Shown piece after piece: positions 1 to 64,000 of a DNA stretch of 64,000 bases. Source of the stretch: Tubulanus polymorphus (Eukaryota; Nemertea; Palaeonemertea; Tubulaniformes; Tubulanidae); the NCBI RefSeq assembly GCF_964204645.1, contig NC_134027.1, forward strand, positions 8,544,485 through 8,608,484. The letters run 5' to 3'. How positions within the stretch are numbered: the first letter of the stretch is position 1; each line of letters begins with the position of its first letter. Below the pieces are notes generated by a model, which saw nothing but the letters and a program-made list of their open reading frames with translations, was not told where the DNA came from and made no database searches. The translations under genes and the position numbers were made by a program.

Positions 1-3000
1 CAACATGTTCGCGCTGAACAACGTCTCCAGGCTGTCGAAGACAACACCGCGATGACAATCATTCAACTGAAAATACACACAAAAACTGTTGATAAATACA
101 TGAACATGAAGTTAAACTAATGACTCAAGTAAATCTAAGAAATTATAGGTATGGAAATGTTTATACTGTAGGCCAATCATGAGAATTAATGGCTCAGCTT
201 AGTTGTCAATATTACCTGCAGGCGTTCAGCTAACAATTCAACAAGCAAATCTTCAGGAAGAATACAGCTCATAAGACCATTCTCCCCAGTAATGCTAGCA
301 CTGATGCTGAGACGTCGAGCAATTGGTGCGACTAGTGGCGGTGGACTACTCGGTACCTGTATAAATATCAATATGATTGATAAATATCATTCTTAAAGTA
401 TATTAAAAAATTGAAGTGAAAATCTTGCAGCAATTGGACATCTATTCTAAGAATATTGGAAAGAAAGCACCAAGAAAGAGAAATCAGATGATATACCGGG
501 TAATCAGAATTTGCATAAAAACATTAATCTTGGCCTATGAACAATAAAGACCAATCAACTCAAATCAGTACCAGTAATCGGGTGAGAATGTTCAAAGTTT
601 TCAGATTAAAGTGTAAAAGGCTCAAACACCGGTCTCTGGTATGTGGTATAATGACTTTGGATACAAATCTCTATTTGGGTGTATTTGAGAAAAGTGTAGA
701 AAATAAAAGCACATTTTCTTATGTGTGTGGAAATAATGAAAATATAAAACATAATCTACATCTAAAACTACCTCTTTAAGCATGTTATTACGTCGTTTAG
801 ATCTCAACATTTTATGGATTTTTTCCGAAATAGTCATTTTTGCCAAAGATCGGGGTTCCGGTTCGTTAATGTCCGAATGACTCGAACCCGTGATCAAACC
901 ACTGGTCGGAAAATTTAACTTGTGAACGGCATTTTGCAACGGCATAAGGTGGTTGCAGGGAACGGTCGACCGACGCAATGGTCGCACAAGATTTTTGACG
1001 ATTCGGTTAAAATCCACAGACTGCCGAGGTGATATTGTGTCCATGTCTGATGCGAGAGCAAGCTGTTTGCGCGATGATAAACAACGGGATAAAACAAAAG
1101 ATTCGGTAAAAATCATTCAGGTTATACATGCGATTATATAAAAGGTTTCTTCTAATAGGATTAAGACGATCATAAGACATTACATGCTGTGTCACTCAAC
1201 ATACCTGGCTGCCAGTGCCTCCTTCAGCTGATGAGGCCTGATTCATGCCTGTTTTGGCTCCGGTTATAACACTGCTTCCGTGATGTTTGTCTTTGCTTTT
1301 CTGTTCAGAGATAACACTCGTTTTACGATTTGACGCCATACTCTGAACCATCGAGTGCGCAGCGTTTGGTTGTAATCCAGCTACAAGCAAAATGAAATTT
1401 TTACCATACTTTAGATAATGAATTCAATGTATATATGCAGTCATCCCAAAATCTATCAGTTAAACGACCATTTGCCTAACTTACTCTGTCCTTGAGTATG
1501 AGCTGTTAAAGCCTCCACACTCAGACCGCCGGGTGCTCTTTTGTCTCCTTCATCGCCCTCTAAAACTTTCATTTCTTCCGCGCGTCGAGAGGCTTCAGCG
1601 CACATTTCGCGAGCCCGCAGTCCCGCCGGTGTGGCACCATTCGCGATAGCTTCCAAAATAATCCCATCAACGGACAACAGGGCCGCTTCATATCGCTTAG
1701 CCAGGATCACAGCAGTAGCAGTTTTACCTACAAATACAACAAAACTATGATAACAACGCATCCACTCATCGAAAAATTGGTGACTACAACAGCAACTGAT
1801 AGGATTCAATATTCAACACAGATATGAGAGAGCATTTTAAAGATTTTTGGAAAGTAATCTTACCTGACATCGGAGCTCCTTGGACAATGATTGCAATACC
1901 ACGGCGATTACGGGCGGCTTTACCTTCTGGCGATAAATCGATACCAAGATGACGAGCTATCGATGCCGAAACCGGTGTAATCTCTAGTTCACCAACCCCG
2001 ATACTACTCGCCGAGTCTTTGGGTAAACCTAACAATATTAGATTTAGATCATTTTCATTCATTACTTATCATCTAAATGATGGAAATCAAGCAGAGTTTT
2101 TTCTTTATCTTACCATCATCGATATCATCGATGCGAAGATCTTTATCAGATGCCAGAGGAATCGCAGCTGGTTCAGCAGTTGGCTCCCGAGTTGGCGCAG
2201 TCATAATCAGTTGCGGTGGACCACCGGCAGCATCCATCTGATCATCTTCGACGTGTAATGTAGACGGTGCGGCATCAGTCATTTCATCAACTAGAGTGAT
2301 ATCAAACACTACAGGACCATACAAGGGGCAGACAATCTATCTGCTTTCACCTCCCTCAATGTCTAATTTTCAATCCCAGAGACATCGGTAATAAGATAAT
2401 ATGTTAGAATGAAAAGATACTAACTCTCTCGAGCATGTTCTTCCATCTCTTTTCGTGCCTGCTCAGCAGCTTCTTCAGCTTCCCTGCGAGAATTCTCAAT
2501 CTCTTCTAGTTTCTTCATTTGTTCTGTGAACACAGGACGGACAGAAAAATGTTCATTTATGCAAAGTAAGTACTAGGCATCGACGTAATACCGGTAATAG
2601 GGCTAATAACATTCATCGGATGCGTTCTTCAGCATGTTACGTACCATCATAGAAATCGAGCAGCTCTTGGGGTAACTTGTCACCAGCAGCTCGAGGGGGC
2701 AGTAAAATAGTGTTGTATTCATCATATCCTTTCATTAGACGAAGAATCTAAAATTTCAAGCACATTTTTTCAAGCACTGATATATCAATCCAGGTCATAT
2801 ACAATACACCAATATGTAAATTTTTTGCAGAAGGCATCAATTAAACGATAGATACCTTCTCTTCTTCTAGATACAGTCTATCGAATTCTAAGTTATAAAA
2901 CTCTATCGGGAACGGACACGGATTGCGCACTGTAATGTCTTGCTCATCTCCGACGCTGTGAGGTAAAATCGGTCCGAAGTGGACGAGGTTACGATCGAAG

Positions 3001-6000
3001 TCTAGACGCGGCTCGAGACCTTGACCCCGCGCAATCATTAAGATACGTTGACTGCTCTGAGCGATTCTGATCGGCATACGATGCTCGTAGAATTTCTGAA
3101 AGTGTTTGAAAAATGTTGAAGAATGATTCTAGACTGATGAATAGGCCTTCGAACTGATGCAGGGTGGCCACTTTTATTTGACCCGACTTATTCTCTAACA
3201 TGCACGTTGTTTTCCCTGACTTGATCTGCTAAGAATCCAATCAATTAACGCAGTCAAATAATGTTTATTCAAAACTTTTTGATTTTAAGAGCGATCCAGC
3301 CATCACAACAAAATTCCCTAATTTTTAGGTTTTTATCAAATTCCCTGACTATTACCCAACTTAAATTCTTTACTTTTTCATGATTTCCCTGTTCTCCAGG
3401 TAAGTGGCCACCCTGTGATGATGGCCATCAATCATACAAAAGTGAATAATACGAACCTCTTCAGTTGGCATAAATTTGACTTGTACATTGATTCTCTGCC
3501 CGGGCATCAACGATCCGGCCGGAGGCATCATTTCGAACATCTTCGGTTTTGGCGGCTCCGCTTTAATTTTCCGTCTCAAGTGCATCGGCATGGTACGGTC
3601 GACCTTGAATATTTGCAATCAAATAAAACGTTAGAATCAACGCGTCATGAAATATTGACTCTTATTCGAATCAAGTTTCGAGATGCACCTTCTTTTTATT
3701 TTTCTCCACAACGATTGAGCTCCACTCGCAACGGACGTACTTATGGTTGTGAAGCTGAACGGTAATGACCTTACAATCTCCGCACTTCACATCTCCAAAA
3801 TCCAGAGCATCAGTCGATATTTCCATATCGGGCATTGTTACATGAGCACGTAGACGGATACATATTTGAGGACCATTTACGATCTGAAGGAAAAATAAAC
3901 AGGGGTATGTACTGGTTGGTACCGTATATACCGGTATGTCAAGTTACGTAAAGTTGTGGTTCTACAAAAAGTACTTAATACCAGAATCTAGTTCTTTATT
4001 ATTCAGTTGACTTTGAAATGAATTTATCAGAGAGGCCACTTTTATTTGACTTGCTTTTGATTTGACTATTCCCTGACATGTACACGTTTTTTTCCCTGAC
4101 TTGATCAGCAAAGAATCTAATTAATAACTCAAATTCCTCTGACTTTTCAGTTTTTTTTCTACAAAATTCCTTGACTGTCCCCTGATTTCCAGGTAAGTGG
4201 CCAACCTGTTTATTTCAAATCAAATTTGGCTTGCCTTCAGAAGTATGTATGGGAACGTACATTGATTGGTACAACGGTTTCAATCGGTCCTAGCGGCAGA
4301 TTTGCACCTCTCGGATCGAAACTAACGACGAAATCGACCGTCTCGTGGTCGGGAGCACCAGGCAATTGCCGAACGCGATCTAATTCGACGTTAAATCCGT
4401 GGTGATGAAGAGCAGCTCGATCGACGGAAAACGACACCGGACAGAATCCAGTATTCGTAGCGCGCACGATGTGAGCTCTCACAGTGCCAAGAACAACGTA
4501 ACCAAAATCGAGCAAATAATCGGCGAGTCTTGGTCTGAAATAGAAAATCAGAATGACTATATATACCGCAACTATTCACAATTAGCAACATCGGTAAGCT
4601 TCATTTCATAAGATGATCATTACTTTGGCTTTGTCTTCTTTTTGCTTTTCTTCGACTTAGTCTCTTTCTGATTTTCCTGGTCGAACTTTTGTTGCTCATC
4701 ATCGGTGATAACGAGAGTATCGACGTGGCTGAGCTCTTTCTGATTCTGTTCGGCGGTAAATTCTTTAACCATCATTCGCTCGACTTCCATTTGAATCTCT
4801 AACTCTGATGGCAGATGTTCGTGCTAATAAAATATGCATGTAAATGAATGTGTTGAGTTCGTAGAAGATTTAAACATATTTTGTCTTATCCTTGAATATA
4901 ACCACATCAGGGACAATCTCATAGTTGGGCAACTCACAGCCTATGTGTGATAACTAAAATTTAATTTAGATTTAAACTGATATTTCCATATCCTCAATTT
5001 CTATAATTATAGCAAAACCATTAGAAAAAGACCTAAAAATTTAAGTGCATATTATCAACTCACAGGAACCTGAACATCTTCATTGGAATGTCCAACACTG
5101 CGATATGACTGGTTCTGGTCATCTCTCTCTTTTTCGATATTCTTCACGTCTTTACTCAGCACTTCTCGGGCCTCTTTCAGTAGACTACTGTACAATCCTT
5201 CTTCGTCGCCGATCCGCGGTAAATCCAGAGATATTCGCGTAAAAACGCCTTCGCCATACAGATTGACGATATCTGGTTCGAAGTGAGCCACTTGTATCAT
5301 GAAACTCTTATGAAACCTTTCCGGTACGCCAGGAAGAAATTTGATGGTCAAAGTCTGTTGACTGAGAGCCTCGATATATCCCTGAAAAGAAGATATTTAC
5401 AAGGTAAGTCTACTTTTTTCGAATTTGTTGAACAAAACGATATTTTTTACCATTCTAACCGGCACGAATATACTGGTGCTGATTGCTCATATGTTGGTTA
5501 CAGTTAACCAATGGATAGTTCACATTGTGACTATTAAAAGTTCATTGTTACTATGGCATTTATCCACTGGTTAGCTTAAACCAACCTTTGAGCAACTGGT
5601 CTCTGGTGTACAATCATGTACACGAATGATCGTGTACTTACTGAATGTGGTATCATTACAGGAATACCAGGTCTCGGTTTTCCAACCTCTTCGGGGTCAA
5701 TACCCAGAGCAGTGAAGTTGAATCCAACTTTACCGCAGTTAATCAGGGTTATTTCAGCGGATGCAACTTCATCATACATCTACAGACAAGAAAATGCAAG
5801 TTTTATCTAAAAGCTATCAGGGATCAGCAGGTCAAGGGAAGTTTATAAGTGAAATTCAACACCAAAACTAAATTTCCTACTGTTTTGTTCAGCATAATGC
5901 TTGTTAGAATTTCCCATTTTTCCTGATTAACTCATACACCACAATTCTTATATGGCTATCGGATTCTCACTCTCACTTCAGTTCAATACACACTGTTATT

Positions 6001-9000
6001 ATTTACCTGTTTTTCATAGTCGATATCAGTACAGTCAAATCTGTATTCAACAAGTGATGCTTCACCTTTTAGATCAATCTCATATGTCGGTCCACCTTCA
6101 ACCTCGCAAATAGCCTTTGCTTTACTCCAGATGTCGGCATGACCGAAGAATGTCAACGTCACTTGCTCGGTGTCCCCAGGAGCCAAGTGTCCGTACAGGG
6201 GCAATATATCAAATACCTGTATTTAAGAAATGAAAGCATGAAATACAGAATTCTTTTTCCAACAGTTCTTATCAAAGGTGGTTCCTAAAGTACTCACCTC
6301 TTCAACACCAAGTGGAGAAATAAGATCGCGATCTTGTTCTAAGAGTTGTTCCAATATCGGGTTTATTTCTGGTCGTTTGCTGGCAGAGCTAGCCGGACGA
6401 GGAGTCACAATCTGTCCGCTTACACTACGCGATGTCTTTATCAATTCTCCCTCACCCTCTCCAATTGTTTCATCTCGTAATTCATCCTAAAAAAAAATTC
6501 CAATAAGTGATAATTCTACTACTAGTTTCTCAGGCAAACACTGAGGAACGAATCACTGAACTGTGCTTACCTCATTTTTCTCATCTACATCTTTCTCGCT
6601 ATCCTGTTTTTCCTTGCTATCATCTAAACCATCTAGGTCTAGCGTGATCTCTGGTTGACTGACTTCTGAACTTCTCTTCGATCCCATGTGCGTAGCCACT
6701 TCTATGATTTCGACATGTTTTTCTTTAATGGTCGTCGCCCTTGAAGATTTCTCCATCAATTCCTGCGACGCGGGCGGTGAAATTTCCACTTGATCATCGA
6801 CTTTATCTGTGAAAACATTGTCTTCTGTCGAAATGGTAACCATTTTCTCGATCGTTACAGCCTGGCTCGGTTCCTCGGGAGGTGGCAAATCTTCAACATC
6901 ACCGTTAGAAATCTCCAATAACTGAACTGCAGGCGGTTCATCCATAATTATTGGCGATTGACGGACAGCAATTGGTTCATCCCCGATCAGGAATGACCAT
7001 TTATATTTCACATCCATCGGGCTGTTATTCATGATATTGACATATCTGGTGACTTCTGTGTCATTCAGAATGCAACCGAAATCAATGACTTGCTTCTCGA
7101 ATTCCAGATTAGGGAAATACACTTCACCCCTCAGCGCAATATAATCCTTACAAAATATGAAAGACTATATAAGTTTACAAAGCAAAACAAAAGCTGATCT
7201 TGAGTTTATCAATTTCATTATGTTGTAGTCGGTATAAAAGTACAAGTACTATGGAATACAATGAAATTATTGAATAAAATTTTGCCTACCACATGAGGAT
7301 GTTCTTTGTAATTTATGGCCAAAACTTCATCGATCGTGCGGATATGAGAATCATTTTTATAGGCTGGATCAAACTGCACACGCAGGTTCAGCTCTTGTCC
7401 CCTGTCCATGACCAATTCCTAATGAATATTGAGAATACAGTCATATGTTAAAAATATGTCATAAAGTTTCCCCAAAAACAAAACAGTTGCTTAAAAAACT
7501 GCTAATCTTTACCATTTTTGAACATTCAGTACCATCCTGCATCAGTAATTGGAATGGGTAGCTCAATTGGAATTGAGCTGTCAATGGTAGACTGGATACA
7601 TTCTTCAGTAACACATCCCTAGTTTGTACAACTAGTTCATCATGTGGTTTCTGTAAATTGAGTAAATTCAAGTTTTCATTAATCATAGAGAAGACAACAC
7701 ATATCAGTACTGGTACCGGTATATGGAATATGCTAGGCCCTCACAATTCCTAAAATATTCATGAATATATTACCTTATCAATTCTAAAGAACAACTGCTT
7801 TGAAGAGAATTCTAGAAGAGGTGTAATGAAATCCACTTTGATATCAACTTTCTTGATCAATTCCTTGCCGCCTGAACGTCCAATGATCGCATGGCAGATC
7901 ATTCTCTCCTTGACAGACTGCGGACTGTAAAATTTATGTAATCTATTTGACGCGCTGGAAACGATTTCGAGAAAATGAAAGATAGCAAGAACACTGAACT
8001 TACTGGTCGACAATTCCTTCCAATACTGCTTCAATTGTTTCACCAGGGGCCATGTCCATTCGAGAAGGAGTCAGCGTAAAAATCGGCTGAGGCAATGCAG
8101 CTAAAGGTGGTTTATTCTAAAAATAAAATCATTACTTATAAGTGTGAAATTTTGGTTCCCATAATTTTGACTCTTGCCTTCAATTTACCTTAAATTTTAT
8201 GTCTTTTACATTCGGTGGTACCGGATCTTTCTTTGATCGAACCATTGTGAATCCCTCGGTACTCCAAACAAGCTGTTGGTGCCGTCTGCCATTGTTAGTC
8301 ATTTTAAATGTTCTTCGACAGGCGGTGCTCCTGTTAATAGAGTTATGTTTCAATCATTAGTATTAGCTTTCCTCTACATTTGAGGTTGATCGACCAGGGC
8401 TACTAATAAGAAATACATACCCGAAATGTGGGCCGAGATCTAACACTGGACCAAAATCAGGCTCAGAAACAATAGTTGTTCCTTGCCCATAAGCTGTTAC
8501 ATCTATCGTTCTTGACTGACTATCCAGAATATTGATCTGTAACTTGTCATGAAATCTAAAATAGAAACATAGCATCAATTAATTCGAATTTGAACATGCC
8601 CCTTCAATTTATGTACCGGTAGCTAGTTTGAGGATAGAATATGTATGAATGATGAATACCTGACACAATCATTAAGATTAGCAGTGACAGTCAAAATAGC
8701 TGTTTTTTCGGCAGGTATTTCTCCGTCCCTGGGTTCGACAGTCCAGACGGAATATGGACGTAACATATGCGCAGTGAATTTAGCAGCGATCAACGATTCG
8801 TTTGACAAAACAATTGTCTGTGGTGTGTCAGCCAGAACGGGAATAACACCCCAGTCAAGATTCTCAGGCGTAATATGTACCACCGGACCTTCCCCGATAC
8901 AGCTTATGTGAACAGCCTGAAAACAATTACGTACCACAATGATTGATTTTCCTCATTGTAACCATGGCTTAACATCCAGTACCGTTCAAATGAAATGATG

Positions 9001-12000
9001 GGACTGGTAAGAGGAACTTTTGGGGTGGTAAGGTGCCATGATTTGATGACCAGGATTTTTTTACCACTTTCATTTCGACCAGTAAGCAGGTATCATTGGA
9101 CCACCAAATTTACCGCTTACCACCTCATTTGGACAGCACTGTACATCGTTCTGGGAATTAAAGATAGCTGGCTGGTATACTAACCATAGGAGGCTCGGGA
9201 CTTCCAAATATCTGTACATGGGACATAACATCGAGTTCTTCTAGCCCGTGGGCAGCGATCAGCACTGGTACGTCCAATATAGAGTGGGCTTTAATTACTC
9301 CCTAAATGACAAACACTGCTGGTTAACGAGGAGCCCAAAACAAATTCATTCGATTCTGTTTATGAGCTGTGAAGATGATCTACTTACGATAGGTTGTGGA
9401 CTGAAGTACGTAATCGGCGAAAGTGCATCCAGATCTTGCGGCAAAATTTCATACTTAGCCGGTAAATCCGTATCGTTTGAGAGCCTGATTGAATTTTCAT
9501 ATTCATGATTGAGGAAACAGCGTCCGTAGTCGAGTATAGGAGTAAGAATATTGATACTCGGTACAACACAACTGAAAGAGAAATATATGGAAATGTCACC
9601 GAATTCAACTTTAAAAAGATTAATTCAGACGATTTATACCTATGTTACGCATATGACGAGCTGTATAATTCTAGTTCCATTGGTGTACTGGTTAGCACTA
9701 AGAAAACTGGCCATACTGCTCAATACCGACATATGGGGCTATTAGGGCATTTCTCGCAAAAACTTTTACCCAGAAAAATGCAAGTTTTGGCCTCACCGAG
9801 TTCATTAACATCAAACAAAATTTACTGGCATGCTTTAACTGTCACTTCTCATTATGGTAACACCTAATTATCCATAAAGTCAGGTTATATATTTCGCAAC
9901 AGACTCACTTACCGCGCCTGAATTGGTAGGGTCAGTATTTCTTTGCCAACACCAGCCACATCAACGACTAGAGCTAGGTCATATTTTCTGATCGAATTCG
10001 AAACCAGTTCGATTTCGATGTTTTGACTGCTGCGCGGAGACAACATTCCTTTGTCAGGAGTGATCGTGAATTCTTTCGGATTCGAAACTCGTTTTCTAAC
10101 GTCTGTTTCGCTGTGGCTTGAAATCGCGGCGTTCAAACCATCACCGGGAATACGCAAACTGAACGTCATCGGTACTAGAGATGTATTTGACAATACGCAA
10201 CTCTCCTTATATTGAAATCCTGAAAATATGCTGATATTAAAGAACTGTTTCTTACAACGAGCTAAATTCTGACTTTAATCAAACTTACCAAAAGAAATCA
10301 TGCCAAATTTCAGCTTTGGTACATCAAAGTGGAATGTGGGTCCTATGACTGATCCACTGAAATGAAAGAATGATAACATAATAATAATTAATTTGCTTAT
10401 AATACAGTTCAACTCTACAAAAATACAATCATTGCACTTTACATTAGTATACCGGTAGTGTAATAGTACTAATCATTCAAACATTACAGCAGAGTAAAAC
10501 AATAAAGTGTAAAATTTTTTTTTAAATAAAAGGTCTTTATACGCAATTTAAAAATGAAACGGTGGGAACTTCAAAATTTTTTTTGGAATAAAGCATTTCA
10601 TGAAACACAACACAAATATATTGTAACATCTAAGAATGATCATGAACGATTCATTACAGATTGGGGCTGAAATCATTACTGACCTGAATTTGACTTTCGA
10701 TCGCTGTGGGGCGCCGTCAATCTGGAATTCGAACTCCTCTTCGAAATCGCCTAGAATTTCGCTCGAAAACGTCACCAGTATGGCCTGGTGTCCTTCGGGC
10801 ATTACAATACCTTCCGGCGGGTTGAACGAAAACTTCGGCCCGAATATCGTCTTCGGTATGATGACGTTGAAAATGGCGTCGATATCTCCTTTGTTCGCAA
10901 GGACGACCTCGTAGGTATGCATCGAGTTGACGAACACGTTTCCCATGTCTAACTCTTCGAATGAGAACTGGACTTTCGGTCCGATGCCATCGCCGCGTAT
11001 ACGCAGAGGTAATCTCGACTCACGGCCGGTGATGTTACAGAAGACCGTGTTGTTATACGTGATCGCCTCACCGGGTTTGAATATAACATTCACTTCGAGC
11101 GAAGAGTTCGGCCAGATGTCGCCCTCAATCGGGTCGAGTTTGAATACGTCGTCGTTAAACACCATTTTATCATCGGTAACTCTCTAAAATTTTTCAATGA
11201 ATATCATTTAACCAGATCAAAGGGTTTCTCTTGAGTTTCTCAACTGATTAAAAAGCATCTATTAGCAGAATTGGGTCAAAATCAGGTAAATTATCGTCAT
11301 AAGCGATAAATGATCAATTTAGGTACCTTTCGTTTATTCATAAATGTTCGTGTGAGTAAAGAAAGTTTATCTTTCAAAGACGGATTCCATTCGCATTCTT
11401 CTAGAAATCGTTTGGTCTCAACATCTTCAGCAGTTTCCAAGTCTTTGTAGAAACTGTAGAATAATTAACCATACATGTGAAACATTTGGTGGGTCTATGA
11501 AATCGAATAGTCAAAATATGCACAGAAAAACATACTCAGATTTTTGCATATCTTCTTCTTCTTGTGTAGCATACGGTGTCCACTGGAAGTGAGCTATAAC
11601 GTCGCTCCTGTTGGTAATCGTCACCGTACGCTGATTAGCCATGGATATATACGTGTTTTCAATTCGAATCGAGTTCTTATCCAGACGTACATTTGCATCT
11701 TGAGATGCGCCGTACATACCGATATATATGTCTTCACCTTGAAAGGAAAAGACAGTTGAGATTTCAATTCATCGAACAAAAAATAAAGAAGCAAGGAGAC
11801 CAACAAATGAGGCCATTAACCCTTTCAGTGCGTCTAAGCCGCAGTGCTGTGTATAAATTGGTGATGGACTTTGCTAGTACACTGCAGTGCGGTGTATCAA
11901 TGTAATTAGTAATTCTATCTCTTTTTTTATCTCTTATGAAAGATGGCAACACAATAAAATATTAACTAACAATACACCACAGAGCGGTGTGGACACATCA

Positions 12001-14106
12001 CAGCCGTGTGTCTGTTATTCAACACATCAGGATGGAATTCTTTGGAATTTGCAAATTACCTCCAGCTATTGAGGGTGATGATTAGTCAGCACTGAAAGGG
12101 TTAAGAGTATTGAAATTGGTTCAAGATAGGTGAATTGGATAGACAGATCATCTACAATACCTGTGTCATATGATAAGATGAGATCTGTGCCGTGATCTCC
12201 AACTGTCATCGGTTTAAATTCGACAGTTACTTGCATGCTTTCGTTAACCGGCAGTATTCCATTTTCAGGACTCACGCAGAATGGGCTTAAAAACATAGAA
12301 AATGATTACAGATTCACGTACAAATCACAGATATACACATAAACTCGTATCGTTTTGACAAAATGGCCTGAAAAAAGCTGGTTTTTGAAAGCGTTGACTT
12401 CAATTATAGAGAAATCATAGAGTTTATTAGGCATTCAGTATAAATAATCTCATTGTAAACATACCCATCAGTGCTTAGCGAGAATTTCGCTTCTCTGTTC
12501 CCGATATTTCGTACCAGTAGAGTTTTCGTCGAGGAGTGTTTTACCGGAGAGGCTGCGAAATGAACCTCATCAGGAAAATCGAGGATTGCTCTTGAGCCGA
12601 TACACCGTACGGGTACGATGAACTTTTCTCGTTCGGTTATGCATACAAGTTCGTGTGAATAATCCTAGAATAACATAAGCAGATTCTTGTATCAGATTCC
12701 TGAGAATACATGTATCACAGCACTTTTAGTTTCATCACTTGACAAAATTATTTGTTCTTCATTGACAAGAAATAGTGGTTTTGATAGATACTGAGCTATA
12801 CTCTTCCCTAGGTACGCCTTTCAGTCAGACGAAGGTTGTTATGATCAACTTGATATCACTCAATTTATTGACTCATTTTTAGCCTAGGGCTAAAAATAAA
12901 ATTGATACGCTGTTTCTCATGTCTGCTCAGCTTAATAGTTGACCCGGCCGGTCGCCTATCTACCCTCTACATTAATTTTTTTCAAAATCATGATCCAGCT
13001 TACCATAAGAGACCCAGCAGTAATAGAAATGAACTGATTACAAATCTTATCGCAGTTTACGAAACAACCGAGCCGATTCGGAGAAACAAGGTATCATTTT
13101 ATGTTAGCCTTATAGAAGTTACGTGCAGCCTTGTCTAAATAAACAAATACAGTTGAAAGAAAAAGGTTGTTACTTTTTTATCTTCTGGTGTGAACTGTAT
13201 ACGGAATGTAGTCGGTAAACCGGGTCCAACTTTATGACCGACATCGTGCGGACTGACGATCTTGAAGTAAGGGCTGTCGGCTTGCGTCACCTTCACCAGT
13301 CTCGGAACTTTATCGTTGTTACGAAGCAAGAACGGAACTTCATACGTTTCGAACGGTTCGTAGTTTTGAAAGAATATTTCCGAAGGGAATGGTTGGAACA
13401 TCGGGTCGTCAATCGGCACAGATGAAAACTGAAATTACAAGCAAATTAAAATCAGCTTGTTTCTGAATTTACAAATATGCAAATGCCATAAATGATAGTA
13501 GTCGAATAAACACTCTTATCTGTGTAAACTGTGGATAAATTAAGAGGTTCTACAATAAAATTTTATACGATAAGATTTATTTAAAGGAAACCACAACGTT
13601 TGGCTGTTTCGGCTGTTGACTAATAGCCATCATCAGGCGATATATCAATCCACCTGTTGATGGCTGTTGAGGCTTCGTTTTAACAAATTGTATCATATAG
13701 CCTATAATCCTTTGTGCGTCTTAATTCATTCATATGATGCTTACCTTCTGGTGAGTTGTGTCTCCCATATCCAAGAGCTCTATCTTTTTCGGATTTTTCA
13801 TTATGTGAGTATTCGCAAGTTTCTTTTCAGTGTTCAGAGACATTTGAAACATGTATCTTGAAGGCGTTAGCTGAAAGTAGAATACAAAATTCAGTAACAT
13901 ATTTTTGAAACCTTTACAAGAAAAATGTGGCAAGGAATTCAGGCCAAAGGCCTTGTACAAACCTTGAACCCATCATCATCAGTTTTCACCAGTTTGGGAT
14001 TTCTGGGTGCAATGACTTTACTTTTGAATTGTGGAGCTGCAGCACCCAAACAACTGAGCGTCCCGGTGGTTCCTAGAACCTCGCCAAAAGGACCTATAGC
14101 TGGCAT
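1..14106 (-). CDS. HYDIN: HYDIN (hydrocephalus-inducing protein homologue), N-terminal half, 3' end outside window
   Basis: HYDIN is a giant (about 5,000-residue) central-pair C2b projection protein of motile cilia. Thirty-nine coding exons add up to exactly 7,500 nt (2,500 codons), every junction agreeing in phase. The start is the ATG at 14106-14104, just inside an exon whose acceptor lies at 14112/14113, so a non-coding 5' exon is expected upstream. The protein is mostly a string of ASH/MSP-like beta domains, with recognisable family stretches such as FPSEIFFQNYEPFETYEVPF (exon 13174-13428), IRLENTYIS-type repeats and LVVDVAGVGKEIL (exon 9913-10219). A P-loop module (adenylate-kinase-like) lies near residue 2260. 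The last readable exon, 1-66, encodes the conserved RGVVFDSLETLF stretch and continues out of the window. Identification is firm; the exon at 4876-4953 has a weak donor and is the least certain. Confidence 0.96.
3160..3415. mobile_element. Inverted-repeat element CAGGGTGGCCACTT..AAGTGGCCACCCTG in a HYDIN intron
   Basis: Ends CAGGGTGGCCACTT and AAGTGGCCACCCTG are perfect 14-bp inverted repeats. The interior is rich in TTCCCTGA words. A diverged second copy is at 4028-4208, in the next-but-one intron of the same gene. Confidence 0.75.
4028..4208. mobile_element. Second copy of the GGTGGCCACTT element in HYDIN
   Basis: Ends CAGAGAGGCCACTTTTATTTGAC and AAGTGGCCAACCTG; shares CCCTGACTTGATC and GATTTCC.AGGTAAGTGGCC with the copy at 3160-3415. 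Confidence 0.7.
4624..7924 (-). other. HYDIN: HYDIN exons 17-26 (middle block, with acidic linker)
   Basis: Exons: 7774-7924, 7513-7650, 7290-7418, 6571-7146, 6298-6486, 6007-6216, 5642-5779, 5064-5381, 4876-4953 (tentative), 4624-4823. The 576-bp exon 6571-7146 begins with an ASH-like repeat (VIDFGCILNDTEVTRYVNI) and then becomes a long Glu/Asp/Ser-rich linker without obvious fold. Exon 4624-4823 ends in a Lys-rich tract (KSKKSKKKTK). The 78-bp exon 4876-4953 is phase 0 at both ends but its donor (TAT|GTTTAA) is poor, so it may be skipped or misplaced. Confidence 0.85.
5472..5606. mobile_element. MITE, same family as 27928-28052, copy in HYDIN intron
   Basis: Lies between HYDIN exons 5642-5779 and 5064-5381. 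It contains GTTAACCAATGGATAGTTC and ends CCAACCTTTGAGCAACTGG; the arms are more diverged than in the EXOSC4 copies, suggesting an older insertion. Confidence 0.68.
11816..12104. mobile_element. piggyBac-like MITE (TTAA target) in a HYDIN intron
   Basis: TTAACCCTTTCAGTGC at 11816-11831 and GCACTGAAAGGGTTAA at 12089-12104 form a perfect 16-bp inverted repeat including the TTAA duplication. Sub-terminal GCRGTGYGGTGTAT-like repeats occur inside. No transposase. Confidence 0.85.
12903..13096. mobile_element. MITE with TGATACCTTGTTTCTC ends, in a HYDIN intron
   Basis: Left end TGATACGCTGTTTCTC and right end GAGAAACAAGGTATCA differ at two positions. Shared interior words CTCAGCTTAATAGTTGA and GACCCGG match the NET1 copy. 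Confidence 0.8.
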
Positions 14107-14112
14107 CCTTTC

Positions 14113-16138
14113 CTAAAAACAATATATAATATACCACGCTAAGTTAATAGCATTGTCACCTGGTTGTTCCTAACTTAGACTTAGAGCCCTAGGTTACTAA
14201 CATGAAATATTTGAAGGTTTTGAATGACTGCAGTTTAGGTGTCCGAAATAGTCATAGTAGATAAGTTATCCTGCCTCCACAACCATGTCCACATAGCCTG
14301 GCCCTAATAATCATATCCGACATAACCCCCCTGCCCTACAATATGTACATATCCCTCTACTTACTGGCTTCATATTCAACCTTACACACTAATGGCGAAA
14401 AGGTGGCCACAAGTGCACGAAAGGAATTTTGTCTCAAGTACAGTCTTATACCAATGCAATGCCAAACAGAACACTCAAATCACATATTGATATAGAAATA
14501 CCAGAGTTTAATTTGAATTTGACTTGCTTTCTCGATTTTATTCATTTAAAAGATTCACGAATTATGAACAATTTTGTAAATTTAGAGTTACGCTTCTAAA
14601 TTAAGAACATGCAGTAATGTCGTAACAATTTATTTACCGTGTGATCTTAAGTCCTTACTGCAGTGAAAAATGCTTTACATCGAATATTGCAGTTAGTAAA
14701 CAAATATTTCTCGCAAAACAATCGCCATCTTGCTTTCTGTCGTCAATAGCAACGATAACGAATTCAGAACCATCTAAAATAGTTTAGATTTAATAAGTTA
14801 TTGAAAAATAGTTATTATTTTCATAAATTAAGCTGATGTTTTGTAATATCTTGAATATATCAAGCGTATTACAAGCAGAAAACTAAATATCTTTAGTTAA
14901 CAGGCAGTCGTATAGATGGCGCTAGAAATGTAAAGCGGATTGTCAACCTTCTTTTTGAAGTGAATTATAGCCCAATTAGCGGTTACCAGTGACGCGTATC
15001 ACTGTTGAATAATGTCAGCATCGGGATATGAAGATATCGGTGCAGAGAAGCCACTTTTTGGGGAACCAAGGCGTGGGGTTAGTCAAAATAATAATGATTG
15101 TCTATAAACACATAAATGTGTCAAAAGTTCCCTCAATCCAATTCAAATTTGTTTTGTTCATCGTATCCAAAGGCACTTTAATATGGGCTTTGACCTTGTT
15201 AGAGTATTGAAAATGATGAGATATAACAGTAATCTACCATAAAACATTTGCTGAGTTTGCCATCTTAATTATCCGTGATGCAACACCTGTTTTACACACG
15301 ATCCAATTAGATGCGCACTCACTCACTTACTTGAACTCGACTCTCAAGACTACCTGGTAGTAGCCCATATGAAAAATTTTTAGGCCTGATGATGATACGT
15401 ATAAGTAAATATTCATGATCTGTAAGTGTAATGATACGAAAACAGTATCGGTGTCGTCTAATAGTCATCTAGGCTAGAATTACAAATATTGTCACTGACG
15501 AAAAAAATGACACTTTTTGGACAAAAATTGATTCTTTGTCACCAACTTCGGTTGTTCTGTGTTTTGGAGATAGCTAATTACTATACAGATAGGATCATTT
15601 CGTTCCTTTCTCTATTGTGTGGTTAGATGAGGGGCGTGCGTTACATCACGGTATATTCATTATATTCAAAATGGTGGATGATCTAGAAGTTAGAATATAC
15701 AAAGCGGTGAACTATCAAATATTTTTCATTAGCAAAACCATATTCAAGTGCCTGTGATAAATTAAATCACAACAAAGTGATTCGATAAAACATAGTTTTC
15801 GTCGCGGCCAAATTTAGTTTATTTACAAATATTTTATGCGAGAATCGTTCTGAGGTTAGTTGGATAGACTGGGCAGCATGATCGGTAAATTTCCCTGGGC
15901 CCTGAGATTTGTTATATTTATTTACTATCAATATTGAAAATTTAAATCAAATCCACTTCTTATTTTTATTGAATATATTAGGTCACACAATGAATAATTT
16001 ATGAACAATTTGTGGTATATTATTTCAAGAGTGACAGATGTTACACATTTACATGAACACAATAGTTGAGGCGTATGGGTCTGTGCCTAGAAATAGTAAT
16101 TGTATATTGTTCCCAAATGAAATATTAAAAAACTTGTC
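14113..16138. other. Intergenic region between HYDIN and TMEM243 (head-to-head)
   Basis: No convincing coding exon. It must hold the HYDIN 5' UTR exon(s) and the TMEM243 promoter. An AAAATGGTGGATGATC stretch at about 15668 resembles a YY1 start-site motif in the TMEM243 direction. The remainder is AT-rich single-copy-looking DNA. Confidence 0.5.
14721..14993 (-). promoter_or_regulatory. HYDIN promoter: YY1-like site and candidate RFX X-boxes
   Basis: On the minus strand 14733-14721 reads GCAAGATGGCGAT, a YY1-like start-site motif in the direction of HYDIN. Ten bases away, plus strand 14739-14753 reads GTCGTC-AAT-AGCAAC, whose right half is a perfect RFX half site (RGYAAC) and whose left half differs from GTNRCC at one base. 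A second candidate, GTTACC-AGTGAC, lies at 14982-14993. RFX X-boxes drive ciliary genes, which fits HYDIN; binding is not shown by sequence alone. Confidence 0.45.
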
Positions 16139-17558
16139 ATGTCCTTGTCATCGGCGATAAATCTTGAATTTATTTCTCCGCGGTTAACGATGCCTGCTTG
16201 TAGTGAACCTGCATCGCCTCCGACACCCGCCGAACTCGGGCGACAAGAGAAGGAATCTTCGGGACGGGCTTATAGGAAGTTATTCGATCGCGGAAAGGAA
16301 TATTGCTCAAATGCTATAATTTTGCAGTGTGCCAAAGTTGTGAGATATTTAGAATTGAGAATGCTGGTGGTTTTTGTTGAAACTTCTGTTCACTTATTTT
16401 TTGTCAGTCTCAAGCTCTTACAGGAACTGCTTTTGCTTTATTTCTTAACTTATTTTCTCAGTCTCAAGCTCTTTCAAGACTGCTTTTGCTATACAAAAAA
16501 ACAAGCTTTGATTAAATCAGGATACGGACAGGCTATGCATTTATGTAGATTCTAAATAACATCCAGATTAGTTCAATTCTGATCCATACGGACTAGGTCT
16601 ATCTGCACCTAATATTTTAGGGGATTCCTCTAACATTGTAGCATTAATGAAAAAATATTATTTTCTATTTTGTAGGATCGTGTTTTGAACTTAGTTGTTG
16701 GAGGAATCACATCATTGGCAGTAGGGGTAGGTAGTTTCAAGTATAAGCACAAGACTAATTGGTATGAAAATGGGGCAGTGTTCTCCATATGCTAAAATTT
16801 TCAAGGGGCTGCATTAAGATATTGTGGCTGCTGAAGTAACAAGAGGGAGCAACAAAAGCACTGGGATTCGTAGTGAAAATCAGTTCATTTTCGATGTAAT
16901 TTGAACTTGATTTTTAGGCTTCCAAAATATAAGAATTATCATCCAAGTCATCCGATAGATATAAGGTTGCCTTTCACACTCAGCACATGGTATAGATTTC
17001 ACTGAAAATTGATTTAATGATGAGAAGAGTCAATCCCAATTAAATTGAAATGGAGAAAGAAATTGAAATGCGGTAACCCAGTGCCACTAGCGATCGTGGT
17101 AGATTATCGCTGAATCCTCGCTTTCCTCAGTGGTGTTGCCGGTGTATCCCATTGATAAGATTGGCTAGTAGTAATAATAACCAAGCTTGAAATGATGCAA
17201 TTCTCTCATTTCAGATTACACTCTTTTCTTCGTTTGCATTCCCCAATTGGAAACCAGTAGGAGTGAATGTGTTTTTAGGGATTTGTTTGTTGTTTATATG
17301 CGGATCACATCTAGTTCTTGTAAGTAATGGATGGAAGTTGCTAAACATTTGCTGGAAGTTGCTAATTATAGGATGCTTATACTGCCTGTGAAAAAACTTA
17401 TCAATCATAATTTTCATTTCGTTTTTTTTTAGATATACTGGTATAGACAAGGCGATCTGGAACCGAAATTTCGGAACTTAATATATTACAATGCGTTCAC
17501 TATATTGATTCTGTGTATATGCGCGAACTTATACATTCATATGGTATCATGCCCTTGA
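16139..17558 (+). CDS. TMEM243: TMEM243, small multi-pass membrane protein
   Basis: Four exons: 16139-16336, 16676-16726, 17215-17319, 17433-17558 (480 nt, 159 residues plus stop). The join of exon 1 to exon 2 gives AKDRVLNLVVGG and exon 4 gives IYWYRQGDLEPKF then CICANLYIH, both signatures of TMEM243 (also called MM-TRAG), a protein of unknown molecular function with about four membrane segments. The vertebrate protein is about 118 residues; the extra length is a Pro/Ser-rich N-terminus, and the second ATG at 16190 could be the true start. The donor after exon 1 (AAA|GTTGTG) is weak but phase-correct. Without that splice the frame would run on to 16555 with no family similarity. The gene lies between two ciliary genes but nothing shows it is ciliary. 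Confidence 0.88.
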
Positions 17559-18118
17559 CGAGTAAATTGTACCGGTGGGATTTGCATGTTGTCTTCGTTG
17601 GACTGAAACAAAAAACAACTTGGAAACCGTTTTAAGCGTTTTTAGATGTAGTTGGAATGATTTTTGGCTTGCCAGTGCTAGGTGTTCAAACATTCCATTA
17701 TTGAGGGTATACCATTTTCGATGAGAAAATGACAAATTCTTCATGAGTTGAAAATATTATGGATGTTGGTTGTCCTTTGATGAAAAATGACTCCATTAAT
17801 GACTATCAATTGCTTCAGTAAATTATGTACATAATGTATATAGGCTACATGAAAAATATAAATGCAGTATGTTATGTAAGTGATATTTCGTTATGTCGTG
17901 GAAAATGTATCCATATTGAATTTGTTGTTGAAAATCAATATTATTTCGTATTATGAATGAAGTATGAGGTATAATGCATTTTTTTAGTAAAATGATTGAT
18001 GTATTGAGACGTGATCTTTCGTGTGAACCACAGCTCTTTTTAACAATTGTGGTTTTTGTGCAATTAGATTTCTCTGTTCAGTGTTGTTTTGAATAATGAT
18101 GATTTATGTGCTATGAAA

Positions 18119-18124
18119 ATAAAG
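18119..18124 (+). terminator. Poly(A) signal of TMEM243
   Basis: AATAAA about 560 bases after the stop codon, in AT-rich 3' UTR; the first canonical hexamer in a good position. Confidence 0.6.
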
Positions 18125-18623
18125 TCTATCATTTAAAGTAAATATGTATCATTTCTTTGTTGTAAGGAGACATCTTTATTCATTGGTGTCTGATCCAAGT
18201 CCGTATCCAATGTGTGCTATTGTGCCCTGGACCTTTGAATCTTTTGTTGCATTCAAAAAATCTTCGATCAATTTTAGAATGTTTGTTTTTTGCAGATCTG
18301 ATAATTGACCCGGATATGACTGGATTTCAAAGTTCTGAGAAAAAATGATATCAGGGTGTTAGGGATCGAATAAACCTTTTTTTGCGAATTTATGGGACCT
18401 AGTTAGTAACTAGTTTTACAAAACTAATTGATTGGTGATTGGTAATTTCTTGGTCAGTGGTCTATGACCTACATATGATGATGATTATATATAGGAATAA
18501 TATAGTGACGTTTCAATAAAGACATTGCCCAAGACCCGAACTTCATTTGCGTACTGCGGCATGTGAGTAAAATCCAATGAGGCAAGTCCCGTTCTTGCGT
18601 ATTTCGCTCTCGTTTCTACAAAC

Positions 18624-18634
18624 AACATGGCGGC
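18624..18634 (+). promoter_or_regulatory. YY1-like start-site motif of FBXL13
   Basis: AACATGGCGGC matches the YY1 consensus AANATGGCGGC and is oriented with the gene, as YY1 sites at animal start sites usually are. Confidence 0.45.
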
Positions 18635-18718
18635 GTAAAAGTGTCAGGTTTAAATTTTTACTTTTTTGTACCTTTTTACCTATATTTGGACAGTGGCGCA
18701 ACGCCTCAACCTATCACG

Positions 18719-21700
18719 ATGGCAGCATCATTAAAAGGCATCGACCCGGAGTTGAAGAATTATCTGCGTATTCATAGACTCACTGACATATACGAGGTAA
18801 ATCCCGAATATTGACTTGTCAAAAATCAATCAAATTCAAATTATTTAAATTGATATTGATAAAACTAAATTTCAAATAGAGGAGTAAGCCCTAACAAGCC
18901 TCAAATTAGTTTCTGATGATACTTACATATTCATAAACATTAAAATAGAAAGCTGATGATGCGACAGCTCAAAAATGCCCGTTTTAGTTAGTTTCCTAAT
19001 TGCTGTGGGTTAGCGGTAAGCTTTTATAATCGGAATCAGATGGGCTTGTGAAAATATCCGATGATAAACCACAGACAGGTATACTGACTTGCCTGTATGC
19101 TGCAGCTTTTTTTTTGGGGGGTGTAGATATAGCTTGCCTGAAGTCACCAGGAAGTGTTGCAGAAAGCTTTAGATGCATATCCTGGCTGATTTAAAAAAAC
19201 AAATGGGAATCAAATGCAGGACAAGCAGTGATGGAAAAATCTAGTCTAATGAAATAGCAAACTTGGGGGATTTTACAGGGTAGTTGCATTACTGTTTGCG
19301 GGCCTGCAACTGATTATTTGTATCCAACAACGTCTAGATATTGGACTTGCAGTGATTGTATTGTAAGACAAAGCTGAAATGACCTTTAAACGAGTTATTA
19401 GTGTTAATATAGCTACTGCATCTGAAGAATCAATGTACTCGTTAGAGCCTATTTGCTATTGACAATCTGTGAATGATAATTCTTTTGGTCATTTCTAGGC
19501 GCTGTTGACAGGCATATCTGTGATGTGTCCTGATGATCCTTACCAATTCTTAGTAGACAAACTCACCTATCTGCGAGACTATGGTTTGGACGAATTATTC
19601 TGGTAGGTATATGGTTATAAATGAGCTGCCAAATCATTCTTTGTATGTATGAAAATAAAATTCTCATGAATTATTTTCTTCTTAGGGACTGTTTTGTTGA
19701 TGAATCCATGAAACCTAGATCCAGAATTATCACCGACAGTAATTTGGATTATGTTTTCAACCTCGAAGAACATCTGCTGGTAAATACACACCTTTATTAA
19801 GGTTATTTAAAGAATATTGCTCACTTTTTGACATACTGATGTTGGTCTATTTTTAGTATAATATCTCATCGTTAATTGTAATTCATTTGACAACTTTGTT
19901 TCCAGCCTAAAGACCCAAACGAGGTACACTGCACTAAGAATACATTTTTAATTGCACCTCATTTTTTCTATGGTGGGATTCACTTTTTATATCGGAAATC
20001 TTTTATGAGTATTAGGTCTAGGTCATAGTTTTTGCTAGTTATCTTGATAGTAGTAAAGAACATCAAATAGATTTATTATTAAAGCAAATTTTCTTTGTCA
20101 ATGTCACTGATATTTTTGGGCACTTTATTATCGCCTGTAAGGAGATTTTTCATAAAAATCAATGAATCACTTTTTTGCACTTTCTGTGGGATTATGGATG
20201 ATGAAAGATGGTGTTGGGACAAGATGATTTTGTCATCTCCATTAAGCGTGATATTTGTTCAGTGGTTAACATTTTGTTTAACTGGTTAGAAATTAAGCTA
20301 ATAACAGTTTTTCATGTGATAGCGCCTGAAAATTTTTAACATTTTTTTAGAAATCTCTGTTTCTTATAAAAATGATCTTATTATATCAAGGTGTGGTCTG
20401 TTAAACTATATCATTGCTGTTCCTCTTTTAGCCGACACCAGAGATGTACGCTATGGCTTACAGTCACTATAATAATTCGTTGAAAACAGTGTGTTTCAGG
20501 TCAGTCTCTATGGTCATATTTCATATAGATTTCGATATTAAGCTATGAATATGATCCATGATTTATGTACTCAATGAAAGAAATGCAATATCATTTCTGT
20601 AAAATTTGTGATTTTGTTACTCAAATAAAGTATCAGCTGTTTTATTTATTCATATAGTGCTTGGATGCAGTATCATTTGCGTAAACGAATGCGAAAGTTA
20701 CAGTTGCAGCGTAAAATGGCGTCTGCTGCCCAGCACCACTGTCATCAACTTCTACGCCACAATCTGCATATCTGGTTAGACTGGACTCGTTACAGAAGAG
20801 GAAGACAAGCCAGTAAGTACACTTAACTGGTTTGTACTTGACTTCTTCCGGATTCAAGTACATACCTCAAATCTCAATCCAGTTTAAACTGATCAAAATA
20901 TAAGCAATTACCGGTAACGGTATCTATACTGGATCCCTAAATCGCTAAGATTTCTTCATTTATGCAGTCATTAATTGCAAATGTAAATGATGTATTGATT
21001 TGTGGGTTCAAACTTTCTGTATTATTTCAGTGGCATTCAATAAGATTCAGCATGTGTTTAATGTAGCTGTTAGTCGCGTTATATTCCAAGCCTGGCGCAA
21101 TGTCACTCTCGATGCCAAACGTACCAGAGAATACTTCGAGGTATGTATGAACTAAATTGGCTTATATGTGTTAAGTTAGATTAGTATCAACAGGCGATTC
21201 AAGTAAATTTAGTTTCATATACTAAAGACTAGAATTATGGTAGCTACTAGTTTAATTGTATTTTTAATTTGAAATATTTTTATCAGTTGGTTAATAGTGG
21301 TTTTCCCAATTCGGGATTGAAGTTCCTTATACAACACATTTGACTGCTAAAACTTATATTTAAAAAGAAAAATCAATAAGATCAGCAAAGGAAAATCATG
21401 TTTCTCCTTTTGATACATTTATCTCGGTATAGATTTGGTCAAACGTGTTGACTAACATTTATCTGTAGTGTATTTTACAACTTTTTGCATCCTCTTTTTG
21501 CAGATAAATTTAACGGTAAATGAGTGAACTTTTTGTAGGTGATTTTGGCATGTTATTATATTTGTGTATGCGTGTGCTGTCTGGTTTTTATAAGCTAATG
21601 GTGTTGGGTTTTATTGTTTCAGTTTTTGACTATCAGTACATCAATGATAGAAATAATGATTTTCCTGCATAATTTGCAAACATCGAATTTTGAAAGGAAA

Positions 21701-24700
21701 ATCGTTCGAAAATTTTACAAACCACCTTTTTCATAGCTTCACAAAATGAAATCACTAAATCATTATATAACCTTGACTTCAATAACTTATCTTGTATGTA
21801 AGCTGTGCACAACGATGCCTAAGATATCAGCAATTTAAAGTAATTCTTCATTCATAAAATTACTTGCACAGTGTGTGTTTCTGTTTGTAATTACTTATTT
21901 TCTCTCTGTGGAGTAGAGTTTCCCAGGCACATTTTACCATTCAGTGATCAACAGTCTCACAATATTGCTAAACCTAAAACCTTGCAAAAAATGTCACAGT
22001 TAATTTTTGTAATAGTTACTGCTACAAAAAGACGAATTTTCAAACCTCTTCTGCTCCTTGACCTTTACACTAAGAAGTATTTTTGATCATATGATTGTTC
22101 ATTAGAGACAATTTTTATGTAGAGGCTAGAGCGAGGGGAACATATGGATGAAGAAGATGCATTTGGTCATGGAAGTGGAGAGGCAAGAGATGATGTATCC
22201 CTTTTGCCTAAAAAAGTCGCTGTCCTGGTATGTTGTATTTCATTCGAAACTCACATGGTTCCCACAGAACAGGGAAATTGGGAAAAACTTGGGAATTTTG
22301 AAATAATAATTCCCGGTTTGGAAATATTTGGGAATTTGAAAAATTTTCCTCAATTCAGGGAAATATTTGGCAAATTCATTACATTCACGTATTGCATTTG
22401 CCAAGGGCAACTATCTTCGGCGATTTCCCTTGCAAATCACCTTTATCAACCTGTCACCACTAAAATGTTGACTGTTGCATGATGATATGTGTTCATTTCC
22501 ATTTGTCAAAATTGAAGAATCACCCATGAAATACTTGGGAAAAACTTGGGAACTTTGAATTCATTTAACTGTGGGAACCATGAACTCAAAAACCGCCATT
22601 AGGTTCCAGATTGTGAAAGGTTAAATTGTTTGGTTATAGATATTTGGTTTCTTGGATATCAGAGACTTAGCGCGATGTGCCGCAGTTTGTCGTTCGTGGA
22701 AAGTTATTACACAATACAGTGCATTATGGAGTCGGGTATGTATCAGTCGTTGGAAATGTGTAATATTGCATTGTAAGATTGTCATTTTGAAATTATATAT
22801 TTCAGTTGGACCTTTCTAAAGTCAGAAATCGGTGAGTTAACAATTTGAAAAAGACTGAAACCAACAAGAAACATTGCTTGGATTGATTTAAGGCATTCAA
22901 AGATCAATTCATAACAGTTACTGAAGTTGGAATTCATTACTCTTATTTCAAGCGTCACCGATAAGTCTACGAACAAACTGCTTCAGAAATGTCGTCCGTA
23001 CATGGGTCACTTGAATCTGAGAGGATGTCGACAGTTGACTAAATTAGCGTTCACAGCTGTCAGCGAGTGTCGCAATTTACAAGATCTCAATTTGTCCGAG
23101 TGTTACGGTTTAAATGTAAGTCGCACTTGCTTTGAGTTTTGGGGGAAAATAATTGAATACATCAGCAGGCACGAGAGAAATCCCACAATAATGTTTGTTT
23201 TCTACAAATATATGTATACATATTAAAAGGTTCAACTTCAATGGATACTGGTATTCTCTTTTATTCTGTTTGACAGGATGATGCCATGAGACTTATAACT
23301 GAAGGCTGTCGAATATTACTCTATTTCAATGTATCCCATACGAGTATCACTGATGCATCATTGAGGTGTTTTGGCAAGTAAGAACATCTTAACTTCGTAA
23401 ACACCCGTCCATTATTTTACTCAGTAATGAACTTTACAATGATGACAATTTTCTGATTGTGATTATTTTACAGATATTGTAAGACTTTACAGTACTTGAG
23501 TATAGCTTACTGTAAACGGTTCACTGATAAAGGTCTATATTATTTGTCAAATGGTGAAGGATGTAAGAAGCTGATTTACCTAGACTTGTCCAACTGCACT
23601 CAGGTATATTTTCGTACATTATATCGGTAATTTTACAGTCCGTCAAAACTAGTTGTCAAAATGGATAATTCATCTTGATTGATTGGACTGGTCTTTCTTT
23701 TATATTTATAGTTGAATGTGGAAGGGTTCAAATATTTGTCGGAAGGACTGACGAGTTTACAAGAGCTACATCTCAATGAATTCAGTAATCTATCCGATGA
23801 ATCAGTTCAGGTAATAGCTTCAGTTCAGCAGTTCAAAAAGATTTGCTTTAAAGGAAACAGAAGTTTTATAATGTTATTTATTTGCAGTTGGTGTTAGATA
23901 AATGTGTGAACATAAAAACTGTCTCTTTCCTTGGCACCTGCAATCTGTCAGATGAAACGTTCAAAAAATTGGCACTCAATCGGAAATTAGAAAGACTGAA
24001 ACTAGAAAGTATGTAACATACATCGTTGTCTTCCCTACTGAAGATTAGCATTTTTAATCATTTCTAATTGGCAATAATATATCTATTTCAGATAATCAAA
24101 GAATCAGCGATTCAGCTATAAAAGCAATTGGAAAGAATTGTCACGACTTGAGGCAGATTTATATGGTCGATTGTCAACGTGTCACTGATCTAGCGTTGAA
24201 GGCACTCTCCATGTGTCGAAACCTGACGGTGATCAATCTAGCAGATTGCATTCGGTATGAGTCATCATACTTTTTTCTTTGACTTTCATAGAAGCTTGTT
24301 TGATACACATGCAGGGTCATAAGTGCCCATGACCAATTTCATTTGAGGACTTTCAAGGACTATTTTGCCTCTGATTCGACGGCATCTCGCAATGATTCCA
24401 GGGCTTTTTTGAATAGTTAATAGAATATGCAGTTTGATACTGTTGCAATGTGTCTCTTTCACAGGATTACAGACACAGGAGTGCGACACATTGTTGAAAG
24501 TTCTTGCGGACCGAAAATCCGTGAGATGAACCTTACAAACTGTATACGAGTAGGAGACATTGCTTTAGTCAACATTCACAAGAGGTATGAAAAGTACTAG
24601 TTCAAAACCTGAATATCTGGTACATTTTTTTTCTGAGAATGACTGCGTTCTTTACATGAATGTTCATGTTTTTGGGAGAAAAATCTGATTCTTCTTTCAG

Positions 24701-26127
24701 GTGTCATTCACTTACATACTTAAGCGTTTGTTATTGTGAACACATCAGTGAAGCGGGAATTGAACTCCTCGGACAAACTCACAGTTTAACTTCAGTTGAT
24801 CTATCGGGCTGCAACTGTGGAGATCAGGTCCGTATGAAAATCTATCACTCTTTTTACCCTTTGATTAATGTTGAATGAAATGCACGATGAATGGTGACTT
24901 GAACTTAGAAAAATAATTTTCTCCTTTTCAGGCTTTATCATCACTGGGCAATAATCTGCGCTTTAAAGATGTAACACTGGCTGAGTGTACGTCCATTACA
25001 GATCTTGGATTGCAGAAATTCGCGCAGCAATGTCGTGAAATTGAAAGACTCGATTTGTCACACTGCGCTGTAAGTTTTTCCTTTCATAAACAACTATAAC
25101 GTTCTTTCTGATCAAGGTTTGAAGTAAGGATTGTGTTTGTTTTGAGTGGTATGATAAGTTGATAGGTATGATGAGTTGGTAGAGTCTTAAGAATATTTTG
25201 ATTACATTTTAGCAATTGACTGATGGTGCTATTAAGAACCTGGCATTTTGCTGTAGAATGATCAATGTCTTAAGCTTGGCTGGCTGTAAACTGGTAAGTT
25301 ATTCTTCAAATAGATCATAATAGAAGTTTTTACATTTCTTACAAATGATAATTCTTATTTCATTTCCAGCTGACAGATTTGAGTATACAATATCTCTCCG
25401 GTGTTTGTCATTATTTGATCTCACTGGATCTATCAGGTTGTGTGTTAGTGACGTAAGTGCTGCTTAGTTACAACTGATCTTTGAAAAAATATATACCTTT
25501 AATTCTGTATGCTATTTAAGCATGAAGATTATGAATCATCTTCGTTTTTTGTAGCGACAAATCGATGAAATATCTGAGAAAAGGTTGCAAGAAATTAAGA
25601 ATGCTGTCCATAATGTACTGCCGTGGAATTACCAAGTAAGTAAATTGAGATTAATTCAGATTTTTATCTTGACATGATTTGCTGTATGCCAGATGATTTC
25701 ATCACTTCCTGGAATACGGTAAGTGGTCGGACTTGATGCTATTGTTGTGTTGGTCTCCTCTCTGTTTTGCTCCTCGTACCGAATATCGAGCGGATTAAAC
25801 CCTTAGAGGACAAACACACAGTATCCTAGTCTGAAAAGTAATCTCTCCAGTTATGTTCCCCCGGCAACAGGTAGGTACATCTACAATCATCACATGACAC
25901 TTACGTCACACAATCAATATTACTATACATGTATAACACTATTTTCATGGTTTCAGGTGTAATTCAAAACAATTTTTTATAAGAAGCTACTTCTAGGTTT
26001 TAGTCTGTCCTTGCTGAAGTATACTTATAATTCTTCTCTTTATAGATCAACCGCCCATAAACTAATGAGACACATTGAACAAGTTGATTACAACAGCGAT
26101 GATGTTCCATCGTATTTTGGCTACTAG
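18719..26127 (+). CDS. FBXL13: FBXL13 / DRC6, F-box and leucine-rich-repeat subunit of the nexin-dynein regulatory complex
   Basis: Exons: 18719-18796, 19499-19602, 19686-19779, (optional 19906-19923), 20432-20499, 20658-20812, 21031-21140, 22123-22227, 22640-22735, 22806-22831, 22953-23115, 23277-23377, 23474-23603, 23712-23810, 23888-24008, 24092-24254, 24465-24584, 24701-24827, 24932-25069, 25213-25293, 25370-25452, 25555-25635, 26046-26127. They sum to 2,325 nt (774 residues; 780 with the microexon), near the human length. The N-terminal region (IYEALLTGISVMCPDDPYQF) is specific to FBXL13; a basic IQ-like segment follows (about residues 120-190), then an F-box (about 228-275, ending ARCAAVCRSWKVI) and about 18 cysteine-containing LRRs (LDLSGC, LNLADC). 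In Chlamydomonas and vertebrates this protein is DRC6, in the axonemal nexin link. Identification is firm. Confidence 0.95.
22254..22582. mobile_element. Inverted-repeat element CATGGTTCCCACAG in an FBXL13 intron
   Basis: CATGGTTCCCACAG (22254-22267) and CTGTGGGAACCATG (22569-22582) are a perfect 14-bp inverted repeat. The interior repeats TTGGGAAAAACTTGGGAA and AAATATTTGGGAA. It starts 26 bases after the donor of exon 22123-22227. Confidence 0.75.
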
Positions 26128-26706
26128 ACAAATATATGTGTACATTACTGTGTGCCAGATTAATAGCAGATATGGACTGATTAGGATATTTATTTCTCTG
26201 GTCAAATGCAGCGCAGTCATCCATCGATGAGATATGGACGAATAGAGATTGCATGAAATAAGTCAAATTTCTGCATAATGTTTTTAAATACGTGTATGCC
26301 GAGATGCGAGAGGAAAGTAAAACGTACATAGCCGTGAACTTGATTTGGGTAGATCAGTTGCTGCGATCATTGACAATGACAATATTAAATCAGGATTGCA
26401 TTTTCAAAACAGTGATATCCCTAGTGATAACTGGAATTTTCAAATACAAATAGATTATTGAAATAAATTCATATCACTGCTTTGAAAAATGCTGCGAGAT
26501 GTAGTTGTTTTTCTGCTAGGTATGATATCATCCGTCCAGTTCTTATTTTGTTTCGAATTGTATATGCAGTTCATGTACCATTATTTCTAAGTCTTAATTC
26601 ACAAAACTGTGATATGTTGATAATATGCTGCAAGAGATTTTAATTTATACATCTTATTGTATATACGCTTTACAAAAATGTGTACCTGGGTACTTATTAT
26701 GCGTTG

Positions 26707-26712
26707 AATAAA
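26707..26712 (+). terminator. Poly(A) signal of FBXL13
   Basis: AATAAA about 580 bases after the stop. An earlier AATAAA at about 26462 could serve a shorter form. Confidence 0.55.
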
Positions 26713-26855
26713 ATGTCAGTTGAGTTTCTTTAAAGAAGACTTCAATGTTTCTTTTCTTTAAGGAAGGAAATTCAGGATTTAATAAATGCACAGTGTAAAA
26801 ACTATTACGAATATTTAGTGTACGTACTTCAACTCAAAGCCCATGGCAGACTAGG

Positions 26856-27346
26856 GACTGTCCATAAAAGATGTCCAAGGTCCGGGGGCCAGTTCCATGG
26901 ACGGCTTAGACTTAAGACCGGTCTAAGACAAACTTGGTTCTTTAGCCAATCTAACAACTTAAGACCGGTCTGGAGGTATAAGACCACTTTTGGTTTCAAG
27001 TCACAACTATGGAACCGGCCCCTGGGGTCTGTAGACTTGTCGACAAGGGAAGGGTATGTGTGAGCAAATCATTTAGCGCATTACATGGATGATTGTATCA
27101 AATTGGAATTAGAGGAAACATTGTTCACATAGATATTTTCAAGATACACAAATGGTAGTCCAGAGTGTATAATAAATGATTAAGTGGATGGAAAAACATT
27201 ATTTCATATGACTGCTTATCCGATGTCATTGATTGCCTTTTTGTCCGATGGACGAGGGGAGAGGGGGGTTAGTGCCATGTGAACATTCTTAGACATAGGC
27301 GAGTCAAAATTTGGCAGTTTTGTGCGGACATATTTTATGTACAGCC
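26856..27346. mobile_element. MITE-like element with GGCTGTCCATAAAAGATGTCC ends, interrupted by another MITE
   Basis: Left end GACTGTCCATAAAAGATGTCC (26856-26876) pairs with the right end GGACATATTTTATGTACAGCC (27326-27346) as a 21-bp imperfect inverted repeat. The same ends occur, in the other orientation, at about 34273-34414 in an intron of NPEPL1, which shows a dispersed family. The tract ACAAGGGAAGGG is also shared by both copies. The class of transposon is not clear. Confidence 0.65.
26886..27022. mobile_element. MITE with GGGGCTGGTTCCATAGT-type ends, nested inside a second element
   Basis: Left arm GGGCCAGTTCCATGGACGG and right arm ACTATGGAACCGGCCCC are inverted repeats, and the interior repeats CTTAAGACCGGTCT twice. 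A relative lies at 42700-42877. It interrupts the element 26856-27346, so it is the younger insertion. Confidence 0.65.
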
Positions 27347-27511
27347 TCTAGTCATTTTCGTTGTAAGTCCCCTTAGGGGCACTGTACAGGAGTATACATG
27401 ATATTTTCTATGATCCTTTAAGTGACGGCGGTAGGCTGGATCTGCCCCTTTGAACTCCTAACAAAGAAACATCAAACAGAAAATGCTTTCATAATATATA
27501 GAAAATTAAGA

Positions 27512-27517
27512 TTTATT
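27512..27517 (-). terminator. EXOSC4 poly(A) signal overlapping its stop codon
   Basis: On the minus strand AATAAA (27517-27512) contains the TAA stop (27515-27513). No other canonical hexamer is evident in the next few hundred bases, so the 3' UTR would be only a few tens of bases. Confidence 0.6.
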
Positions 27518-29089
27518 TTTCAAGAGAAACAGCATTTGAAACGTGTGTAACATGTTCACGCACCGCTCGATCTAACACGGAGTATATATCCCGACATCCT
27601 TTCATTGCCATTTCCATCGTATTGTTCAAATGATCCTCGTGCATTTTACCGTTCATTTCGACAAACGCCATCTGCTCCGATTTTGGCAGCAGAGCGACGA
27701 TAAGTTCCGGACACGAAGACGACGATTCTTCTAAATGGTTCATATCGACGATCGTTTGATCTTTGAGATAACTAGACGAACACGCGCACACGTAATCCTG
27801 CATCGCGATTCCGGCGTCGATCAACGCCAGAGTCGCAGCGTTTACACTAGCGCAGTAGTTTCCTCCGTCTGCCTGTAGAACCTGGAAAGATCGGACGCAT
27901 GCTTCAAAATACAGTCCACGCGCACTTGGGGTCAGTTGCTCAAAAGTTGGTTAAAGATAACCGGCAGATAAATACCATAGTAACAATTAATTTTTAATCG
28001 TCGCAATGTCAATTATCCACTGGTTAAATCCAACTTTTGAGCAACTGGCCCCTGAATTTCAACAACTGTACAGGATGCTTATTATCCTTCTTAGAAAGTT
28101 TAGAATTTAGTTAAATCGGATGATGATTAATTACACATATTATGTGTATTATTAATTTTATCCAGTTCAAAACTTTTAAAGTAGGGGACATACTGCATCA
28201 ATCAGATGAAATATACAATGAACCTAAACTTGACCCTACTCAAGATCAGCTATTACTCCAGGGGCCAAAAGTTGGTTAGAATTAACCAGTGGATAGTAGA
28301 CATAGTGACCATAAAAACTTCATAATTACTATGGTATTTATTTGATGGTTATCTTTAACCAACTTTTGAGCAACTGGCCTCAGGATTGTTATCTCATGTC
28401 CAGATATGATTTACGGTTCACCTTATCATAAATGTATATAGTATATCAAGATTAATCCGAATTTCTCATTAAAAATTCGATTAATTTCATCGATTGGTCC
28501 CAAATAATCGGGATAATGCTGGGACAACTATCGTAATTACTCCAGGCCCAAATTTATTTACCTCCACAAATATATCTATCTGTGATCGTGGATATAGATG
28601 AGTCATCACCGCTGCTTCAAATGTTTGTTGTAAATGCATTGTCATTTCTTGTGACTTTCGATCTCCTCTCGGTCGTCGTTTTCTCTCACCCGTACTAAAT
28701 GTGGCCATGCTATACTGACAATTGATCAACACCTTGTCGTTCAACGCTTTTGACCGATTTCGAACCTGTTCAATAGAAGAACTGACCGATAAGAAGGTGT
28801 TCGCCATTCAGGGCTTGTGACGCCATATGTAGCAAGCAGGTCTTAAGATTGCCCTAGATGTAAAAGTTAACACTTAATAAAGTTTAATTGAATTGAGAAT
28901 TTTGAAGAATGTTTATACCTCATGTGGACCGTAAACAGCGCACAATATTTTCGTATTGCCTTGTTCGATATATGCCGAGCCATCTGCTTGTCTGAATACT
29001 CCCATCTTACACTGTATTCGACGCAATTCATGCGGCCTTCGACCATCAATTCGCAATCCTTGATCGGATAATAATTCTAAGCCGGCCAT
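27513..29089 (-). CDS. EXOSC4: EXOSC4 (Rrp41), RNase PH-like subunit of the RNA exosome ring
   Basis: Three exons: 28919-29089, 28562-28765, 27513-27881 (744 nt, 247 residues; human protein 245). The start is the ATG at 29089 (MAGLELLSDQGLRIDGRRP); an in-frame upstream ATG exists at about 29146 but the family starts here. Family motifs include QYSMATFSTGERKRRPRGDR and PRSQIDIFVEV across the second junction. The protein forms the six-member core ring of the nuclear and cytoplasmic exosome with EXOSC9; the ring is catalytically inactive in animals. The last exon ends in a stop codon that overlaps the poly(A) signal. The long intron 27882-28561 holds two copies of one MITE family. The gene is tail-to-tail with FBXL13. 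Confidence 0.96.
27928..28052. mobile_element. MITE, family with GGGTCAGTTGCTCAAAAGTTGG ends, copy in EXOSC4 intron
   Basis: Left arm GTCAGTTGCTCAAAAGTTGG and right arm CCAACTTTTGAGCAACTGGC are near-perfect inverted repeats. The interior (GATAACC..ACCATAGTAACAATT) recurs in two other copies at 28261-28380 and 5472-5606. Confidence 0.75.
28261..28380. mobile_element. MITE, same family as 27928-28052, second copy in the same intron
   Basis: Begins GGGGCCAAAAGTTGGTTAG and ends AACCAACTTTTGAGCAACTGGCC; the left arm has lost the GTTGCTC segment. Interior GGATAGTAGACATAGTGACC matches the copy at 5472-5606. Confidence 0.72.
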
Positions 29090-31218
29090 GTCGGATTCTA
29101 GTGTTAAACTCCACCGCCTAAAGAGGTGGCAGCACCTTCCGGTCACCGACCAATACAGTATATTGTATAAACTCCTTATACTATCATAGTCAGAATTAAA
29201 GTTTAATCTAATCTAATCTAATCAATGAACAGTTACACTGATACTGAATGTACTGGTACTGAATTGAACTCGATTTCTATGATGTAGATATCCCATCGAA
29301 TTAATGAATGAAAATTTCATCTTTGAATCCCCAACAAACCAATTTACTATTCCATCCAGTCAGAGGAATCGCAATTTTTCTCCAGATTCCTCAAAGGTTT
29401 TCACTAATTCCTCAATAATGCATGTACCGATTCTTCCAATAGGAATTCTTTTTTTAATAGAAAATAAAATAATTCAGAATAGTTATAAGTAACAAAAAAC
29501 ATTTTTGACATTACAACTTTTATTCATTTCTTTAACATGATTTTCTCAAACATGTTCAATAACAGGAATTTCACTTTACAGACAAGGATATAACACCATA
29601 ACGTTGCATTTCTAACTTGAAACTCTACTTGACCTTTCAGTGCGTGACCTTGGTGTGGAGGTTTAAGAATTTCACCTCGTGGAAGACCCACCCACATTTG
29701 ATCCAGTGTGCTTTGATCTGTTCCTGAATAATTATAGATTCAACTTTTGGTCGAAACGAATCGCCCGAATTGACATCTTTAATGCAGGGAAGGCATACAA
29801 GCAATTCGAAAGCTTTTTTAAGCACACAAAATCAATGGTTAACATATATATGAATTTTTTTATGGAAAGTCGCCTTAATAGCTTTACTGATATCTGTTAT
29901 TTTGGTCCCTGTTCTGGAGTTTGCTGAATCTAATACTGAGAAACTATAAGTTTAGACACATCCTAAAATGTACCAGTATTTCAGCAAATAATGTATAAAA
30001 TATGTCTCTATACCCGTATGGAGTATTCTCTTCTCAAATCCGGGGTGAATTGACTTAATTGTCGACATATTTTGTTTGAGCATTAAAAGACTGGGAATTC
30101 AATTTTTGAGCAAGGACGTCGTCGCGATGAAGTACAATATACTGTAAGTAAGCATGTGTGTACCTTGAAAACTGGCAGTAACTGAAACGGTAGTTTGTCC
30201 GACATGGTCTGTATGTATGGATATCATCATATACATAAAACAGAAATCATCATACAACAGAATGATGCATTGAAATATTTGTGCAGCATTTTAAATGGAA
30301 GCAACCTGTAAATAATGGGTGATGTGGAACAATTCATAGTCGGTAGTACGTACAATGGATCACCGATGGGATATTATTATAATGAATATCATTTGAAAGA
30401 CATTTAATGAGGTTAAGAAATAAGGTTCAGAAAAGGTTTGCCAGAAGTGTCTTATGTTTCACCGCATGAATAGACTTACCTAACTTACTTCCGTCATATT
30501 ACATTAAACTTACAATGCTCGTTCCTAAGAATAATCATTATTGGTTTCCATAGACAAGTGACAATCTATTCTTATTGAAGAAAATCCCACGATATGAAGA
30601 AAAGTAAGAGAGGTTGTTCTAATCTTTATAAACGTCACTCATGGCATCACCTATTGTTTTAAAAACTCCAATTTCAGTGAATTCCAACCAAGGAACTTGC
30701 CCCAAAAATCAACTACTCACTGATTATATTCTAGCTGTTACAGGCATCACATAGCAACATTGTCGCTACCTGTTTCACTTTATATTTACTTGCACAATAA
30801 ATCAGTTTAGAAAATGGCTCAAAGAATTGAGTCGAAATGTCAACTACTCTTGGATTTTTCACATTGCGGGTTTTTCTTCAATAATCATTCCATGATCACG
30901 ATTAAGATAATCGAAATACTGCGATATTTTTCTATATCATCGATATGAATGTGGAAGTCATATTCATTGTTCTGAAAATGTCCCTAATCATTTGCGCATT
31001 AGGACAGAAAAGGAGTTACGACATCGATATCATATGACATTAAAGTTCACACAATTACATTCTATCCAGCGCTCACTTACTTAATGAATCTAAGTGTCTG
31101 AAATTAAACCGACTCAAACCCCCATCAGATACTGAGTATATAAGCCATTCACTGGCACGAACGAATTACTTCATTAATCAATTGAACATTACAATGGTGC
31201 CTAATCAGGGATGACTGC
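29090..31218. other. Intergenic region between EXOSC4 and NPEPL1
   Basis: EXOSC4 promoter at the left, NPEPL1 3' UTR at the right. A short TCTAA repeat runs at about 29207-29222. The plus strand has a TATATAA box at about 31137 but no gene can be tied to it. No convincing coding exon on either strand. Confidence 0.5.
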
Positions 31219-34200
31219 TTATTGGAGTCGAATTTTTTTGCTGGCGCTGGCATTCTCGTTTGAATTCATGGCAAGTCCGTTTTCTTGAAGGGGAGCGATT
31301 GCGCGCAGCAACGGGTTGGTAGTCATTTGACCAAACAATGTGGTTAACAAGGCTACTCCGTATCCTGTCGCCCGTTCGCCCTGCAAATAGGAAATATCGA
31401 AAACTAATGTAATGAAAATTCTTTTTTCAACATGTAGCTCATTGCCAAAAAAAAATCTACCAGCATGCCTATCAAGAATTCAAAAGCACTTACCACGTGG
31501 ACCGGATATGCCATGTCAACGTGTATCCATGTTCCCGGATAGTCGAAACCGATATGCGCTCCTATAAACAAACCGGCACATGACACCTGAGCATTACTAC
31601 GATCCTGTAAAACAAAACATATACGATTCAATTTTTAGATATACGGTTAGCTGATTCACGAAGCACCTCTTTTTGTAAGATCACAAACAAGCCATAGATG
31701 ACACTGGTTCTCGGGCTCAGACTCGAACTTGAACTCAGAAATTACTGTGCGTTAGTTCCCATTGAATTTTGGTTATCTTGTATCGAGGCCATAAGCTATT
31801 CAACAACAGTCTTTAATGCCCAGTTCTGCTGCTAAGCAGCACAATGGGCCAATGCTTTGCTCTGCAAAAATAGACCCCCATACTAACATTATACCAAAAT
31901 TTCATCAAGATTGACGCACTATAAACAAAATTAAGCAGCTGAAAGACACACAGACAGATCGTACGAGAATAAGGGTCTCACGGAAGCCCGAGAACCAATT
32001 ATACACACTGGTCTTTGAGTACTTACAGCAACAGAATTCTTCATATCAGCAACGGCACTTGCAAACTCATTAAAATGTATCTCTGGCGTGTAAGGCATTG
32101 GATGAATTAGATCACCAGAATTCAGACCAGCTCGGACGCACATCGGCTCCCAATCTTCGTTGTTAGTTAACATAGCAGCATGTACTTTACCTGAGAATTT
32201 ACCCCAAAAAAAAAACAGTGAGGTCAGATAAACGCAAAATTTGCCAAAAAAGTGTTTTTGTCAGCGCAGATATACCTGTAGCAATGCCTTGAGCCCCAGT
32301 AAGAGTCGCCATATCTAATATTATATCAGCTTTTAGGTCTTTGTAAGCATAGGCAACCTGTTAATGTAAACAGATGTTTATAAACATACAAATCCGAACT
32401 AAATTGAATAAACAATAGATTCCGAGGCACAAATACTCACTCCATCTCCTAATACCAATCTTCCTTCAGCGTCAGTATTATCAACTTCAACAGTTCTAAA
32501 ATGGACAATTCATATTTTACTTAACATAGTGCTCAGTTCGGTCGTGAACCGCAGAAAGGGAGCTACGATACTGTTGCCCCGAAGTTATGCGAAATTTGTA
32601 TGAATATGTACCTGCCAGAATAAAGACGTATAATATCATCTGGACGTGTAGCTTCAGGACCAACAGCATTTTCAGCCAAACAGAACAACGCGTGGAGATT
32701 CTCATTGAAACCCTACGTCGAAAGAGTTCAATGAATGATTTCATGTATAGGAAGTCAGTTCCTTCAGGAGAATAGCTCTCAACATCTCCAATCATGGGTG
32801 CTATGAATTGATTAATGTTATTAAGCCTACCTGACGAACAGCAGTGTAAAATGCTCCTAAGATACCAGCAGCACCACCACAATCACGTTTCATACCAGGC
32901 ATTGCTGTCTAAAAAACATAAATTTCAAATACATAATACATTTGCTTCACGACAGGATAAATAACACATTCGTTATTTAAAGGCTTGAAATGTGATTAAG
33001 TGGATAATAGCGATTTCAAATCAAAGAAAGATTATTGAAAAGAAGTTGGATATTCGAGTATATTGTACCTTGCCTTTGATGCACAGACCGCCAGTGTCAT
33101 AAACGATACCTTTGCCAACCCATGCGACCGTCTTCGAAGCTCCTTCAGGAGTGTGACTGAGGATAGCAAGGGCCGGGGGATGCACCGCCGCTTTCCCCAC
33201 GCTAAACAAACCTACAAGACAAGTTATACACATTTCAATCATCCATACCCATTAAGCCCACTGTCCTGACCTCAGCATCGAGTGGTTGGCGATTTTGATC
33301 TCACCTCCGAAACCTTGATCATCCAGTTCTTTTCCCCTGATGATTTTTGGTGTAATTCCAAGAATTGTACCGACTAGTTTAACCTCCTGTGAAATGAAAG
33401 AAATTCAAAAATAGTTTTCAAACAGTTGGAACTCCATTCCATGATGGTTGACTAAGAAAAGTCAATTTTTTCCATAACCCTGATTCTAAACCTTGTATTC
33501 CATAATATATATGGTCTGAATGCTAACGAGAAAGTGACATACCTCTAAGAACGCATCAGTGTTCATTTCGCTACATGGCATGTCGACGATTTTAGCAGCT
33601 AATCTAATGCCATGAGCGGCATCATGAAGTAAACCCAACTCATCGTCGGCTAACGGAGTTCTCTCGGCACCGACGAGTAGGAATTCCACCCTGACGGTGC
33701 GCTTCGTCAATGCTCCGCCATTTTTACGCGTATACAATGGAAACGCACGCGCAACGGCGCATGCTGACGCGTACACATCTCGTCTTTCACAGATTATCTA
33801 AATTAGTAAATAGAATTATGCAAACAAGACAACTAATTGGGGTTGGCCCCGAGTTTGGCTACGGTAGAGTTTGAGGAAATGACAAACCAGCGTGACTTCA
33901 GTAGGCGCATGGAAGTATAAATATGCATCCAGTAATTTTCCCATTCGTACGTACCACAAAGAATTCATCTCCTCCCATGATGAAAGACTTGACTATCTTA
34001 GTAAGCGAGTGTGATCGAGATGGAGCATTGTGACGGCTACATTTAGTGGGTAGAGCAGCTACAGTAGCATTTGAAACCCACAACGGACACGAGGCCGTCG
34101 GCGAAGGGTGTAAACTGTTGACAGCAGCTTTCCATGTCTGAAAAAACGATGAAAAATTGATTTAAAATTCAATGAATAAATAAATATGATGATACAAATG

Positions 34201-34575
34201 TACTTGCTTGGAACTATTTCTCCTCTAATTCAAAGTTGAAGTTATGATACATGTAACGCACTTGAACGCAGATAGCCATTATTATCCATTAAAGATGTCT
34301 CCCCTTGAGGAAGGATGTCCACATCCAAACAACCCCCTTCCCTTGTCTACTAAAGTCCAAAGTTCTCAAATGCCCTCCCCTCTCAACCTTGGACATCTTT
34401 TATGGACAGCCCCTTACTAACTAACCTCTTCGGTGACCCGAGTCTCGATTTTCATGCGAATTTCCTCATAACTGACGGATTGTAAGTTTTGTAGCTGTCC
34501 GATAATGCAGACGGGATGTTGGTTCGGGTCAGATTGACTTAAACTACTCGAATACTTCAATGTTACTTGCGCCAT
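31219..34575 (-). CDS. NPEPL1: NPEPL1, M17-family leucyl-type aminopeptidase
   Basis: Twelve exons: 34426-34575, 33955-34137, 33543-33797, 33305-33386, 33069-33211, 32831-32908, 32612-32712, 32441-32495, 32276-32357, 32027-32190, 31494-31604, 31219-31380. They total 1,566 nt (521 residues; human about 523), with consistent phases. The start is the ATG at 34575 (MAQVTLKYSS). The M17 two-metal catalytic core is intact: VGKGIVYDTGGLCIKGK supplies metal ligands and the catalytic Lys, and NTDAEGRL the NxDAEGR signature with the catalytic Arg. MKRDCGGAAG and DMATLTGAQGIATG are also conserved. It should be an active cytosolic aminopeptidase, although physiological substrates of NPEPL1 are not known. 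It is head-to-head with the IRAK gene. The Lys/Ser-rich C-terminus is typical of the family. Confidence 0.95.
31705..31997. repeat. Inverted-repeat element in an NPEPL1 intron
   Basis: Perfect 13-bp ends: TGGTTCTCGGGCT (31705-31717) and AGCCCGAGAACCA (31985-31997). The interior contains AAATTTCATCAAGATTGACG and a CACACAGACAGATCGTACG tract of the kind seen in widespread short interspersed repeats of marine invertebrates. It has no coding capacity. Confidence 0.55.
34273..34414. mobile_element. MITE-like element in NPEPL1 intron 1, relative of 26856-27346
   Basis: Right end GGACATCTTTTATGGACAGCCC pairs with a degraded left end ATCCATTAAAGATGTC. The interior CCCCTTCCCTTGTCTAC matches the other copy in inverse orientation. 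It ends about 10 bases from the donor of NPEPL1 exon 1. Confidence 0.6.
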
Positions 34576-34913
34576 GTCTGATGAAGAACGTGGCAAATTA
34601 TTACAGTCAGTGTTAATTTGGGCCTGAAATAAAAAATGTGAAAACTTCTATCAGAATTATAACTAATCATCATTACAGTAAACCTAACTTATATGACCTG
34701 ACCCAACCTAACTTAAATCCTGTCTAGTTGAATAACTTCTCAAATAACTTGGGGACTCGTACAGATAGGCCTATTTGCCAGCAAGAATTCTCCGATCCAT
34801 ACTAGGCAATTAAACTGAATGACAGATTTACTGGCAGGGACATCAGGAAATTTTCAGTGGTGTGGGCATTAGGTTATAATTGTAAATGACAGAGTTTGAA
34901 GTTGTATCTATGC

Positions 34914-35268
34914 TCAGGCGCGGATTCAAACGGTAGCACCATAGGCAAGTGCTACCATCACGAAAATCTTGTGCCTTTTTCTTTAATTTGTTTTTCATGC
35001 CCAAAGTAGAAAAGGGCACATATTTACTCGACGAGGTAGATAATTTTAACAAAAAAGTTCATAATTCTACAAAATTCTGTCTTCATTGCCTGGAAACTAC
35101 ATCTCATGCAGTTTTGCTAGAAAGCACTTCGCGCCGAAACATTAATTGCTTGGAAATTGCAGCAAAAAGCAAATTCTCAAAATTTCAGAATACCCTTTTT
35201 ATTTCAAAATGCCCTTTTTATAAGTTGTTTGAAACCCTTGACAGTGGTCCCGGGATCCGTCCCTGATG
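34914..35268. mobile_element. MITE-like element with TCAGGCGCGGATTC ends
   Basis: Left end TCAGGCGCGGATTCAAAC at about 34914 pairs with right end GGGATCCGTCCCTGA at about 35253-35267. The ends resemble CAGGGGCGGATCC inverted repeats common in invertebrate hAT-like short elements. The interior is AT-rich without a transposase. Confidence 0.5.
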
Positions 35269-36423
35269 CTGCAACAGTGGTGCATCCTTTGTCATTGGTC
35301 AGACAGGAAGAAAAGAAAGCACATGTTGGGTCAGAATTAAACACTATAGGTGCTAGCCTATACTTTGTATTGTGTAATTGAAGTGGTAGATAATTGAAGA
35401 ACAATTGTCAGTGTGCACAGAGAAGTGTCATTACACTTCTGTATACCTGTATTCTATGAAATAAATATATACATACATGTATCCCAAATTGTTTCGAAAA
35501 TGTTTGTTGTATTTTGAAATGAGTCTAGATACAGCTGTAGGCCTATCGATTTTGAGTTGTAACTTCATCGGCCACCAATTCATTCAATCACTATCCATCA
35601 CAAGAATCCATCAATTAGCCTAGCTTGGAGGCATCGAAGATGTTAATTACCTTCAATTAACCAACATCATATGCAGTCCAATATATCCCTCAACCATTCT
35701 ATGCTTTATTAGGCAAGATAAGACCATGGGCAAAACTTAAAACTAGATTTTTGATACATTAGTTTATACATCCATGATTGATTTGTCTTATGAGAATGAT
35801 AATTATAATAATAATAATTTTATTTTCAACATATAATATTTACACATCCGTTCACCTCAGCAAATTAATTATTTTATTCCGAAAAAAGTACCGCGTAGAC
35901 ACTAGGGGAAACGTCTAAGTGGGTGGGGGAATCCTCATATATAACAAGTGGACTGCCAATAATGGCTTAATAGTTTATGATTATAAAACTAACTACGCCA
36001 AAAACGGCGGAATACGCCAGAAATGGCGAATGTTTTTATGTGTACCCATGGCAACGTTTACTTGAAAACTTTATAATAGTTTTTAAAACTAGTTCCCAAA
36101 TTTATTTTTAACAAAAATCATGATTAATAAACTTGTTTCATGCTGTAGTAGTTTTGAGAGTTTTCCCGGAGTTTTTGGGCTTCATATGACGTAATCATTT
36201 AGAAAAACGTAAATTTGACCACTTTACCTAGGCCAAAAATGTCCATCCTAGCGTCATATGAAAGCTTATCGTCTGCTCGAGATTATGACGTCATCGGCAA
36301 CATGCGCTAATTGAACCGGAAGTGCGCAAAAAACTTTAAAGCAAAACTCGAAACTTAGTGAGCTGAAACTGGCTGATTAAGCCATAAACGACTGTGAAAG
36401 TTTCAAAACTGAGTGATAATCAT

Positions 36424-36482
36424 AAACGGCTGATTCTGCCGTAATTGGCGGAAAACGCCGAAATTGGCAGAATAAGCCGTTT
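36424..36482. repeat. Near-perfect foldback (hairpin) between NPEPL1 and IRAK
   Basis: AAACGGCTGATTCTGCC on the left pairs with GGCAGAATAAGCCGTTT on the right, and the inner segment GGCGGAAAACGCC closes the stem. Related GCC/GGC-centred short palindromes (CGCCAAAAACGGCG, CGCCAGAAATGGCG) lie at 35996-36030, so the whole 35990-36485 stretch may be one diverged element. Confidence 0.55.
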
Positions 36483-37342
36483 TTGGAAAGTGTTCCTGAC
36501 TGCTAAATTGATTGATTACCTTATTCCAACCAACAAAAATCTATTATGTTTAGTAGGACTAGTTGTTACAGTGGACCTAATTAGCTAGATACTAGACTAA
36601 GATCACTGAATGGTAACTAAAAGGCTTATACCAGTCCAGTACCTACAACTCATGATTAGAGCTTAATAATGCTGTATATTATATCAGGTTATTAATTATC
36701 ATGAATGTGCTAATTCTTAATAAGTGCATGCACATTATTGTGACATACTTCTAAATTGAATGCTCTGATGACAAGCTTCTGAATTCGAACAGGCCTATTG
36801 ACTACACTATTGAATATGGGCTTCCTGTTGAATATAGGCCTAAAACAAGACCACCACATTTTTCTACAAATCAGGGGTAGCGATCGAACGGATCCGAACC
36901 ACCGCCACCGACCGGCGCGAGCGATCGCAATCTACAAAAAAAAAACGAACCGTCGTCGCTAAATGCGCAAGTGTGCGCTTTTTCCCGTGACTTAAAAAAG
37001 TGCAGTAAAATAGTGGCCAAAAAGTTATTAGACAGTAGATCAAAACTGCTTTACGGCGAGGGAAAGGGGGTTGTCAAAAATCATTTTTACTTACCGCAAA
37101 ATGTCAAGAAAAACACCCCGATCACTGATCACGACCTAAATCGAATCGCAATGACGTCATTTCGAGGATTCCTTCCCCGTCCATGTGGGCTCGAAACCTG
37201 TAATTAATGAACAACGTCGGTGGTATCTTTCAATTTTTAGAATGAATCAGAGATGAAATATCCATCTACAGTTCTCCTGTTTCTCTGTGAATTTAAAAAT
37301 TTTTTCCGTAGCGTTAGGAATGAAAGCACATTCGACCGCCAA

Positions 37343-37413
37343 GGATTCTGGTAGCGCATGGGTTTCCCCACGCTTTAATGGGTTGTGGATGTAGTTCGAG
37401 TCCCGTCCGCGCT
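37343..37413 (+). repeat. Possible tRNA-derived short interspersed repeat
   Basis: TGGTAGCGCATGGG resembles a pol III A box and, 45 bases later, AGTTCGAGTCCC resembles a B box. The segment cannot be folded into a complete tRNA cloverleaf by eye, so a SINE remnant is more likely than a tRNA gene. Confidence 0.35.
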
Positions 37414-37647
37414 GCCCTAAAAACCAATGCCCCAAAAATCAACAAGGTGTATTTCGGAGAGGGTATGCATAACGAAGATGAGAAAAATATCATCTGCCAT
37501 GACCAAAAAGTATTCAATTCGTTGAATAGATATTTGATAAATTATGGATTTTAGTACGGGTACGTGCGCGTCAGACAAATTGGGTTTTCCCCGTTTGTAA
37601 TTGAAGCGCATTGCATAGCATTGGGATTGTCATTTCTTGATTTCATT

Positions 37648-40600
37648 ATGTATCAATCGACCAGAGGTCGGCGTGACTACCTTTATACACTTCCTTATGG
37701 TGTCCGTACAAATGTTGTCAATTTCCTCAGTATTAATGAGGCATGGAAAAAACTAGGTATGTTTTTTTGTATTCAATTTGCCAAGGCAATTTTTATATCC
37801 TTCGTAATTCGAAATCGAATACTGAATTACTGACTTCGGTGAAAATGCTTTGCAAATTGTGACAACCATTTTATATAGTTTGTCTTAATTCTTATTCTAT
37901 CACCTGAGCACCTTCTCGTCTGCATCAGTTACTTGTGACTGTGATACCCGGCGCCAGCTACATTTTTTATTTCCTTGATTTCAGCTGCAGTTCTGAACTT
38001 TTCATCCCTCGAAATTGATCTATTCGAAGTAAGATCACATAGAAAATCCCCAGCCGAGACATTTTGGATTGAATATTCGACTCTTAATCCCACAATTGCT
38101 GATTTGTTTTGTGCCTTGGCTGAAATAAAACACTACCTGGCAATGAGGGAACTTCTGCCATATGGTCAGTTTGACTTTCACGTTATTTCCCATCTAATGG
38201 ATGATTTGTTGAAAAAAGTGTTGAAATTTTTTTCCAGTTCCTCGAATACTACATAGTAAGATACCTGGTTTGGAAGATGATTCGGCACTAAATATCACAG
38301 TGCCATCTCAACCGCCGACAATTCCAGTGGTCTCTGCTACTCCTCAACAATTCCATGAATCATGTAAGCATATTTGACCCATCTATGGTCGACTTGAGTA
38401 CTTCAGAGATTGCATTCCTGGGCAATAACTAGAATATTCATTAGGCAAAAGGAATGGACCAAGAAATGATTTCAATTGTAAAACTGAAATATTTCAGTCA
38501 ATAGGACTTAAAAAACTGAATAAATACATGAAACTACGTCCAACAAAGTAGAGTGTTATGGCAAAGTAGACTGGTGAATATGAAAACTGTTTTATCGTCA
38601 GTTGCCTTTAACTAATAATAGATAGAAAACATAAGTTAAAGATTTATAAAGTGTGTGAAAGCTATCATGTGCATGCTATCTTAATAAGTTGTTGTAGGGG
38701 AAGAATTTTCAATTTTGAAATTACATTTATATTTGATAGGTTTGCCAGGTCCAGAAAGTCGGATATCAAATACGTCAAACATAGATAATTATGCCGCATC
38801 AGCATCATCAATTTATAACCAAGGATTTTATCGGCATCATGCGTCAGTCCCTAGCGCCGGTCATCACGCAGCAGGCCCTGGAATAGGTGTAACCAGTCAA
38901 ATCAGTGAGCTTTCTGATTGTGATAACACACATATTGGAATGGGACTGGTACCCACTGCACCACAATTTCCTAGTATTGGTTAGTACGAACGTTATTCAT
39001 AGATATAAAAACCGGATGCCTTTTACAATTACCAAACAACAGATATTCGGGTTTTCCCGACTTATTATTTGCCAACCTAGCTATTTCCACTGAATTCATT
39101 ACAAACAATCATTAAACCTCAGCTTAGATAAATACATCTCATGATCTGTCAACTTAATACAATGTCATGCCATGCATCTATTGAAACAACTTTATTTAAG
39201 AATGTGATAGCAATATTTACTCTTCAATTTGGTATTCATCGAAGCTAAATGATACTCCTGATTTAGGTTTTCTCCAAATCTGTCGTTCTAGATGCATCAA
39301 TAGCATGTGCATTACGAGATACGCAAGCGATTCCGAATCAAGAGATATATGACGCGACGGATGGTTTCAGTGCCAAACATGAAGTAGCTCATGGAAATAA
39401 TTCGAAGATCTACAATTATGTATGCCCGAAAACAAAGAATAGGCTCACTGTTAAGCGCCTTATGCCGGTAATTCTGTGACCTAATGATTTGAGATTTGTC
39501 TCATATAATTTTAGTTTTGAAAATTTATTACGTACCCCATTAATCTTTAGTTTCGCACATATTTGGGGAAATTAGTCAAAATAATTCATAATAAGAGGAG
39601 ATACCCTGCCAGTGAAAACTTGAGGGTTATCACTCACTACATTAGATGCTATACTATTTTTACTTTTTGGTTTTTAGTCTGGGGAACTAGAAGAAGATCA
39701 GAGACAACATGACCATTTTGTCCAGGTTATTCAAAAGCAGATGAAGTAAGTAATTTTTAACAAAAGTGATATAAAAACTCGTCAACATATATCATAGTAA
39801 GGTTTGACATACCTGGTATCTGTATTTTAGGTATCGCAATGAGAACATTGTTCAACTATATGGATACAGCATGGATAGCACACCAGATCTTTGTCTCGTG
39901 TATGAATATCTAGCCAATGGTTCCCTTAAGGACCGGATACTATGTAAGGTGTGTTATATTTGAAACTCTCTCTTCAATGATTGGCATTGTGGTACTTGGA
40001 TTTTGCTTGAGCTTTGTGATCTAGAAAATAATTCTCATTTCATTATACAGGGACAAACAGCTCCACTTACATGGCAACAGCGCATCTCAATTATGTCGGA
40101 CATGGCCCGTGGCCTATTATACCTACATAACAATAATGTCATCCATCTCAACCTGAAAAGGTAACTTAAAAACTTTGTTCATAATAATTTAATTACTAAA
40201 TTGATACTTGCCAGATAGATTTCAACCGTATTTATGATCAATTTTCTATAATCTGATTTTCCAGTTCAAATGTTCTACTTGATGAACATTTCAAAGCCAA
40301 ATTGACTGATATTGGAAAAGCAGTGGTTGCTCTGGATTCGAATGGAAGGACCATAATTGATGGAAAAAAATTCACGCAGTCGTATAAAGAAAGTTCAGGC
40401 TATTTTATGAGAGATTTCCTCGTGAAACCTACTTTTAAATCGGACATTTTCAGTCTAGGAATTGTAAGTATTCTAAAAGATTATCAATTTGTGACATTAA
40501 TGTAGAAATGATGTACGGTTATTTAATAATTTACTTTTGAATTGAGTAGTACCATGGTTATTGCTGGTAATGTGATTTCGAGATTTAACTTGAGACAACA

Positions 40601-42446
40601 CTATTTTTTCAGATTATCGGAGAATTGTATTTAGGAATGGAAGCCTTCGATGAAAAACGTGCTATGCATGAACACTATTTAGTAAGTTGTATTTGAGTTT
40701 TTCTGGGCCATTTCCAGGCAGTGGACAATCATGAGTAGTATCGCTTGTGCACTTTTCCCGATGGTCTTAATTCTAATATCACTGATTTGTCTACTCATAG
40801 TTTGACATTTTGTCTGACAAAGAAGAAGATAAACTCATGAACGCTATGGATCCCAGGGCAGGAAACTGGCCAAAGGATATTAGTCATAAAATCATCAAGC
40901 TGTGTAAGAATTGTGTGAGTGAAAATGAATCGACACGGCCGGATATCGTTTCCGTTTGTAGTGAGGTCAGTATTTAACTACCGAGAATCATTGTATTCAC
41001 TAATATTCCTCAAGGCGAAAGTTTTATTTTTGATTTGTTTGAAGAACATCTCAAACATTTCTATTTCAAACATTGTTACTATACCAGCTCGTGTATTGTA
41101 TATCTAATTTCAGTTTGATGACATAACTTTAATGGCAAAACAAACAAGTTACGCAGTTGGCAAAGGTATGTATATGACTAGATTTAGGCATAGAACAAGT
41201 AGATTAACATTGAAGTGTTATAGATAATAATACACTTGTCAACTGAATGAGTTTGTATTCTGTTACAGAAACGGGAACTTCTGATGTGGGTACAGATGGC
41301 TGCTCCATGTATGATAAGAAAAACTCCCTGAATCGGCAGAAGAATTTTTCGATTATTAGCGACGTACCATCCAGCCCACAACAGCTCATCATGCAGCCTA
41401 CCTCTGCTGATTACAAACCAATTTATCCCACTTTGTGTTTGGATCAAGAATCGGTTCATAGTTTCAGCTCTGCTCATAGTATGTCCAATCGCTGGAACTA
41501 TGACCCTTATTTGGATAATCTTGCCCCACCTGATGTGAATGCCAAAAATGATAACAACGAACAGAAAGAGCCGAATCAAGAATTGCCGCAAAGTTTCCAA
41601 CGACGCAAGAAGAAGGCAATGTGGCCCGAATTGGAAGAATTCATCAACAAGAAAAGTGAATTTTATAGTATCAATCCTGAGATGAGCCATGGAAAAGATA
41701 AGGTTTTTGAAGAGGAGAAAGCTCCACCGTCGCATAGTTTGCAAACATCTATCGAATTTGTTGGTAAAAACGCCAATGATGATAACAATGATAAACAAAG
41801 TTATAGCATTTCATCAAAATCTGTCCGCGGAAATCAAGTTATCATAGTCGATGATGACAGTTCTGATAGTGACACAGAGAGTTTCTGGTCGAATTTTGCG
41901 CTGAATGAGAAAAAGAAGAAATCCGACAAAACGGAGACAAAGAATACAAAGATGTCAAAACACACCAGTAGCAATGGAACATTCGTAAACACCTCCTCAT
42001 TGTCTAGCTTAGATCCTGGATATTTAGACACAGATATTAATGTAGATGATTTTATCAGATCTTGTGATCAGAAAGAGCGTAAATCAAAGGCAGGTGGGTG
42101 CACTGATCAGATCCCTATAAATGACAAGAAAAAGACGACGGATAATTTTGATATGCCAACCGTGGCCAATGAAGAAAGAATGCTCAGCGATGTTTTTGAT
42201 AGTTTTCCGAGTACATCGCTTGGTCAAGCTGATGAGTTTTTGGCATTGGAGTCATTGGATATTCCTCATAATCGACCATTGCCCCCTATTGATGCAATTC
42301 CTAGCGTTGATTCACAAGACTATGAAGATTTTGTGACAAATTTCAGATCAATCGCTGTTTCTTCTGGACCGTGTAATAATGACAATGGTGATCAGCAGTT
42401 ATCTTCCTTATTTTTGGATGGTGTTTCTGGGCCACCTGTTATATAG
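37648..42446 (+). CDS. IRAK1: IRAK-family protein: death domain plus predicted pseudokinase with long C-terminal tail
   Basis: Thirteen exons: 37648-37756, 37985-38164, 38238-38363, 38740-38979, 39292-39467, 39678-39745, 39831-39948, 40051-40160, 40265-40463, 40613-40681, 40801-40965, 41114-41165, 41269-42446; 2,790 nt, 929 residues. IRAKs relay Toll-like/IL-1 receptor signals from MyD88. Residues about 10-100 form a death domain (PYGVRTNVVNFLSINEAWKK), then a Ser/Pro/His linker, then a kinase-like domain about 240-535. VYEYLANGSLKDRI and IHLNLKSSNVLLDEHF are closest to IRAK1. The Lys of VKRL (K273) is present, but HRD is HLN (371-373, Asp replaced by Asn), DFG is DIG (391-393), and the glycine loop is reduced to HGNNSKIY, so catalysis is unlikely. 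The last exon encodes about 390 disordered residues. The start is the first Met of this exon; an upstream exon is possible. IRAK1/2/3 cannot be told apart here. Confidence 0.85.
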
Positions 42447-42699
42447 TCAGCTAGTAACCCAAGACTTAGCTTTTAATAGTAGATAAGACATGAAAATATC
42501 TGATCATAAGAACTAAGTTACATTCTGGTTACTGACTAAAAAAATTGAATATGATTTCAAAACTGCTGTTTAAATTGTATTTTTATATCATGTTTCAGAT
42601 GTATAATTATCAAACAATCAGGTTTGTCTTGATTGCTCAGTTTCGTGAAAGATTTAGACTGGATTAATTGCTATTGGTGACTTTGTAATTTCAACATCA

Positions 42700-42877
42700 G
42701 GGGCTAGTTGCAAGAGTCATGGCTTAGACTTAATACCAGTCTAACACCATTACTTCAATAACCATTGTAACAGCTTAAGATCAGTTATAAGACTTAAGAC
42801 CACTTTTGTACTTGAGCTGCGACTGGGGCTGGTTCCATTGTCCAAAAGTCTTAAGCCATGACTATGGAACCAGCCCC
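42700..42877. mobile_element. MITE in the IRAK 3' UTR, family of 26886-27022
   Basis: Left arm GGGGCTAGTTGCAAGAGTCATGGCTTAGACTTAA (quoted as positions 42700-42733) pairs with the right arm ending AAGCCATGACTATGGAACCAGCCCC-like at 42850-42877. As transcribed it would form a long hairpin in the mRNA. Confidence 0.7.
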
Positions 42878-43204
42878 TACAGATTTACCATTGTAAGGTT
42901 AATCTCTTTCTTGAAATTGAAATCTGAGGTTACAGTTTTTTCTAATGGTTTTGTTATGTGATTAGATATATATCTACTGGTTTTATGTGATGTCAAAATA
43001 TTAGATATATTTTGAAGATTGACCACGTGCTTTTGAATGTAATATCATAGTTTTGGCAAAAATGTCGATGGTTGAAATCATTTGTAAAATATTTCGCTTA
43101 TAGCCTTGGAAACTAAACAATAGCAAGCTGCCAAATGTTCCGGATTATCAGTATTTGTTATTCTTAACGCAAAATAGGGATTTGATTTGTTTGATGCATA
43201 TTGA

Positions 43205-43210
43205 AATAAA
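43205..43210 (+). terminator. Poly(A) signal of the IRAK gene
   Basis: AATAAA about 760 bases after the stop; another AATAAA at about 43432 is an alternative. Confidence 0.5.
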
Positions 43211-43688
43211 GATGTTACTGAGGGTTTTATACTGTCGATAACTGATTAATTTGAACAATTCTCATTTTTTGGTGCTTTTGATTGTTTATGCTTTTCTATA
43301 AAATGATATTTGTTATGGTTGTACAAATAGAACATGTTTAAGAATATAGAATAGCTAATATAAATGTTATTAAAGAAAGGGCCTTAAAACCTGATATTCC
43401 CTATGATTAAAACAGTTAATAAATATGTATGAATAAATCATTTGTGTTTTATTATATAAATCAACTCTGAGGCCAAATGCCTTGACGATCTGCAGGAACA
43501 GAATGAGCACACGGATGGGAATGAACATGCTCTGATCACTTGACAAAGCAAACATGTATGAGCAAAAAGCCTTAAACTTGATATTTACAAGCCAGGAAGG
43601 AAAATCAGAATATCGAACAATGGAATAAATGGATATATATCACACAAAGAGATAACAAGGTACAAGCGTGTGGAGTTTTAGTGGGATA

Positions 43689-44023
43689 TGACGTCAAACA
43701 CATCCAGCGTTATGGTTGTGTTACTTCTTTGACACTTGCGCGGAAGTAAACGTAACCACGTGCTTTTATTTACATCGAACAGCTGATCTGACTGTGACGT
43801 CACCACGATGAACTTTAGCCTTCGCGTTATATATTATAAAATTCCGATTTTGAAAATTTAATGATTCGAAGCCTGAAATTAGGATAAATATCGCGCCTGG
43901 TCAGGATTTTTATGCAGAATTGGTATTTAACGGTAGAGTATGCGAAAAATTTGCCCAGATAAGGCGTGGCGTAACCGACCATGTGACCTGAACGTCACGT
44001 CAATTATCGACAAATCCGCCATT
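43689..44023 (+). promoter_or_regulatory. UBE2H promoter with CRE, E-box and YY1-like sites
   Basis: TGACGTCA palindromes at 43689-43696 and 43795-43802, a CACGTG E-box at 43757-43762, another CRE-like AACGTCACGTCAAT at about 43990, and CCGCCATT (inverse of AATGGCGG) at 44017-44023, about 100 bases before the ATG. The set is typical of a housekeeping promoter. Confidence 0.45.
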
Positions 44024-44121
44024 GCTGTTGATATTGTGTAGATCAGAACTGCAATACCGAGAGAATCAGCTGGAATTTCTTGACTTTCAGGACCCGCCAA
44101 CGCGTGTAGAACGTTTCAGGA

Positions 44122-46578
44122 ATGTCTTCACCGAGCCCAGGAAAACGTCGAATTGACACAGATGTCGTGAAGCTGTATCCTTTTTCATGACGACTGATAT
44201 ACATCGAATTATCGATCAAAACAAACGAAAATGCATGCATCATTATGTGGTTGGACATTGCCACACTGCACCACTCACTACTGCATACATTATTCTCTGC
44301 AATATCGTGCAATATGTTTATCGATGTTTATTGTTTGATTTTCAATGCATTCGATTCAGTGCATCTTTTCTTACGCATTTGGTACATCATTATTGAAATT
44401 GACCCTGTATCTATTTTGTCCTTGATTGAGGTGATACAGAAGAAAAATTAGAAGTTGAAAGAAGACAAATTTTGGCAATGTGTCAATTTACAAATATTAA
44501 TAGACTATTATTGACATTGTTGTGTGATTTAAACGAAGTACGAGTAACCATGACGATTCCTGCTGTTTGGTTAGGGTACTTATAACAACGTTGCCTTGAA
44601 ACTAAATTTGATCAGAGGTCAAAGTTCAATTCGATTTTGATCAGGGGATTAACATTAGGCCTACTGTTGTTATTTATGAGTGTTCGAATGAACTAGCCAG
44701 GATGAGGCAGATTTAATTTTGTTCATTTCTGATTTTAGAAAATTATTAGCTGAAATGTATTAGGCCTACTGAGTACTTAAACGACTATTTAAACATTATA
44801 AATTAGATAGGCCCTATTATTCTTCAGACCTTCAATCAACGGTAATTGCTCACAGGCATCAAATGCTCAAAATTTTTTCCAATGGCAGGTCCCCCAAATG
44901 GACTCCCTAAAAAATCGAAATCCAGCCAAATTCCTCAAGCCTGAATAGATCTTCGAAAACAATGTTAGTTAATGTAACCCCTTGTTGGTCGGAGAATCAA
45001 ATCCATGATGGCACAACTCCAGTCTCTACAAAATTTTTGCCTAAAATACTTACTTGCAAATTGTTAACATTCTTGACTAAATCATTCAGTATTGAAAGTA
45101 AACATGAAGTTACTCTTCTGAAAGGATTGAATGAATTTGTTGTCAAATTTCATGGACCCCGTGGAAGTGAGTGTAAAATAGAAAGAAATTCTGTGAAATT
45201 CTTTTTTTTTCACGATGACAGTTTTTAATGATGATTGATTTTGATTTGTTTTTTAAGCCCCATATGATGGAGGAGTATGGAAGATTCGTGTTGATTTGCC
45301 TGATAGATATCCATTCAAATCACCATCAATAGGTAGGTATACAACGCACTGCATATTCCAATTGGACAATTGACTAAGGCCCTTCCAAGATTTAACGTAG
45401 GGCCTACAACCTGCAGCAAGAGCCTCCAGATTTCTGCACCCCCCCCCCCCAAATTATTAGGTTGGGATGCTCTATGATTATGTTGACTGTATATGTTTAC
45501 ATATTTCTTAACCATCGCTCATGAGTTTCCAAGTCATTGATTACTACATTTGTTCACCAGGGGATGTTGAATATTGAAATTCTCAAGAGTTTCGCCTAGC
45601 AGAAATGGTGTCCCTGTACCCCTAGTTTTAATGTTTATTTCTGTATTTTGGCTTTTCTTTTTTAGGTTTCGTTAACAAAATATATCATCCTAATATCGAT
45701 GAAGCGTAAGTAGTCTTAATGATTCTATTCCGTTTTGATCTAGCCATCTACCTATTTGATGGATATATTTGATGATATTCTGATGGTCTAGATATTGCAA
45801 TCTATTTCAACTTCTACAATGGGGCCTATTTGAAAATTTTTCAGATCTGGGACAGTTTGCCTTGATGTGATTAATCAAGCTTGGACTGCATTGTATGGTG
45901 AGTATGTATGGAACCCCTTGATGGTGAAAATGGCGTAAAGAGGTCCCTGAATTCATCTGGCGACTCTTGATCTTGCATGGCAAAATAGTGCAGTTTCTTT
46001 GTGTATTATGTTTGCAGCTGCATTTTGTGATAAAATCTGCATTTTCTATTTATTTTAGATCTGTCGAATATATTCGAGACGTTTCTCCCACAGTTGTTAA
46101 GTTACCCGAATCCAATCGATCCCCTGAATGGGGACGCGGCGGCCATGTTTCTTCACAAGCCGGAAGATTACAAGAAAAAAGTTGCAGGTTCGTTTTCAAT
46201 TATATATGTGTGCGAAAATTTATTCCTACTTTGTATGTACTCTTGTCTAGGATGTTAACTCTTTCGTTGTGAAAATGATTGAATTTTGGTGTACTGGCGT
46301 CCCTAGGTAAAAAATTCAATTTGTATGTGTACAAGGAGCAATGCCTAGTGCTATACAATACTTATCGACGAGAATGCTTGTTTTACACAGCGAAAGGGTT
46401 AAGAATAGACTAATTTAAAATGAAATTAAAGTGACTCGGCGTTAATTGTTCGTTTTTAGAATATGTCAAGAAATACGCGACCGAGGACGCATATCGAGGC
46501 AGCGATGAACAGTCGTCGTCGAGCGAAAGTTCAATGTCAGACTTTTCAGAGGACGAGGCGCAAGATATGGAATTATAA
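44122..46578 (+). CDS. UBE2H: UBE2H, E2 ubiquitin-conjugating enzyme
   Basis: Seven exons: 44122-44174, 45090-45166, 45258-45332, 45666-45705, 45845-45897, 46059-46187, 46460-46578 (546 nt, 181 residues; human 183). The start [10 protein letters not shown] is the family start. Exons 4-5 give [20 protein letters not shown], with the catalytic cysteine in TVCLDV, and the acidic tail [16 protein letters not shown] is identical in character to the vertebrate protein. UBE2H is the E2 used by the CTLH/MAEA-RMND5 ligase complex. The HPN motif needed for the oxyanion is present. One MITE sits in the last intron (46255-46402). Confidence 0.98.
46255..46402. mobile_element. piggyBac-like MITE (TTAA target) in the last UBE2H intron
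   Basis: Begins TTAACTCTTTCGTTGTG and ends CACAGCGAAAGGGTTAA, giving TTAA flanks and a 13-bp inverted repeat starting CCC/CTC. TTAA duplication and CCC ends are the mark of piggyBac-superfamily elements. Same family as 11816-12104. Confidence 0.75.
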
Positions 46579-49005
46579 CACAGACTCCTGTTACGGCGCT
46601 GTTTATGATACATTAACTACTAAAATACAAACTGGATGATGCCATCACTTGATCCGATTTTTAATCGAAAATGATGATTGTTTTAGCCGTGATGACTATT
46701 TACCCGATGACTAGACGTCCGTCATTTGCACGAATGAAGGAGCGTGTAAAATATGTTGAATTTCACTTCGCGTACATATATTGATTTGATTTTATAAACT
46801 TTATTGACCATGTAGTTCGGTGGTGATGATTACACGTATTTTGTATGTAGAATGATTTTTCCAAGTTGTTCAACCTATCTTGCTATACACGTGTACCTGT
46901 TGTATGCTGTAACCGGGTTTCAATTTTGAAATCGGAGCGTAAAATTCCCGCATAAGATTCCCTGCTGCAGAAATAGTTATCGTTAAAAAATGTCAATTCT
47001 TCCCCTCCAAATTTTTCTAGAAAGTATATAGCGCTTGTGTTTGAACACTATTGATGGAATACGCGCAGAATTCCACACCATTCATACATTAGGTGTGCGT
47101 AATCTAATTTTATGGGAAAGTTTCTATAGCTTCGCTGTAGAAACAAGAATCTGTGAATGAAACATGCTCTTTGTTAATGTTATGTTCATTATCGTCGTAT
47201 TCTGCCAATATTCGATCATGATATTGATAATCAACCGAGGACTTGGAATCATGTTGATTTTGAATTTCTGGCAGTAGTTTTACTGGGCGACTAAAATCTC
47301 AGACAACAGCATTTTGGCTTTGCCAAATATATGTAGATATCATACATGTATATGTAAGTTTTTTACTATGTACACCATACGCATATATTGTCTGTAATAT
47401 ATTGTGAAGATCTTGTGATGGCATCTTTTTAATAAGCGTTTTTATATGAAGAAAAGTAATAAGGAACGACCGCATCAATATGAAAGCCAGCAACCTGTTC
47501 TCAACATGGCTTTACAAAAAATGGATATCCAAACTGTAATAACACTTGTGTAGACACCAGTTAAGTGAGCAATATCGATATGTTCATGGAATTATCATAT
47601 AACTGTGTATGTAACACAGTAAATATCATCGAAGCTGCCAATTTGTACACGTGAAACACAGTGGAAGGCTGAATCCTGTGGATTTGATTAGATTGTGCTG
47701 TTAATGAAGAGCCTGTGATGTAAAAAGCATGCTTTGTGATAAGTTTAGATAGTGACCAATACCAATAATTCATGAATGCTATGGATTTTTGCAGATACAT
47801 AGTTCATCGCATAAACGTGTATAGCGATTTCACAAGTTTTCAGGGTATTTCAGTAAACATTGGTGTAGAATACTGAGAAAAATTCAATATTTTGAACACA
47901 GATTTATGTGTAGATTGATGAACTATGAAAAATTGATGCTTGGCGGTTTTCTGTAGGATGGTATACTTGTAAATATTGTATCATTGAAGATGTTTAATGT
48001 AAAAATCGAAGTAGTTTCAAAGCAATTTTGTTCTACATTTACCAGTCTTGATGATACAGTTTACTTGAATTTTTATAATGCATAGGCACACCCAGGAGCC
48101 ACCAACTACTTCAGCATTAAGATTAAGATATTGCCGAAATATGTGCTCATAATTGTACTTTTTGTGGATGCAGGTCCTAGGTCAAGTTAGCCTCATCGTA
48201 CATGGAAAATGAATAACGAAAACTCCTAAGTCACCTCAGTCGTACCTCTATGAAATTGGGTTTAGAAGCATCTTACTAGGGATATATACTCTTTGTTTTT
48301 TTTTTTTTGTAATATCAATATTACAGATTTTTAAACATTGTTCATGTATGTACTGGCGCATTACAAATGAGTTCATGGATGTACCATACGTATCATATGT
48401 ACCTCATTCTAAGAAGTAATTATATTTATGTATATATATATACATGTAGCTATATATATATATAAAGTTTACATCGTGCATTAATGAAAAATATAGCATT
48501 AAGTCTTTTTTAATTTTCCGTAATTGTCTAACATTGCGAAAAAGCCTCATACAAACATGTATGAAGATGTTGAGGTAATAGAAGGATTGATTAAAAGGAA
48601 TTTCTTTTCTCATCATAAACAATTTGGATCTAAAGTGTTATTTCTATGATCTGAAGAACTTATTGTTATCACATGGACAAGAACAATTACATTGAGAGGT
48701 TTGAATTCTCTGGGAAAGGAGCCATCAGTCTGGTAAGGTCAATAATACAGGCTGCATCCCGCTATCTACGCCAGGTTGTGGTATCAATGCATGTATTGCA
48801 AATGATTTGGTTTTAATCTAAATTTTGATATATTTGGTCTACATAGCTGAGGATGTGCCGCTAAAAGCTTGCTTTGCATAGGAACCTATCCTGCTGATGG
48901 CAAAGGATAGTGTACAGGACTGCATGTGCTTGAGGGGTATGTTTATAGAGTAATCAACCCGATTTTGTTCTCTACATGAAATGTATAACCTTGTAATATA
49001 ATAAA
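46579..49005 (+). other. UBE2H: Long 3' UTR of UBE2H with poly(A) signal at its end
   Basis: No coding exon in 2.4 kb of AT-rich DNA downstream of the stop; the clearest hexamer, AATAAA at 49000-49005, is followed by a GT-rich tract. Vertebrate UBE2H also has a long 3' UTR. A TATATA repeat lies at 48429-48467. Shorter forms ending earlier are possible. Confidence 0.5.
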
Positions 49006-49243
49006 GATTGTATCAGTAAAATGTGTAAATGAAATTTCAAAACTTCTTCATTCAAAGTTGTGATATGGTTTATAACCATTCTTCAATTCCTTGATCAACC
49101 AGACCTCACCAGTGTTATAACGGAGTGGTTTCCAGCTATACTATCAGCTGCATTTAATTCTTGCGTACTTCCTTTCCAATAAATGATTAGAACACCGCCT
49201 CCAAGATAGATATTAAAAGCACAGAAAGCCGATTAACTTTTCA

Positions 49244-50292
49244 TTTATTACAATTTATTTACACTTATTTATTTATAATAATATGTACAAAGAAACGTTC
49301 AAAATTACATAACACCCCCAAAAAATCTGATTCAGTAGAAATTAGATTCAAGGTGACCAAGAAAGGTTGGGTAAAATGAGCACTTAAATGGTGACTGTCT
49401 GCCATAGGTATATGATTATTAAAATACATTATAGCAATCACCTAAAACATTGCATAGAAAGGTTTTGCAAATTCACAAAATTGAGATTTGCAGTTTGGTC
49501 GTTTAAACAATGCCAGCCTTCAATAATAATTACATACAAGTGGCAATCAATATACAAAACTATCTTACTATATACGAGACAGGTAAAACGTGGAATGACA
49601 GGAAAATATGAATGTTTTAGCAGCAGTATACTCGTAGCTTCAACATTTTAGTTCGTTATATATTGGTAATTGTCGAATGAAATATTGAAGGTATATACAA
49701 ATATGAACAACTGCAACATCAACATGGCATTTTATTAACTTTGCTTATCTCAACGAGTGATTTATGACTGGAAAATTTTGACCAACTTCTTCAAGAAATC
49801 AAGAACGATTATAAATTAAATACACAAACACACACAACTGACTCAACCATCCGACTCATACTAGCTGCCTTTCGAAGAGCATTTCTCGACAAAAAAAACC
49901 TGACATTGAATCGAATGATATCCAATCCTAACTTACAAACATCACGCACCATTCAGTCACTTACAAAATAACGGACATCAAACATCACGATTTCATTCAG
50001 ATACATTCCATTCAGACATTTCATATTTCATCATCGCATTAATGTTGCATTTTATAGAACAATGATTTAACTTATTTCACAACTTCACAAATAAGACACA
50101 AATTCTTGCCTAGTAACTTCGGTTATATTTTTCTTAAACCCTGTGCTGGGTTCCACAGACTGGTATATTAACTTTAACCCACAGGGGCTAGCTCAATTGA
50201 TAATGAATTGAGTTGGTCCCTTCGTTAATACCAGCCTATAAGAGTGTTCCCTAACATTTTTGGCATCGGCCACATTCTCATCCATGTCTTTA
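49244..50292 (-). other. NET1: 3' UTR of NET1 with poly(A) signals
   Basis: AATAAA on the minus strand at 49249-49244 and 49259-49254 probably ends the transcript. A foldback at 50158-50236 lies in the UTR. The end is about 240 bases from the UBE2H poly(A) signal on the other strand. Confidence 0.5.
50158..50236. repeat. Foldback element in the NET1 3' UTR
   Basis: GACTGGTATATTAAC (50158-50172) pairs with GTTAATACCAGCC (50224-50236), and GCTCAATT pairs with AATTGAGT inside. It looks like a small MITE now part of the UTR. Confidence 0.55.
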
Positions 50293-53200
50293 TTACTTAC
50301 TAATCATCGCGATTTTCTCCGGTATTTTCTCGGTGAACATCTTCTTGATACGTTTTTTCATGCTCCTTTTCGCGACGCCCGTCGAAGAAATGATACTAAC
50401 GTCTGCTGCGCTGCCGCCGCTACGACCGCTCGTATTCTCCTTTTCATTGTCATCGTTTTCATCCTCCTCGGACAATGACAACTCGCTGCTACAAGGCGAC
50501 GAAGAAGTCGTGCTTTCGTTGTCGCTCGAAACGTCCTTATCGATGAAATCCAATTTCTTGTTTTCGCCGAACACGACCCCTTCCCCGATCGAACTCGTAT
50601 CCTCTGAGTTGACGCTCGTATCCGACGGATACGAATCACCCATCGCGACCGACTGCGCTTTATTTTCGAGAATGTTGGCGATTTCGCCGTTCGCTTTGAC
50701 GGCCGCTTGTAAGCACTGTATCCACTGCTTTTTATCGTGTTCGTCGTTTGACTGTAGCGTATGAGAATATCCTTTGCCGTCCTGCGAACTGCATCCCAAT
50801 CGGAAAACATTTTTACCTACAAAGAACAAAATTATGTTAAAACCATGAACTGAAGTAAGTAAATTGTCAATCTGGCTATGCAAATAATTGCAAGGTTAGG
50901 CTGAAAATATTGATACCTTGTTTCTCATTTCTGCCGAGCTTAAAAGTTGATAATTTGATTACAAATTTTGTAATTGCAGTTTGCTAAAGCGACCCGGTAG
51001 ATTATGAGAAACAAGGTATCATTTATCTTAGCCTTAGGGTTAGAGATATCAGAGATCCCCTTGGGTAAAAGAGAAGGAATGAGGGATGAGAGTATCCCAG
51101 GGAAACAGGTTCGAATCCATGGGTGGTATACTGGAATTGCATTCTCTAACCACTTTCCCACAATTGTTATAAAATGAATTCAATGACAATAATTGAACTT
51201 ACTAGCTTGTCCAGCGCCGTACATGTTACGGAATGATCCCATCTTGATTTCGCCATCTTTCACGTCTTCAACAATGAGTTCAGTAACCGGTAACGGGTAT
51301 CGATACACTTGATATACCATACGATCCTGTCGAGTTGCCGGACGTGTCAACACGAGTATCTTATCGAACAGGAATACAGTTAATTTCTACAAAATACAAA
51401 CGACAAAAACTTACATAAATTTCAAAACTATGCAATTTCTTATTTGCGGACTGATATTCATTCATTTGATTAGTTATTAGACGAGAAATGAGCTTCGGCC
51501 TTGTTCAACAAAATACTTACAGTCCCTCGGTTATTACGTAGGATGCCTTCACATAACAGATATCTGACCTCATCGAACAGACTATGTCTCTGTAAAATAA
51601 ATCATAACTTAACCTGATCAAATATTCATCTTAAATTCATCTTCATGACCATACAATGATTATTTAGGGTCCCTACTGATTAGTCATTCTTGGATATAAG
51701 GAGATTTCGAGGAGTTTTAAAGGTGAACATTTCATATTTCGAGGAGTGTCTGTATCACTTTCATATCCCAATTACACAGCAAACTCCTCCTAAATCGGTA
51801 CTGTTTACCTCTTGGTGGTTTTGTGAGCAATCTTTTATCCTTTATAAACCTAAACTTGGTTTCTTATTAAGTACACATGGTAAAAAAATTGAGGTCCCAA
51901 CTGTATCGACTCAGTCTACTGTACAGCAACAAACCAAACAATAATTTCTAATTGCCTATTTCGCAAAATTAAGGGAGTTTTGGGCATTTTGTCCCAATCA
52001 AAATTGTTTTTCACACAAAGTCAAGCGATTTATTTACCTGCTTTTCTTCGATGAAATCCAGTTTACCGATGATGAATTTGCACTTCGCTTCGCCGGTCTT
52101 CTCGTCGACATCGGCGAGGAAGTCCTCGACGATTCGAATCGCCGTGTCCAACAACGCAATATCGCTGTGGTCAGTCGGCGTCAGTTTCTGAATGTTTTTC
52201 AACAACAGCGGGTACTTGACGAGACGATTACGCGGCACGTCGAGAAACGACCACAGATCGAGGCGACGACTGAACGGCGAGTCCTGGCAACGTTGCAAGA
52301 AGTCGTCAACGCGTTTATCCTGACGTTTCGCGTCCAATAACGCCTTCGCGTACACCTGATTAGCACAGTACGGAATATAACAATGCAGACTCGGCAACCA
52401 GTCGATTAGCACCTGACCGATCTGATCGGTCGATCCGTCCGGTTTCCGTTGACCGAGCATGCTCGCTACGAGTTCTGAAATAGAGAATACAACGTAGTTG
52501 TCAACATGTGAATATATCTGAAGAATCAAGCAGCTTCCACGGTTCACACTCTCAAGGAATGTTTGCCCCTGATTCAAGCCTTTTCCAGGGCTTTTTTTAG
52601 ATATTTCATAAGATAGAAAAAGTTCCGAATGGTCGAGATCACCGAAACACTCAGTAAAGGATTGAAGCATATCTTTGCTTTAGCTTGCCCAATGGCAATT
52701 AAGTGCGAGCAGTATATGAAGGGACAATAGCTTTTAGGGAAAAGTCAAAATGAATGTCAAAACAGGTCACTGGTCAATTAGATCCATTATTAAAATTTCG
52801 ATAAGCTACAAGCATTTTGACCTGAACCCCCGAAGACAAATCACTCGATATCAAAACATTACATGTATTTCCCAGCTAGTGATGTTTTGTGCACTTACTT
52901 TCATGTAAAGGTACAAGGGTATCGATTATGCTGAATATTTGAGACAATTCGTCGTCTGTTAATAGTTGCAACTTCTTCATAGAATCGTAATATGTCTGTA
53001 ATATTGAAATCAAGAAACCAATTAAACATGATATAATTCTAGATTAGTTCATTGAGTCTTTGAAAAAAATAACACAAGACAAACTTACCGTTTTGACCAT
53101 TTGTAAATCTTGAATAAGATCTTGTTCGCCTTGGAATAACTCGAATATGGCCTAAAATAGAACAGAATAAATAAAGGATTCATAAAGCAAAATAATAGTA

Positions 53201-56200
53201 GTAATTCATAGCAACCAAATCAAATAGTTAGTAATCAATAGATAAAAAATCTACTTTAGAAACAACTAAAAATGTCAACTGCTGGCCAAAATTTAGTAGT
53301 GAATGGTAAAGGGCTTGTATCGTATCGTTTCGTATCGTATTGGTTACAACCAACGGGAGGCATAATTCTAATGGAATGGAGACTTCTATGAATTTATCTT
53401 AGTTTTAATCATGAATGACATCGGAACGCACGTTTTGTCGTTTTATCTGTAATTCGCTGAATGTAACCGTCACGTCGCCGTCAACTGTTTCCTGCCACAG
53501 TTTGCTAGGACGTCGCTTCGTCGGAGTCGGTTGAGGTTTCTTGTACTGGCTGACGGGTTTCTGCATCGCTGGTGATAGCACATTCTTAAAACTCAAAGAT
53601 CTCTGTGAAGAACGAGAAGATAAAACACATTTACATGGAATGAAAATTGTATTGTAAAATTACAGATATCAATACCTGACGTTATCAAAAATCAATGACA
53701 ATAAAAATCTAATATTGAGCTGTCAGAAAGTTTTTTTTACCTCTAATATCATAATGTATATTCAGACAAGTGTGGCACATGTCTAACTGGTCTGATCTGT
53801 CATCTATGTCACAAACACTAGACTGGGCAACACTTTATCTACACCAAACTGACAATCAATACGAGCTCATTGAGCCATGGACAACTGACCAAAGCTCCTA
53901 GCTTTCCATAATAGAGACATAGTTGGCACCCAAGCTGATCTAATTGCTACATCACAGAGCAAATTTCTGTGCAGACTGTTCTCTAATCAAATTTCTAGTG
54001 ATTGTGTTACACTCTACATGCCAATTGCAACCAGACATTGTAAGCTTTGTTCCAGTAATTAGAGCTTTAACGCGTTCATTGTTTTGGTAACAATGGTCAA
54101 GAGTTAGAGTTGAAGTGTGACACACACACATGTCTCCTGACAGAATGAAAGATTTTGAGTTTAAGATGATTATGAGACTTTTGTTTCGACAGGTACTGCT
54201 GCCAGCTATCATTAATATTAATACCATAAATTTCAGAATTAAGCAGAGAATCCAAGCGTTGATCCACTATTGAAATGTTAAGAGCCTTATCTAATGACGA
54301 GAGCATGGAAATTCAACAATAATTTTAATGCTACGCAACACAATCATATTGGAATTATTAGTTCTCTCAATTTTTATAACCTTGGAGTAATCATAGAATG
54401 ATAACTCCAAGATACAACTAACATTTAGACTGCTAACTCAGCCTGAATTATCAGGATAAGGGCCAAAATATCCATTACAGCTCCTGGCTAAAACTGCTAT
54501 CTAGACTATCATGATAATTCATTCATTTCTTGTCATTAGATTTATACCACCTGTACGAATTACATTCATTACGTACGCACAATTTGTGCTTTATGCTCAG
54601 TGTCTGAATGTATAATTGTAAAATTCCAATCGATACCTCGCATTTAGTACAGCAATCGATCTCTTAAATGTATTAGTCCAATCCGCTGGAACAAACTACC
54701 GAGATCTCTTGAGAATGTCCTGACATTGATATCTTTTAAACATACTTTTTTAGCGAATCCTAATTTTAAAACATAAGTTTGTTCTGGTTGCTACGCAACA
54801 CAATCATATTGGAATTATTAGTTCTCTCAATTTTTATAACCTTGGAGTAATCATAGAATGATAACTCCAAGATACAACTAACATTTAGACTGCTAACTCA
54901 GCCTGAATTATCAGGATAAGGGCCAAAATATCCATTACAGCTCCTGGCTAAAACTGCTATCTAGACTATCATGATAATTCATTCATTTCTTGTCATTAGA
55001 TTTATACCACCTGTACGAATTACATTCATTACGTACGCACAATTTGTGCTTTATGCTCAGTGTCTGAATGTATAATTGTAAAATTCCAATCGATACCTCG
55101 CATTTAGTACAGCAATCGATCTCTTAAATGTATTAGTCCAATCCGCTGGAACAAACTACCGAGATCTCTTGAGAATGTCCTGACATTGATATCTTTTAAA
55201 CATACTTTTTTAGCGAATCCTAATTTTAAAACATAAGTTTGTTCTGGTTTTATTATGCATACTTGGTAATCTCTATACATGTATTGTGTTTCATATTGCG
55301 ATGCACAGAGATTATTTTATAGATCTACGCTATATGATATATCATTATGATTATTATATCATTAATTTGTATTTTGATCAACAGATACTATTAAATAAAC
55401 AACTTTAATCTACAAATTTAGTCAAAGTCTCTATAAATCTCATCTTGAGTTTGATTTTTTCTGGTAGGGTCAGTCATTTTCAGTTTTACCAAGGAAACCA
55501 ACCACCCAGAGAGCGATGACCTCACTGATAACTAACTAGTCTGTTCTGCCTCTCAATAACTCATAGATGAATTAATGACTGGAGCTAATGGGCTAATGGA
55601 AAGGTTACTATTAAATCACCTTATTACACAATACACCAAATAATTACTATGACAAAATCACAGGAGTGATGGAATTCAGTGGTACACTATTATACACTAC
55701 TGGATTAACTTAAGAGAACAACTAAAATTTCTGTCACCTAGACAGAGAGCATCTGTCTATGGAATAATTCAGGATCTCTCAACACAATTCTGGAAGGCCA
55801 CTTCAGTTTAGTTGTAGACCAGACAACATAATCATTGTGGCTAGTTTTTGAGAGAAGTTAACCGTTCAGTTCAAATACATTTCTGCTGAAAATTTTTGAA
55901 ATCACTTTTAAAACTCGCCCTCTCTTCTCAGTCAAAACAAAATTTCCATTTATAATCAAATGATAATTTCTTCGTACCTGCAATGACTGGCTTATCTTCT
56001 TTACTGGTTTCACCGGAGAGAAAATATTCGCCAAAGATGCCACACGTGACAATGACTTCCTCGTCCTTTTTCCGAGAGGCTCCTAAAACAGCAAACAACA
56101 AACAATTGAAATCAGCCTCTAGGTTTATGACTGCTATGGGCGTTACTGCAACAGGAGTCACTTCTACAATTGTCTGTCAGTTAAGTTTGACCCTGCGAAA

Positions 56201-57903
56201 GTTAAATCGTAACCAAGAACTTTGGAACTGCATCAATGGCTTCAATTAAAACTAGTTTCAAAGAACTCATTGATACTATGAATATCAAAACCGATGATAC
56301 ATAAAAAGAATACTTTTAAAATATAATTTTCTCTGTGTTTCAAGTTTTCGTGGGTTTCACATTTCAATTATTTCATTATCTACTCCAAACTATTTGATAA
56401 CAATTTTTGCCTAACAAGATTCAATAAGTGAACAAACTAGATCAAATCTTTACCTTTGTCGACATGTCAAAACTCTGCAGACTAAACGTGTCTTCATCTT
56501 TACGTTTTCGTTTCCTTTGACTCTAAAATGGTAGAGAAAGCAAAACATTTTTTTTTTACATTGTACGTGGCTACCACCAAATAAGATCATCGAGCTACGA
56601 AACGAATCTCAACTCACGACAGATAAATCGAGATCGAGGACGGCAGGACTGAGGAAACCATCTTGACTAAACGAATCCGATCTCATCAATTTAGGCGTCG
56701 AACAACTGCAAAAAGAATAAGACAAATTCTTTGTAAAAGCTATTGAAAAGAAAATCATTATACTCATTTCATACATTTCTACGAATAGCCTACCCGCTTA
56801 AGAACGACTGATTAAGAAGATATAGGTCTTCAATAGATTGAAATGAATCTTCGAATGTCGTCGATAAAAGATCGTAGGACCGGTTCATTTTGGGGTGAGT
56901 AGCATAACAGCCACTTTGAGCACTAAATCTTTAAGATCCACTAGACATCAAGTGATCAATGTAAACAGAATCGATAGTTTATAAAGGGCTAGACTAATTG
57001 GTACTGCACAAATGCTCGCAGTAATTAACGCTTTAATTAATGTTTGAAAGATAACAGAATTTGTCATCAACAAATTAATGACGTTTTGACAGGAGTTTGT
57101 TAGACCAACAAGCCAGACATGTTTATTTCAATTTCAGTCTAGGGCTTAGTAGTCTAATATAATTGATAACTGTTGGTGAGGCGAAAACTATTTACATTTG
57201 CAGACAATGAATCTGGTATTAACGTACAATACAATACAACCATAGATTTGAACCCACCCGCCATGGCACAAGCCCGCTACTCCAAATTATCAAATAAATT
57301 AATTAGCCTACAAGTTGTATCTATATAGTAGACAGCTTCATTAGTGACATGTACAGCGTCAGCAAAAAAAGAACAACTAAGCGCATAATTACAAGTAAAA
57401 CCTGTGAAGAACCCAGCCTCCAGTGAACATGCAACAATTTGAATAAATAAAATAGGCCTAACGTTTCTCATTATTCACTGGAGACAGAGTTTCGGTGAGA
57501 CTGAGACGAGTACACTCATTCATTGCTGGAAAAAAGTTCTCTTTTAGATATTTGACTTCAATTACACTGACTGACTGGCAATGGCATAAGACAAGTGGCA
57601 ATAGCCTACAAAATGTAGCAAAATAATATACAAAAGACCGGCAAGGCAGGCCAAAACAAAGAGAAAAAACATAGCTTACGTCTGCTGGAATTTAAATAGA
57701 GAATTGGAAAAGGCCGAAGAATCGATCAGACAGAATCGTTAAATCATCTATCATCATCTCTCGACTCTCGATCGAAGAAGTCAACAACAACAGACACAGA
57801 CAGAGAGAGGTCAAAAAAGCAACGAGCGAGCGAGATTTACTTACCGTCGCAATAATCTAGGTGATCTGCGACATTTCGGGCTCTCTGACCCAGTAGTATC
57901 CAT
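50293..57903 (-). CDS. NET1: NET1/ARHGEF3-type Rho guanine-nucleotide exchange factor
   Basis: Exons: alternative firsts 57845-57903 or 56794-56888, then 56618-56705, 56454-56522, 55978-56082, 53432-53602, 53089-53151, 52899-52995, 52038-52474, 51521-51589, 51203-51386, 50293-50816. The 56888 start gives 633 residues, the 57903 start 621. NET1 activates RhoA and shuttles between nucleus and cytoplasm. Basic nuclear-signal candidates (RKRKRKDED, GKRTRK) and SLSRVASLANIFSPVK precede the DH domain (about 175-375, with QVYAKALLDAKRQDKRVDDF and RLVKYPLLLKNIQKL), then the PH domain (about 376-500). The C-terminal 130 residues are Ser/Asp-rich and end in EKIAMISK, so the PDZ ligand of mammalian NET1 is missing. 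NET1 and ARHGEF3 are vertebrate paralogues; the N-terminus fits NET1 better. Confidence 0.93.
50911..51021. mobile_element. MITE with TGATACCTTGTTTCTC ends, in a NET1 intron
   Basis: TGATACCTTGTTTCTC at 50911-50926 and GAGAAACAAGGTATCA at 51006-51021 are a perfect 16-bp inverted repeat. Family members also at 12903-13096 and 62570-62752. Confidence 0.85.
54331..55249. repeat. Perfect tandem duplication of a 459-460 bp unit in a NET1 intron
   Basis: Unit 54331-54790 is repeated at 54791-55249 with no difference that I can find over about 459 bases. The unit's plus strand encodes IRWNKLPRSLENV then SFKHTFLAN before a stop, which resembles the C-terminal end of non-LTR retrotransposon ORFs (W-N-LP-..-FK), so it may be an old LINE 3' end. 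Confidence 0.9.
57845..57903 (-). other. NET1: Alternative first coding exon of NET1
   Basis: ATG at 57903 encodes MDTTGSESPKCRRSPRLLR and ends CGACG|GTAAGT in phase 2, exactly the phase of the other first exon (56794-56888, ending AGCGG|GTAG). Both splice to 56705. The alternative N-terminus is strongly basic, the other is acidic/neutral. Confidence 0.7.
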
Positions 57904-58295
57904 TCTTAGCATTCTTCAACACGTATTCCAAATAACGGCTAGTTGTTTTATAACAACAAACAAATGTAAATAGCTGATTTTGTCGAGTTATGATGAGCAA
58001 TTAACCACTTCTGTAGTTTTGAATCGTAGCGCAAAACAAACATGGCCGACACATTCAGCCAATCAGCGATTGGCACCGCCAGACGTCGCCACCTCCTAAC
58101 GCGTAAAATACCTCATGCGGGTTTTCGGCGGATAATCTCCAACGTTACCTCCTCAACACTGGTGTCAGGTCCCTGTGCTTCCATCCCTAAACAGTTTTCA
58201 GAATCTTCAACAATTATTCCTCACCTGGGGAGAACTTTGACTTACTTGTCATTAACGAACAGAAACAGAAAGTCAATTTTCTTAATAATTTACAA

Positions 58296-58301
58296 TTTAT
58301 T
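58296..58301 (-). terminator. Poly(A) signal of TUSC2
   Basis: Minus-strand AATAAA about 400 bases past the stop and about 390 bases from the NET1 upstream first exon. Confidence 0.5.
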
Positions 58302-58696
58302 TTACAACAAAGTTTAACAAAAATCCCTATATACACTACATATACGCACACAGCCTAAGTGATCCATAGTGTCTGATCTGGTCAGTGTCGAAATTGTCCA
58401 CACCAAATTACTAAAATGACTAGAAAAAGTTCTCTAGATTACATTAATCGCACGCGCATACAGAACGTATTATAATTTGATTTCATGAACGCAATAACTC
58501 CAACAACAGAAAATCACGTTTCGGTCATTCTTCACTGATAAGAATTATGGGCATCTCGAACATATATCCAAAATAAATACATTTCATCGATTTGAAAACA
58601 CTCCATTCGTACAGATTTTTACATGATATTGATGTCTCGATTTGATATAGGTATCCGTAAGTGGTGAAATGAGATGGCGATATTTGCTTGTGGTAA

Positions 58697-60459
58697 TCAT
58701 CTACAGGTTGCGGGCGTTTCACATAGTATCACTGGCATGTTATAGTGTAGACATGGGTGCGGCAAATCAATGTATCCCTGCAACAGATGAAAATAGTAAG
58801 GCAGAAATGAGAACCATGATCAATGTGATGTATATACTGAAGCATTGTAGCCATGTGCTTTTTCAGTTGGCAGGCCAGTACGCAGTAAGCGGAACTTATT
58901 TGATGGTGAAGCAGGCAACAGCGAGCCCCATCGGTGTTGGTCCCTCCAAGAAAATTTTCAAAATTGGAAGCATTTCAGGCCAATGTTAGTGAAACTGCAC
59001 TTGCACAGAAACACTAATGTAATCTAATTATTTTTCTTTGAGAAAACATTGCAGAACTTGGGATCTTGTCAGGCAGTACATTTGTACTTCTGGTTGTGCA
59101 AGACCTCTATGCTGGTATCTACTGCAACCCTTGAAAGAGAGTTGGGGATGGGAAGTGTCAAAAAGTTTGTTACAGATTGTTACAAGGAAAGGCCCCGGGG
59201 TTTCTCGAAAATTCTTGAACAACCTTTTTGGAGTGTAATCAGGACAGGAGTGAAGTTAGTTGGACCATTTTCTAATGATAATGCTTTACTTAACTGGAAC
59301 TGTAAAACATATGCAATATCACAAATCTCATCAAGAATCCGAACGCTACAGGTCAGCCTCTACAGGACCCCATTCCAGCTGAGCCTTAGATACACTGTGA
59401 TAGCCTACACTGTGGCCAAAATTTGTTACCGCTGTTACAAGGGGTATCAAAATTTTCCCCAAAATGTTACATAATCTTTGAACGGTGCCTAGCCTTTTAA
59501 AATCATCTTGTGGGTTCACTACTGTCATATAACACTGAAGGAATAGCTGGGGTTTTTCATTAAAATGATCCAATTTCTCATTTTTCTTACCAAAGGCGTC
59601 AAATGATGCAAAATTCGTCGCATTGTTGTTCTAAATATTCCTTCTTCCTCTTCTTCATACATAACTTCTTCATAAAATTCATTTGCTAGGTCACCGTCTT
59701 CATCAATGTATAACGAACTGCAACAGAATTTAAAATCAACTTTTCAAAATTGGACTTTTCGCCAAGGTAGGCTTTATTCCAGTAATTGCTTTTTGGCCAA
59801 TAGCTTGTTCAACCTTACAGAGCCCCTAATTCAAAGAATTCCATAGGAACAGGGGAGTGGTCTTTTCCTAAATTTCTTTAGGTGCGCTCATAATTTTAGG
59901 ATAAAAAATTCTTTTTAAAAAATATGAATTTTTCCCTCATGACAGCCATCAAATAGCCTTGGAGTACACCAAAATTTCTTGCCATTTCAAAAGGTTCGCC
60001 ACGTTGGGGTGCCCCAAAATGTAAGTCAACAAGAGAGGGTCATTCGGACCTTTCAGGATATCTTTTATCTGTTTCGATGTCTCGATTTGTTTCCATGCAG
60101 CAGTAACTCAGCTTTTGCATTTTTCGGAAATCAGCAATATTCCCATTTTTTGTTTGAGATAGTGAACCAATAATTTGGGCAGTTTCCCATTAGCATTTCC
60201 ATTATTAAGGAAACTAGAAAACCGAGGTCTATATGTGTATTCCCCAGCAGTTCTGATATCTTGAAAACTGGGCTATGAAATTCGTATACCTTTTCCTTTT
60301 ATAAACAAATGGTGTGACAGCAGTACGCCAGTAGTAGGGGGCACCACCTGCACCAACATCCGATTGTTCATCGTCTTCCTGGCCACTATTCCCACCATAC
60401 CAATAATTGTAAAGGGGAGATACGACTTTTTTAGCAGCTCTTGACGACGCTTGACCCAT
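58697..60459 (-). CDS. TUSC2: TUSC2 (FUS1), small myristoylated mitochondrial protein
   Basis: Three exons: 60290-60459, 59591-59717, 58697-58777 (378 nt, 125 residues; human 110). The start MGQASS has the N-terminal glycine expected for myristoylation. Exon 1 ends in VTPFVYKRK; exon 2 gives YIDEDGDLANEFYEEV, the most conserved part of TUSC2, and exon 3 gives DLPHPCLHYNMPVILCE, matching the conserved C-terminus, followed by six extra residues. TUSC2 is reported to affect mitochondrial calcium handling. The N-terminus has a Gly/Asp/Ala insertion relative to vertebrates. The stop TGA is at 58699-58697. It is head-to-head with the POLR1G-like gene and lies immediately upstream of NET1's 5' end in the same orientation. 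Confidence 0.92.
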
Positions 60460-61002
60460 TATCTTTTACATCAATGAGCTTATCTCTGCATAAACTAGAT
60501 TTTAGCTGAATAAAAATGAAAATTCGATGATAAAGGCGGCCATATTTACTTACTAGTTATAATGATTAAAATGTTGAATGCAACAATAATAATTCGTGTT
60601 TATGGGTTCGAATCCGGTTATATTTGGCTCCAATATCTGAAGCCGTTGCGTGAATACATGTGCGCGGAGTCTTGATTTGAAATTGTATACAAAGTATACA
60701 TTTCTGTGATTGACAGTCTCACTCTTGTATTCCGTCGAGTATGTATCAATTTATACGTTATGAGCAAAGTCTTAAACAAGCATTAAATCAGTCAGAAATC
60801 AACCAAAATGCTAGGCCTGCCCTGGATTTGGGGAGAGCCTAAATTCCCAAAAATAGAATTAGAATAGTGTATACTGTATTCTTCACAGGTCATCTCTGTT
60901 AATATCCGACTGCTTTTATTGTGATTTGACCACCTTAAATGAGTTTCAAACATGAGTAATTTGAAATGAGCAATTTCATCTTTCGGTATTTTTCAGGTAA
61001 TA
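60460..61002. other. Bidirectional promoter region between TUSC2 and the POLR1G-like gene
   Basis: Minus-strand AATATGGCCGCC at 60546-60535 is a YY1-like motif in the TUSC2 direction, about 80 bases before its ATG. GGTTCGAATCCG at 60605-60616 looks like a pol III B box without an obvious A box. The tract TTTTTCAG at 60992-60999 is a good acceptor just before the ATG at 61003, so a non-coding first exon lies upstream. Confidence 0.5.
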
Positions 61003-63840
61003 ATGAATGACTTCCAAGGATTTAGTCCCCTCCGTACGCCTATTAGTGTTAGGCCTACTTCCGACAAAAAGAAAAAGAAATCAAGAAAGAAGTCTGTAGC
61101 AAATGTCTCGCCGATATTCAACAAGCAAGGCGATGTTCACCTCAGTGAAGTTGAGAACACTAGTCTCACAGAGGCGAGCAGGACGAAAAAGCAGACGAAA
61201 TTGAAACTAGTGCGGCCAGAGAAAGTGACTGAGTTCAAATTACTATCGTCATCTGATGAAGAGGATACAAACGTGAATGATGATTTAACAGCGATAGCTG
61301 ACTCGGTGACTGCGCGTATGAAAAGTGCTTCAAAGAAGAGTAAGAAATTGAAAAATAGTCAGGAGCAGGCCCCAGTCATTAGTGCTGGAAAAATAAAACT
61401 AGAATCTGTGACAAAACGTACACCAGTGAAACAGAAAATTTTGTCGCCAATAAAAAAGCCAGCACCGGTACCGGTATACAAACCAGTGAGTTCGTCAGAA
61501 TCAGAATCTAGTGAAGGCGAAGCCGACCTCAGTATTTCAAAAGACATAATCAATCATAAAAAAGCGTCACCCATTAAGTCATCGTCGGCGCAAGAACCGG
61601 TTAAAGTTTCTTTGGATAAGTCACCCCAAAAAAGTAAATCGTCGTTGGAAAAACCTACTTCTCAGACAGCCGCGATCGAATCAGATTCGGGAAGTTCTAG
61701 CAGTTCAGAAGATGAAGGTGAAAAGGAACCACCAAAAAAATCTGTTAACCTGGTTAAATCAAATTCGAACACTGTTGCCTCGCCAAAAAAGACTGGATTC
61801 GTTAAGCCTGTAGTACCTCTTTCCGAATCGGAGACAAGTTCAAATGAAGATGACTTACCCCCAAAAGGGCAGGAACTTCCTGCCGCAAAACTGATAATAC
61901 CGAAGAAAGTTGCCTCAAAACCGATGAATGTTATGGAATCGGATTCTAGTTCAGACGAAGAAGAGCCTAAAAATCCCGCATCAACAACATCAGTTAAGCA
62001 GTTGTCCCCGAAGAAAGTTGCGTCTACAAGCCTGAATAATGGTGCTTCACCGAAAAAGGCTGAATTCCAAAAATCAAAAGAACCTGTTATGGAATCAGAA
62101 TCAAGTAAACTGGCATCATCACCAGTAAAACAGATGTCACCGAAGAAAGCTGCGAATGCAAATTCAATGAATGTATCTTCACCAAGGAAGGCTGTTATCC
62201 AAAAATCGAAGGACACGATGACACCGAAAAAAACTTACAAATCCAAAGAAATTTTATCGGAATCAGATTCCGACTCTGATGATGCAGCCCCATCGAAAAT
62301 ACCAACGCCTGCTGCGACTATTCAGGATTCAAGGTTTCGTGACTCGAGGGATGGAAGCAGTGACAGCGATGACTCAGACAAAAATGATACTGCACCGGAA
62401 AACCAATCAACGTTGAAACGTGGCGGGGACATGTCGCCTTCGAAATCTCCATCGAAGAAATTAAAATCGTCATTGATTGATGAAGACGACATCCATATTA
62501 CGCATCCATTGACGCAGTTAGATCCTAAAACTAAGTACGTCTATGTTCAGACTGTAGGCTAAACAAAACTGATACCTTGTTTCTCCTAATCAGCGGCGTA
62601 AATAGTAAACTGCGATAAGATTTTTAATCAGTTTGTTTCTGTAAGTGCTGGGTCAGTTTAAGTTAGCTTGGTCATGATTTAGAAAAAAGTTGTGTTTCTG
62701 GGTATATAGGTGGCTGGCCGGGTCTTTTAGGCTCAGCAGAAACAAGGTATTAATTTTCTTAAGCCTTATTCTGAATTTAATTTGCAATGTTTGCTGTGAA
62801 ATATCCTTCAGTGTTCATTGTTGAACTTAGTAAACCCTTGTTGGGTGTAGCGCCTGATTTGAAATCAAACTGAAGCTGATTCTGTTTGTAGAATGGGATG
62901 CTTCCCTTAATGACCAATTAATTTCTTCCTTGTGTTGCTAAGTTGACTTACCGTCAAATTGATTTTGTTAGCCATGAACACCTTAAAGACCGTGAAGACA
63001 TTACAAATATACTTTTAATTTTCCCTGTAACTGTGATATCCCTGCGGATAGGTAATGTTCTAATAATCATTCATTTATTGATTGCGTTATGTTATTCAGG
63101 TATGACTGTCCAGACGATTTTGAGAGTTTGTCAGAAAAATCTGATATACTAACTGTTGAAAATATGGATGAGCATTCTGATTTATGGCTGATACGAGTTC
63201 CCATTAATGTAAGTATTAGCTGTTAAATTCATCACGCTTTTTCAATTTTCGTTGTGTTTATTTTTAATTGATAAACAATAAACTGGATTTGAACTTAGGC
63301 TCAGTTTTGGCTAACTTAATTGAAAATGAGTCAAGCTCTGGGTTAAAGATAATATACGTCAATAAAACTGGGCCCTAGAGTTTAAATTCGAACAACCCCA
63401 TCAGTGCATGTAGCGATTTTCTATCTTACTGATATACCAGTTTGCAATTGTTTTTTAGTTCGATATCAAAGCATTAGACAATGTCTCCTTATCCACCGGA
63501 AAAACAATTACCCTCGAAGTAAGTATTTGATAACGTAATGAAAAAACCGTTAAATGAATACAGTAAACCTTGCATAAGTCGGATCGAAGTCGGAAAATCC
63601 ATTTACAGAAATTAATTCTCAAGGCGTAGTTTTCGGATAAAGTTTGGAAATCTGACTTATTCTGTCGGAAGATTTTTCTTGGTCCCAAAAGATCTGACTT
63701 ATGCAAGGTTTACTGTAATCAATTCCGATACACGCTAATCGATTTTAAACACTGCTTTTTCAAACTGCAAAAATTATGCTTTCATTCGAACATTTCAGAA
63801 CAGCGGAGAATTTGAGGCAAATAAAATGCGAGGGGCTGTG
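61003..63840 (+). CDS. POLR1G: Probable RNA polymerase I subunit POLR1G/RPA34 with long Nopp140/treacle-like N-terminal region; 3' end outside window
   Basis: Exons: 61003-62534, 63100-63208, 63459-63518, 63799-63840, then on beyond the window (581 codons seen). Exon 1 encodes 510 residues of low complexity: acidic Ser clusters (SSDEED, SSSSSEDEGEKE, ESDSSSDEEE, SESDSDSDD) alternate with basic SPKK/SPRK units, the pattern of Nopp140 and treacle. A strong donor (ACTAA|GTACGT) in phase 2 joins exon 2 to give KYDCPDDFESL, then HSDLWLIRVPINFDIKAL, which matches the conserved F-CP-NF and LWLI-AP-DF core of POLR1G/RPA34. If that donor is not used, the frame stops at 62562 after VYVQTVG. In human POLR1G the Lys-rich part follows the core; here it precedes it, as a short acidic segment does in yeast RPA34. 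Two separate genes remain possible. Confidence 0.6.
62570..62752. mobile_element. MITE with TGATACCTTGTTTCTC ends, in the POLR1G-like gene
   Basis: Left TGATACCTTGTTTCTCC at 62570 and right CAGAAACAAGGTATTA ending at 62752. It starts eight bases after the stop codon that would be used if the preceding intron were retained. Confidence 0.8.
63561..63715. mobile_element. pogo/Tigger-like MITE (TA target) in an intron of the POLR1G-like gene
   Basis: CAGTAAACCTTGCATAAGTC and its complement at the other end form a 25-bp inverted repeat with one mismatch, flanked by TA on both sides. CAGT ends and TA duplication fit pogo/Tigger members of the Tc1/mariner superfamily. Confidence 0.85.
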
Positions 63841-64000
63841 GTACGTTGAACTAGATTGTTTAAATGGATTGTTTAATCATAGAACTTGAGTTTATGAGTT
63901 GAGAATTTAATGAACTAGATTGTTTAAATTTGTCATGTGAAATATGAATTATTGATGTTTCGAAATTTCTGTATGAAAATCAACTCTTAACATGCAATAT

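Follow-up and report, generated by a model that had tools for sequence, protein, structure and literature searches.

A predicted POLR1G gene of Tubulanus polymorphus with a 510-residue repeat arm ahead of the RPA34 core

RESULTS

A POLR1G gene model with a long N-terminal arm

We analysed a 64,000-nucleotide stretch of contig C3 (the window) from the 268-Mb genome of Tubulanus polymorphus, the genes of which are intron-rich. The locus under study is best read as a single POLR1G (RPA34/A34.5/PAF49) gene, in which a long N-terminal arm and the core of this RNA polymerase I (Pol I) subunit would be encoded by one mRNA and the arm would act as a tether; we assign this reading a probability of about 0.78. 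DNA 3' of the window was fetched to complete the gene, and downstream coordinates are extended window positions. In our splice model, nine exons with GT-AG introns yield one uninterrupted frame of 771 residues, which is maintained by the splice from 62534 to 63100 and then through 63459-63518 and 63799-63840. The features are as follows.

60997..61002, + strand: end of the 5' leader, with a strong acceptor-like tttttcag/gtaata immediately before the ATG
61003..62534, + strand: exon 1, predicted disordered N-terminal arm of 510 residues (open frame, motif enrichment, disorder, intact in the duplicate on contig C8)
62535..63099, + strand: intron 1, GTACGT...TTATTCAG, phase 2 (reading through from exon 1 leads to the stop at 62562)
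63100..63208, + strand: exon 2, start of the POLR1G/RPA34 dimerisation core (YDCPDDF ... DLWLIRVPIN; PDB RPA34 and PF08208 matches)
63459..63518, + strand: exon 3, core, FDIKALDNVSLSTGKTITLE (frame kept, PF08208)
63799..63840, + strand: exon 4, core, NSGEFEANKMRGAV (part of the nine-exon frame)
64104-64155, 64248-64382, 64475-64537, 64785-65057 and 65270-65319 (stop), extended positions: exons 5-9, past the window, in one frame

The acceptor-like site before the exon 1 ATG scored 6.93, ranking third among the 303 AGs of the gene region. Its position (60990-61002, 6 nt 5' of the ATG) suggests an unseen upstream non-coding exon or a trans-spliced leader. The leader is probably non-coding, since its indels (4 bp and 10 bp) differ between the C3 and C8 gene copies, and coding exons upstream of exon 1 are for this reason unlikely. 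An Rfam search of the window gave no match.

Upstream, the divergent neighbour at about 59525-60459 on the minus strand is a TUSC2 gene (Pfam TUSC2, E = 2.4e-14). The TUSC2 and POLR1G start codons are about 540 bp apart, and the two genes thus possibly share a promoter region. Dispersed repeats at 59207-59383 and 59867-59979 have about 40 further matches in the genome and are probably short mobile elements.

The core belongs to the RPA34/POLR1G family

The original prediction had recognized the core of a Pol I subunit downstream of the repeat region, and this was confirmed. The translated core and tail matched the Pfam family RNA_polI_A34 (PF08208) with E = 4e-18 and 66.7 bits, against a cut-off of 31.7, and this match alone is enough to settle the assignment of the predicted core to POLR1G/RPA34. 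Moreover, the translation of 63100-63840 (exons 2-4, the part lying in the window) matched the RPA34 chains of PDB entries 3nfg/3nff with an E value of about 3e-4, and the longer core matched solved RPA34 chains in the PDB with an E value of about 3e-5. A comparison by profile against human plus yeast A34 gave a probability of 88.7% and E = 2.6e-6. In an alignment with the same two proteins, 20 columns were invariant, among them those of the P-x-x-F and WLI-x-x-P motifs; comparison of the aligned core rows with PDB entries covered 109 residues for human and 154 for yeast and stopped short of the flanks, chiefly the end of the human row.

The core is followed by a C-terminal tail of 127 residues that is rich in lysine, 54% charged and ends in KKKKKKKKKAE. 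The Lys-rich, disordered C-terminal tail that characterizes the A34 family is thus present. We also found the gene for the dimerisation partner, POLR1E (A49), on contig C5.

Exon 1 encodes an alternating acidic-serine and SP-K/R arm

Exon 1 lies within a stop-to-stop frame of 530 codons (60970-62562). From the ATG at 61003, 519 codons are open up to the stop at 62562, and the first 510 form the arm; among 300 first-order Markov sequences modelled on the surrounding 8 kb, no frame exceeded 180 codons. Acidic-serine runs (SSSDEED, SSSESESSE, SSSSSEDE, ESDSSSDEEE, SESDSDSDD and SSDSDDSD) alternate in the arm with SP-K/R units such as SPIKK, SPKK, SPRK and TPKK. Over the 510 residues we counted 6 SPKK-type units ([ST]P[KR][KR]) compared to 0.3 in shuffled sequences, 14 SP-K units ([ST]P.?[KR]) compared to 3.3, and 6 runs of at least six S, D or E residues compared to 0.4. 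None of 2000 shuffles equalled the arm for any of these three classes, and the segregation of charge into blocks was greater in the arm than in 500 of 500 shuffles. The predicted alternation of acidic-serine clusters and SPKK units over about 510 residues therefore holds, given the long frame and the motif counts above those of shuffles. By motif pattern, the arm contains 27 CK2-type and 14 SP-K-type sites, and 91% of its 31-residue windows were classed as disordered by the charge-hydropathy rule. No tandem array was found in exon 1 at the DNA level, so the repeats of the arm are either old or a mere pattern.

The arm and the core are probably joined in one mRNA

The join between exons 1 and 2 (...ACT AA/gtacgt ... 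ttattcag/G TAT GAC TGT) is in frame and would give Thr-Lys-Tyr-Asp-Cys-Pro. In the spliced model ACTAA is joined to GTATGACTG, and the predicted peptide across the join reads LDPK-TKYDCPDDFESLSEK. The phase-consistent Lys-Tyr junction of the original prediction is thus upheld, the frame being kept on splicing. Its description of the donor as strong was overstated: TAA/GTACGT is a moderate site, which a generic matrix scores at 0.69 bits and which ranks 20th among the 237 GTs of the gene. Exon 4 also has GTACGT as its donor, and exon 8 has one slightly better than that of exon 1.

The moderate donor is compatible with a different arrangement, in which a 519-residue, single-exon protein of nucleolar type would end at 62562 and POLR1G would be expressed from its own intronic promoter, starting at ATG 63089. 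This ATG, the only in-frame start for exon 2, is placed 12 nt 5' of the core, and a protein begun there would have a short N-terminus (MLFRYDCPDDF), as in the human and yeast proteins. However, it exists only in unspliced RNA and sits within the acceptor tract of a good splice site. Moreover, the stretch from the 62562 stop to exon 2 (62563-63099) contains neither AATAAA nor ATTAAA to end a first gene before the second, and LDPKTK runs in phase directly onto the YDCP that starts the core. We therefore regard two separate genes as unlikely.

The acceptor at 63100 is the only one within the open frame of the core, and the first ATG 3' of it (63102) is out of frame, for which reason an operon with trans-splicing at 63100 was rejected. 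ATG-containing exons within 62563-63099 that could feed exon 2 have non-consensus donors, and we found no alternative first exon with a good donor, either in this interval or 5' of exon 1. A spliced retrocopy bearing the exon 1-exon 2 junction, which would have favoured the splice, was not found.

Alternative isoforms were also considered, with exon 1 as a regulated cassette and a short form made from ATG 60939/60966 or 63089 next to the long one. The upstream ATG exons are phase-compatible with the core (MSFKHE-YDCP and MSNFIFR-YDCP) and an acceptor-like site stands ahead of the exon 1 ATG, but the donors of these exons are poor (TGA/GTAATT and TCG/GTATTT), and we consider this arrangement less probable still than two genes. 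The single in-frame acceptor, the lack of a usable exon 2 start other than ATG 63089, the poor alternative donors and the missing poly(A) hexamer together argue that exon 1 and the core are likely to form one mRNA, a conclusion reached by gene modelling.

A second copy of the gene on contig C8

About 5.2 kb of DNA (extended positions about 60518-65694) is duplicated in reverse orientation on contig C8 (about 1960990-1966166, minus strand), with 98.9% identity, different flanks and a COMMD8 gene beside it. The gene is complete in the C8 copy, which retains exon 1, the join and every other exon and is free of frameshifts and stops. The two coding sequences show 13 differences, 11 of them non-synonymous, and no indels, and the non-coding parts differ by 0.93% plus indels. 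Within exon 1, 8 non-synonymous and 2 synonymous changes give a rate ratio near 1, which is no guide to selection because the two copies, about 1% divergent, are too alike. In the C8 copy, the Phe of the conserved CPDDF motif is replaced by Ser and exon 7 ends in a different base, and this copy may thus be relaxing. It may be young, and either a real duplication or an assembly artefact. Its identical design is consistent with the one-gene model and does not count as independent evidence.

The arm resembles Nopp140 and treacle in style only

The original prediction had joined a Nopp140/treacle moiety to the Pol I core in a single protein. The join to the core is retained here as the best gene model; the proposed identity of the arm is not. 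Exon 1 had no significant match to Treacle, SRP40_C or any other Pfam family, and none to the Treacle repeat model PF03546 up to E = 1. BLASTP comparison of exon 1 with the Nopp140 repeats of the same genome showed no similarity (E = 1.1). As a genome-wide query, exon 1 matched its own locus and the C8 duplicate only, Nopp140 not being among the matches. A canonical Nopp140-type gene with SRP40_C is encoded separately, on the minus strand at C1:3109800-3119000, and carries the only SRP40_C copy found in the genome. Unlike exon 1, it contains a highly regular array of acidic-Ser and TPKAATPKVAPKPA blocks, with very regular KKDSSDSSDSSSDSEEETPKAATPKVAPKPA repeats. These Nopp140 repeats touch the Treacle model PF03546 (E = 0.0021, below the cut-off); a search of the genome with the Treacle model was negative, but its control failed too.

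Like Nopp140 (NOLC1), the arm alternates acidic-Ser blocks with Lys/Pro/Ser blocks, but it lacks SRP40_C and sequence similarity; with treacle (TCOF1) it shares a polyampholyte repeat style and an expected nucleolar Pol I context, but not a Treacle-family match. Such an acidic-Ser/Lys style is common to many nucleolar proteins, and the resemblance, as judged from the sequences, is one of amino acid style. In human cells, treacle is reported to scaffold the fibrillar centre, and its emergence has been linked to amniotes (PMC11996177, which cites Jaberi Lashkari 2023). If an ancestral treacle or Nopp140 gene had truly fused with POLR1G, the similar style would be accounted for, but the absence of family matches, the dissimilar and separately encoded Nopp140 and the published link of treacle to amniotes make such a fusion very improbable. 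Since no relationship of the arm to Nopp140 or treacle was detectable, we favour a known protein in a new arrangement over a fusion of two.

DISCUSSION

From yeast to human, A34 proteins consist of a disordered N-terminus, a dimerisation core, a Pol I-binding arm and a disordered C-terminal tail (Knutson and Rothblum, PMC11765491). That tail, built of acidic/proline and lysine repeats that number nine in the human protein and three in those of sea urchin and fly, was proposed to act like the Pol II CTD, and phase separation was predicted for the family (PMC11765491). In mammals, the dimerisation domain and the next 100 residues are needed (McNamar et al., PMC10365956). The predicted T. polymorphus protein is similar in the motifs of its core, in the length of about 130 residues that the core has, in its Lys-rich C-terminal tail, and in having charge-alternating disordered repeats somewhere in the protein (PMC11765491). 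In contrast to published A34 proteins, whose repeats lie in the C-terminal tail (PMC11765491), its repeat arm precedes the core: 511 residues stand before the core compared to 11 in human and 22 in yeast, the core thus starting at residue 512 instead of 12 and 23, and the C-terminal tail has 127 residues compared to about 350 in human (PMC11765491). With the repeat region ahead of the core and the tail short, this member of the A34 family most likely carries its main repeat arm N-terminally, and its novelty lies in the position of the arm. The claim of an unusual design is thereby weakened, because charge-alternating disordered repeats are a published A34 trait (PMC11765491); what stands of it is the N-terminal instead of C-terminal placement.

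We propose that the first coding exon, very large at 510 residues, is spliced to the conserved core, which would form a dimer with POLR1E (A49) on the Pol I lobe as other A34 proteins do. The arm would behave as a polyampholyte in which acidic-Ser blocks with CK2-type sites alternate with SP-K/R blocks with CDK-type sites, and phosphorylation could tune its multivalent contacts. By analogy with the role proposed for the C-terminal repeat tail of human A34, the arm is most likely a tunable electrostatic tether, which would recruit basic or acidic nucleolar partners and concentrate Pol I in the rDNA transcription compartment. A bolder and rather unlikely extension is that in this animal lineage the POLR1G arm is Pol I's own treacle-like condensate scaffold, so that one subunit would do the work of the separate treacle of amniotes.

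A repeat arm at the opposite end of the same core would suggest freedom in where the arm is placed, combined with a retained charge pattern. This lineage may also serve as a natural test of the ability of Pol I to bear a nucleolar scaffold of its own without treacle.
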